A stretch of DNA of 44,049 nucleotides from Halothiobacillus sp. GTDB taxonomy: Bacteria; Pseudomonadota; Gammaproteobacteria; JAAZVP01. The translations under genes and the position numbers were made by a program. Of this stretch, positions 1-44,049 are shown in pieces; the stretch's first letter is position 1, and the number at the start of each line of letters is the position of its first letter. The notes below the pieces were generated by a model. The model had not been told where the DNA came from, made no database searches, and saw nothing but the letters and a program-made list of their open reading frames with translations. The stretch is taken from NCBI GenBank assembly GCA_018623495.1, contig JAAZVP010000019.1, forward strand, positions 1 to 44,049, read 5' to 3'.

Positions 1-617
1 GTCCCCGCCGCGAACCTTTTCGGGCGCCGAGGGCGGCCCCGGCCGTTCGCGACCGGGAGGTCGCTCCCACCGGGGTGGCCCGGTCCGCATCCCGCCCGCC
101 GTGGGAGCGGCGTCCCCGCCGCGAACCTTTTCGGGCGCCGAGGGCGGCCCCGGCCGTTCGCGACCGGGAGGTCGCTCCCACAGGGGTGGCCCGGTCCGCA
201 TCCTGCCCGCCGTGGGAGCGGCGTCCCCGCCGAGAACCTTTTCGGGCGCCGAGGGCGGCCGCCGTTCGCGACCGGGTGGTCGCTCCCACAGAGGTGGCCC
301 GGTCCGCATCCTGCCCGCCGTGGGAGCGGCGTCCCCGCCGCGAACCTTTCCGGTCGCCGAGGGCGGCTCCAGCCGTTCGCGACCGGGAGGTCGCTCCCAC
401 CGGGGCGGCGGGTCCGCATCCCGTTCGCCGTGGGAGCGGCGTCCTCGCCGCGAACCTTTTCGGGCGCCGAGGGCGGCTCCAGCCGTTCGCGACCGGGAGG
501 TCGCTCCTACCAGGGTGGCGGGGCCGCATCCCGCTCGCCGTGGGAGCGGCGTACCCGCCGCGAACCTTTTCGGGCGCCGAGCGCGGCCGCCGTTCGCGAC
601 CGGGTGGTCGCTCCCAC
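1..617. repeat. Tandem array of REP/BIME-like elements (~110-bp period)
   Basis: Five full units begin at 101, 212, 320, 430 and 540, and a sixth is cut by the left edge (1-80). Each unit is about 80 bp and is bounded by GTGGGAGCG on the left and CGCTCCCAC on the right. Each arm is itself a hairpin: GCGGCG-tccc-CGCCGC on the left and GCGACC-ggga-GGTCGC on the right. The arms face each other like a pair of inverted REPs (a BIME). Units are separated by about 30 bp of related spacer, giving a period of 108-111 bp. Small differences occur: GGGTGGTCGC in units 3 and 6, and CTCCTAC in unit 5. The open frames across the array repeat with the units and are not genes. No REP-associated (RAYT) transposase lies in this window. 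Confidence 0.9.
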
Positions 618-658
618 GCGCCGGGCACGCCCGGGCGGTCGTCTCCGCGGTTTGCCCG

Positions 659-2035
659 TCAGCCCCCCGGTTCGCGCAGCCGGCCGAGCAGGATCTGCTC
701 GTACTCGCGGATGCGCTGCACGTAACGCACCGGTTCGATGCCACGGGCATAGCCGTATTTCAGTTCCCGGTAGTAGCGCTTCTCGGTAAGCAGGGGCAGG
801 GTCTCGGCGATTGCGCGCCAGCGGCCGGGGTCGCGGCCCAGTCGGCGGGCCAGTGTCTGGGCATCGTGGATGTGGCCCATGCCCACGTTGTAGGCGGCCA
901 GGGCGAAGCGGTCGCGGTCGTCGGGATGGACCGAGTCGGGCAGCCGCTCGATCATCCGGCGCAGGTAGCGTGCCCCGCCGCGGATGCTCTGTTCGGGGTC
1001 GGTCCGGTCTTCCACGCCCACGCTGGCCGCGGTGGGCCGGGTGAGCATCATCAGGCCGCGCACCCCGGTGGGGCTCTCGGCGCGCGGATTCCAGTGGCTC
1101 TCCTGGTAGGCCTGGGCGGCCAGCAGCGACCAGGGCAGGTCATTGGCCTTCGCCGCGTCCTCGAAAATGGCCCGGTAACGGGGCAGTCGCTCGTCGATGT
1201 GGCGGTGGAGGGTGCGCAGGTCGACGAAGTTGAACAGGTCGGTGGTGGCGAAGTAGTGGTCGCGGATGCGGCGGAGTTCGCCGCTCTCGCGCAGCCCCGT
1301 GAACCATTCCTCCAGGCGCGCGCGCAACGCGGTGCTGGCCCGCGGCAGTGGCCAGGCCCAGGCCTGGGGCTCGCCCAGGGCCAGCACGCCCTCGAGCTCG
1401 GGCAGGACGCGGCGGTTCATGGCCAGGATGGTGGAATCGGCCGCGGTGCAGAAGTCGCCGTTTTCGGCCACCGCCTGCAGCAGGCGCTCCGTGCTGGTGT
1501 CGCGGCGGATCTCGAAATCCAGTTCCGGCATCCGGGTGGCGAGTCGATCCAGCCGGGCCACGTAGCTGGTGCCGCCGGGAACGACCAGCGTCGAACCCGG
1601 CAGGCCGGCGAGCGTGTCCGGTGCCCTCGATCGGCGGTGGCAGACCAGCATGGGCTCCACGGCCAGGTAATCCGGCCCGAAGGCGAAGCGCTCCGCGCGC
1701 CCCGGCGTACGGGTGATCCCCGCGGCCACCAGGTCACCTTCCCCGGTGGCCAGGGCTTCCAGCAGTGCGGGGACCGTGTCGCGGAATTCATAGCGTACCG
1801 ACACCCCCAGGTGTCGGGCGAACGCCTGGACGAGGTCGTGCTCCAGGCCCTCGCGCCCGTCGCGGCCCACGTAGACGCTGGTGGGGGCGTTGCGGGTGAG
1901 CACCACCAGTTCGCCGGCGGCACGGATTTCGTCCAGGTCGCGGCCCGCCGGGGCGTCTTCCGGGCCACGGAGCAGGGTGAGGGCCAGGGCGGCGAGCAGG
2001 GCGAGCACGCCGCCGATAAGGATCCGCTGTTTCAT
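659..2035 (-). CDS. mltF: Membrane-bound lytic murein transglycosylase F
   Basis: This is a 458-residue periplasmic enzyme that cleaves the MurNAc-GlcNAc bond of peptidoglycan to leave 1,6-anhydro-MurNAc ends. An N-terminal hydrophobic segment (residues 4-22) is followed by a bacterial extracellular solute-binding family 3 domain (about 35-265), then an SLT lysozyme-like domain from about 297. The catalytic Glu is E312 in AYQESHWNP, and GVRGLMMLT is the MltF form of the usual GLMQ motif. The ATG at 2035 is chosen because it directly precedes the signal/anchor; an in-frame TTG at 2068 would add 11 residues. Neither has a clear ribosome site. It lies 46 nt downstream of the nucleosidase-like gene on the same strand and may be co-transcribed with it. 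Confidence 0.92.
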   Translation of the reverse strand: MKQRILIGGVLALLAALALTLLRGPEDAPAGRDLDEIRAAGELVVLTRNAPTSVYVGRDGREGLEHDLVQAFARHLGVSVRYEFRDTVPALLEALATGEGDLVAAGITRTPGRAERFAFGPDYLAVEPMLVCHRRSRAPDTLAGLPGSTLVVPGGTSYVARLDRLATRMPELDFEIRRDTSTERLLQAVAENGDFCTAADSTILAMNRRVLPELEGVLALGEPQAWAWPLPRASTALRARLEEWFTGLRESGELRRIRDHYFATTDLFNFVDLRTLHRHIDERLPRYRAIFEDAAKANDLPWSLLAAQAYQESHWNPRAESPTGVRGLMMLTRPTAASVGVEDRTDPEQSIRGGARYLRRMIERLPDSVHPDDRDRFALAAYNVGMGHIHDAQTLARRLGRDPGRWRAIAETLPLLTEKRYYRELKYGYARGIEPVRYVQRIREYEQILLGRLREPGG

Positions 2036-2081
2036 GGGCCGATTCGGGCTGCGCCCGCGAGCGGGCAATGACCCGATGCTA

Positions 2082-3071
2082 TCAGGGCCGGCCGGTGCGC
2101 GCGTCCCAGGCGGTGACGAAGGCGGCGGTCACGGTGGCAGCGTTGTGCTCGGCGATGCCGCTGGCGAAGAAGGTGCTCACGTCCGGGTCGGGGTCGGCCC
2201 CGGCCAGATCGGAAACGCTGCGGAAGGCGATGAAGGGCAGGCGGTGGGCGAAGGCCACGCGGGCCACGGCGGCGGTCTCCATGTCCACCACCCTTCCGTC
2301 CAGCTCGCGGTAGAGATAGCGGCGGTAGTCCGGGTCGGCCATGAAGGCATCCCCGGTAAGGCCTGTCGCGCCGAGGTGTATGGAGGGCTGGCGGCAGCCC
2401 TCGCCGTGACGGCAGATGGGCTCCAGTTCGGCCTCGATGCCCTCGGCGAGGGCCTCGACGGTCTCCAGCATGGCCGGGTCGGCCGGGTAGCGCAGCCGCG
2501 GTTCGTCGGCGTCGGTGCCGGCCCTCGGGGTCAGCGACCGGCGCAGGAACAGCCCGTCCGCGCTCGGGGCCACGCCCCCGGCCATCGCCAGGCCCAGGCA
2601 GCCCAGCTCGCCCGGCTCGCCGCAGGGTGCCGGCATGGCGGTGTCGGGGGCGAAGTAGCCGGCGAGGTAGTTGGTCCAGGCCGCCGGCACCGCCACGTCG
2701 CCCACCTCCAGCGAGGGATCGACCCCGCCGGCGATGCCGGAAAAGACCAGTGCCCGCGGGCGGAAGTGGTCCACCAGGATCTGGGCAGTCATCACCGCGT
2801 TGGTGCTGCCGATGCCGCTGAGCACGATCACCACCGGCACCCCGTCGAGCGCGCCGGTCACGAAGCGCCGGCCGGCGATGGCATGTTCTCGCGGCTCCTC
2901 GAGCCGTTCCAGCAACAAATCCGCCTCCTTGCCGAAGGCCGAGACGATGCCGGTGCGCGGGGTACAGTCGGTGAGGCAGGCCTCGACGGCGGTGCGCGAC
3001 GACGTGGAATCGGACTCGGAAATGCATCCGGCCAGAACAATGGCAACGAGCAGGAAAAGCAGTAATCGCAT
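2082..3071 (-). CDS. Lipoprotein of the nucleoside phosphorylase / MTA-SAH nucleosidase family
   Basis: This is a 329-residue protein with a lipoprotein signal peptide ending in the lipobox LAGC (C16), so it is probably membrane-anchored outside the cytoplasm. The body shows the nucleoside phosphorylase/nucleosidase fold: GIVSAFGKEAD near the start, VVIVLSGIGSTNAVMTAQ, then SGIAGGVDPSLEVGD, and VDMETAAVARVA, the acidic motif that binds the ribose in MTA/SAH nucleosidases. It is longer than cytoplasmic Mtn (about 230 residues), with an insert around residues 150-240. Family assignment is firm; the substrate is not. It precedes mltF on the same strand and diverges from the NlpE-like gene across 73 nt. 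Confidence 0.8.
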   Translation of the reverse strand: MRLLLFLLVAIVLAGCISESDSTSSRTAVEACLTDCTPRTGIVSAFGKEADLLLERLEEPREHAIAGRRFVTGALDGVPVVIVLSGIGSTNAVMTAQILVDHFRPRALVFSGIAGGVDPSLEVGDVAVPAAWTNYLAGYFAPDTAMPAPCGEPGELGCLGLAMAGGVAPSADGLFLRRSLTPRAGTDADEPRLRYPADPAMLETVEALAEGIEAELEPICRHGEGCRQPSIHLGATGLTGDAFMADPDYRRYLYRELDGRVVDMETAAVARVAFAHRLPFIAFRSVSDLAGADPDPDVSTFFASGIAEHNAATVTAAFVTAWDARTGRP

Positions 3072-3144
3072 AGCGAAATACGGTGTGGCTTTTTGTTAGT
3101 TTAACCGGAGAGCGTGAATTTCCGGCACGTCTCGGGGTGAATGA

Positions 3145-3891
3145 GTGCGAATGGTGATCTTGGCGGTTGCGTGGTTCCTCGGTGGCGGTTCCCTCGAGGT
3201 CGCGGTTGGAGCGAAACCACCCGCCCGTCTTCCCGGCGTGTATGCCGGCGTGCTGCCCTGCGCGGACTGTCCCGGTATTCGCCATCGCCTGCAGCTGTTC
3301 GGCGATGGCGTGTTCTTTTTCGATCTCGCCTACCTGGATCGCCCAGATGGGCCCTTCGATGATCTCGGCCGCTGGCACCGCGAGGGCGACGTGCTGGTGC
3401 TCGAGGGCGGGCGCGATGCGCCGGAGCGCTGGCGGGTTACGACGTCCGGGCGGCTGCGGGTGCTGGACACCGCCGGGCGCGAGATCGAGTCCGCGCTGCC
3501 GCGGGTGCTGCAACGCCGCCCGGGCGTGACGGTGGAACCGTGGCTCTTCCTGCGCGGGCAGTACCGCTATTTCGCCGATGCCGGGCGGTTCCGCGAGTGT
3601 CGCACGGGGCGGGTCTGGCCGGTGGCGCAGGTGGCGGACAACGCGGCGCTGGAGCGGGCCTATCTCGGTGCCGGGGTGGAGCCCGGGGCGCCGGTGGCGG
3701 TGCGCGTGGAGGGTCGGGTGGTGATGCGCCCCGGCATGGACGGTACCGGGCCGCGGGAGACGCTGGTGGTGGAACGCTTCATCCGCCGGGAACCCGGCAG
3801 CGGTTGCCCGGCGGGGCCGGGGGCCAGGGACTCGGCAACCCGGTCGAGCGGGCGGCCAGGCGAGCCGGTGCAGGCCGGCCCGGGGCGCTGA
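3145..3891 (+). CDS. NlpE N-terminal-domain protein without a lipobox
   Basis: This 248-residue protein starts with a hydrophobic signal (about residues 4-22, ending AVGA). It is followed by GVYAGVLPCADCPGI, the hallmark of the NlpE copper-homeostasis/envelope-stress domain with its CxxC pair (C39, C42). NlpE is normally an outer-membrane lipoprotein; here no cysteine follows the signal, so the protein is predicted to be soluble in the periplasm. The second half contains RECRTGRVWPVA and is less clear, and the last ~30 residues look disordered. The GTG at 3145 is taken as start because GGGG at 3134-3137 sits about 7 nt upstream; ATG 3151 is the alternative. Its stop codon abuts that of the convergent GGDEF-EAL gene (TGATCA). 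Confidence 0.7.
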   Translation: MRMVILAVAWFLGGGSLEVAVGAKPPARLPGVYAGVLPCADCPGIRHRLQLFGDGVFFFDLAYLDRPDGPFDDLGRWHREGDVLVLEGGRDAPERWRVTTSGRLRVLDTAGREIESALPRVLQRRPGVTVEPWLFLRGQYRYFADAGRFRECRTGRVWPVAQVADNAALERAYLGAGVEPGAPVAVRVEGRVVMRPGMDGTGPRETLVVERFIRREPGSGCPAGPGARDSATRSSGRPGEPVQAGPGR

Positions 3892-6735
3892 TCAGGGGCC
3901 GGGCACCGGCCCGAGGCGTTCGCGGAGGAAGGCGGTGCAAGCCTCGGCGTCCATGGGCCGGCCGTAGTGGAAGCCCTGGGCGAAGTCGCAGCGGTTCTCG
4001 CGCAGAAAGGCCTCCTGCTCCGGCGTTTCCACGCCTTCGGCGACGATGCGCACGCCGAGGTTGTGGCCCATGGTGATGATGGCGCGGGTGATGGCGGCGT
4101 CGTCCTGGTCCTCGGTGATGTCGCCGACGAAGGTCTTGTCCACCTTGAGGGTGTTGATGGGGAAGCGCTTGAGGTAGGCGAGCGAGGAGTAGCCGGTGCC
4201 GAAGTCGTCGATGGAGATGCGCAGGCCCATCTCCTGGAAGTGCATGAGCGTGGCGATGGTGTGGTCGAGCTCGTCCATCAGCAGGCTCTCGGTGATCTCC
4301 AGTTCCAGCAGGCCGGCATCCAGTCCGCTCCGGTCGAGGGTGTTGCGTACCAGTGCCAGCAGTTCCGGGTCGCGGAACTGGCGCGGCGAGAGGTTGACCG
4401 CCGTGCGCAGCGGCGGCAGTCCCTCGGCCTGCCAGCGACGGGCCTGCTCGCAGGCCATCTCCAGCACGCGCGCGCCGATGGCGACGATCAGGCCGCTTTC
4501 CTCGGCCACGGGGATGAACTTGGAGGGAGGGACCAGGCCGTTGCCGGGGCTCTGCCAGCGCAGCAGGGCCTCCACGCCGATGATCCGCCCGCTGTCGAGG
4601 TCGATCTGCGGCTGGTAGAAGAGGGCCAGCTCGTCGTTTTCCAGGGCGTGGCGCAGTCCTTGTTCGAGCGCCATGTGTTCCTGGACCCGGGTGTCGAGTT
4701 CCGCGGTGAAGAAGCGGTAGGTGTCGCGGTCCTGGTTCTTGGCCCGGTACATGGCGGAATCGGCGTTCTTGAGCAGCTGGTCGGCGGTGTGCGCATCGGC
4801 CGGGTAGACGCTGATGCCCACCGAGGTGGAGGTGAACAGTTCGAAGCCGTCGATGATGAACGGGTCGCGGAAGCTCTTGATGATCTTGCGTGCCACCAGC
4901 GCGATCTCGTCCTCCCCGGCCATCTGCGGCAGAAGGATGGCGAACTCGTCGCCGCCGAGGCGGGCGAAGGTGTCCTCCTCGCGCAGCAGCTTGCGGATGC
5001 GTTTCGCCACCGCCTGGAGCAGGGCGTCGCCCACCTGGTGGCCCTTGGTGTCGTTGATCAGCTTGAAACGATCGAGGTCGAGGAACAGCAGCGCCAGCCA
5101 GTGGCCGTGGCGCTCGGCCTGGCGCAGGCCCTGTTCCAGGCGATCCTGGAACAGTTGGCGGTTGGGCAGGTCGGTGAGTTCGTCGAAGTAGGCCAGGCGG
5201 TGGATGCGGCTCTCGGCTTCGCGCAGGCGGGTGAGGTCGCTGAAGACGCCGGTGAAGTGCGTCAGCCGGCCCTCGGCATCCTCGACCGTGCCCAGGTTGA
5301 GCCATACCGGCAGCGGCCGACCGTCGCTCGGCCACAGCCAGGCCTCGCCCTCGTGGCGACCCTCTTCGGCCGCGACGGCCAGCAGCCGGTCGAGGACCCG
5401 GCGTTCGCCCCCCGTGTCCACGCGCAGGCTGCCGAGATGGCGGCCGACGAGGGTGGCCTCGCCGGTGAGCCGGGCGAACGCGGGGTTGACCCGGACGATC
5501 CGGCCGGTGGGGTCGGTGACCACCAGGCCGTCGGAGGTGGACTCGAAGACGCGCGCCGTGAGCCGCAGGGCCTCTTCGTGCCGGAGGCGGTCGCTGATGT
5601 CCTTGGCCACGTAGACCAGGTTCTCGGCGCCGTCGCGATCGTCCATGGTGGAGGCGGAAATCGCCACGGGGATCCGTTTCCCGTCACGATGGAGCAGGTG
5701 GCAGTGGAGCCGGGCATCCTGCCGGTCCCGGGGGGTCTCGACCAGGTTCCGCAGGCCGCATTCCTCGCCGTCCAGGAGGGTCTCGATGGGGCGATCGAGC
5801 AGGGTCTCGCGGCGGTAGCCGAGCATCGTGCAGGCGGCGTCGTTGACCATGCGGATCATGCCGCCGGGGGAACAGACGATCAGGGCGTCGTTCATGCTGG
5901 CGATGATGCGGTCGAGATAGTCGCTTGAGATCGTGGTCCGGCGCAGGTCGCCCTCCATCCGGGCGAAGTTCTCGGCCAGCTCGCCGAGCTCGTCGTGGCG
6001 CCGGATGTCGAGTGGGCCCATGGGCTCGCCGGCGCCCACCCGGGTGGCCGCCCGGGCCAGCCGGTGGATGGGGCGCACCATGCCGCGTGCGACCAGCGCG
6101 GCCAGCAGTGCGGCGACCAGCAGCAGGCCGCCGGTGATGGCGCCGATGGCCCGCATCTGTTCCCGGAAATGGCGCTCGCCGATGGTCTCGATGCGCCTCT
6201 CGAGCCCGGCGATCTCTTCCTCCAGTGGCGCCAGCGAGAACCCGATGCGCACCCCGCCGAGCCGCTGGTCGCCGAGGTGGATGGGCACGGTGACGTCCAG
6301 GACCTCCTCGCCCCGCTGGACCACGGCCGAATCGGCACCGAGCGCCTTCCGGGCCAGCGGGTCGTCCATCCGGCGGCCGAAGCGCGGGATGTTCTCGATG
6401 CCGTCGTGGACGATGCGTCCCTGGTCGTCGAACAGGTAGGTGTAGACCACCTGTTCCTGGTCGCGGACGTTCTCGAGCAGGCGCTGGATGGTCTCGAGGT
6501 CGTAGCGGTAGAGGGGGTTGACGAGGTTGCCGGCCAGCAGGCGGGTGATCTTGAGGCCGTCGCGGCGCAGCTGCGCGTGCATGGACTCGGCCAGGGTCTC
6601 GGCGCTGGCGGTGGAGGCGTTTTCCATCGCCACGCGGAAGTTGTTGAGCAGGGTGGCGGCGAGTACCAGCACCACGCCGAAGATCAGGCCGGTGAAGATC
6701 AGCGTGTAGCGCGCCTGCAGGCCGTGGCGACTCAT
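3892..6735 (-). CDS. Membrane sensor bifunctional diguanylate cyclase/phosphodiesterase (HAMP-PAS-PAS-GGDEF-EAL)
   Basis: This 947-residue inner-membrane protein is predicted to make and/or break cyclic di-GMP. Two membrane helices (about 12-31 and 197-218) bracket a periplasmic sensor domain. A HAMP linker follows (about 217-270), then PAS domains near 271-385 and 391-505, a GGDEF domain (about 510-675) and an EAL domain (about 690-945). GGDEF is intact (594-598), with the inhibitory RxxD site REED (585-588) at the expected distance. EAL (722-724), ITES, DDFGTGYS, KVDKTF and AEGVET are all present, so both activities look possible. Its ATG overlaps the stop of the PhnD-like gene by 4 nt, suggesting translational coupling. 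The periplasmic partner is inferred to be that binding protein. Confidence 0.93.
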   Translation of the reverse strand: MSRHGLQARYTLIFTGLIFGVVLVLAATLLNNFRVAMENASTASAETLAESMHAQLRRDGLKITRLLAGNLVNPLYRYDLETIQRLLENVRDQEQVVYTYLFDDQGRIVHDGIENIPRFGRRMDDPLARKALGADSAVVQRGEEVLDVTVPIHLGDQRLGGVRIGFSLAPLEEEIAGLERRIETIGERHFREQMRAIGAITGGLLLVAALLAALVARGMVRPIHRLARAATRVGAGEPMGPLDIRRHDELGELAENFARMEGDLRRTTISSDYLDRIIASMNDALIVCSPGGMIRMVNDAACTMLGYRRETLLDRPIETLLDGEECGLRNLVETPRDRQDARLHCHLLHRDGKRIPVAISASTMDDRDGAENLVYVAKDISDRLRHEEALRLTARVFESTSDGLVVTDPTGRIVRVNPAFARLTGEATLVGRHLGSLRVDTGGERRVLDRLLAVAAEEGRHEGEAWLWPSDGRPLPVWLNLGTVEDAEGRLTHFTGVFSDLTRLREAESRIHRLAYFDELTDLPNRQLFQDRLEQGLRQAERHGHWLALLFLDLDRFKLINDTKGHQVGDALLQAVAKRIRKLLREEDTFARLGGDEFAILLPQMAGEDEIALVARKIIKSFRDPFIIDGFELFTSTSVGISVYPADAHTADQLLKNADSAMYRAKNQDRDTYRFFTAELDTRVQEHMALEQGLRHALENDELALFYQPQIDLDSGRIIGVEALLRWQSPGNGLVPPSKFIPVAEESGLIVAIGARVLEMACEQARRWQAEGLPPLRTAVNLSPRQFRDPELLALVRNTLDRSGLDAGLLELEITESLLMDELDHTIATLMHFQEMGLRISIDDFGTGYSSLAYLKRFPINTLKVDKTFVGDITEDQDDAAITRAIITMGHNLGVRIVAEGVETPEQEAFLRENRCDFAQGFHYGRPMDAEACTAFLRERLGPVPGP

Positions 6736-7661
6736 CGCGGCTCGCCTTCCCGGTCCTTCAGGCGCCGGAGCAGGCCCTCCACCTCGCGGATCCGGGCGCG
6801 GCTCTCGGCGTCGATGCGGTCGAAGCGCGCGGTCTCCTGGTAGGCATGCAGGGCCTTGCGTCCGGCCGGGTCTTCGTGGGCGGCGAGCAGGATGTCCACC
6901 AGCCGTTCGCGGACGGCCGGATCGAGGTCGCCGCGTACCGACTCCAGGGCCCGGGGCAGCGGTTCGCTGGAATGAAAGATCCGCAGGTCGCGGCGGAAGG
7001 CGCGCGGCGTGTGATCCGGGTTTTCCCAGTCGAGGTCGTTGTAGGCGCCGGCGTCGGCCAGGCCCTTGTACACCCAGGCGGCGATGTTGATCTCCTCGGC
7101 GGCGAACACGTAGCCCGCTTTGCCGGCCGGGATCTCGGCCCGTGTTCCTTCCAGCGCCACCGGCTCGATGCCGGCATCCAGGAGCAGGGCGAGGGGCAGG
7201 AAGAAGGCGGTGCTGGAGCCGGGGTCCTCCAGGGCCAGGCGGTGTCCGGCGAGATCGGCCAGGGCGTGGATGTCGCTGTCCTTGCGGGTGATGAAGACCG
7301 TGCGGTAGTCCGGCACGCCCTTCTTCCACTTGCGCAGGAGGATTTCCGAGCCGGCCCGGTCCCGGTAGAGGAGCGAGGAGAAGACCGTCTCGGTGACCCA
7401 GTCCACGCGGCCCTCGCGCAGGTAGCGCACCATCTGCTCGTTGTCGCGCGCCATCCGCACTTCGCCCCGGGTGATGCCGAGATCGCCCATGCGTTCGACG
7501 GCGTAGTCCACCATCGGCTTGAGCCGGCGGTAGTGCTTGCGCGGGTCGTCGCTGACCTTGCCGATCACCAGCGTGTCGTCGGCACCGGCGGGGACGGTGC
7601 CGGCCAGCAGCAGCGCGCCGAGCAGCAGGCCGAGAAGCCGGGGGAAGTCCCGTGAGGGCAT
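6732..7661 (-). CDS. PhnD-like periplasmic phosphate/phosphonate-type substrate-binding protein
   Basis: This 309-residue protein has a Sec signal (about residues 1-27, cleaved near PAGA-DD). The body matches PhnD-type periplasmic binding proteins: VIGKVSDDPRKHYRRLKPMV at the start, then VRYLREGRVDWVTETVFSS, FITRKDSDIHALADLAG, and LALEDPGSSTAFFLP (the ligand-loop region, usually DPxSTSG). No ABC permease or ATPase accompanies it. Instead it sits 13 nt after an OprO/P-like porin and overlaps a GGDEF-EAL receptor by 4 nt. This suggests a sensing subunit that reports an oxyanion to the receptor rather than a transporter part. The ligand (phosphate, phosphonate, phosphite or other) cannot be told from sequence alone. 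Confidence 0.85.
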   Translation of the reverse strand: MPSRDFPRLLGLLLGALLLAGTVPAGADDTLVIGKVSDDPRKHYRRLKPMVDYAVERMGDLGITRGEVRMARDNEQMVRYLREGRVDWVTETVFSSLLYRDRAGSEILLRKWKKGVPDYRTVFITRKDSDIHALADLAGHRLALEDPGSSTAFFLPLALLLDAGIEPVALEGTRAEIPAGKAGYVFAAEEINIAAWVYKGLADAGAYNDLDWENPDHTPRAFRRDLRIFHSSEPLPRALESVRGDLDPAVRERLVDILLAAHEDPAGRKALHAYQETARFDRIDAESRARIREVEGLLRRLKDREGEPR

Positions 7662-7674
7662 CGCGGGCGCTCCG

Positions 7675-8877
7675 TCAGAAGTCGAACTGGGCGCGCAGCT
7701 GGAGGATGCTCGGGTCCTCGGCCGCGCCCGGCTCGGCGACGTCGCCTTCCTCCACCTCGGTGGGGTCGGCGTCCACGAGCACGTAGTTGAGCATGAAGCG
7801 CAGCCGGGGATTGGCGTACCAGTTCACGCCCAGGGTGGTGTTGCGCTGCTCGCCGCCCTCGACGCCGGCATCCTGGAGGTCGATGTGGCTGTGACGCAGG
7901 GCGATCTCCCAGGCACCCGAGGGCATGGCCGGGCGGATGCGTTCGAACTCGCCGTCGTCGGCGTCGTAGTCGCGGGACTCGCCGGTCAGGAACCAGCTGG
8001 CGAAGGCGTAGTAGCCGGAGAAGGTCGGGTCGGTGTCGCCGTCGCCGTCGCGGTCGACGGCGGCGCGGATGTATTCGCCCTGCAGCGAGAAGGGGCCGCG
8101 GACCCAGGCCGCCTCCAGGCCGCTGCGGGTGATGCGGTCGACGTCGTCGAGCTTGTCGGTGTTGACCAGGCGGAGGTCGGCGACGTGCGCCTCCGGGCGG
8201 GCGCGAAAGCGTACGGTCTCGTCGTCGCCGGGGTTGCGCAGGTTGATCGCCGCGCCCAGGTGCAGGGCCTCGCCACCGTCGGCCCAGGGGGCCCAGGTGG
8301 CCCGCAGGCCCGCGCCGGTGCCGGCATCGCCGGTCTCGCCGCTGTCGTCGTCGATTTCCTCGGAGAACACGCCCGCCGCCAGGGTCCAGTTCTCGGCCTC
8401 GCGGAAATAGCCCAGGCCCAGTCGCCGACCGGGCACCAGGGCATTGGGCAGGGCCCGCTCCATGAAGGTGGTGTACTTGGAGCTGGTCATCTCCTCGAGA
8501 CTGAAGGGTTCCTTGAAGTGCCCCACCCGGAGCGCGCTGGTGGAATCGAGGTGATAGTCCAGCCAGGCGTCCTTGAGGTCGGCCTCGTCGTCGGCGAAGT
8601 CGGTCTCCAGCTGGTATGCCCAGTCGTGGAACAGCACGCCGTGCAGATCCAGGCGCGCCCGGCGGATTTCCGCCCCGCTGTGCAGGTCGGTGAGGTCGTC
8701 GTCGAAATGGGCGTAGTCCACCATCAGGCGCCCGCCCAGCTCGAAGCTGAAGGCGCCGTCCATGGTGGCCACTTCCAGGCCGCCTTCGGTCTTCACCAGC
8801 GGAGCGTCGGCCGCCCAGGTCGCGTTGAGGCCCAGTAGCGCCAGCGTCCCGGCGGCGAGCGTGGAAAGGCGTGGCAT
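7675..8877 (-). CDS. Phosphate-selective (OprO/OprP-type) porin
   Basis: This is a 400-residue outer-membrane beta-barrel. It has a signal peptide (about residues 1-22, ending ATWA) and ends in Phe (LRAQFDF), the usual signal for barrel assembly. Features of the OprO/P family include GRLMVDYAHFDD, RRARLDLHGVLF, YQLETDFADDEADLKDAWLDY and FKEPFSLEEMTSSKYTTFMER (shown here in short pieces). Start ATG 8877 is chosen for its ribosome site (GAGGGGA, 6 nt upstream) and the signal peptide. The frame stays open upstream to 8961 but crosses the promoter. It is the first gene of an operon with the PhnD-like protein and the GGDEF-EAL receptor, pointing to uptake and sensing of an anion. Confidence 0.86.
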   Translation of the reverse strand: MPRLSTLAAGTLALLGLNATWAADAPLVKTEGGLEVATMDGAFSFELGGRLMVDYAHFDDDLTDLHSGAEIRRARLDLHGVLFHDWAYQLETDFADDEADLKDAWLDYHLDSTSALRVGHFKEPFSLEEMTSSKYTTFMERALPNALVPGRRLGLGYFREAENWTLAAGVFSEEIDDDSGETGDAGTGAGLRATWAPWADGGEALHLGAAINLRNPGDDETVRFRARPEAHVADLRLVNTDKLDDVDRITRSGLEAAWVRGPFSLQGEYIRAAVDRDGDGDTDPTFSGYYAFASWFLTGESRDYDADDGEFERIRPAMPSGAWEIALRHSHIDLQDAGVEGGEQRNTTLGVNWYANPRLRFMLNYVLVDADPTEVEEGDVAEPGAAEDPSILQLRAQFDF

Positions 8878-8932
8878 GTCGGTCCCCTCGGGTTTGTTGT
8901 TCGTTCTTGGCGGGTCCCTGCCTCGGGCGGAT

Positions 8933-8961
8933 ACTCTAATGCCTGTTAACCCCGTTGTCAC
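8933..8961 (-). promoter_or_regulatory. Sigma-70-type promoter of the porin/PhnD/GGDEF-EAL operon
   Basis: Read on the minus strand, -35 GTGACA (8961-8956) and -10 TAGAGT (8938-8933) are separated by exactly 17 nt, 56 nt before the porin start codon. The -35 lies in an imperfect inverted repeat, CTGTTAAC...GTTGTCACAG (8943-8963 on the plus strand), which may be an operator. It does not match a Pho box with correct 11-nt spacing. Confidence 0.5.
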
Positions 8962-9048
8962 AGGGGTTGGGCGGGATCGCCGCGGGCGGGTGGCCGATGG
9001 CGCGGCGAAACTGGTCTAATGAGATCGTGTGCCCACCGGGGAGTGACC

Positions 9049-9957
9049 ATGGCCGACATCGCCGAACTCGACCACCTGCATGCCATCGCCGATCACCTGC
9101 GGTTCGTCGAGGGACCGGGGGGACTCCCCGTGGCCGAACTGCGCACACCCGCGGCCAGCGCCCGGGTGAGTCTCCAGGGCGGGCAGGTGCTCGACTACCG
9201 CGTGGGCGACGGCGAGCCGGTTCTCTGGACCAGCCCCGGCGCGGTCTTCGAACCCGGCCGACCCGTTCGCGGCGGGGTCCCGCTGTGCTGGCCGTGGTTC
9301 GGCGCCGACCCGGCGGGTCGCGGAGCCAACCACGGTTTCGCCCGGACCCGCCCGTGGCGGGTGATCGAGGCGGCGCGCCTGATGGACGGCCGCGGGGTAT
9401 GCCTGTGCCTCGGGCTGGCGGACGATGCCGAGACCCGCGAACTCTGGCCGCAGACGTTCGACGTCCAGGCCTGGATCACCCTCGACCGAAGGCTCACGGT
9501 GGAGCTGCTCACGCTGGCCACCGATCCCCTGCCGACGACCCTCTCCGCCGCCCTGCATGCCTATTTCCGCGTGGGGGACGTCGGCCGCGTGAGCGTCGAG
9601 GGCCTCGACGGCAGCGAGTTCCTGGACAAGAACGCCGGCCTGGCCGAGGCCCGGCAGTCGGGTGCCCTGCGGGTGGAAGGGGCCATGGACCGCATCTACA
9701 CCGCCCCCGGCCAGCGCGTCACCCTCGAGGACCCGGTCCTCGGTCGGCGCATCGGCATCGAGCGCCTGGGGGGCGACAGCCTGGTGGCCTGGAATCCCGG
9801 TGCCGAGGGTGTCGCGAAAATCGGTGACATGCCGGCAGGGGCCGAGCGCGAGATGCTCTGCCTGGAGCCGGCACTGGGCGCGGTCGAGCCGGTCACGCTC
9901 GCTCCGGGCGAGGAGGCCCGCTTCGGCATGGTGATCTCCTCCGAGTCCGCCGAGTGA
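9049..9957 (+). CDS. D-hexose-6-phosphate mutarotase (aldose 1-epimerase family, YeaD-like)
   Basis: This 302-residue cytoplasmic enzyme of the galactose mutarotase-like beta-sandwich family is predicted to interconvert alpha and beta anomers of hexose 6-phosphates. Typical YeaD stretches are present: SLQGGQVLDYR, RGGVPLCWPWFG, NHGFARTRPW (catalytic His region), LSAALHAYFRVGD and GLDGSEFLDK, with WNPGAEGVAKIGDM near the end (catalytic-Glu region usually follows). ATG 9049 is preferred over the in-frame 9019 because GGGGAG sits 6-7 nt before it. The stop codon overlaps the GTG of the iron/heme permease gene (GTGA), so the two are probably translated together, an unusual pairing. Confidence 0.88.
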   Translation: MADIAELDHLHAIADHLRFVEGPGGLPVAELRTPAASARVSLQGGQVLDYRVGDGEPVLWTSPGAVFEPGRPVRGGVPLCWPWFGADPAGRGANHGFARTRPWRVIEAARLMDGRGVCLCLGLADDAETRELWPQTFDVQAWITLDRRLTVELLTLATDPLPTTLSAALHAYFRVGDVGRVSVEGLDGSEFLDKNAGLAEARQSGALRVEGAMDRIYTAPGQRVTLEDPVLGRRIGIERLGGDSLVAWNPGAEGVAKIGDMPAGAEREMLCLEPALGAVEPVTLAPGEEARFGMVISSESAE

Positions 9958-11009
9958 GCCGGACGGGCGTGCCGGGCATCGGGCGCGGCCCGGCACTGGC
10001 CGTACTGGGCCTGCTGGTGGCCGGGGTGGCCTTGCTGGCCCTGGGCGTGGGGCCCCGGGCCATCGGTCCCGGCGAGGCCCTGGCCATCCTCGGTCACCGG
10101 TTGACGGGGCTGGGGCCGGACCCGGAGCCGTTGCGACAGGCGATCGTCCTGCAGCTGCGCCTGCCCCGGGTACTGCTCGCCGGGCTGGTGGGCGCGGCCC
10201 TGGCGCTTGCCGGGGCCGCCCTGCAGGGCTTGTTTCGCAATCCCCTGGCCGACCCGGGCCTGCTGGGCGTGTCCACCAGCGCGGCCCTGGCGGCGGTGGC
10301 GGCGATCGTCGTCCTCGATCGACTGCTTGGCGGTCTGCCCGCCGCGCTCGCTGCCTATGGCCTGCCGCTGGTGGCCTTCGCCGGTGCGCTGGTGGGCACG
10401 GCCCTGATCCATCGCCTGGGCACCCGCGAGGGTCGGGTGGACGTGCCGCTCATGCTGCTGCTGGGGATCGCCCTGAACGCGGTGGCCGGGGCCGGGATCG
10501 GGGTGCTGGCGTTCGTCGCCGAGGCGGGGGCGTTGCGTACCCTGACCCAGTGGGGCCTGGGCAGCTTCGCCGGCGCCGACTGGCCGGGGGTGACGGTGCT
10601 CGCGGCGGGCGTGCTGGTGGCGGGGCTCGTGCTGGCGCGCCTGGCCACGGCGCTCAATGTCTTTCTCCTGGGTGAGGCGGAGGCGGGCCACCTGGGCATG
10701 CCCGTGGAGGCGGTCAAGCGGCGGGTGGTCCTGCTCGCCTCGCTGGCCACCGGGCTGGCCGTGGCTTTCGCCGGAACCATCGGCTTCGTCGGCCTGGTGG
10801 TGCCGCACCTGGTCCGCCTCGCCCTGGGCCCCGACCACCGGCTGCTGGTGCCCGCCAGTGCCCTGGGCGGGGCCCTGCTGGCCATGCTCGCCGACCTGCT
10901 GGCCCGGGGCCTGGCGCCGCCGGCGGAGATCCCCGTGGGACTGATCACGGCGCTGCTGGGCGGGCCGCTGCTGTTCTGGCTGCTGCTGCGCGGCCGGGGG
11001 CGCTACTGA
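9954..11009 (+). CDS. hmuU: FecCD-family ABC permease, heme/iron type
   Basis: This 351-residue inner-membrane permease of the BtuC/FecCD/HmuU family is expected to dimerize and work with the ATPase encoded next. About ten hydrophobic helices are visible. Family signatures include LRLPRVLLAGLVGAALALAG, LQGLFRNPLADPGLLGVS (the classic permease motif), GTIGFVGLVVPHLVRL and the C-terminal EIPVGLITALLGGP. Start is GTG at 9954, overlapping the mutarotase stop. The 3' end overlaps the ATPase start by one base (TGATG). The substrate is inferred as heme because the ATPase is HmuV-like; siderophore or cobalamin transport is possible. No binding protein or TonB receptor is in the window. Confidence 0.85.
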   Translation: MSRTGVPGIGRGPALAVLGLLVAGVALLALGVGPRAIGPGEALAILGHRLTGLGPDPEPLRQAIVLQLRLPRVLLAGLVGAALALAGAALQGLFRNPLADPGLLGVSTSAALAAVAAIVVLDRLLGGLPAALAAYGLPLVAFAGALVGTALIHRLGTREGRVDVPLMLLLGIALNAVAGAGIGVLAFVAEAGALRTLTQWGLGSFAGADWPGVTVLAAGVLVAGLVLARLATALNVFLLGEAEAGHLGMPVEAVKRRVVLLASLATGLAVAFAGTIGFVGLVVPHLVRLALGPDHRLLVPASALGGALLAMLADLLARGLAPPAEIPVGLITALLGGPLLFWLLLRGRGRY

Positions 11010-11791
11010 TGGGCTGGCGGCTGGAGACCGTGGACGTGGAGCGAGACGGCCGGCGGGTGCTCGCCGGGGTGGATCTCGCGCTCGACCCGGGCGAGGTGGT
11101 GGCGCTGGTGGGGCCCAACGGGTCGGGCAAGTCCACGCTGCTGGAGGTGATGGCCGGGGGGCTGGCCCCGGCGGCCGGCAGGGTGGCCCTGCACGGGCGG
11201 TCCGTGGCGCGGTTCAGCGGGCTGGAGCTGGCGCGCCGGCGGGCGGTGCTGCCCCAGGACAGCCGGCTGGCGTTCGCCTTCCCCGTCCGCGAGGTGGTGG
11301 CCATGGGCCGCACGCCCTTCAACGGTGGCCGCGAGACCCGGGCCGATGCCGCGATCGTCGGCCAGGCACTGGAATGGATGGACCTCGACGGGCTGGCGAG
11401 GCGGCCCTATACCCATCTCTCCGGCGGCGAGCGCCAGCGGGTCCAGCTGGCCCGCGTGCTGGCCCAGGTGCTGGGCCCGGGGATGGAAGGTCGCTGGCTG
11501 CTGCTCGACGAGCCGCTGGCGGGGCTCGACATCCGCCATCAGCTGGCCCTCCTGGCGCGCCTGGAGTCCCTGGCCGGGGAGGGCATGGGCGTCATCCTGG
11601 CGTTGCACGACCTCGATCTCGCCGCCCGCCACGCCCGCCGGCTGGTGATGCTGGACGGTGGCCGGCCGGCGGCCGTGGGCGAGCCGCGCGCGGTGCTCAC
11701 GCGCGAACGGGTGCGCGCGGTCTTCGGCGTCGACCTGGCCGCGATCGAGGGGCCCGAGGGCCAGCCGGTCTTCCTTTGCCGGCAGGCGTAG
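11009..11791 (+). CDS. hmuV: Heme ABC transporter ATP-binding protein (HmuV-like)
   Basis: This 260-residue ATPase has Walker A GPNGSGKST (35-43), Q-loop LPQDS, signature LSGGE (137-141), Walker B WLLLDEP (163-169) and the switch His in LALHD. The REVVAMGRTPF segment, the insert before Walker B (LAQVLGPGMEGRW) and LDIRHQ are characteristic of HmuV rather than FecE or BtuD. It is directly coupled to the permease gene. After it comes a 133-nt gap carrying a Fur-type site that belongs to the next gene, so this operon itself shows no obvious Fur box at its own start. Confidence 0.85.
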   Translation: MGWRLETVDVERDGRRVLAGVDLALDPGEVVALVGPNGSGKSTLLEVMAGGLAPAAGRVALHGRSVARFSGLELARRRAVLPQDSRLAFAFPVREVVAMGRTPFNGGRETRADAAIVGQALEWMDLDGLARRPYTHLSGGERQRVQLARVLAQVLGPGMEGRWLLLDEPLAGLDIRHQLALLARLESLAGEGMGVILALHDLDLAARHARRLVMLDGGRPAAVGEPRAVLTRERVRAVFGVDLAAIEGPEGQPVFLCRQA

Positions 11792-11855
11792 ACGGTCGCG
11801 CGTCTCCGGCGTTCTGCCGGTCCGCGCCGGGGATAACCCTGCAAGCACTGGGTCA

Positions 11856-11871
11856 GCAAGGCTTGCCTTGC
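11856..11871. repeat. Perfect inverted repeat GCAAGGC-TT-GCCTTGC
   Basis: Two 7-bp arms with a 2-nt centre lie directly upstream of the Fur-like site and overlap the predicted -35 box (TTGCCT, 11863-11868). This could be an operator. It has no T-tract and is too close to the promoter to act as a terminator. Confidence 0.5.
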
Positions 11872-11894
11872 AAAGGGGAATGGTTATCATTCGC
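11863..11894 (+). promoter_or_regulatory. Promoter with overlapping Fur box
   Basis: A -35 TTGCCT (11863-11868) and -10 TATCAT (11885-11890) are separated by 16 nt. Bases 11876-11894 (GGGAATGGTTATCATTCGC) match the 19-bp Fur consensus at 13 of 19 positions and cover the -10. This arrangement implies iron-dependent repression of the gene starting at 11925. The Fur assignment rests on motif matching by eye. Confidence 0.6.
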
Positions 11895-11924
11895 TGTCGA
11901 GGTGGACCCAGGGGAGAGCACTTG

Positions 11925-12251
11925 ATGACACTCAAGCTGGATGCCGAGATCGAGCGCGTCGAGGTCTCGTTGCGGATCGTCGACGAGCACAGTGGCCGGG
12001 TGGCGGCGGAGTTCACCGCCGAGGAGATGCGCCGCCTGCTGGAGAGCGGGCGCCTGGACATGGTCGACCTGTTCGACGAGCGCCGCGAGCAGAAGGTGGT
12101 TCGCGACCTGGTGCTGTGTGCCTGCGCCCGCAACCTGCGTATCGACTGCAACCGGGAATGCGAGGCCGATGGCGGCCGTTGCCCCCACCGGTCCAACGTG
12201 ATCGCCTTCCCCCGCGAGCGCATCAAGCGCTTCCTGCGCCAGGACGACTGA
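11925..12251 (+). CDS. Small cysteine-rich protein of unknown function, probably iron-regulated
   Basis: This 108-residue protein is not recognised as a named family. The N-terminal 60 residues are charged and likely form a short beta segment followed by a helix. The second part holds five cysteines at 65, 67, 75, 79 and 86 (C-x-C-x7-C-x3-C-x6-C), followed by PHRSNVIAFPRERIKRFL. Such spacing could bind zinc, iron or an Fe-S cluster, but this is inference. There is no signal peptide, so it is probably cytoplasmic. ATG 11925 is supported by GGGGAG about 8 nt upstream; the open frame extends back to 11658 inside hmuV but would cross the promoter. The Fur-like site suggests expression under iron limitation. 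Confidence 0.75.
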   Translation: MTLKLDAEIERVEVSLRIVDEHSGRVAAEFTAEEMRRLLESGRLDMVDLFDERREQKVVRDLVLCACARNLRIDCNRECEADGGRCPHRSNVIAFPRERIKRFLRQDD

Positions 12252-12289
12252 TCCTCGCGACGCGACCCGGCCAGCCGGGGGTGCCGACG

Positions 12290-12318
12290 AAAAAGGGGCG
12301 CATCGGCGGATGCGCCCC
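12290..12318 (-). terminator. Intrinsic terminator of the HDOD gene
   Basis: A perfect 10-bp stem, GGGGCGCATC (12295-12304) with GATGCGCCCC (12309-12318), has a GGCG loop. On the minus strand it is followed by five T's (12294-12290), so it terminates transcription from the HDOD gene. On the plus strand no T-tract follows, so it would work only weakly for the gene ending at 12251. Confidence 0.75.
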
Positions 12319-12384
12319 TCTCCCGGTTTCAGGCGGTGGGCTTGCCGCCCGTTGACCCCTGCGCCGTCCGCGCGGGCGGGCCCG

Positions 12385-13281
12385 CTATCCCATCAACGAC
12401 TGCTTGAGGGCCTCGAGCTCGTCGTCCACCAGCGATTCGCCGGGTTCCACGCCCAGTTTCTCGGCCGCGGGCACGTCCTGCAGGTCGCTCTCCTCGGCGT
12501 CGCCGTTGCTGATGCGCGCCTGGATCACGGCGACGATCACCACGTCGGCATAGTCCGGCGAGCCGTCGTGATCGCGGGCCGGGTTTTCCGCCTCGCGGAC
12601 CACGGTGATCAGCTCGTCGGGGAAGTTCCAGGCGGTGAGGATCTCCTCGCCGATGGGCGCGTGCAGTTCCGACACCACGCTGTCGAGCAGCTCGGGATCG
12701 CCGGCCATTTCCGGGAAATCCCCGGCCACGGAAACGATGGGCAGGGCACCGATGTTGTGGATGAGCCCCCCGAGCATGGCCTGCTCCGCGTCCAGGCCGC
12801 GGGTCTTGCGACCCAGCATGTGGCTCAGCGAGGCCACCTGGGTGGAGAACTCCCAGAGCTCGTGCAGGTGACGGGTGAGGACCTTGGAACGCGAGTGGAA
12901 GATCTGGCGCATCGCCAGGCTGACCACCAGGTTGCTCACCACGCGCATGCCCAGCCGGGCGATGATCGTGTTGAGGTTCTCCATGTGGTAGTGCCCGCGG
13001 TAGAGCGGGCTGTTGGCCACCTGGATGAGATGCGCGGAGATCGCCGGGTCCCTGGAGATCGCCTCGGCGAGATCGCCCGCGGAGCTGTCGGGGTCCTGGG
13101 CGATGGTCTTGACGTTCATGGCCACGTCCGGGAGCGTCGGCAGCTTGAACTGGCGCTCGTGCAGACGGCGCACGATCCGCGAGACCAGCTGCTCGCGCTC
13201 GGCGTCGTGGGCAAAGTCCTCCTCGTTGCGGACCTTGCCCATGATGTCGGCGATGATCTTTTCGCGATTCTCCATGCTCAC
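12385..13281 (-). CDS. HDOD-domain protein
   Basis: This 298-residue cytoplasmic protein has an HDOD domain (an HD-related fold that lacks the phosphohydrolase residues) at about residues 40-240. It shows the characteristic LPTLPDVAMNV, ISRDPAISAHLIQVANSPLY and LGMRVVSNLVVSLAM segments and LGGLIHNIGALPIV in place of the metal-binding HD motif. HDOD proteins are regulators in signalling, motility and stress pathways, mostly of unknown mechanism. The start is either GTG 13281 (GGAG about 9 nt upstream) or ATG 13275. It lies 31 nt downstream of ettA on the same strand and ends before a terminator at 12290-12318. Confidence 0.88.
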   Translation of the reverse strand: MSMENREKIIADIMGKVRNEEDFAHDAEREQLVSRIVRRLHERQFKLPTLPDVAMNVKTIAQDPDSSAGDLAEAISRDPAISAHLIQVANSPLYRGHYHMENLNTIIARLGMRVVSNLVVSLAMRQIFHSRSKVLTRHLHELWEFSTQVASLSHMLGRKTRGLDAEQAMLGGLIHNIGALPIVSVAGDFPEMAGDPELLDSVVSELHAPIGEEILTAWNFPDELITVVREAENPARDHDGSPDYADVVIVAVIQARISNGDAEESDLQDVPAAEKLGVEPGESLVDDELEALKQSLMG

Positions 13282-13312
13282 TGCTGCCTACTCCGCGGCT
13301 AGGGGCCCGGCC

Positions 13313-14980
13313 TCAATCGACGAGCTTCTTGTATTTCATCCGGTGGGGCTGGTCGGCGGCATCGCCGAGTCGCTTGCGCCGGTCCTCCTCGTATTCGGAG
13401 AAGCTGCCCTCGAACCAGTGGACGGTGCCGTCGTCCTCGAAGGCCAGGGTGTGGGTGGACACCCGGTCGAGGAACCAGCGGTCGTGCGAGATCACCACCG
13501 CCGAGCCGGGGAAGTCCAGCAGGGCCTGTTCCAGGGCCCGCAGGGTCTCCACGTCCAGGTCGTTGGTGGGTTCGTCGAGCAGCAGCAGGTTGCCGCCGCT
13601 CTTGAGCAGCTTGGCCAGGTGCACCCGGTTGCGCTCGCCGCCGGACAGGTCCTGGATGTATTTCTGCTGGTCCGAGCCCTTGAAGTTGAAGCGGCCCACG
13701 TAGGCCCGCGAGGGCATCTCGAAGTTGCCCACGGTGATGTGGTCGTTGCCGTCGGAGATCTCTTCCCAGACGGTCTTCTTGCCGTCGAGGTTGTCGCGGC
13801 TCTGGTCCACGTAGCCGATCTCGACGGTCTCGCCCACGTCGATGGTGCCCTCGTCGGGCTGCTCCTCGCCGGTGAGCATGCGGAACAGCGTGGTCTTGCC
13901 CGCGCCGTTGGGGCCGATCACGCCCACGATGCCGCCACGCGGCAGGCTGAAGGACAGGCCCTGGTAGAGGGTGCGGTCGCCGAAGGACTTGGAGAGGTTG
14001 TCCACCTCGATGACCTTGTCCCCCAGGCGCGGGCCCGGCGGGATGTAGATCTCGTTGGTCTCGGAGCGCTTCTGGTAGTCCGAGGAGGAGAGCTCCTCGA
14101 AGCGCTTGAGGCGGGCCTTGTTCTTGGACTGGCGGCCCTTGGGGTTGGCGTTGACCCACTCCAGCTCCTGCTTCATGGCCTTCATGCGGGCCTGCTCGCG
14201 CGCTTCCTCCTGTTCCAGGCGCTTCTCCTTCTGTTCCAGCCAGGAGGAGTAGTTGCCCTTCCAGGGGATGCCGTGGCCGCGGTCGAGCTCGAGGATCCAC
14301 TCGGCGACGTTGTCGAGGAAGTAGCGGTCGTGGGTGACCGCCACCACGGTGCCGGGAAAGTCGTGCAGGAAGCGCTCTAGCCAGGCCACGGACTCGGCGT
14401 CCAGGTGGTTGGTGGGCTCGTCGAGGATCAGCATGTCCGGGGCGGACAGCAGCAGGCGGCACAGGGCCACGCGGCGCTTCTCGCCGCCGGATAGATTGTC
14501 GACATCGGCCTCCCACGGCGGCAGGCGCAGGGCGTCGGCGGCGACCTCGAGCTTGCGCTCCAGCTCCCAGCCGCCGGTGGTGTCGATCTTCTCCTGCAGC
14601 TCGGCCTGCTCGGCCATCAGGGCCTCGAAGTCGGCATCGGGGTCGGCCATGGCGTCGCTGACGGCGTTGAAGCGGTCCAGCAGGCCCTTGATCTCGGCCA
14701 CGCCGTCCTCGACGTTGCCGCGCACGTCCTTGTCCGGGTCGAGCTCCGGCTCCTGGGAGAGGAACCCGATGTTGATGCCCTTCTGCGGGCGGGCCTCGCC
14801 CACGTACTCGGTGTCCACGCCGGCCATGATGCGCAGCAGCGTGGACTTGCCCGCGCCGTTGTAGCCCAGCACGCCGATCTTGGCGCCGGGAAAGAAATTG
14901 AGCGAGATGTCTCGCAGGATTTCCTTTTTCGGGGGGACGACCTTGCCCACCCCGTTCATGGTGTAGATGTATTGAGCCAT
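13313..14980 (-). CDS. ettA: Energy-dependent translational throttle protein EttA (ABC-F)
   Basis: This 555-residue protein is the same length as E. coli EttA. It is an ABC-F ATPase with no membrane domain that binds the ribosomal E site and gates early elongation according to ATP/ADP. Two ATPase cassettes are visible, with Walker [10 protein letters not shown] and GPNGAGKTT, signatures NLSGGEKRR and DLSGGERNR, and [11 protein letters not shown] and [11 protein letters not shown]. The arm and linker regions are present. The N-terminus [19 protein letters not shown] matches the EttA subfamily. A predicted promoter lies 40-70 nt upstream; the HDOD gene follows after 31 nt. Confidence 0.96.
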
Positions 14981-15019
14981 CAGCGAAATTCGGTATTGCC
15001 GTGTTGCGGAATAGACGTG

Positions 15020-15049
15020 ATTATCAGGTACAAGCGTGCTTCATTCCAA
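15020..15049 (-). promoter_or_regulatory. Predicted sigma-70 promoter of ettA
   Basis: On the minus strand, -35 TTGGAA (15049-15044) and -10 GATAAT (15025-15020) are separated by 18 nt, about 40 nt before the ettA start codon. Confidence 0.45.
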
Positions 15050-15174
15050 CCGCGGTGATCCTGGCCCGTTGCCGGAGCGGCAGGATCGCCGCTCAAGCCG
15101 GGCGCTCCCGGGTCGATAACCGGGGTGTCCGATTCACGCAGTCCGGGACCTTTCCGGAGAGGAACGAGAAGGCT

Positions 15175-16938
15175 TTGCAGGCGCTGAGACCCATTCTGCT
15201 CATCATGGTTCTGCTGGGGCTTTCGGCCGGACCCGCCGCGGGCCAGCAGCCGGCGCCGTCCAGCGAGCTGCGCCTGCTGATCGACGTCTCCGGGAGCATG
15301 AAGCGCACCGACCCGCACAACCTGCGGGCGCCGGCCATGCGCCTTCTGGTGGGCCTGCTGCCGGAAACCGGCCGCGCGGGTGCATGGGAGTTCGGCACCC
15401 GCCCGCGCACCCTGGTGGAACCCGGGGCGGTCACCCCGGCATGGAAGTCGGGCGCGCGCCGGGCCGCCGACAACATCCACTCCCGGGCGCAGTTCACCGA
15501 CATCGGCGCGGCCCTCGAGGCCGCCATCGCCGACTGGGAGGCCGAGCCGGCCGATGACGGGGCGCAGCGCAACCTGGTGCTGCTCTCGGACGGCATGGTG
15601 GATGTCCCCGGGGATGACGCGGCGGACGCCGCCGAGCGCCAGCGCATCATCGACGAGCTGGTGCCGCGTCTGCAGGCGGCCCGGGTGAACGTCCACACCG
15701 TGGCGCTATCGGAGGAGGCCGACGCCGAGCTCCTGGAGCTCTTGGCCATGCGCACCGACGGCGCCTTCCGCGCGGTGGACCTGGCGCGCGAGCTCGAGCG
15801 GGTGTTTCTCCACCTGTTCGAACAATCCACGCCGCGCGACACCCTGCCGCTGGAGGGCAACCGCCTGAAGGTGGACGAGAGCGTCTCCGAGCTGACGCTG
15901 CTGATCTTTCGCGATCCCGATGCCGATCCCATGACCATCGTGCCGCCCGATGCCACCCGCTTCGGCCGCGAGCAGGCCGCGGAGATGGAGCGGGTGCGCT
16001 GGTTCAGCGAGGGCAGCCACGAGCTGGTGACCATCGAGCGGCCGGCCGCGGGCGAGTGGCTGATCGAGGCCGAGATGGACCCCGACAACCGGGCCATGGT
16101 GGTCACCGACCTCAGGCTCCAGTACACCGAGCTGCCCAACCGGGCCTTTGCCGGCGAGCAGCTCGATTTCTCCGCCTATCTCAGCGAAGGCGGCGACCGG
16201 ATCACCCGCGAGGCCTTCCTCAATCTCGTCTCCCTCGAGCTGGTGGAGGAGGTCCCGGGCGTCGCCGAGCCGCGCTCGCGTTTTCTCAAGGACTTCGGCC
16301 TGCTCGGGGACCGCAAGGCGGGCGACGGCTACTTCGACGTCGAGCTCGACGAACAGTTGCGGCCGGGGCGCCTGGCGCTGGAGCTGCAGGCCGACAGCCC
16401 CACCTTCGAGCGCCAGGCGCGCCACGAGATCGCCGTGGAGGCAGTGGAACTGCTCGACACCCGGCTGGTGACCCGGGAGGCCCAGGCCGGCAGCGCCTAC
16501 CGGGTCGAGGTCCGGCCCGATACCCGCTACCTCGCCGTCGAAGGGGCCGAGGTCTCCGCCAGCCTGGTGGTGGAGGGGGGCGAGCCGCGGGCGCTGCGAC
16601 TCGAGCGGGAGGCCGGCGACGTCTGGGTGCTCGAGACCGACCCCGCGCACAGCGACCGCCCGCAGACCCTCGAGCTCCACTTCGTCGGCAAGACGCGGAT
16701 GGGTCGCGGGATCGACTACCACGCCCCGCCCGTGTCCCTCCCGGCGCTGGCGAGCGAACCCGCCGAGCCCGAGCCCGGCGAGCCGCCGTCCGAGCCGGGG
16801 GTCAACTGGTGGTTCGCCGGTGGCATCGCGCTCTTCACCGGGTTGGCGCTCGGTGTCCTCGCCTGGTGGCTGGCACGCCGTTGGCGTCGGCGCCAGCAGG
16901 CCCAACTGGACAACATGACAGAGGCACTCCAGTCATGA
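15175..16938 (+). CDS. VWA-domain membrane protein with periplasmic body (TIGR03503-like)
   Basis: This 587-residue protein has a signal peptide ([18 protein letters not shown], cleaved near PAAG-QQ) and a von Willebrand factor A domain at about 31-200. The metal-ion site DVSGS (37-41) is intact. A long beta-rich periplasmic region follows, then one C-terminal helix ([21 protein letters not shown]) and a basic cytoplasmic tail. It resembles the gammaproteobacterial family TIGR03503, whose function is unknown; this match is from memory. The frame is open from 15001, but TTG 15175 fits best: GGAGAGGA lies 11 nt upstream and it gives a clean signal peptide. ATG 15205 would truncate the signal. 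Its stop overlaps the next gene's ATG (ATGA). Confidence 0.8.
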
Positions 16939-18386
16939 GCAATCTGCAGGCGACGCTGCTTCTGATCTCGGTCGAGCTGGCCGTCGGCTTCGCCCTGATC
17001 CTGGGCATCGTCGGTTTCTTCTTTCTTCGCCAGCGCAGCCGGGATCGCGAGGCCCTCCGGCAACTGGTGGACGACGTCGCCGGCTCCTCCGAGAGCCGGC
17101 GGGAAGAGCTCGCCGAGCTGCTCAGAAACGAGCGCGGCGTGACCGAGTCCGCCGGGGAGACCGCCGGCTCGCTCGACGAACGCGAGCGGGACCTGATCCA
17201 GCGGTTCTTGAAGAGCTACTTCCAGCGCGACCGCGAGGCGGTCGCGGAACTCGGCCAGTTGCTGCGGGCGCATGGCGACGAGCTGCTCAAGGTGGGCGAG
17301 GCGCCGGCCGCCGAGGCCCCGCCGACCGACGAGGAGCTGCGCCAGAGAAACGAGCGCCTCGAAGGGGAGGTCGCGGAGCTGCGCAAGCAGGTGGCGGAAC
17401 TCAACGAGGAGCTCAAGGAGAGCGTCGACACCGTCAACACCCTGATCGAGCAATACGGGCAGGACGACGAGAACCCCACCTCGCCCAAGGCCGAGGAGGT
17501 GCTCGCCGCGATCAACGAGATCCGCAAGCGGCGGGATGGCGAAACCGACGATGAACCGGTCGAGGAGGATGACGAGGAGGTCGTGATCGACACCGGCGAG
17601 GAGGAGGCCGAGATGACGGCGGACCTCGAGGGCGGCCCCGAGCCCGAGCCGTCACCCGAGCCCGAGCCCGAATCGGAGCCCGAATCGGAGCCCGAATCGG
17701 AGCCCGAGCCTGAACCCGAACCGGAACCCGAACCGGAACCGGAACCGGAACCGGAACCCGAGCCGGAGCCCGAGCCGGAACCCGAGCCGGAACCCGAGCC
17801 GGAACCCGAGCCGGAACCCGAGCCGGAACCCGAGCCGGAGCCCGAACCGGAGCCCGAACCGGAACCCGAGCCCGAACCGGAGCCCGAACCGGAGCCCGAA
17901 CCGGAGCCCGAACCGGAGCCCGAGCCGGAGCCCGAGCCCGAGCCCGAGCCCGAGCCGGAACCCGAGACCGAGCCCGAGCCGTCGTCAGCGCGGGCGCCCG
18001 AACCGGGTGGCGCGGGGAGGCCCGGGAGCCAGGAGCCGTCCGGGGCGGGGCACGCCGCCCTGGAGTCCCAGATCGAGGCCCTGATCGACGAGCAGCAGGA
18101 CGAGCAGGACCCCGATCTCCAGGACGACTTCGACTTCGGGGAGCTGCTCGAGGAGGACGTCGCCCCCAGGGCCGAGCTCGGCGACGACGACCTCGACCTG
18201 GCCGTTCCCGACGATCGGCCCGAGAGCAAGGCCGAGGCGTCGGACTACGACGAGGACATGGCCCGCCTGCTCGAGCAGAGCGAGGCGGATGCCGGACCGC
18301 CTTCCGCGCCCGTCTCCGACGAGGAACTCGACCTCAGCGAAACCGGTGACCCGGACGAGACCGGGGGGTCGCAAGCCAGGCCCTGA
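16935..18386 (+). CDS. Inner-membrane protein with coiled coil and long Glu-Pro repeat
   Basis: This 483-residue protein has an N-terminal membrane helix (about 7-31) followed by basic RQRSRDR, so the rest is predicted to be cytoplasmic. Residues about 35-190 are helical with a coiled-coil stretch ([20 protein letters not shown]). Residues 235-349 (17637-17981) are almost pure Glu-Pro dipeptide, about 57 units with a few ES/SP/ET variants. The C-terminal ~130 residues are very acidic ([26 protein letters not shown]). It overlaps the VWA gene by 4 nt and probably forms a complex with it. Function unknown. The reverse-strand Ser-Gly frame over the repeat is an artefact. Confidence 0.8.
17637..17981 (+). 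repeat. In-frame hexanucleotide (Glu-Pro) microsatellite
   Basis: About 345 bp made of GAR-CCN hexamers (GAGCCC, GAACCG, GAGCCG and similar), encoding about 57 EP dipeptides. Because the unit is 6 nt, expansion or contraction keeps the frame. Local runs of identical 12- and 24-nt combinations suggest slippage or unequal exchange. Confidence 0.9.
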
Positions 18387-18455
18387 GCCGGGCGAGATCG
18401 GGAAGAAGTTCCCTGGTGCACGCTCGCCGGGGTTTCAGGGAGGTCGCCGGCGGGT

Positions 18456-18956
18456 TCAGCGCTTGCCGGTGCTGAACAGGTAGAGGTTGAGGTCGGTCAT
18501 GTCCTTGCTCAGCCGGCGAATCAGGTGTTCGAGGCTGATGATGGCGTATTCCAGCAGGTTCACCGCGATGAAGGGGTTTTCCACCCGCAGGCGCATGTAC
18601 ATCGGGTAGCTCAGCTTGAGCAGGCGGGTACGCTTGCGCCCCGCGCGCAGGCGGATGTTGCGGGTCTCGCGGTCGAAGAAGGAGACACTGCCGATCAGCT
18701 CGCCTTCGAGCATGCGACCCACTTCCACCTCGTCGTGCTCGGGGCCGTGGGTGATGACCGCTTCGCCCTGGATGATGAAGTAGATGGCCTCGCCGATCTC
18801 GCCGATGTCGGCGATCACCTGTCCCGGCCCCAGGTCCATCAGCTCGGTGTACTCGATCAGCGACTCCACCTCCCTGGGCGTGAGGGTCTCGCAGTGGCAG
18901 TGCTTGCGCAAGAAATCCACCAGCTTGGCGCGTTCATCGGGCGTGGGGGCGACCAT
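18456..18956 (-). CDS. Single-domain cyclic-nucleotide-binding (Crp-type) protein
   Basis: This 166-residue cytoplasmic protein consists of one cNMP-binding beta-roll: ADIGEIGEAIYFIIQGEAVI, then EGELIGSVSFFDRETRNIRLRA (the phosphate-binding cassette position) and a C-terminal helix. There is no helix-turn-helix or enzymatic domain, so it is not a Crp/Fnr activator by itself. The phosphate-binding Arg position reads ETRNIRLRA, so nucleotide binding is possible but not certain. Start ATG 18956 has a strong site, GAGGAGAG, about 7 nt upstream; the frame is open to 19031. It is convergent with the EP-repeat gene and divergent from glyA. Confidence 0.85.
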   Translation of the reverse strand: MVAPTPDERAKLVDFLRKHCHCETLTPREVESLIEYTELMDLGPGQVIADIGEIGEAIYFIIQGEAVITHGPEHDEVEVGRMLEGELIGSVSFFDRETRNIRLRAGRKRTRLLKLSYPMYMRLRVENPFIAVNLLEYAIISLEHLIRRLSKDMTDLNLYLFSTGKR

Positions 18957-19086
18957 CTCGGCTCTCCTCGTCGGGTGGGTGTCGCGCCTATTGTAGGGCA
19001 CTTTGCCGCGCGGATGATGATCCGGGGTCATGAGCCGCCTGAAAACCCATCATCATGGGGTGGGAGGCTCGCGCGGAACCCATCAT

Positions 19087-19113
19087 TTGGTGGCCGTGTC
19101 CATCGATTATGCT
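19087..19113 (+). promoter_or_regulatory. Possible glyA promoter
   Basis: A candidate -35 TTGGTG (19087-19092) and -10 TATGCT (19108-19113) are separated by 15 nt, slightly short. Direct repeats ACCCATCAT at 19045-19053 and 19078-19086 lie just upstream, 33 bp (about three helical turns) apart, and could be a regulator site. Confidence 0.35.
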
Positions 19114-19171
19114 ACCATCACGGGTTTTATCGTGGAGCGGGCCGGCGGGCCCGGCGCACTGGGGAGAGACG

Positions 19172-20428
19172 ATGTTTTCCAACGACATGACCATTGCCGG
19201 CTTCGACGACGATCTCTGGAAGGTGATTCAGGGCGAGGAGCGCCGCCAGGAGGAACACATCGAGCTCATCGCCTCGGAGAACTACACCAGCCCGCGGGTG
19301 ATGGAGGCCCAGGGCTCGGTGCTGACCAACAAGTACGCCGAGGGCTATCCCCACAAGCGCTACTACGGCGGCTGCGAATTCGTCGACACCGCCGAGGAAC
19401 TGGCCATCGAGCGGGCCAGGGAACTGTTCGGCTGCGGCTATGCCAACGTCCAGCCGCATTCGGGCTCGCAGGCCAACGCCGCGGTCTTTCTCGCGCTCCT
19501 CAAGCCCGGCGACACCATCCTGGGCATGAGCCTGGACGCCGGTGGCCACCTGACCCACGGTGCCCGGCCCAACTTCTCCGGCCGCCAGTACAACGCCGTG
19601 CAGTACGGCATCGACCCCGAGACCGGCCTGATCGACTACGACGAGGTGGCCCGCCTGGCGCGCGAGCACCGGCCCAGGATGATCATCGCCGGCTTCTCCG
19701 CCTACTCGCAGGTGGTGGACTGGCAGCGTTTCCGCGAGATTGCCGACGAGGTGGGCGCCTGGCTGCACGTGGACATGGCCCACGTCGCCGGGCTGGTGGC
19801 CGCCGGCGTCTATCCCGATCCGCTGCCGCACGCCCACGTGGTCACCTCCACCACCCACAAGACCCTGCGCGGCCCGCGCAGCGGCATCATCCTCTCCAAC
19901 GAGGGCGAGGAGGTGACCCGGAAGTTCAACTCGGCCATCTTCCCCGGCACCCAGGGCGGCCCGCTGGAGCACGTGATCGCGGCCAAGGCGGTGGCCTTCA
20001 AGGAGGCCATGGAGCCCGGCTTCACCCTCTACCAGAAGCAGGTGGTCAAGAACGCCCAGGCCATGGCCCGCACCATGATGGAGCGCGGCTACAAGGTGGT
20101 CTCCGGCGGCACCGAGAACCACATGTTCCTGGTGGACCTGATCGACAAGGGCCTCACCGGCAAGGCCGCCGACGCGGCGCTGGGGCAGGCCAACATCACG
20201 GTCAACAAGAACGCCGTGCCCAACGACCCGCAATCGCCGTTCGTCACCAGCGGCATCCGCATCGGCACGCCCTGCATCGCCACCCGCGGCTTCAAGGAGC
20301 CCGAGAGCGAGGAACTGGCCGGCTGGATCTGCGACATCCTCGACGACCTGGAGAACGCCACGGTGATCGACGAGGTCAAGGGCCGGGTCCTCGACCTCTG
20401 CCAGCGCTTCCCGGTCTACGGCGACTGA
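19172..20428 (+). CDS. glyA: Serine hydroxymethyltransferase
   Basis: This 418-residue PLP enzyme converts serine and tetrahydrofolate to glycine and 5,10-methylene-THF, supplying one-carbon units. Motifs include [30 protein letters not shown], and the PLP lysine K230 in [16 protein letters not shown] 19172 is chosen because GGGGAGA precedes it by about 5-9 nt and it gives the normal length; in-frame upstream codons to 19055 lie in the promoter region. It is followed after 10 nt by nrdR, the usual gammaproteobacterial order. Confidence 0.97.
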
Positions 20429-20438
20429 GGCCGATTCC

Positions 20439-20936
20439 ATGCGATGCCCCTTCTGCGGTGCCCCCGACACCCGCGTGATCGACTCGCGCCTGGCCAATGA
20501 CGGCGACCAGGTGCGCCGCCGGCGCGAGTGCACCGACTGCGGCGAGCGCTTCACCACCTTCGAGGGCGCCCAGCTCAACCTGCCGCGGATCTGCAAGCAG
20601 GACGGCACGCGCGAGCCTTTCTCCGAGGCCAAGCTGCGCGCCGGGCTCATGCGGGCCCTGGAGAAGCGCCCGGTGAGCACCGAGGACGTGGAGACCGCGA
20701 TCAGCAACATCAAGATCGACCTGATGCGCACCGGCGAGCGCGAGGTGGCCTCGCAGACCATCGGCCAGCGCGTCATGGAGGCCCTGCGGGACCTGGACCA
20801 CGTGGCCTACATCCGCTTTGCCTCGGTCTATCTCAGCTTCGAGGACGTGGACGCCTTCCGCGAACTGATCGCGCGGCTGGAATCGGGCGAGGAGGTCGTG
20901 CCCGCCAACGGGGTGCCGCCGAATGACGGCGGCTGA
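20439..20936 (+). CDS. nrdR: Transcriptional repressor NrdR
   Basis: This 165-residue repressor of ribonucleotide reductase genes has an N-terminal zinc ribbon (C3, C6, C31, C34) and an ATP-cone (about 47-137) that senses ATP/d[23 protein letters not shown] and RFTTFE are typical. It lies between glyA and ribD, and its last 14 nt overlap the ribD start, suggesting coupled translation. Confidence 0.97.
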
Positions 20937-22050
20937 GACCGACCGCCGCTGGATGGGCCGGGCCCTGGAGCTGGCCCGGCGCGGGCTCTACACCACCGAC
21001 CCCAATCCGCGGGTGGGCTGCGTGATCGTCCGCGACGGCGAGGTGGTGGGCGAGGGCTGGCACGCGCGGGCGGGCGAGCCCCACGCCGAGATCCACGCCC
21101 TGCGGGCCGCCGGCGAGGCCGCCCGCGGTGCCACCGTCTACGTCACCCTAGAACCCTGCTCCCACCACGGCCGCACGCCGCCCTGCAGCGACGCCCTGGT
21201 GGCCGCGGGCGTGGCCCGGGTCGTGGTGGCCATGGCCGACCCCAATCCGCGGGTGGCGGGCCGGGGCCTGGAACGGTTGCGGGCGGCGGGCATCGAGGTG
21301 GAGTCCGGGCTGCTGGCCGAGCAGGCCCGGGCGATCAACCCCGGGTTTGCCCGGCGCATGGAGAGCGGCCGGCCCTTCGTGCGCCTCAAGCTGGCCATGA
21401 GCCTCGACGGGCGCACGGCCCTGGCCTCCGGCGAGAGCCGGTGGATCACCGGCCCGGAGGCCCGCGACGAGGTCCACCGGCTGCGGGCGCGGGCCGGGGC
21501 GGTGCTCACCGGCGTGGACACCGTGATCGCCGACGACCCCGCGCTCAACGTGCGCCTGTCGGCGGAGGCCCTGGGCATTGCCGGGGCCGTGCGCCAGCCG
21601 CTGCGGGTGATCCTGGACTCGCGCCTGCGCACCCCCGCCGATGCCCGCCTGCTGGGCCTGCCCGGCGAGACCGCGGTGCTGACCGCAAGCCGGGATGCTC
21701 CCGCGCGGGCGGCCCTGGAGAACGCCGGTGCCGAGGTGGTGGTGCTGCCCGGGGACGGCGCGGGCCGGGTGGATCTCGCTGCCGCCCTGGAATGGCTGGC
21801 CGGGCGCGAGGTCAACGAGTTGCACGTGGAGTGCGGGGCGACCCTGGCGGGCGCGGTGCTCGCCGCGGGGCGGGTGGACGAGCTGGTGGTATTCATGGCC
21901 CCGGTGCTGCTGGGCGACGCCGCCCGCGGGCTGGTGGCGCTGCCCGGCATCGCGCGCATGGCCGACCGGCTGGAGCTGGAGTGGGGCGAGCTGCGCCGGG
22001 TGGGCGGCGATCTCTGCCTGACCGCCCGTCCCGTCCCGGCAGCGGGATAG
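20923..22050 (+). CDS. ribD: Bifunctional pyrimidine deaminase/reductase RibD
   Basis: This 375-residue riboflavin enzyme deaminates and then reduces the GTP-derived pyrimidine. The deaminase domain has HAE (54-56) and [11 protein letters not shown] with zinc ligands C79 and C88. The reductase domain follows from about residue 148, with [24 protein letters not shown] and [15 protein letters not shown]. Length is normal. Start ATG 20923 lies inside the end of nrdR; ribE follows after 52 nt. Confidence 0.96.
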
Positions 22051-22102
22051 ACGGACGTCGCGACACCGCGGCCACCCCACGGCGAGACGAGGAGCAGAGC
22101 GA

Positions 22103-22765
22103 ATGTTTACCGGCATCATCCAGGCCCTGGGCGAGCTGCGCGAGAGCCAGCCGCGCGGCGGCGACCTGCGACTGCACATCGGCACCGGCGCGCTGGACCT
22201 GGCCGACGTGGCCCTGGGCGACTCCATCGCCGTCAACGGCGTCTGCCTCACGGCGGTGGCGCTCACCGACGGCGGCTTTCGCGCCGACGTCTCCCGCGAG
22301 ACGCTGGACAACACCACCCTGGGCGGGCTGGGGCAGGGCAGCCGGGTCAACCTGGAAAAGGCCCTCACGCCCACCACGCGCCTCGGCGGTCACCTGGTGA
22401 GCGGGCACGTGGACGGCGTGGGCGAGGTGCTGGCCGTGCGCGAGGCGGCCCGTTCCTGGCAGTACCGCGTCCGCGTGCCCGACGCCCTGGCCCGCTACGT
22501 TGCCCGCAAGGGCTCGATCTGCGTGGACGGCGTGAGCCTGACGGTCAACGACGTCGCGGGTTCGGCGTTCGAGATCAACATCGTGCCCCACACCTTCGAG
22601 GCCACCACCATCGGCGACTACCGCGCGGGGACCCGGGTCAACATCGAGGTGGACCTGGTGGCCCGCTACCTGGAGCGGCTGGTCCTCGGCGAGCGGGCCG
22701 CCGAGACCGATGCCGGCGGGATCACCGAGGCCTTTCTCGCGGACAACGGCTTTCTGCGGAGCTGA
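22103..22765 (+). CDS. ribE: Riboflavin synthase alpha chain
   Basis: This 220-residue protein is the two-barrel lumazine-binding enzyme that dismutates two 6,7-dimethyl-8-ribityllumazine molecules to riboflavin. The N-terminus [12 protein letters not shown] is the classic start. The two repeats are seen as [11 protein letters not shown] with [15 protein letters not shown], and [11 protein letters not shown] near residue 138. GAGACGAGGAGCAGAGCG gives a ribosome site. Named ribC in E. coli; ribE is used in many proteobacterial annotations. Confidence 0.96.
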
Positions 22766-22766
22766 C

Positions 22767-22790
22767 GGCGATTGTGCTAACGTAATCGCC
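22767..22790. repeat. Hairpin in the ribE-ribB gap
   Basis: GGCGATT (22767-22773) pairs with AATCGCC (22784-22790) around a 10-nt loop that contains GTGCTAACGT. There is no T-tract. It could be an attenuator or RNA-processing site, or the loop could hold an internal -10 for ribB. The 71-nt gap is too short for an FMN riboswitch. Confidence 0.4.
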
Positions 22791-22836
22791 GCGCAACGCG
22801 CCATTCCAGTCCATTCGCCACGCCGTCGAGACCTCC

Positions 22837-24003
22837 ATGGGATTCAACCGCACCGAAGAGATCATCGAGGACCTGCGCCAGGGCCGGATGGTCATCATCG
22901 TCGACGACGAGGATCGCGAGAACGAGGGCGACCTGATGATCGCCGCCGAGCGCGTGCGGGCCGAGGACATCAACTTCATGGCCCGTTACGGCCGCGGCCT
23001 GATCTGTTTGACCCTGACCCAGCAGCGCTGCGAGCAGCTCCAGCTGCCGCTGATGGTGAGCCGCAACCAGGAGCCCTTCGCCACCAATTTCACGGTCTCC
23101 ATCGAGGCGGCCGAGGGCGTGACCACCGGCATCTCCGCCGCCGACCGCGCGGCCACGGTCAAGGCCGCGGTGGCGGCGGATGCCGGTCCCGCCGACCTGG
23201 TGCAACCGGGCCACATCTTCCCGCTGATGGCCCGGCCCGGCGGGGTGATCACCCGCGCCGGGCACACCGAGGCCGGCTGCGATCTCGCCCACCTGGCGGG
23301 GTTCGAGCCCTCGGCGGTGATCGTCGAGGTCCTCAACGAGGACGGCACCATGGCGCGGCGCCCGGACCTGGAACGCTTCGCCGCCGAGCACGACCTCAAG
23401 ATCGGCACCATCGAGGACCTGATCCGCTACCGGCTGGAGCACGAGAAGACCGTCGAGCGGGTGGCGGAGAGCGACTTCGACACCGAGTTCGGTCGCTTCC
23501 GGCTGCTGGCCTACCAGGACCGGGTGGACGAGAACCTGCACCTGGCGCTGGTCCACGGCGAGATCGACGCCGAGACGCCCACCCCGGTGCGCGTGCACAT
23601 CCAGGACACCCTCTGCGACGTGCTCGGCGGCACCGAGGGCTGCGGCTGGCCGCTGCGCGACGCGCTGCGCCGGCTCGCCGAGCAGCCCGCCGGGGTGGCG
23701 GTGATCCTGCGCCAGCCCGAGGACCCGCGCGCGCTGGTGCGCCGCATCCGCGGCATGCAGATGCAGCAGAGCCGGCGCCTGGGCGGCGAGGCCGAGTCGC
23801 GCGAGGGCGGCGACGAGGACATCCGCACCTACGGCATCGGCGCGCAGATCCTCTCCGACATCGGCGTGCGCCGCATGCGGGTGATGAGCGCGCCCAAGCG
23901 ATTCCACGCCCTGGCCGGTTTCGGCCTGGAGGCGGTCGACTATCTCCGGGAGGGGGCCGAGGCGGTCCCGCCCGGAAGCACGGGGGAAGACAACCATGAC
24001 TGA
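22837..24003 (+). CDS. ribB: 3,4-dihydroxy-2-butanone-4-phosphate synthase with degenerate GTP cyclohydrolase II-like C-terminus (RibBX type)
   Basis: In this 388-residue protein the N-terminal RibB domain (1 to about 203) is intact: [12 protein letters not shown], acidic metal-binding residues, [23 protein letters not shown]. It makes the four-carbon precursor from ribulose 5-phosphate. The C-terminal part resembles RibA ([16 protein letters not shown]), but the zinc-binding C-x2-GD-x8-C-x-C motif is missing; the region reads [23 protein letters not shown] cyclohydrolase II activity is therefore unlikely. This matches the RibBX variant known in Proteobacteria, so a separate ribA should exist elsewhere. 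Its end overlaps ribH by 8 nt. Confidence 0.95.
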
Positions 24004-24472
24004 CATGCAAGTGATCGAGGGCGACCTGCGGGTCGACGGTGCGCGTTTCGGGATCGTCACCGCGCGCTTCAACGGCTTCATCGTGGACGCGCTGCTGGCC
24101 GGTGCCCGCGACGCCCTGGTGCGCCACGGCGCCGATGCCGCCGACATCACCGTGGCCAGGGTGCCCGGTGCCTTCGAGCTGCCGCTGGTGGCCCGGCGCA
24201 TGGCCCGGCGCGACGACATCGACGCGGTGATCGCGCTGGGCGCGATCATCCGCGGCTCCACGCCGCATTTCGACTACGTCGCCGGCGAGGCGGCCAAGGG
24301 CCTGGGGCAGGTGAGCCTGGAGCACGACGTGCCGGTGATCTTCGGCGTGCTCACCACCGAGAGCATCGAGCAGGCCATCGAGCGGGCCGGGACCAAGGCG
24401 GGCAACAAGGGTGCGGACGCCGCCATGTCGGCCATCGAGATGGTCAACCTGCTGCGTTCAATGGATGCCTGA
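23996..24472 (+). CDS. ribH: 6,7-dimethyl-8-ribityllumazine synthase
   Basis: This 158-residue enzyme condenses the RibD product with the RibB product; it usually forms icosahedral or pentameric assemblies. Motifs include [44 protein letters not shown] (catalytic His region) and [26 protein letters not shown] 23996 overlaps the end of ribB; nusB follows immediately. Confidence 0.97.
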
Positions 24473-24476
24473 GCCG

Positions 24477-24932
24477 ATGGAGTCCCGGTCCGAGAAACCG
24501 CAAGGCAATGCCCGCAGCCGCGCCCGGCGCAAGGCCGTCCAGGCGCTCTACCAGCTGCACTTCAACCCGGTGGCCTTCGACCGGCTGCTGGCCCAGTTCC
24601 TCGAGGAGCCGGACATGGGCCAGGTCGACCCGGCCTATTTCCGCGAGCTGGTGGAGGGCGTGCAGGACAACCGGGGCGAACTGGACGCCGCCCTCGAGCC
24701 GCTGATCACCCGGCGGCTGGTGGACGTCGACCCGGTGGAGCTGGCGATCCTGCGGATGGCGACCTTCGAACTGCGCCACCGGCTCGAGGTCCCCTACCGG
24801 GTGGTGATCAACGAGGCCATCGAGCTGGCCAAGCGCTTCGGTGCCGAGGACGGCCACAAGTTCGTCAACGGCGTCCTCGACAAGCTCGCCCGCGAGCTGC
24901 GCGCCCCCGAGGCCAAGGCCAAGCGTCGCTGA
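24477..24932 (+). CDS. nusB: Transcription antitermination factor NusB
   Basis: This 151-residue RNA-binding protein acts with NusE (S10) in rRNA antitermination. Typical motifs: ARRKAVQALYQL near the start, LVDVDPVELAILRMATFEL, VPYRVVINEAIELAKRFG and the C-terminal FVNGVLDKLA. ATG 24477 starts 4 nt after the ribH stop; ATG 24465 overlapping ribH would add four residues, and neither has a clear ribosome site. It is followed by a 211-nt gap that contains a REP-like element before thiL. Confidence 0.95.
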   Translation: MESRSEKPQGNARSRARRKAVQALYQLHFNPVAFDRLLAQFLEEPDMGQVDPAYFRELVEGVQDNRGELDAALEPLITRRLVDVDPVELAILRMATFELRHRLEVPYRVVINEAIELAKRFGAEDGHKFVNGVLDKLARELRAPEAKAKRR

Positions 24933-24987
24933 GGCCACCGCCGAGCGAATGGGCCGCACTGCCGACGGCCGGGCCTCCATGACTCGG

Positions 24988-25069
24988 GTGGGAGCGATGT
25001 TCTCGCCGCGAATATTCCCGGGCTGCAGGGAAAAGCGGCCGTCATTCGCGACCGGGAGGTCGCTCCCAC
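24988..25069. repeat. Isolated REP/BIME-like element between nusB and thiL
   Basis: This 82-bp copy of the element forms the array at 1-617. The right arm (25045-25069) matches the arrayed copies: CGACCGGGAGGTCGCTCCCA. The left arm differs inside (GCGATGTTCTCGCCGC) but keeps GTGGGAGCG. The centre (ATATTCCCGGGCTGCAGGGA) is different. It can form a strong stem and may reduce readthrough into thiL-pgpA. Confidence 0.9.
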
Positions 25070-25143
25070 GGGCGGGATCGGGCCACGCCGGTGCCGGTCC
25101 CCCATTCGTTCCCGGGTTTCTCGACCACTTGCCGGACCTGGCC

Positions 25144-26115
25144 ATGAGCGCATCCGAATTCGATCTCATCGCCCGCTACTTCACCCCGGACTACGTGCCC
25201 GACAGCGGCGTCCGGCTGGGGGTGGGGGACGACTGCGCCCTGGTCCGGGTCCCCGAGGGCCACGAACTGGTGGTGACCACCGACACCATGGTCCGGGGCG
25301 TTCACTTCCCGGAAGACACCGATCCCCGAGCCCTGGGGCACAAGGCCCTGGCGGTGAACCTGAGCGACCTGGCGGCCATGGGCGCCGACGCCCGCTGGGT
25401 GACACTCGCTCTGACCCTGCCCCGGGGCGACGAGGCCTGGCTGGCGGCGTTTGCCGAAGGCTTCCGCGACCTGGCCCGGCAGTGGGGCGTGTCCCTGATC
25501 GGTGGCGACACCACCCATGGCCCGCTGGCCATCACGGTCCAGGCCCTGGGGAGCGTGCCCTCGGGCCAGGCCCTGCTGCGCTCCGGTGCCCGGGCGGGTG
25601 ACCTGGTGGCGGTCACCGGCACCCTGGGCGACGGGGGCCTGGGCCTGGCCAGCCGGCTGGGCGAGCGCTCCATCGAAGGCCCCGACCGGGAATTCCTGGA
25701 AGACCGCCTGGATCGCCCCACCCCCCGGCTGGCGGCCGGGCGGGCGCTGCGGGGCCTGGCCACGGCGGCCATCGACATCTCGGACGGGCTGCTGGCGGAC
25801 CTGGGGCATGTCCTGGAGCGAAGCGCGGTTGCCGGGGCGACCATCGAACTGGACCACCTGCCGCTCTCCGGGGCCTTCCGCCGCCAGTGCCCCGGGGAGC
25901 CGGAATGGTCGCTGGCCCTGTCCAGCGGGGACGACTACGAGTTGCTTTTCACCCTCCGCCCCGGGGACCGTGAGCGGATCCCGGAATCCGTGGACGCCAC
26001 CGTCATCGGGACGCTCGGCGGCCCGGGCATCCGCTGCCTCAAGCCGGACGGCTCGGTCCTGGAAATGCCCCGCCGGGGCTACGACCACTTCGCCGAGGAC
26101 GATGATCATGGCTGA
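25144..26115 (+). CDS. thiL: Thiamine-monophosphate kinase
   Basis: This 323-residue PurM-like enzyme phosphorylates thiamine monophosphate to thiamine pyrophosphate with ATP. Motifs: LGVGDDCALV, VVTTDTMVRGVHF, KALAVNLSDLAAMGA, LIGGDTTHG, and the C-terminal AIDISDGLLADLGH and SSGDDYELLFT. ATG 25144 gives the normal length and N-terminus (SASEFDLIARYF); the frame is open far upstream only because of the repeat. Its last 8 nt overlap pgpA. Confidence 0.95.
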   Translation: MSASEFDLIARYFTPDYVPDSGVRLGVGDDCALVRVPEGHELVVTTDTMVRGVHFPEDTDPRALGHKALAVNLSDLAAMGADARWVTLALTLPRGDEAWLAAFAEGFRDLARQWGVSLIGGDTTHGPLAITVQALGSVPSGQALLRSGARAGDLVAVTGTLGDGGLGLASRLGERSIEGPDREFLEDRLDRPTPRLAAGRALRGLATAAIDISDGLLADLGHVLERSAVAGATIELDHLPLSGAFRRQCPGEPEWSLALSSGDDYELLFTLRPGDRERIPESVDATVIGTLGGPGIRCLKPDGSVLEMPRRGYDHFAEDDDHG

Positions 26116-26596
26116 TCGGCCGCCCCGCCCGTCGACCCTCTTCACCGATCCGGTCCATTTCCTGGCCTTCGGGTTCGGCTCCGGGCTCTCGCCAGTGGCC
26201 CCCGGGACCTTCGGCACGCTGGCGGCGGTGGCACTCTACCTGCCGCTGGCGATGCTGCCCCTCTGGGCCTATCTCGCGGTGGTCGCTGTGGCCAGCGTCG
26301 CCGGGGTCTTCATCTGCGGGACGAGCGCCGAGCGCCTGGGCGTGCACGACCACGGCGGCATCGTCTGGGACGAGTTCGCCGGCTTCTGGCTGGCCATGGC
26401 CGGCGCCCCCGCCGGCTGGCCCTGGGTGGTCGCCGGTTTCCTGCTCTTCCGGCTGTTCGACATCGCCAAGCCCTGGCCCATCCGCTGGCTGGACCAGCAG
26501 GTCGGCGGCGGGCTGGGCATCATGGTCGACGACCTGCTCGCCGGCATCTACGCGCTGGTGATCCTGCAGCTGGCAGCCCACTTCCTCCTGCGCTGA
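26108..26596 (+). CDS. pgpA: Phosphatidylglycerophosphatase A
   Basis: This 162-residue inner-membrane enzyme dephosphorylates phosphatidylglycerophosphate to phosphatidylglycerol. Visible are FGFGSGLSPVAPGTFGTLAA, HDHGGIVWDEFAGFWLAM (metal-binding Asp/Glu), FRLFDIAKPWPI and GLGIMVDDLLAGIYA. ATG 26108 overlaps the thiL stop. This is the last gene of the conserved rib-nus-thiL-pgpA run. Confidence 0.95.
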   Translation: MADRPPRPSTLFTDPVHFLAFGFGSGLSPVAPGTFGTLAAVALYLPLAMLPLWAYLAVVAVASVAGVFICGTSAERLGVHDHGGIVWDEFAGFWLAMAGAPAGWPWVVAGFLLFRLFDIAKPWPIRWLDQQVGGGLGIMVDDLLAGIYALVILQLAAHFLLR

Positions 26597-26638
26597 GGCG
26601 GGCTGCTAGACTCTGGAAAAGGCCCCGGAGAACCGCCC

Positions 26639-27118
26639 ATGAAACCGGCAATGCGATGGATCATGCTCGTCCTGTCGACCCTGTCCGCCGGGTCGGCCTG
26701 GGCCGGTCACCTCGAGATCGGCGTGGGCGGGACCTTCAAGTACCACGACGAGGGTGCCGAGCGCGACCTGGTCAACATCGCCTGGGTGGAGGAGGGCCTG
26801 CTGGCCGACGAGGTGGCGGCCGGTCGGCTCTCGGGCAAGGCGCTCCGCCCGGACCGCGATGGTGGCGACCCCGACCTGGGCGAGGCCGTGCACTATCTCA
26901 GCTGGGGCAAGCGGCTGACCTGGCAGCGCTGGTTCGTCGGCCTGGCGGTCGCGGTGGTGGACCAGACCAGTTCACGGCTCTCCAGCACCCTCGAGTTCAA
27001 GACCCAGGTCGGTTGGGCCGCGGGTCCGGTGGTGCTCAAGCTCGAGCACCTCTCCAATGGTGGATTCCACGGCGAGAACCGGGGCGAGAACCTGGCCGTG
27101 ATCGGCTGGCGATTCTGA
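26639..27118 (+). CDS. Small outer-membrane protein, PagL-like (lipid A deacylase candidate)
   Basis: This 159-residue protein has a signal peptide (about 1-22, ending SAWA) and ends in WRF, as expected for a beta-barrel. Near the C-terminus EHLSNGGFHGENRGEN resembles the PagL active site (His-x-Ser-Asn, with a Glu about 11-12 residues on). PagL removes the 3-O-acyl chain of lipid A. Length fits PagL (about 170). The rest of the sequence is too divergent to be sure, and it could be another small barrel. A -10-like TAGACT lies at 26607. Its stop is one base from the stop of the convergent moaB. Confidence 0.5.
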   Translation: MKPAMRWIMLVLSTLSAGSAWAGHLEIGVGGTFKYHDEGAERDLVNIAWVEEGLLADEVAAGRLSGKALRPDRDGGDPDLGEAVHYLSWGKRLTWQRWFVGLAVAVVDQTSSRLSSTLEFKTQVGWAAGPVVLKLEHLSNGGFHGENRGENLAVIGWRF

Positions 27119-27119
27119 T

Positions 27120-27638
27120 TCATTCCCGCAGCCGCGGCATCAGCTCGACCATGTTGCAGGGACGGGTGCGGTAGTCGAGCTGGGCCTCGATGAGCCTGTC
27201 CCAGCCGTCGCGGCAGGCGCCGCTGGAGCCCGGCAGGACGAACAGGTAGGTGCCGTTGGCCACCCCTGCCGTGGCCCGGGACTGCAGCGTGGAGGTGCCG
27301 ATGTCGGCATAGGAGAGATTGCGGAACATCTCGCCGAAGCCGTCGATCTCCTTGTCGAACAGCACCCGCACCGCCTCCGGGGTGCCGTCGCGGCCGGTGA
27401 GGCCGGTGCCGCCGGTGGTGACCACCACGTCCACCTCGCGCTCGGCGATCCAGGCCGAGACCACCGCGCGGATGGCGTAGACATCGTCGCGCACGATCCG
27501 GCGGGCGTGCAGCCGATGGCCGGCCGTCTCCAGCCGTTCCACCAGCAGGCGGCCGGAGGTGTCGTCGTCCAGCCCGCGGCTGTCCGAGACGGTGAGCACG
27601 GCGATGTTCAAGGGGATGAATTCGCGATCGCTGGCCAT
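27120..27638 (-). CDS. moaB: Molybdenum cofactor biosynthesis protein MoaB
   Basis: This 172-residue protein of the MogA/MoaB fold is linked to adenylylation of molybdopterin. Motifs: [19 protein letters not shown] at the start, [42 protein letters not shown] and [17 protein letters not shown] 27638 has GGAGGA about 6 nt upstream. No other molybdenum cofactor genes are nearby, except a molybdenum-carrier-like domain at 34837-35331. Confidence 0.94.
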
Positions 27639-27663
27639 CGGGGTCCTCCAAGCGGGCAAAACC

Positions 27664-27674
27664 GGCATTATGCC
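27664..27674. promoter_or_regulatory. Palindrome GGCATTATGCC overlapping a -10-like box for moaB
   Basis: An 11-bp perfect palindrome lies 26-36 nt upstream of the moaB ATG. On the minus strand it contains CATAAT (27672-27667), a good -10 match. No good -35 is seen 17 nt further up. Confidence 0.3.
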
Positions 27675-27746
27675 AAGCCCCGGGGCCGCGTGGCGACGCC
27701 GGCGCCGGCCTGGTGAGGGAAACGACACGAAGAGAGGGAACCCGGA

Positions 27747-28661
27747 ATGCGCGTGATGGGAATGGGGCTCCTGGCCCTGCTTTTCTGCCTGCCGGTGGCC
27801 GCCGGCGAGATCCGCCTGGCGAGCTGGAACCTGAACAACCTGCACTGGCAGAGCGGCGAGCCCCTGCGCTCGCGGGCGCCGGTGCGTGCCGATGCCGACT
27901 ACCACCGGTTGCGCGACTACGCTCGCCGGCTGGATGCCGACGTGGTGGCCCTCCAGGAGGTCAACGGACCCCGGGCGGCCCGGCGGGTCTTTCCCCCTTC
28001 CGAGTACCGGCTGTTCTTTTCCGGGCGCCTGGCCGAGGACCGCCGAACCGGCCGGGAGAGCGACCGCATCTACACCGGCTTCGCCGTGCGTCGCGGGGTC
28101 TTCGACCGGGTCGAGAAGCGCGACTACCCCGCCCTGGGGCTGGCCCACGGCCGCGGGTTGCGCTGGGGCACCGAACTGCGCCTGTTCCGGGACGGTGACG
28201 AGCTGGCGGTGCTGGCCGTGCACCTGAAGTCGGGCTGCTTCGCCCGCTCCCTGGAGCCGGCCGACGATCCGGCCTGTCGCACCCTGGCCGCCCAGCGCCG
28301 CCCCCTGGAGGCCTGGATCGACGCCCGCGCGGAGGCGGGCATGGCCTTCGCCGTGCTCGGGGACTTCAACCGGGCGTTCGACATCTTCGGTGACCGCGAC
28401 CATGTCTGGGAGGCCATCGACGACGGTTCACCGGAAGGCCTCGATCTCTGGCGCCTGCCGTATCACCGCGAGTCCCGTTGCTGGGCCGGCACCGGTCGCC
28501 ACCATCGCCATCCCATCGATTTCCTGGTCTTCGACGACCGCGCCTGGCAGCGGGTGGACCGCGACAGCTTCCGCCAGCTCACCTTCGACCCCGACCACCG
28601 CGACATCGCCCGCGGCACACCCTCCGATCACTGCCCCATTGTCGTGGAAATCGACGGGTAG
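27747..28661 (+). CDS. Secreted endonuclease/exonuclease/phosphatase (EEP) family protein
   Basis: This 304-residue protein has a signal peptide (about 1-20, ending PVAAG-E), so it is periplasmic or secreted. The DNase I-like EEP fold is seen in RLASWNLNNL, VVALQEVNG (metal-binding Glu), LAVHLKSGC, VLGDFNRAF and GTPSDHCPIVVEI (catalytic SDH). Such proteins cleave nucleic acids, sugar phosphates or phospholipids; the substrate here is unknown. Cysteines at SGCFA, PACRT and SRCWAG may form disulfides. ATG 27747 follows GAGAGGG; ATG 27756 is an alternative. It is divergent from moaB. Confidence 0.85.
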   Translation: MRVMGMGLLALLFCLPVAAGEIRLASWNLNNLHWQSGEPLRSRAPVRADADYHRLRDYARRLDADVVALQEVNGPRAARRVFPPSEYRLFFSGRLAEDRRTGRESDRIYTGFAVRRGVFDRVEKRDYPALGLAHGRGLRWGTELRLFRDGDELAVLAVHLKSGCFARSLEPADDPACRTLAAQRRPLEAWIDARAEAGMAFAVLGDFNRAFDIFGDRDHVWEAIDDGSPEGLDLWRLPYHRESRCWAGTGRHHRHPIDFLVFDDRAWQRVDRDSFRQLTFDPDHRDIARGTPSDHCPIVVEIDG

Positions 28662-28713
28662 GGCATGTTTTCGGCATCGAGGCCGGGGATTAGGCTGTTC
28701 CTGTCGACGCTGA

Positions 28714-29727
28714 ATGCAGGTATTCGTGTTGGATCGAGACCGTACCCATTGTCCCCTGCCGCCCCTGGCGCACACGCGCACCGGTGAACCGCGCCGCATC
28801 GGCGTGGAGCTGGAACTGATCGGCCCCTCGATCGAGGCCGTCGCCGGCGAGGTGGCGGCCTGTTTCCGCGGCCGCGTGGAGACCGTCAGCCGCTACGAGG
28901 CGGTGGTCTCCGGCGACCCGGCGGGCGACTGGCGGGTGGAACTGGATTTCGAGGTGCTCAAGCAGTGGGGCCGACGCGAGCCGCCGGCCGAGCCGCTGGC
29001 GGCCGCCATGGACCGTGCTGCCGAGGACCTGTTGCGCCTGGGTGCCGAACAAGTGGTGCCCGTGGAGGTGGTCAGTCCGCCGCTGCCCATGGACCGTCTG
29101 GGGGAGATGGAGGCCCTGGTGGCCCGCCTGCGCGAACGGGGGGCCAAGGGCACCGGCGCCGGCGTGACCCATGCCTTCGGCCTGCAGCTCAACCCGGAGA
29201 TGCCCGCGACCGACGCCGCTACCGTGGTGCGCTACCTCAAGGGGTTCCTCTGCCTGTTCGACTGGCTCAAGTGGCGCGCCCGGGTGGATTTCTCGCGGCG
29301 CCTCACGCCCTACATCGACCCGTTTCCCGCCGACTATGTCCGCCGGGTCGTGGAGCCCCACTACTGGCCCGACCGCGACACCCTGGTGCAGGACTACCTG
29401 GCCGCCAATCCCACCCGCAACCGGCCGCTGGACCTGTTGCCGCTGCTGCTGCACCTGGCGCCCGACCCGGTCCGGGCGGTGGTCGCCGACCCCCGCGTGA
29501 AGCCGCGCCCGGCACTGCATTACCGCCTGCCCAACAGCGAGATCGACCGGCCGGGCTGGGGCGTGGGCCCGGCCTGGCGCGACTGGCTGGAGGTGGAGCG
29601 GCTGGTGGCCGACGAGGGGGCGCTGGACGCGCTCTGCCGGCGCTACGCCCGGTTTCTCGACCAGCCGCTTCACGGTGTCTGGGGCAACTGGCTGGAGGAG
29701 GTGCGCGCATGGCTCGCCGCCCGCTGA
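28714..29727 (+). CDS. Putative amidoligase (glutamine-synthetase-like fold)
   Basis: This 337-residue protein belongs to the amidoligase family related to glutamine synthetase and gamma-glutamyl ligases. IGVELELIGPS carries the family's GxExE motif, followed by VELDFEVLKQW, VEVVSPPLPMD and THAFGLQLNPEM. These ligases are predicted to form amide bonds on peptides or small metabolites using ATP; the true substrate is unknown. The start is uncertain: ATG 28714 has no ribosome site, and GTG 28726 is possible. It overlaps the following class-I amidotransferase gene by 19 nt. Known comparative work describes this pair as a recurring unit. Confidence 0.8.
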   Translation: MQVFVLDRDRTHCPLPPLAHTRTGEPRRIGVELELIGPSIEAVAGEVAACFRGRVETVSRYEAVVSGDPAGDWRVELDFEVLKQWGRREPPAEPLAAAMDRAAEDLLRLGAEQVVPVEVVSPPLPMDRLGEMEALVARLRERGAKGTGAGVTHAFGLQLNPEMPATDAATVVRYLKGFLCLFDWLKWRARVDFSRRLTPYIDPFPADYVRRVVEPHYWPDRDTLVQDYLAANPTRNRPLDLLPLLLHLAPDPVRAVVADPRVKPRPALHYRLPNSEIDRPGWGVGPAWRDWLEVERLVADEGALDALCRRYARFLDQPLHGVWGNWLEEVRAWLAAR

Positions 29728-30398
29728 TCGGCATCACCGGGGGCCGTCGGGGCGGGCGCTCCCTGCGCTGGCTGATCGCCCTGGGCGTGTGGCAGGCCGG
29801 GGGGCACATCGTCCAGCTCTCGCCGGCGCGCCCGGACCCGCCCCGCCCCCTCGACGGCGTGGTCATCTCCGGCGGGCACGACGTGGAACCGGTGCTCTAC
29901 AAGCAGGCGCCGCTGGTGGAATCGCGCTACGATACCGAGCGGGATGCCTTCGAGTCGCTGGTCATCGACTCGGCACTGGCCCGTGGCCTGCCGCTGCTGG
30001 GGATCTGTCGCGGCGCGCAACTGCTCAACGTGCGCCTGGGCGGCAGCCTCCACCAGGACCTCGGCCGCCACCGCCAGCGGACCTCGAGCCGGCGCACGAT
30101 CCTGCCCTTGAAGACCCTGCGGCTGGACCCGGGAAGCCGGCTGCGGGCGATCCTCGGGCGAGAGCGACTGCGCATCAACAGCCTGCACGACCAGGCCATT
30201 GACGAGCTGGGCTCGGGGCTGCGCCGGGTCGGCTGGGACATCGACGGGATCACCCAGGCCGTGGAACACGAGCACGCCCGGCTGCTTTTGGGCGTGCAGT
30301 GGCACCCCGAGTTCCTGCTGCTGCAGTCCACGCAGCGGCGCCTGTTCCGCGCCCTGGTGAGCGCGGCCGATCGCGGCGAACAAGGGCCCGATACCTGA
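29709..30398 (+). CDS. Class-I glutamine amidotransferase-like hydrolase (gamma-glutamyl-GABA hydrolase/PuuD family)
   Basis: This 229-residue peptidase C26 protein contains GITGGRRGG, VVISGGHDVEP, the nucleophile elbow LGICRGAQLLNV (catalytic Cys) and GVQWHPEFLLLQ (catalytic His-Pro-Glu). The family hydrolyses gamma-glutamyl bonds or releases ammonia from glutamine. Its tight overlap with the amidoligase gene suggests the pair makes and trims, or aminates, the same compound. It starts at ATG 29709 and ends at TGA 30398, where a truncated GGDEF reading frame begins. Confidence 0.88.
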   Translation: MARRPLIGITGGRRGGRSLRWLIALGVWQAGGHIVQLSPARPDPPRPLDGVVISGGHDVEPVLYKQAPLVESRYDTERDAFESLVIDSALARGLPLLGICRGAQLLNVRLGGSLHQDLGRHRQRTSSRRTILPLKTLRLDPGSRLRAILGRERLRINSLHDQAIDELGSGLRRVGWDIDGITQAVEHEHARLLLGVQWHPEFLLLQSTQRRLFRALVSAADRGEQGPDT

Positions 30399-30781
30399 TT
30401 GTCATTTCCAAGGCGGTCAACGACCGGTTCGGCCATGCCGCCGGCGACGAGGTCCTGGTGGCACTGGCCGACCTCTTCAGCCGCGAGCTGCGCGAGAGCG
30501 ACGTGCTGGCTCGCTTCGGTGGCGAGGAATTCGTGCTGGTCCTGCCGGGAACCGGCCTGGAGGACGCCGGCCGGCTGCTGGCGCGCCTTCGCCGGCGGGT
30601 GGAGGAGAGCGCGGTGGAGTTCGACGGTGACCGCATCGGGGTCACCATCAGCGCCGGCATCACCGAATGGGGCCCGGAAGAGCCGCTGGAGACGGCCCTC
30701 CAGCGCGCGGACGGGCTCCTTTATGCCTCCAAGGCCGCCGGCCGCAACTGCCTGCGGAGCGGGCCGGCGGGCGACGGTTGA
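30392..30781 (+). pseudogene. Truncated GGDEF (diguanylate cyclase) domain fragment
   Basis: About 129 codons resemble the second part of a GGDEF domain: KAVNDRFGHAAGDEVL, LARFGGEEFVLVLPGTGL with an upstream RxxD (RESD), and TISAGITEW, ending QRADGLLYASKAAGRN. The front of the domain is missing, including the first metal-binding Asp: YLIVI is followed directly by SKAVND where DLDHFK is expected. There is no good start codon or ribosome site, and the frame runs into the amidotransferase gene. It is best read as a remnant joined to that gene's 3' end. The active-site loop is intact, so a recent event is likely. Confidence 0.65.
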
Positions 30782-30790
30782 GGCCCCCGG

Positions 30791-31456
30791 CTACTTTTCG
30801 AAGATCAGCGCGTCCGGGGCGGCACCCAGCTCCTCGAGCGCCTGGTTGATGGCGCTGACGAACGGGGGCGGGCCGCAGACGTAGAACTGCTGGGCGAAAT
30901 CGCCCACGTGGCGCTGGAGAAAGGCCTTGTCGATGCGGCCGTCGAGAAAGCCCGGCGCGCGCTCGTCGGTGCAGGTCAGCAGCGCCCGGTCGCCGAAGGC
31001 GTGGCGCAACTCCCTCTCGCAGATCACGTCGGCCGGCGTCTTGTTGGAGAACATCAGGCCGTGGCTGTCCAGGCGGTCGTCCGCCTGCAGCTGGCGCAGG
31101 ATGGCGAGAAAGGGGGTGATGCCCGCCCCGCCGGCGATGAACCAGCCCGGCCCGCGGTGGCGGATGGTGCCGAAGGCCTGCGACATCAGCAGCTTGTCGC
31201 CCGGACGCAGCCGGTGGAGCTGCTCGGTGACGCCCTCGTGCGCCGGGTAGCGCTTGATGATGAACTCCAGTACCCGGTCGTCGAGCAGGTTGGTGGGAGT
31301 GAAGGGGCGGCCTTCCTCGCGCCACGCCGGGGTATCCACGGCCAGCTCGACCCCCTGGCCGGGCCGGTAGTCCAGCCCCGGAGGCCGGGCGACCACGAAG
31401 CGCTTGACGTCGTGGGTGACGAACCCGGTCTGCAGCAATTCGACCTTGAAGTCCAT
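30791..31456 (-). CDS. FAD-dependent oxidoreductase, ferredoxin-NADP reductase-like
   Basis: This 221-residue protein has an FAD-binding barrel with RPFTPTN (RxFT, flavin binding) and a NAD(P) domain with GGAGITPFLAIL and CGPPPFVSAI. It ends in LIFEK. There is no ferredoxin or globin domain, so it needs an unknown electron acceptor. It is about 80 nt downstream of rimO on the same strand and may follow it as an operon; a role in reducing the Fe-S clusters of RimO is speculative. Its stop is nearly back-to-back with the GGDEF remnant. Confidence 0.85.
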   Translation of the reverse strand: MDFKVELLQTGFVTHDVKRFVVARPPGLDYRPGQGVELAVDTPAWREEGRPFTPTNLLDDRVLEFIIKRYPAHEGVTEQLHRLRPGDKLLMSQAFGTIRHRGPGWFIAGGAGITPFLAILRQLQADDRLDSHGLMFSNKTPADVICERELRHAFGDRALLTCTDERAPGFLDGRIDKAFLQRHVGDFAQQFYVCGPPPFVSAINQALEELGAAPDALIFEK

Positions 31457-31536
31457 GGCGCGCTCCCGTCGGGGCCGAGGCCGGCCGTTGTTTGGGCATT
31501 CACCCCGAAACTAGCAGAGACGCGCGTGAACCGCCT

Positions 31537-32859
31537 TCAGGCCGGCCGTCCCCAGAGATCGTGGTCGCCCGCCGCGGTGATCTCCACCTCGACGAAATCC
31601 CCGGGCGCCACCGTGGTCAGCCCGTCGACGAAGACGTTGCCGTCGACGTCCGGCGCATCGGCGGCCGAGCGCGTCACCGCGCCGTCCTCGTCCACCTCGT
31701 CCACCAGCACGGTCATCCGCCGGCCCACCTTGCGGGCCAGCTTGTTGCGGCTGATGCGTGCCTGGAGCTCCATGAACTCGTTCCAGCGCTCCTGCTTGAT
31801 CTCCTCGGGCACGGGATCGGGCAGGTCGTTGGCCGGGGCGCCGGCCACCGGCGAGTAGGTGAAGCAGCCGGCGCGGTCGATCTCGGCTTCCTCGAGGAAT
31901 GCCAGCAGCTGCTCGAAGTCGTCGTCGGTCTCGCCGGGGAAGCCGACGATGAAGGTCGAGCGGAGGGTCAGCTCCGGGCAGATCGCGCGCCAGGCACGGA
32001 TGCGCTCCAGGTTGTTCTGGGCGTGGGCCGGGCGCTTCATCCGCTTGAGCACGGCCGGGCTGGCATGCTGGAAGGGCACGTCCAGGTAGGGCAGGACCTT
32101 GCCCTCGGCCATCAGCGGGAGGATCTCGTCGACGTGCGGGTAGGGGTAGACGTAGTGCAGCCGTACCCAGGCATCCAGCGAGCCCATGGCCTCCACCAGC
32201 TCGCGGAAGCGGGTCTTCATCGGCCGGCCACCCCAGAAATCCAGCTTGTAGCGGGTGTCCACCCCGTAGGCGCTGGTGTCCTGCGAGACCACCAGCAGCT
32301 CGCGCACCCCGGCGTTCACCAGGTTCTCCGCCTCGCTCATCACCTCGCCCACCGGGCGGCTGTCCAGGTCACCGCGCAGCTGGGGGATGATGCAGAAGCT
32401 GCACCGGTGATTGCAGCCCTCCGAGATCTTCACGTAGGCATAATGGCGCGGGGTGAGCTTGATGCCCTGCGGCGGGACCAGGTCCACGAACGGGTCGTGC
32501 TGTGGCGGCAGGTGTTCGTGCACCGCTTGCATCACCTCCCGGTAGGCATGGGGGCCGGTGACGGCGAGCACCTCCGGGTGGGCCTCGCGCACCGTGCGAC
32601 CGTCGTCCTTGCCGCCCAGGCAGCCGGTGACGATCACCCGGCCGTTGTCCTCCAGCGCCTCGCCGATGGTCGCCAGCGACTCCTCCACCGCCGCGTCGAT
32701 GAAGCCGCAGGTGTTGACGATCACCAGGTCGGCACCCTCGTAGCTCTCGGAGAGCGCGTAGCCCTCGGCCCGCAGCTGGGTGATGATGCGTTCGCTGTCC
32801 ACTAGCGCCTTGGAGCAGCCCAGGGACACCAGTCCGACGCGCGGGGGATTCTCGTTCAC
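31537..32859 (-). CDS. rimO: Ribosomal protein S12 methylthiotransferase RimO
   Basis: This 440-residue radical-SAM enzyme methylthiolates Asp of ribosomal protein S12. The N-terminal UPF0004 domain has [20 protein letters not shown] and TGCLGG (first Fe-S cluster). The radical SAM domain has the CxxxCxxC motif in [14 protein letters not shown], and a C-terminal TRAM domain follows (about 370-440). Start is GTG 32859; a -10-like TAGAAT (32895-32890) lies about 30 nt upstream. Length matches the family. Confidence 0.96.
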
Positions 32860-32889
32860 GGCCTTGATCTCACGAAGAAGGAAGCGCGA

Positions 32890-32895
32890 ATTCTA
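32890..32895 (-). promoter_or_regulatory. Possible -10 element of rimO (TAGAAT)
   Basis: TAGAAT on the minus strand lies 31 nt before the GTG start. A -35 with the normal spacing is not convincing. Confidence 0.3.
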
Positions 32896-32970
32896 GCAGA
32901 GGTCGGTTTCACCGGGCTGTCATCGGCCTGCGACACACTCGTTCGCTTGGTGGAATCAGGGGAGGCGCCG

Positions 32971-33264
32971 ATGCCGCGGCGTGGGTTCGCGCCCAACGGG
33001 CGCGCGTTGCAGCAGTGGATGGGCTGGATGCTGATCGTGCCGGGATTGCTGGTCCTGCCGTTGCCGATTCCGCTGGGGCTGGTGATGATCATCGCCGGGC
33101 TGGCACTGGCGGCGCGCTACGATCCGCTCCTGCAGGGCTGGATTCGCCGGCTGCGTGCTCGCTTTCCCGATGCCAGCCGGCGGGCCAACCGCCTGCATCG
33201 CTACCTGCCGTTTCGCCTGCGCCGGGTGCTGGTGAGCACCGATCCCGAGCGCCGGCGCCGCTGA
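32971..33264 (+). CDS. Small membrane protein, PGPGW family
   Basis: This 97-residue protein has a basic N-terminus, a hydrophobic hairpin (WMGWMLIVPGLLVLPLPIPLG, then LVMIIAGLALAARYDP) and a basic C-terminus. The pattern fits the PGPGW-type putative transmembrane proteins of unknown function. ATG 32971 is chosen for AGGGGAGG about 6 nt upstream; the frame is open to TTG 32947. It is divergent from rimO and convergent with the CZB gene. Confidence 0.65.
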   Translation: MPRRGFAPNGRALQQWMGWMLIVPGLLVLPLPIPLGLVMIIAGLALAARYDPLLQGWIRRLRARFPDASRRANRLHRYLPFRLRRVLVSTDPERRRR

Positions 33265-33276
33265 GCGGTGCCGGGG

Positions 33277-33735
33277 TCAGGCGACCTCGAGCTTCTGGGC
33301 GAATTCCGTGTCGTCCATCTCCCGCAGCCGACCTTCCAGGGCCTCCAGTCGCTGGAGCACCCGGTGGGATTCGGACTCGAGTTTCTGCAGCTTGCTCTTG
33401 ATCACCGGTTCGTTCTGCTTCTGCTGGCGCCTGGCCTTGCCCACCAGGCGGGAGAACAGCGAGGGGTTCTCGGTTTCGGTGATCAGCTTGAAGATCTCGG
33501 TGTAGGACTGGTGCAGGGCGCGGTGGGCCTCGTCGATCTCGCGGAACTCGGGGAACACGGTCAGGGCCTGTCCTTCGCCGAAGTACCAGTGGCCGAAACG
33601 GCAGTCGGTGTGCAGCACGGGGATGAGCTCCTTGGAGACCTCGATGCCCTGGGCGAGCAGTTCCGCCCGGCCGACCCAGGCGAGGTGGTCGCGCTTGGCC
33701 TGGTGGAGCTTGTGGAGGATGTCGTTCTTGTTCAT
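33277..33735 (-). CDS. Stand-alone CZB (chemoreceptor zinc-binding) domain protein
   Basis: This 152-residue cytoplasmic protein is a four-helix CZB domain with the zinc ligands H17 (DHLAW), C45 (CRFGHWYFGEG), H71 and H75 (AHRALH), then a coiled-coil tail (residues about 100-150). CZB domains control chemoreceptors and diguanylate cyclases in response to zinc or oxidants. Here it is not fused to either, so it may act in trans. It has a GAGGA ribosome site about 10 nt upstream. Confidence 0.88.
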   Translation of the reverse strand: MNKNDILHKLHQAKRDHLAWVGRAELLAQGIEVSKELIPVLHTDCRFGHWYFGEGQALTVFPEFREIDEAHRALHQSYTEIFKLITETENPSLFSRLVGKARRQQKQNEPVIKSKLQKLESESHRVLQRLEALEGRLREMDDTEFAQKLEVA

Positions 33736-34062
33736 GGCGGTCGGGTCCTCGGGGACGCGTTTGGGTTTTTCTGGTTATTGGCGCTGGTCCACTCCCTGGC
33801 CTTGCGGTCGGAGTTTCCTTTCCCCGGTGCTTGACGGGCCGGCAGGACGGCCTGGCGCGGCATCTCGGCGCGCGGCGGTCCGGCCCGCGTTATTTTCCAT
33901 GCAAAATGTAGCATTTTAACGGCGGGGGCCGGGGATGTTGCCCAATGAATGTGTTGATCGCAGCGCAAGGGGAATTGATTCCGGCATCGGTCGATCAGCC
34001 GATGGACGGGCGAAAACGCCGGCCCGGGTTAGGATGGGCCGAGATGCCCGCTGGAGGGAGCG
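33736..34062. other. Divergent intergenic region between CZB and phosphoesterase genes
   Basis: This 327-bp region has no supported gene. It holds the only markedly AT-rich stretch of the window, around 33893-33920, centred on AAAATG-TAG-CATTTT (33903-33917), a perfect 6-bp inverted repeat that could be a regulator site. Upstream of the phosphoesterase start is a clear ribosome site, GGAGGG, near 34053. Confidence 0.7.
33903..33917. promoter_or_regulatory. AT-rich inverted repeat AAAATGtagCATTTT
   Basis: A 15-bp operator-like palindrome stands out in a GC-rich background, midway between the divergent CZB and phosphoesterase-SLOG genes. It could bind a regulator or melt at a promoter. Confidence 0.4.
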
Positions 34063-35331
34063 ATGGAGCGATTGCCGGACAGGCCGGTGCGGTTGGTCCA
34101 GTTGACCGACCCGCACCTGGGCGAGCACGAGGGTGAGCGCCTGCGCGGATTCGACGCCGACCGCCACTGGCGGGCGGCGCTGGAGCATGCGGCCGGAGCG
34201 CTGGCCGAGGCGGACGGCGTGCTGGTCACGGGGGACCTGGTCAACGACGCGGGCGACGGCGCCTATGCCCGCATCCGCCGGCTGGAGGCCTTTACCGCGG
34301 CGCCGGTGCGGGTGATCCCCGGCAACCACGACGATGCCGAGCGCATGCAGGCGTTGTTCGCCGAGGGACAGACGCGCATGGCCCCGGAGCTCAAGCTGGG
34401 GGACTGGGCGATCTTTCTGCTCGACAGCGCGATCCCCGGGCGCACGGAGGGGCGCATCGATTCCGCCGAGCTCGCCCGGCTCGAGGAGCTCGCCCGGCTC
34501 TCGCGCCAGCCGCATCGGCTGGTGGTGCTCCATCACCACCCCGTGGCCCTGGGCAGCGCCTGGCTGGACGCGCTGGGGCTGGAGAACGGCGAGGCCCTGT
34601 TCGCCGCCCTCCAGGGCGATTCCGGGGTGCGCGGCGTGCTCTGGGGGCACACCCACCAGGCCAGCGACATGCACTACGGTCCCATCCGCCTGCTGGGCAC
34701 GCCGGCGACCTCGGCCCAGTTCGCCCGGGGCAGCGAGCGCTTCGCGCTGGACCGCCGGCTGCCGGGCTACCGGTTGCTGGCACTGCATCCCGATGGCGCC
34801 ATCGAGACGTCGGTGCGGCGCTTTCATCCCTGGGTGAGGACGCTGGTGTCGGGCGGCCAGACCGGCGTGGACCGGGCGGCGCTGGAAGTGGCCGAGGCGC
34901 TGGGGATCGAGCACGGTGGCTGGTGCCCGGCGGGGCGTCGGGCCGAGGACGGCCGCATTCCCGACCGCTTCCGCCTGGTGGAGACCGAGCGTGCCGACTA
35001 CCGCCAGCGCACGCGCCGGAACGTCGAGGACAGCGATGCCACGCTGATCCTGGCCCGCGGCGAACTCCGCGGCGGCACGCGGCTGACGGCCAGGATCGCC
35101 GAGGCGGTGGGCCGGCCGCTGTTGTCCCTGGACCTGGACGGGCCGGTGGCACGGGAGCGCTTCGAGGCCTGGCTGGAGACCCACGCGGTGCGCCGGCTCA
35201 ACGTGGCCGGTCCGCGGGAGTCGGGGGAGCCGGGCATCCAGGCGGACGCCGCGGCCTGCCTGACGGGGCTGCTCACCGGCGTCGATGCCCACGGCCGGCC
35301 CATCGGCCGGGGCCGGTCGACGCGGGATTGA
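34063..35331 (+). CDS. Fusion of a calcineurin-like phosphoesterase (CpdA-like) and a SLOG/putative molybdenum-carrier domain
   Basis: In this 422-residue protein, residues 1-250 form a metallophosphoesterase with DPH (16-18), GD (57-58), GNHD (87-90), HHHP (157-160) and GHTH (195-198), the complete metal site of the cAMP-phosphodiesterase CpdA type. Residues about 258-420 match the putative molybdenum-carrier family of the SLOG superfamily: SGGQTGVDRAAL (263-274), GGWCPAGRRAEDG, RNVEDSDATLI and LNVAGPRES (379-387). Both halves look intact, with only a short linker. The ATG follows a GGAGGG ribosome site. SLOG domains bind nucleotide-like ligands, so a combined role in processing a nucleotide signal is inferred, not shown. 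Confidence 0.88.
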   Translation: MERLPDRPVRLVQLTDPHLGEHEGERLRGFDADRHWRAALEHAAGALAEADGVLVTGDLVNDAGDGAYARIRRLEAFTAAPVRVIPGNHDDAERMQALFAEGQTRMAPELKLGDWAIFLLDSAIPGRTEGRIDSAELARLEELARLSRQPHRLVVLHHHPVALGSAWLDALGLENGEALFAALQGDSGVRGVLWGHTHQASDMHYGPIRLLGTPATSAQFARGSERFALDRRLPGYRLLALHPDGAIETSVRRFHPWVRTLVSGGQTGVDRAALEVAEALGIEHGGWCPAGRRAEDGRIPDRFRLVETERADYRQRTRRNVEDSDATLILARGELRGGTRLTARIAEAVGRPLLSLDLDGPVARERFEAWLETHAVRRLNVAGPRESGEPGIQADAAACLTGLLTGVDAHGRPIGRGRSTRD

Positions 35332-35353
35332 CGCCGCCGCGGCAGGCCGGGTT

Positions 35354-35692
35354 TCAGGCGGCGAAGTCCGCCTGCCAGGCCGGGTAGTCGGTGTTGCGGG
35401 CATCGCGCAGGGCGATGCCGGTCTGGAAGCGGTTGCCCACTTCGCGGCTCCAGCGGACCTCGCCGGTGAGCAGGTACTTGCGTCCGTTGCTTTTGCAGCT
35501 CACCCACAATTCGAGCATGGCCCCCGGCAGCAGCGGCTTGTCGAAGTGGATCCGCAGGCCGCTGGCGGAGATGTCGGCGGTGTCGCAGCGGTAGGTGTTG
35601 CCCGCGAGGCTGTCTTCCGGGGCGTGCCGGATCTGGACGTAGAGCCTTTCCTGGCGCGATTCGCGGTATTCCTGGCGGCGCTCGTCGCTCAT
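35354..35692 (-). CDS. PilZ-domain protein
   Basis: This 112-residue single PilZ domain is a predicted c-di-GMP receptor. It has an Arg-rich start (RRQEYRESR, RxxxR) and DISASGLRI (the DxSxxG motif), then a beta-barrel (GEVRWSREVGNRFQTGIAL). It lies between the phosphoesterase-SLOG fusion and pgm; its 3' end is 22 nt from the fusion's stop. Target unknown. Confidence 0.9.
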   Translation of the reverse strand: MSDERRQEYRESRQERLYVQIRHAPEDSLAGNTYRCDTADISASGLRIHFDKPLLPGAMLELWVSCKSNGRKYLLTGEVRWSREVGNRFQTGIALRDARNTDYPAWQADFAA

Positions 35693-35821
35693 CGGAAATC
35701 CTTCTTCAGCAGACGCTGGTCACCATCATGCCACAAGCCGTGGCCCCGGGCCGCCCGGGAAAACCCGCTGGCCGCCGGGTATCGGGCCGCGGGCCGGGGC
35801 GCCGGCGAGGCCACGGGCGTC

Positions 35822-37477
35822 TCAGCGCAGGCCCGCCCCGGCGAAGGCCTGGTCGATCATCGCCTGGGCCTCCTCCTGGATGCGGCCGAGATGGGACTGG
35901 CCGGCGAAGCTCTCGGCGTAGAGCTTGTAGATGTCCTCGGTGCCCGAGGGACGGGCGGCGAACCAGCCGTTGTCGGTGACCACCTTGAGCCCGCCGATCT
36001 CGGCGTCGTTGCCCGGCGCGCGGGTGAGCTTGGCGCGGATGGGGTCGCCGGCCAGGGTCTCGGTGGTCAGCATCTCGGGCGAGAGGTTGGCGAGCACCTC
36101 CTTGCGCTGGCGGTCGGCCGGGGCGTCGATGCGCTGGTAGACCGGGCTGCCGAAGCGGGCCTCGAGGTCGGCGTAGTGGCGGGCCGGGTCGCGGCCGGTG
36201 ACGGCAGTGATCTCGGCGGCCAGCAGGTTGAGCAGGATGCCGTCCTTGTCGGTGCTCCAGGGACGCCCCTGGCGGTCGAGGAAGGCGGCGCCCGCCGATT
36301 CCTCGCCGCCGAAGCCCAGCGAGCCGTCCAGCAGGCCGTCCACGAACCACTTGAAGCCCACGGGCACCTCCACCAGCCGCCGGTCCAGGTCGGCGGCCAC
36401 CCGGTCGATCATCGACGAGGACACCAGCGTCTTGCCCACGGCGGCGGTCGCCGGCCAGTCGGGCCGGTGGCGGAACAGGTAGTCGATGCACACCGCCAGG
36501 TAGTGGTTGGGGTTCATCAGCCCGCCGCCGGGGGTGACGATGCCGTGGCGGTCGTTGTCGGGGTCATTGCCGAAGGCGATGTCGAAGTCGTCCTTGAGCC
36601 CGATCAGGCTGGCCATGGCAAAGGGCGAGGAACAGTCCATGCGGATCTTGCCGTCGCGGTCCAGGCACATGAAGCCGAAGGCCGGGTCGATGCGGCGGTT
36701 GACCACCTCCAGCTCCAGGCCGAAGCGTTCGCGGATGCGGTCCCAGTAGTCCAGGCCCGCGCCGCCCAGCGGGTCCACGCCGATGCGGATGCCGGAGGCG
36801 CGGATGGCCTCCATGTCGATGGCCTCGTCGAGGCTGTCGACGAACGGGGCGACGAAGTCGAAGTCGCGGGTGGTCTTGCGGGCGCGGGCCTCGGCCAGGC
36901 GCACCCGGCGGATCTTGTCCGGTTCGTCGACCATCAGCTCGTTGGCCCGGGCCTGGACCAGGCGGGTGACATCCGAGCCGGCGGGGCCGCCGTTGGGCGG
37001 GTTGTACTTGAAGCCGCCGTCCTCCGGCGGGTTGTGCGAGGGGGTGATGACGATGCCGTCCGCCAGGCGGTGTTCGCGGCCGCGGTTGTGGCGCAGAATG
37101 GCATGGGACACCGCCGGCGTGGGGGTGAAACCGCCGCCCGGCTGCAGCAGGATCTCCACCCCGTTGGCGGCGAAGACCTCGATGGCGGTGGCGAGCGCCG
37201 GCTCGGAGAGGGCGTGGGTGTCGCGGCCGATGAACAGCGGCCCGGTGATGTCCTGTTCCCGGCGGTACTCGACGATCGCCTGGCAGATGGCGGCGATGTG
37301 ATCCTCGTTGAAGGTGCCGGCCAGCGAACAGCCGCGGTGGCCGGAGGTGCCGAAGCTCACCCACTGGCTCGGGTCGTCGGTGTCGGGGTGGCCGGTATAG
37401 TAGGCCGAGACGAGGGCGGGGATGTCGGCGAGGGCCTCCGCGGGCGCGGGTTTGCCGGCTTGGGGATGGACGGACAT
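35822..37477 (-). CDS. pgm: Phosphoglucomutase (alpha-D-glucose phosphate-specific)
   Basis: This 551-residue enzyme interconverts glucose 1- and 6-phosphate. The catalytic serine lies in [21 protein letters not shown] at the N-terminus, [11 protein letters not shown], the metal-binding DNDRHG and the C-terminal [16 protein letters not shown] (phosphate binding) are all present. ATG 37477 has AAGGAG about 6 nt upstream; the frame runs to 37492. It diverges from the UMF1 transporter. Length fits E. coli Pgm (546). Confidence 0.96.
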
Positions 37478-37514
37478 TGACACTCCTTGCACGCAGGTTG
37501 GGGAACCGGGTGGT

Positions 37515-37531
37515 CCGGGCGCAGCGCCCGG
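37515..37531. repeat. Hairpin CCGGGCG-CAG-CGCCCGG in the pgm/UMF1 divergent region
   Basis: A 7-bp stem with a 3-nt loop. Close by is AATCTAGATT (37553-37562), a perfect 10-bp palindrome just upstream of the transporter start. Either could be a regulator site; no clear promoter pair was found. Confidence 0.4.
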
Positions 37532-37579
37532 GTCGTCGGCGTATCCGGAAAGAATCTAGATTATGCAGGTGGGCGTTGC

Positions 37580-38854
37580 ATGACAATGAAATCCGCCGCG
37601 ATCCCCTCCCGCCGGGTCTGGGCCTGGGCCTTCTACGACTGGGCCAACTCCGCCTTCGCCACGGTGGTGATGGCCGGTTTCTTCCCCCTCTTTTTGCGCG
37701 ACTACTGGGCGGCCGGCGAGTCGAGCGCCACGATCACCTTCTTTCTCGGCCTGGGCAACTCGGCTGCCAGCCTGTGCATCATCCTGCTCGCCCCCTATCT
37801 CGGCGCGGTGGCCGACCAGGGCGGCATCCGCAAGCGCTTCCTCGCCCAGGCCGCGGCACTGGGCATCGCCGCCACCGCCGGGCTGTACTGGCTGGGGCAG
37901 GGGGAGTGGGGCCTGGCGGTGGCCCTCTACGTCACGGCCTCCATCGGTTTCATGGGCGGCAATGTCTTCTACGACGCCCTGCTGGTGGAGGTGGCCCCGC
38001 GTGGCCGCCTGGAGCGCACCTCGGCGCTGGGCTTCGCCCTGGGCTACCTGGGTGGCGGGCTGCTGTTCGCCTTCTGCGTGGTGATGACCCTCCGCCCCGG
38101 CTGGTTCGGCCTGGCCGATGCCGGGGTGGCGGTGCGGGTGGCCTTTCTGCTCACCGCGCTGTGGTGGGCGGTCTTCGCCCTGCCGGTGTGGGTCTTCGTC
38201 CGCGAGCCGCGCCGCGGCCGCCCGCAGGGCACCGGGCGGCTGGCCCGCGCCGGCTGGCGCCAGCTGCGCGAGACGCTGGTACACGTCCGCTCGCGGCGCG
38301 AGGTCTGGTGGTTCCTGCTGGCCTACTGGCTCTATATCGACGGCGTGGACACCGTCATCCGCATGGCGGTGGACTACGGCCGGGCCATCGGTTTCGACAG
38401 CAACGGGCTGATCGTCGCCCTGCTGGTCACCCAGTTCGTGGGTTTCCCGGCGGCCATCCTCTACGGCCGGCTGGGCGAGCGCATCGGCGCGCGCCGCGGC
38501 ATCCTGCTGGGCATCCTCGTCTACGCGGGGGTCACGCTCTGGGCGGCGGGCATGCAGGCGGTGTGGGAGTTCTACGCCCTGGCGGTGGTGATCGGCCTGG
38601 TTCAGGGCGGCATCCAGGCCCTGTCGCGTTCGCTCTACGCCGGGCTGATCCCCCCCGGGCGCACCGCCGAGTTCTTCGGTTTCTACAACGTGCTGGGCAA
38701 GTTCGCCGCGGTCATCGGGCCGGTGATGGTGGGCTGGGTGGGCGCGCTGAGCGGCAGCCCGCGGGTGGGCATCCTCTCGCTGCTGGTGCTGTTCGCTGCC
38801 GGCGCCTGGCTGCTCTACCGGCTGCCCGCGGTGTCACCCTCGTCCGCCGACTGA
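37580..38854 (+). CDS. UMF1/Atg22-family MFS transporter
   Basis: This 424-residue integral membrane protein has about 12 helices. The N-terminus WAFYDWANSAFATVVMAGFF is the hallmark of the UMF1 (Atg22-like) MFS branch. Also typical: APYLGAVADQGGIRKRF, LVQGGIQALSRSLYAGLIPP and EFFGFYNVLGKFAAVIGP. The family exports amino acids or unknown small compounds; the substrate is not known. ATG 37580 follows AGGTGGG; ATG 37586 is close. Its last 40 nt overlap the convergent BrkB gene. Confidence 0.92.
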   Translation: MTMKSAAIPSRRVWAWAFYDWANSAFATVVMAGFFPLFLRDYWAAGESSATITFFLGLGNSAASLCIILLAPYLGAVADQGGIRKRFLAQAAALGIAATAGLYWLGQGEWGLAVALYVTASIGFMGGNVFYDALLVEVAPRGRLERTSALGFALGYLGGGLLFAFCVVMTLRPGWFGLADAGVAVRVAFLLTALWWAVFALPVWVFVREPRRGRPQGTGRLARAGWRQLRETLVHVRSRREVWWFLLAYWLYIDGVDTVIRMAVDYGRAIGFDSNGLIVALLVTQFVGFPAAILYGRLGERIGARRGILLGILVYAGVTLWAAGMQAVWEFYALAVVIGLVQGGIQALSRSLYAGLIPPGRTAEFFGFYNVLGKFAAVIGPVMVGWVGALSGSPRVGILSLLVLFAAGAWLLYRLPAVSPSSAD

Positions 38855-40176
38855 TCCTCCAGCAGGTCGGCCAGGGAGCGGCCGTCGAGGGCCGCGTGCA
38901 CGGCCTGCTCGACGGCGTCGGCCGCGGCGTCGGCGCGGCGGTCGGGCGGGGCCTCGGCGGGCCGGCGGGTCTCGCCGGCCCCGCGGACGGCCGCGAGGAT
39001 GTCGGCCAGCGCCAGCGTGCCCGGTTCGCGTCCGGGGACGTAGGCGACCCGCTCGTCGGCCACCCGCCGCAGGATGCCGGCGTCCTCCAGTTCGTCGAGC
39101 AGTTGCTGGAGGGTGAAGCGCGGCACCACCAGCGCCCGGGCCAGCCCGGTGGCTGTGGGCGGGGCGTCGCCGCGGTGGTAGGCCCGGGCGACCCGGGCGC
39201 AGGCCTCCAGCGCCAGGCGTTCGCGCAGCCGGCCCGAGAGGCGCGGCTGGCGCTGCTCGGCGAGCAGGTACTCCGGGTACTGGTGGTAGAAGGCGATGCT
39301 CGCGCCCACCAGCAGGATCATCCAGCCCAGATACAGCCAGATCATGAACATGATCAGGCTGGCGAAGGCCGAGTAGATGGCGGTGTACTTGGTGGCATTG
39401 ACGATGAAGGCGGTGAACGCCCAGCCCACCGTCTGCCAGAGGATGCCGGCCACCAGCGCCCCGGCGAAGGCCGAGCGCAGCCGCACGCGGGTGTTGGGGA
39501 TGAACACGTAGAGGAAGGTGAAGGCGGCGATGATCATCAGGTAGGGCAGCAGCCGGGTGGTCACGTTGAGCAGGCTGCCGAAGGGCTCGACCTCCGCCAG
39601 TGCCTGCATCAGGTCGCTGTTGAGGATCGAGGCGGAGAAGCCGATCGAGGCGAAGACCAGCACCGGGCCCACGATCAGCACCGACAGGTAGTCGGAGAAG
39701 CGCTGCCCCAGCGGGCGGGTCTGCTGAACGTGCCAGGTGTAGTTGAAGGCCCGCTCGATCTTCTGCATCAGGGCGATCACGGTGTAGAGCAGCAGCCCCA
39801 GGCCCAGGGCCCCGAGCACGCCCACCTTGACGTTCTCGACGAAGTCGATGACCCGGGCGGTGATCTCCGCGCCCTTCTCCCCGAGGGGTGCGAGCATCTG
39901 CAGCAGGAAGGGCTCGATCTGGTTGTGCACGCCGAAGGCCTTGAGCACCGAGAACGACAGCGCCAGCAGCGGCACCAGCGAGAGGAGGGTGGTGTAGACC
40001 AGGCTCATGGCCCGCAGGGTCAGCTGGCCCTCCCGGAACTCGCGTACCATCACCGCCACCACCCGCAGGACGAACACCGCGATCGCCCGTGGCCAGGGCA
40101 GCGCCGAGAGGTCCGGCGTCTCCCAGAGGAAGGCGTGCAGGCGGTGCTTGAGCTGCTCGATGCGGGACGATTCCAT
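38815..40176 (-). CDS. YihY/BrkB-family membrane protein with winged-helix-like C-terminus
   Basis: This 453-residue inner-membrane protein has about six helices in residues 33-300 with the BrkB-family signatures REFREGQLTLRAMSLVYTTL, LLSLVPLLALSF, YLYVFIPNT-like FLYVFIPNTRV and LIMFMIWLYLGWMILLVGA. The family is historically called virulence factor BrkB or (wrongly) RNase BN; function is unclear. Residues about 320-410 (LVVPRFTLQQLLDELEDAGIL) look like a winged helix, and the tail is Ala/Asp-rich. It is divergent from thiD. Confidence 0.9.
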   Translation of the reverse strand: MESSRIEQLKHRLHAFLWETPDLSALPWPRAIAVFVLRVVAVMVREFREGQLTLRAMSLVYTTLLSLVPLLALSFSVLKAFGVHNQIEPFLLQMLAPLGEKGAEITARVIDFVENVKVGVLGALGLGLLLYTVIALMQKIERAFNYTWHVQQTRPLGQRFSDYLSVLIVGPVLVFASIGFSASILNSDLMQALAEVEPFGSLLNVTTRLLPYLMIIAAFTFLYVFIPNTRVRLRSAFAGALVAGILWQTVGWAFTAFIVNATKYTAIYSAFASLIMFMIWLYLGWMILLVGASIAFYHQYPEYLLAEQRQPRLSGRLRERLALEACARVARAYHRGDAPPTATGLARALVVPRFTLQQLLDELEDAGILRRVADERVAYVPGREPGTLALADILAAVRGAGETRRPAEAPPDRRADAAADAVEQAVHAALDGRSLADLLEDQSADEGDTAGSR

Positions 40177-40211
40177 GGACGCTCGCCGGTCGGTCGGATG
40201 GGTGCACGTGG

Positions 40212-40217
40212 TATTAT
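40212..40217 (+). promoter_or_regulatory. Possible -10 element (TATTAT) for thiD-thiE
   Basis: TATTAT (5 of 6 consensus) lies 56 nt upstream of the preferred thiD start. No good -35 at 17 nt. It would exclude the in-frame ATG at 40216 as start. Confidence 0.3.
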
Positions 40218-40272
40218 GGCCGATACCATCGGTCCCGACAGGGGCCTGTCCACCGCGACCGGGAGGGAGTCC

Positions 40273-41097
40273 ATGAGCCCGACCGCCGACAATCCCGTCA
40301 AGCTGCCCACGGTGCTGGTGATGGCCGGTCTCGACCCCACCGGCGGTGCCGGGCTGCAGGCCGACATCGAGGCCATCGCCAGCCAGGGGGCACACGCCGC
40401 GCCGGTGGCCACGGCGCTCACCGTCCAGGACACCCGCGACGTCCAGCGGCTGGTGCCGGTGGAGGCGGAGCTGGTGATGGAGCAGGCCCGCGCGGTGCTC
40501 GAGGACATGCCCGTGGCCGCGGTCAAGCTGGGGGTCATGGGCAGCGTGGAGAACGTGGAGGTGGTCCACTCGCTGCTGCGTGACTACCCCGAGCTGCCGC
40601 TGATCCTCGACCCGGTGCTGGCGGCCGGCGGGGGCCGCGAGCTGGCCGAGGACGGGCTGCTCGAGGCCCTCGACCGGCTGCTGATCCCCCAGGCCACCAT
40701 CGTCACCCCCAACAGCCGCGAGCTGCGCCGGCTGGTGCCCGAGGGCGACTCCCTCCCGGCCTGCGCCATGGCCCTGCTGGACCGCGGTGCCGAATACGTG
40801 CTGGTCACCGGCAGCCACGAGCCCACCGAGTCGGTGGAGAATGCCCTCTACGGCGGCAACCGCCGCCTGGAACACGCCCGCTGGCCGCGCCTGGGACAGG
40901 CCTACCACGGCTCGGGCTGCACCCTGAGCGCGGCGCTGGCCGGGCTGATGGCCCAGGGCCACGAGCCGCTCTCGGCCACCCAGCAGGCCCAGGAATACAC
41001 CTGGAACAGCCTGCATGCCGGCTACCGGGCGGGCATGGGGCAGTGGCTGCCCAACCGCCTTTTCTGGGCCATGGATCCCCCGGAGGAAGGCGGTTGA
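40273..41097 (+). CDS. thiD: Hydroxymethylpyrimidine/phosphomethylpyrimidine kinase
   Basis: This 274-residue ribokinase-fold enzyme phosphorylates HMP and HMP-P for thiamine synthesis. Motifs: VLVMAGLDPTGGAGLQADIE at the start, TALTVQDTRDV, VKLGVMGS, LPLILDPVLAAGGG, ATIVTPNSRELRRL and the C-terminal YHGSGCTLSAALAG with the catalytic GSGC. ATG 40273 has GGGAGGG about 6 nt upstream. thiE overlaps its stop (TTGA). Confidence 0.93.
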   Translation: MSPTADNPVKLPTVLVMAGLDPTGGAGLQADIEAIASQGAHAAPVATALTVQDTRDVQRLVPVEAELVMEQARAVLEDMPVAAVKLGVMGSVENVEVVHSLLRDYPELPLILDPVLAAGGGRELAEDGLLEALDRLLIPQATIVTPNSRELRRLVPEGDSLPACAMALLDRGAEYVLVTGSHEPTESVENALYGGNRRLEHARWPRLGQAYHGSGCTLSAALAGLMAQGHEPLSATQQAQEYTWNSLHAGYRAGMGQWLPNRLFWAMDPPEEGG

Positions 41098-41714
41098 GGC
41101 TCGCCGGCCTGTACGCGATCACCGACAGCGGTCTGCTGCCCGACGCACGTCTCGCCCCGGCGGTGGCCGAGGCCGTCGCCGGCGGCGCCCGCTGGGTCCA
41201 GTACCGCGACAAGCGCCCCGGTGCCGACCGCGAGGCCCTGGCCCGCCGGCTGCGGGACGTCTGCCGGGCAGGGGGCGCCGGCCTGGTCGTCAACGACGAC
41301 GTGGAACTGGCCGCCGCCGTGGGTGCCGACGGCGTCCACCTGGGCCGCGATGACGGGGCCATCGACGCCGCCCGCCGGCGCCTGGGGCCGACGGCCGTGA
41401 TCGGCGCCTCCTGCTACGACAGCCCGGAGCGGGCCCGTGCGGCGGTAGCCGCCGGCGCCGACTACGTGGCCTTCGGCCGCTTCTTCCCCTCGGCCACCAA
41501 GCCGGGGGCGCCGCCGGCCCGGCTGGAGACCCTGGCGTGGGCGGCGGCCGAGCTGCCGGTGCCGGTCTGCGCCATCGGCGGTATCCACGCGGGCAACGCC
41601 GGCCGGCTGATCGATGCCGGTGCCCACCTGGTGGCCGTGGTGGGCGGGGTCTTCGCCAGCGACGACCCGCGCCGGGCCGCGGCGGCGATCGCCGGCCAGT
41701 GGCCCCGGGATTGA
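41094..41714 (+). CDS. thiE: Thiamine-phosphate synthase
   Basis: This 206-residue TIM-barrel enzyme joins HMP-PP and thiazole phosphate. Motifs: [68 protein letters not shown] and [10 protein letters not shown]. The TTG at 41094 is taken as start because it overlaps the thiD stop, has GGAGG 7 nt upstream, and gives the normal length; the frame is open upstream to 41043. With ThiD and ThiL, most late thiamine steps are in this window. Confidence 0.94.
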
Positions 41715-41739
41715 ACCCGCCCCGGCCGCACCCTACGAT
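41711..41739 (+). promoter_or_regulatory. Predicted sigma-70 promoter of hemL
   Basis: -35 TTGAAC (41711-41716) and -10 TACGAT (41734-41739) are spaced by 17 nt, starting inside the thiE stop region and 46 nt before the hemL ATG. Confidence 0.45.
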
Positions 41740-41784
41740 GCTCTTTTCGCCGATCGACAGGACCAATCAAGAGGTAGCCCATTC

Positions 41785-43065
41785 ATGACCCGTTCGCATG
41801 ATCTCTTCCAGCAGGCCCAGACGCACATCCCCGGCGGCGTGAACTCCGCCGTGCGTGCCTTCAAGGGGGTGGGCGGCGACCCGGTGTTCATCGACCACGC
41901 CGAGGGCGCCTGCATGTTCGACGTCGACGGCAAGCGCTACATCGACTACGTGGGCTCCTGGGGGCCGATGATCGCCGGCCATGCCCATCCCGAGGTGATC
42001 GAGGCGGTCAAGACCGCCGCCGAGCGCGGCCTGAGCTTCGGCACGCCCACCGAGATCGAGACCGCCATGGCCGACCGGCTGTGCGAGAGCCTGCCGTCCA
42101 TGGACCTGGTGCGGATGGTCAACTCCGGCACCGAGGCCACCATGAGCGCCGTGCGCCTGGCGCGCGGCTTCACCGGCCGCGACAAGGTGGTCAAGTTCGA
42201 GGGCTGCTACCACGGCCACGTCGACTCGCTGCTGGTGAAGGCCGGCTCCGGCGCGCTGACCATGGGCGTGCCCAACTCGCCGGGCATCCCCGCCGCACTC
42301 GCCGAGCACACCATCACCCTGGAGTTCAACAACATCGAGCAGGTGCGCGAGACCTTCGAGCACCTCGGCCATCAGGTGGCGGCCATCATCGTCGAGCCGG
42401 TGGCGGGCAACATGAACTGCATCCCGCCGGTGCCCGGCTTCCTCGAGGGGCTGCGCGAGGTCTGCGACGAGTACGGCTCGGTGCTGATCTTCGACGAGGT
42501 GATGACCGGCTTCCGGGTCGGCCCGCAGGGCGCCCAGGGCCTCTACGGCGTCACCCCCGACCTCACCGCCCTGGGCAAGATCATCGGCGGCGGCATGCCG
42601 GTGGGCGCCTTCGGTGGCAAGCGCGAGATCATGGAGCACATCGCCCCGCTCGGTCCCGTCTACCAGGCGGGCACGCTCTCGGGCAACCCGGTGGCCATGG
42701 CCGCCGGCCTCAAGACCCTGGAGCTGATCGCCGAGCCGGGCTTCTTCGAGACCCTCACCGCGCGTACTGACAACCTCGTCGAGCAGGTGCTCGAGGCGGC
42801 CCGGGGCGCGGGTATCCCCATGACCGCCAACCACGCCGGCGGCATGTTCGGCTTCTTCTTCTCCGGGGAGGAGCGGGTGGAGAACTTCTACCAGGTCACC
42901 CAGTGCGACATCGACCGCTTCAAGCTGTTCTTCCACGGGATGCTCGAGAAGGGCGTCTACCTGGCCCCGTCGGCCTTCGAGGCGGGTTTCGTCTCCGGCG
43001 CGCACACCTGCGAGGACATCGACGCCACCGCGCTCGCCGCCCGCGAGGTGCTCGCCGGGCTGTGA
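41785..43065 (+). CDS. hemL: Glutamate-1-semialdehyde 2,1-aminomutase
   Basis: This 426-residue PLP enzyme makes 5-aminolevulinate, the first committed heme/tetrapyrrole precursor in the C5 pathway. Motifs: [84 protein letters not shown] (PLP-Lys) and [13 protein letters not shown] 41785 has AGAGG about 10 nt upstream. Length matches E. coli HemL (426). Confidence 0.97.
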
Positions 43066-43103
43066 TCCCCTCCGCGGCGGCGGGTTTCCCGGGGCCGGCG
43101 CCG

Positions 43104-43120
43104 GGTTATCGTGGATAACC
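43104..43120. promoter_or_regulatory. Inverted repeat GGTTATC-GTG-GATAACC
   Basis: A perfect 7-bp inverted repeat lies 32 nt upstream of the next gene's ATG and could be an operator or part of its promoter. It lacks a T-tract and is not a terminator for hemL. Confidence 0.4.
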
Positions 43121-43151
43121 TGGAATGATCTCAACCCGAGGAGTTCGAACG

Positions 43152-43613
43152 ATGCGCTGGTTGACCGGTTTGCTTCTCTGGGGGGCCGTCTCCCTGGCCC
43201 AGGCCGCGGACCTGGCGGTGGGCGATGCCTTCCCGGCCATGGAAGTCGAGGATGCCCACGGCGAGACCCACGCGGTGCCCGGCGAGGCGCGCGTGGTCCT
43301 GTTCACCGTCGACAAGGCCGCTGGCGAGGTGGTGACCGAGGCCTTCGGCGAGACCGAGCCGGGCACCCTGGAGCGTGCGGGCATCGCCTATCTCGCCGAC
43401 ATTAGCGGCATGCCCGGGCTGATCACCAAGATGTTCGCCCTGCCCAAGATGCGCGATTATCCCTTCCGCGTGCTCACCCTGCGCGAGGAAGGCGAGGGCG
43501 CGGACCTCCCGAGGCGCGAGGACCGGGTGAGCATCATCCGCCTGGAGGCGGGCCGGATCGCCGGGGTCGAGTACACCGACTCGGCCGAGGACCTGCGCGC
43601 CCTGCTGGACTGA
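43152..43613 (+). CDS. Periplasmic protein with thioredoxin-like fold but no cysteines
   Basis: This 153-residue protein has a signal peptide (about 1-18, ending AQA-AD). DLAVGDAFPAMEVEDAHGE and RVVLFTVDKAA resemble the start of peroxiredoxin/thioredoxin-like proteins, but no cysteine is present, so redox activity is unlikely. YLADISGMPGLITKMFALPKM is a distinctive stretch shared, as far as I recall, with gammaproteobacterial hypothetical proteins. ATG 43152 has GAGGAG about 10 nt upstream. It is the last gene before the terminator at 43643. Confidence 0.75.
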   Translation: MRWLTGLLLWGAVSLAQAADLAVGDAFPAMEVEDAHGETHAVPGEARVVLFTVDKAAGEVVTEAFGETEPGTLERAGIAYLADISGMPGLITKMFALPKMRDYPFRVLTLREEGEGADLPRREDRVSIIRLEAGRIAGVEYTDSAEDLRALLD

Positions 43614-43642
43614 TCGGCGCCGTCTCCTGCAGGCATCGCCCG

Positions 43643-43676
43643 AAACCCGGGGCCTCGCGAGGCCCCGGGTTTTTTT
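43643..43676 (+). terminator. Strong intrinsic terminator
   Basis: A 15-bp palindrome arm AAACCCGGGGCCTCG pairs with CGAGGCCCCGGGTTT and is followed by a run of seven T's (43670-43676). It terminates the gene ending at 43613. A-tract on the other side makes it possibly bidirectional. Confidence 0.9.
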
Positions 43677-44049
43677 CAGGTTCTTCGCATTTTGCCGTTA
43701 AGCAGGGGGGCTGTAAGCGGCGTGATCGGGATTTCGCGTACCGTTCGGGCCGAACCTTTTTTCGGTTCTTCGCACTTTAGCGTGCCATCCCTCACCAGGA
43801 CACAGCAGAGGGGAATGCTTCTCGACAGGGTGCCAGGTGCCCCGGACCATTTGCCGTTGGTTCGGTCTTCTCGGGCGCTTGATCGTTGCACCCCGGGGCC
43901 CCTGCGCCTTGCCTCGTCGCCGGAGGATTGCCGGGTCGGAGCGACAGGGACGTCGCTCCGAGGCTCAGCGCGACACGACGTCGCGTCGAGCCGGCCCCGA
44001 GCCAGTCGGTGGTCGTGAGCCTTCGCGGTCGGACCGTGTCCGGCCTCGA
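43677..44049. other. Terminal region without a supported gene
   Basis: In 373 bp I see no credible coding region; frames at 43692-44018 (+) and 43676-43891 (-) lack ribosome sites, known motifs and codon pattern. It holds two copies of GGTTCTTCGCA (43679-43689 and 43764-43774), recalling ends of ISL3-family insertion sequences, and a hairpin CGGAGCGAC-agggac-GTCGCTCCG (43937-43960). Confidence 0.6.
43937..43960. repeat. REP-like hairpin CGGAGCGAC/GTCGCTCCG
   Basis: A perfect 9-bp inverted repeat with a 6-nt loop. It shares the GGAGCGAC core with the right arms of the elements at 1-617 but lacks the GTGGGAG end, so it may be a different REP class or a half element. Confidence 0.55.

Follow-up and report, generated by a model that had tools for sequence, protein, structure and literature searches.

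Three genes of Halothiobacillus sp. (contig JAAZVP010000019.1) very likely encode a bipartite receptor of the XAC2383/XAC2382 type that carries its own porin and couples the binding of a solute to c-di-GMP. They lie in the window, the whole 44,049-nucleotide stretch of DNA that was analysed. The reading draws on the gene anatomy and motifs, the subfamily of the binding protein, its near-obligate pairing with the receptor, the swapping of receptor outputs, the linkage of a porin, and related loci that have no ABC partners.

Operon structure

The operon spans approximately positions 3892-8877, with all three genes on the minus strand. Its features, and a promoter candidate, are listed below.

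7675..8877, minus strand: Porin_O_P (OprP/OprO-family) outer-membrane porin, 400 aa from ATG, first in the operon (PF07396, E 3.8e-86)
6732..7661, minus strand: PhnD-family periplasmic binding protein, XAC2383-type, 309 aa, with signal peptide (PF12974, E 6.3e-44)
3892..6735, minus strand: membrane receptor TM-sCache-TM-HAMP-PAS-PAS-GGDEF-EAL, 947 aa (domain and motif searches)
6160..6624, minus strand: receptor periplasmic sCache domain, residues 38-192 (PF17203, E 6e-10; AF2 pLDDT 92)
4723..5193, minus strand: GGDEF domain with GGDEF and RxxD inhibitory site (PF00990, E 1.4e-51)
3955..4656, minus strand: EAL phosphodiesterase domain, catalytic motifs intact (PF00563, E 1.7e-75)
7209..7217, minus strand: Ser-Ser-Thr 149-151, equivalent of the PtxB/PhnD STS oxyanion-binding loop (alignment)
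8933..8961, minus strand: weak sigma-70-like promoter candidate GTGACA-17-TAGAGT upstream of the operon (consensus match only; 1 match against 0.3 expected)

A sequence-only reading had proposed three minus-strand genes with a 13-nt gap, then a 4-nt overlap, and no ABC permease or ATPase. Gene and domain calls agree: 13 nt separate the end of the porin gene (7675) from the binding protein gene, the binding protein and receptor genes overlap at 6732-6735, and no ABC gene lies inside the operon. Plus-strand genes bound it at both ends, one NlpE-like (3145-3891) and one aldose-1-epimerase-like (9019-9957), and a FecCD permease and ATPase pair of the heme/B12 type (9954-11791, plus strand) falls outside. 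The porin start proposed at 8961 did not hold, as this is just the longest-ORF start of the frame; the most likely start is the ATG at 8877 (MPRLSTLAAG...), with its signal peptide and purine-rich ribosome-binding site.

The membrane receptor

The receptor consists of a transmembrane segment (residues 6-37), an sCache_3_2 domain (50-178), a second transmembrane segment (193-223), HAMP (214-260), two PAS domains, GGDEF (515-671) and EAL (694-927). The catalytic motifs are intact, including RxxD-x5-GGDEF, EALLR and DDFGTGYSS, and the HAMP-PAS-PAS-GGDEF-EAL architecture with intact cyclase, inhibitory and phosphodiesterase motifs claimed earlier is borne out by domain and motif searches. The structure predicted for the sCache domain has a CitA/WalK-like fold that also resembles DcuS and DctB; its top fold match is the WalK-type sCache, seen together with YycH in entry 9a5d. 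Across the family, the NPLY and HDG motifs are conserved.

The periplasmic binding protein

Assignment of the second gene product as a PhnD-type periplasmic binding protein was confirmed (PF12974, E 6e-44, signal peptide). Among solved structures its nearest relative is that of Xanthomonas citri XAC2383 (5UB3-5UB7, E 6e-72; profile E 1.6e-120), a Foldseek comparison of the fused model with 5UB3 gave a TMt of 0.93, and the sequence, profile and structure matches together place it in the XAC2383 subfamily of PF12974. Against the TIGR03431 PhnD equivalog it scores 66 bits, far under the cut-off of 261.

Ligand contacts of the STS loop were taken from work on PtxB and PhnD (PMC5700983). The anion loop is kept, with S149, T/S150 and S/T151 each in 85/85 sequences. 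None of 86 sequences has the STS-H pocket histidine at position 189, where S, E or G stands instead; the neighbouring position 188 is His in 3 of the 86, and position 190 is Glu or Asp in 85/85. XAC2383, the crystals of which contain chloride or ATP, departs at two otherwise near-invariant positions (Y119 to F and E190 to K, window numbering), and its ligand preference may therefore not carry over to the window protein. The ligand would be a small solute that is probably anionic. An oxyanion, as proposed earlier, is at most a candidate: the Ser/Thr anion-binding loop is retained and the PtxB/PhnD pocket histidine lost. Specificity for phosphite or 2-aminoethylphosphonate, as the PhnD family name would imply, was dropped because of the sub-cut-off equivalog score and the pocket differences.

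Conservation of the pairing

In a sample of 369 genomes of the same class, 8 have the binding protein and precisely these 8 have the sCache domain, the two being adjacent. Across 399 genomes of the phylum, all 22 with the sCache domain fall among the 25 with the binding protein, and 23 of the 25 sCache places adjoin a binding protein gene. The sCache domain hardly ever occurs apart from the binding protein, suggesting that it depends on it. Of 80 named loci, 79 have the receptor directly after the binding protein, 51 of them with the 4-nt overlap, and a contig end interrupts the remaining one; as a counterexample, in one genome (G676, locus L181) the binding protein lacks a neighbouring receptor. 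Over the 80 loci the pairing is constant and the cytoplasmic outputs vary, comprising GGDEF-EAL, HisKA or HisKA_2 kinases, and a hybrid kinase plus GGDEF-EAL, with at least four output changes on the binding-protein tree. Fold, co-occurrence and adjacency show that the neighbour is a membrane receptor whose conserved periplasmic cache domain is particular to the pairing.

The sequence-only reading had tied the binding protein to the periplasmic domain of the receptor, not to an ABC transporter, and would have been contradicted by a trio that was not conserved or by an ABC partner elsewhere. The outcome favoured the sensor: the pairing is conserved without an ABC partner at related loci, and adjacency and co-occurrence in independent genome samples, together with the output swaps, link the two proteins.

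The porin

The first gene encodes an OprO/P-type porin, as proposed (PF07396, E 4e-86; OprP 2O4V, E 2e-45), with a C-terminal F, and it is the sole PF07396 gene in this genome. The phosphate-site residues of OprP are listed as Y62, D94, K121, K126, R34 and R133 (PMC5877670); the same six positions in the window porin are R, K, E, K, R and R, so that this site is not reproduced and a selectivity of the porin is not supported. R34, R59, K126 and R133 of OprP are kept. Operon porins carry R, K, K and E at OprP Y62, D94, Y114 and K121, and phosphate selectivity therefore cannot be assumed for them; phosphate specificity inferred from the family name was dropped, as the site residues are absent. 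Unlinked porins of the family are much alike at 62, 114 and 121, and only K94 is more consistent among operon-linked porins, so the idea that the four eyelet substitutions are special to operon porins was also abandoned.

The porin gene lies immediately upstream in 28 of 34 loci outside the Lysobacterales; the other 6 lack it, as do all 46 Lysobacterales loci, and it is therefore dispensable. Two distant genomes (L191 and L192) have the order binding protein-receptor-porin, with the porin downstream of the receptor, and just 14 of 56 sampled relatives have any such porin. From the upstream linkage and this position at the other end in two distant genomes, the porin looks functionally linked to the pair.

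Proposed mechanism and alternatives

A small solute, probably anionic, would enter through the Porin_O_P pore and be held between the two lobes of the PhnD-family protein, one conformation of which would dock on the receptor sCache domain. The signal would then travel along the second transmembrane helix, through HAMP and into the PAS-PAS-GGDEF-EAL region, shifting the balance of c-di-GMP synthesis and breakdown. In this scheme we infer the docking, the direction of the response, the ligand and the permeability of the porin. For a relative (L044), a single-chain model of binding protein and receptor, joined by reading through the stop, gave a pTM of 0.64, with good separate domains and an indecisive relative placement.

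It is very improbable that the binding protein is an ordinary ABC subunit, whether of the phosphonate/phosphite type or a partner of the FecCD permease close by, with the receptor beside it by chance. Relatives are annotated as phosphate/phosphite/phosphonate ABC transporter substrate-binding proteins, and the FecCD permease and ATPase, approximately 1 kb away, have no obvious binding protein. Against this, the genome, which is 99% complete, has no PhnC or PhnE, and no phosphonate transporter, above curated cut-offs, and neither the cognate permease and ATPase nor the STS-H motif of a PhnCDE/PtxABC-type importer was found. No import-type ABC ATPase was found within ~7 kb of related loci, and no ABC family is among those listed for adjacent same-strand genes there. 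FecCD permeases use binding proteins of a different fold class from the PhnD family, and the only relatives of the FecCD-pair ATPase found at related loci were opposite-strand ABC-F or exporter-like proteins; a FecCD partnership was dropped for want of a related ATPase at other loci. The low PhnD equivalog score and the strict pairing with the sCache receptor also argue against an ABC role.

A sensor pair with the porin as a passenger, a general pore co-transcribed by chance or co-regulated and not a supplier of ligand, is a less likely but appreciable alternative. It would accommodate the Lysobacterales and six other loci without a porin and the missing OprP phosphate-site residues, and is opposed by direct upstream linkage in 28/34 loci over distant lineages and by the independent gene order in L191 and L192 for a gene in so few relatives. 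We think it fairly improbable that the sCache domain is itself the binder of a small molecule, with the binding protein acting just as its modulator and the receptor integrating two signals. The sCache domains of CitA, DcuS and DctB, which the modelled fold resembles, bind carboxylates directly, and the conserved NPLY and HDG motifs would suit such a role; however, WalK-type sCache, the top fold match, receives input from partner proteins, and nearly all sCache places adjoin a binding protein. Under the preferred reading, too, the domain could still bind some small molecule separately. That reading, a porin-equipped bipartite receptor, has a bolder form that is possible though doubtful: the porin would be a dedicated ligand gate in one widespread cassette of porin, PhnD-like protein and sCache receptor with interchangeable outputs, spanning outer membrane to second messenger, with a non-phosphate ligand and XAC2383 as an atypical member.

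Relationship to known systems and significance

AioX and ArrX, which bind arsenic oxyanions, share the PF12974 fold and Ser/Thr anion-binding loop. So do PtxB, HtxB and PhnD, binders of phosphite, hypophosphite and phosphonate (PMC5700983), but these serve ABC transporters and have the STS-H pocket histidine that is replaced in the window family. The porin belongs to the same Porin_O_P family as OprP and OprO, the phosphate and pyrophosphate porins of Pseudomonas aeruginosa, and differs from OprP at the four eyelet positions. NspS-MbaA of Vibrio cholerae, a polyamine receptor, also combines a binding protein with a GGDEF-EAL receptor encoded by overlapping genes, and the ligand state of NspS sets the cyclase/phosphodiesterase balance (PMC8967002). 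Its binding protein is of an unrelated polyamine type and there is no porin, so the working is similar and the family different; the window protein matched no polyamine family, only PF12974.

XAC2383-XAC2382 of X. citri is a published bipartite receptor-DGC pair (Teixeira 2018, doi 10.1074/jbc.RA118.003475, cited in PMC10380989). It has the same binding-protein subfamily and likewise joins a binding protein to a membrane receptor with c-di-GMP output; the window operon differs in starting with a Porin_O_P gene and in having two PAS domains. In a Xanthomonas sacchari relative (L009), the two genes of the pair overlap by 4 nt and the receptor is of the GGDEF-EAL type. The sensor-subunit idea was therefore right about the kind of system but not novel, this type of pair being already published. 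The binding-protein/receptor half is the described Xanthomonas type and the attached porin is the less explored addition; a literature search on the porin, binding protein and receptor trio found nothing relevant. Elsewhere in this genome there are another split pair and two PhnD-c-di-GMP proteins made as single chains.

Few periplasmic binding proteins are known to signal to c-di-GMP receptors instead of serving transporters, and annotation routinely labels proteins of this sort ABC transporter subunits, as happened to the relatives here. Many lineages carry the family with a linked porin, providing many pairs for finding the ligand and the docking surface, and the porin link gives a handle on the ligand, since one and the same solute would be expected to cross the pore and to occupy the pocket.

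Organisation of the operon

The three minus-strand genes that the sequence-only reading had described as a porin, a PhnD-like binding protein and a GGDEF-EAL receptor were confirmed, as was the absence of ABC genes among them. The operon and its borders are as follows.

3145-3891, opposite strand: NlpE-like gene, bordering the operon
3892-6735, minus strand: receptor; two transmembrane helices flanking sCache_3_2, then HAMP, two PAS, GGDEF and EAL domains
6732-7661, minus strand: binding protein (PF12974) with signal peptide; 4-nt overlap with the receptor gene
probable ATG start at 8877, minus strand: porin (PF07396); 3' end 13 nt upstream of the binding protein gene
9019-9957, opposite strand: aldose-1-epimerase-like gene, bordering the operon

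The receptor motifs RxxD-x5-GGDEF, EALLR and DDFGTGYSS are all intact as first read, and the porin most likely begins at the ATG at 8877, its earlier start at 8961 being an over-extension. Because opposite-strand genes lie on both sides, the three genes form an operon complete in itself, and none of them is an ABC gene. PhnC and PhnE were not found above the curated cut-off in the window's own genome. Near related loci, a seed ATPase search matched nothing but opposite-strand proteins of ABC-F or exporter-like type, and no ABC family was among the 25 listed of 47 families (41 adjacent same-strand genes).

Downstream of the aldose-1-epimerase-like gene is a FecCD permease and heme/B12-type ATPase pair (9954-11791); no evident binding protein gene adjoins it. 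The window also contains a 111-base unit repeated in tandem (5.6 copies) at the contig start (1-617), and a 12-base tandem repeat, CCCGAGCCCGAA, of about 29 copies within long open reading frames (17637-17980).

Pairing of the binding protein and receptor

The nearest solved relative of the binding protein is XAC2383 of Xanthomonas citri (5UB3-5UB7; E 6e-72, profile E 1.6e-120), and HtxB, PtxB, ArrX and AioX match far less well. In a 2018 study, the cache domain of the membrane receptor XAC2382 reportedly binds XAC2383, whose ligands are said to be phosphate-containing anions; ligand-bound XAC2383 was reportedly proposed as an inhibitor of the cyclase, and homologues are said to carry various output modules. 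This kind of system is therefore already known.

The gene pairing first seen in the window held in other genomes. A 9-sequence alignment, made of peptides of the window's binding protein subfamily and hence uninformative on other PhnD proteins, was scanned once against named genomes and kept 80 loci. A receptor with the same periplasmic region directly follows the binding protein in 79 of these (4-nt overlap in 51 of the 79), and the 80th is truncated by the end of its contig. Queried separately in 369 genomes of the class, the binding protein and the periplasmic domain match the identical 8 genomes, where the genes adjoin. Among 399 genomes of the phylum, all 22 with the periplasmic domain lie within the 25 with the binding protein. 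The two adjoin at 23 of 25 places; at the exceptions, G536:C277 and G489:C219, the binding protein found is on a different contig. Two of the three genomes outside the 22 have a more divergent receptor adjoining, and the third (G676) has an orphan binding protein. In genome G536, the sCache receptor (C277, L185) and a family binding protein (C370, L186) each lack the usual neighbour; the pair may have come apart naturally in this genome, or the contigs may have been binned wrongly. A Stenotrophomonas-like pair on a contig labelled Bacillus subtilis (L080, JAHREJ010000037.1) probably reflects a contaminated assembly.

Outputs across loci comprise GGDEF-EAL, HisKA or HisKA_2 kinases, some of which carry receiver domains, and GGDEF-EAL coupled to a hybrid kinase; the output switched at least 4 times on the binding protein tree. 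Outputs are interchangeable; the part retained alongside the binding protein is the sCache domain, a pattern that contact between them would predict. The window's periplasmic domain was modelled as an sCache fold (pLDDT 92), whose nearest solved folds include WalK and CitA. For a relative with both genes in frame (L044), a single-chain model that ran through the stop codons, built on a paired alignment of 13 rows, had good individual domains and a pTM of 0.64, a result that weighs neither for nor against docking.

The window's genome (G000) encodes further PhnD-type proteins, all on the minus strand. C57 (L106:2234-5434) encodes a single 1066-aa chain with a PhnD-family domain, TM and PAS-PAS-GGDEF-EAL, without the strict GGDEF signature. 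A second fused c-di-GMP protein, on C68 (L107:2555-5386), has a PhnD-family domain, TM, GAF, HD-GYP (HDIGK and HHERQDGSGYP present) and partial GGDEF. The end of C76 (L109:474-3305 and 3302-3559) carries another split pair, divergent in sequence, whose genes likewise overlap by 4 nt; its receptor is sCache-HAMP-PAS-PAS-GGDEF-EAL and its binding protein is incomplete at the contig end. On C67 (L108:4820-5566 and 6484-7218), two PhnD-family proteins without evident signal peptides adjoin a PAS protein.

Predicted ligand and porin

The Ser/Thr oxyanion loop (binding protein residues 149-151) is invariant in residue type in the family alignment, and Y119 (PtxB Y100) is Tyr in 85 of 86. The STS-H motif of PtxB/PhnD has lost its histidine here, position 189 being S, E or G but never H (pocket residue roles in PtxB/PhnD from PMC5700983), and position 190 is Glu or Asp in 85/85 family members, XAC2383 excluded. 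The only solved member, XAC2383, carries F119 and K190 and is therefore atypical at two of these sites; chloride or ATP is present in its structures. On these grounds the ligand is probably an anion of some kind.

PF07396 genes are present in 14/56 sampled relatives, and the operon porin is the only one in its genome. A porin lies directly upstream of the pair in 28/34 non-Lysobacterales loci and 0/46 Lysobacterales loci. In two distant genomes (L191, L192) the order is binding protein, kinase, porin; this second arrangement therefore points to function rather than inherited neighbourhood. The window porin retains R34, R59, K126 and R133 of OprP, whereas Y62, D94, Y114 and K121 are replaced by R, K, K and E. 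Unlinked PF07396 members largely resemble the operon porins at 62, 114 and 121, and K94 is more consistent in linked porins. Judged from these residues, the porin is a plausible anion path, but phosphate selectivity does not follow from them. ExtI, a porin likewise annotated as phosphate-selective, is linked to selenite and tellurite (PMC5877670). Our literature search, limited in coverage, found no description of a porin linked to an XAC2383-type pair.

Proposed mechanism

Most likely, ligand binding would close the binding protein, one state of which would dock on the sCache domain. Docking would displace TM2 and HAMP and so shift the balance of GGDEF and EAL activity, in likeness to NspS-MbaA (PMC8967002). 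The intact cyclase, inhibitory and phosphodiesterase motifs would allow a c-di-GMP response of either sign. The operon is well supported as an additional member of the XAC2383-XAC2382 type, with the porin link added.
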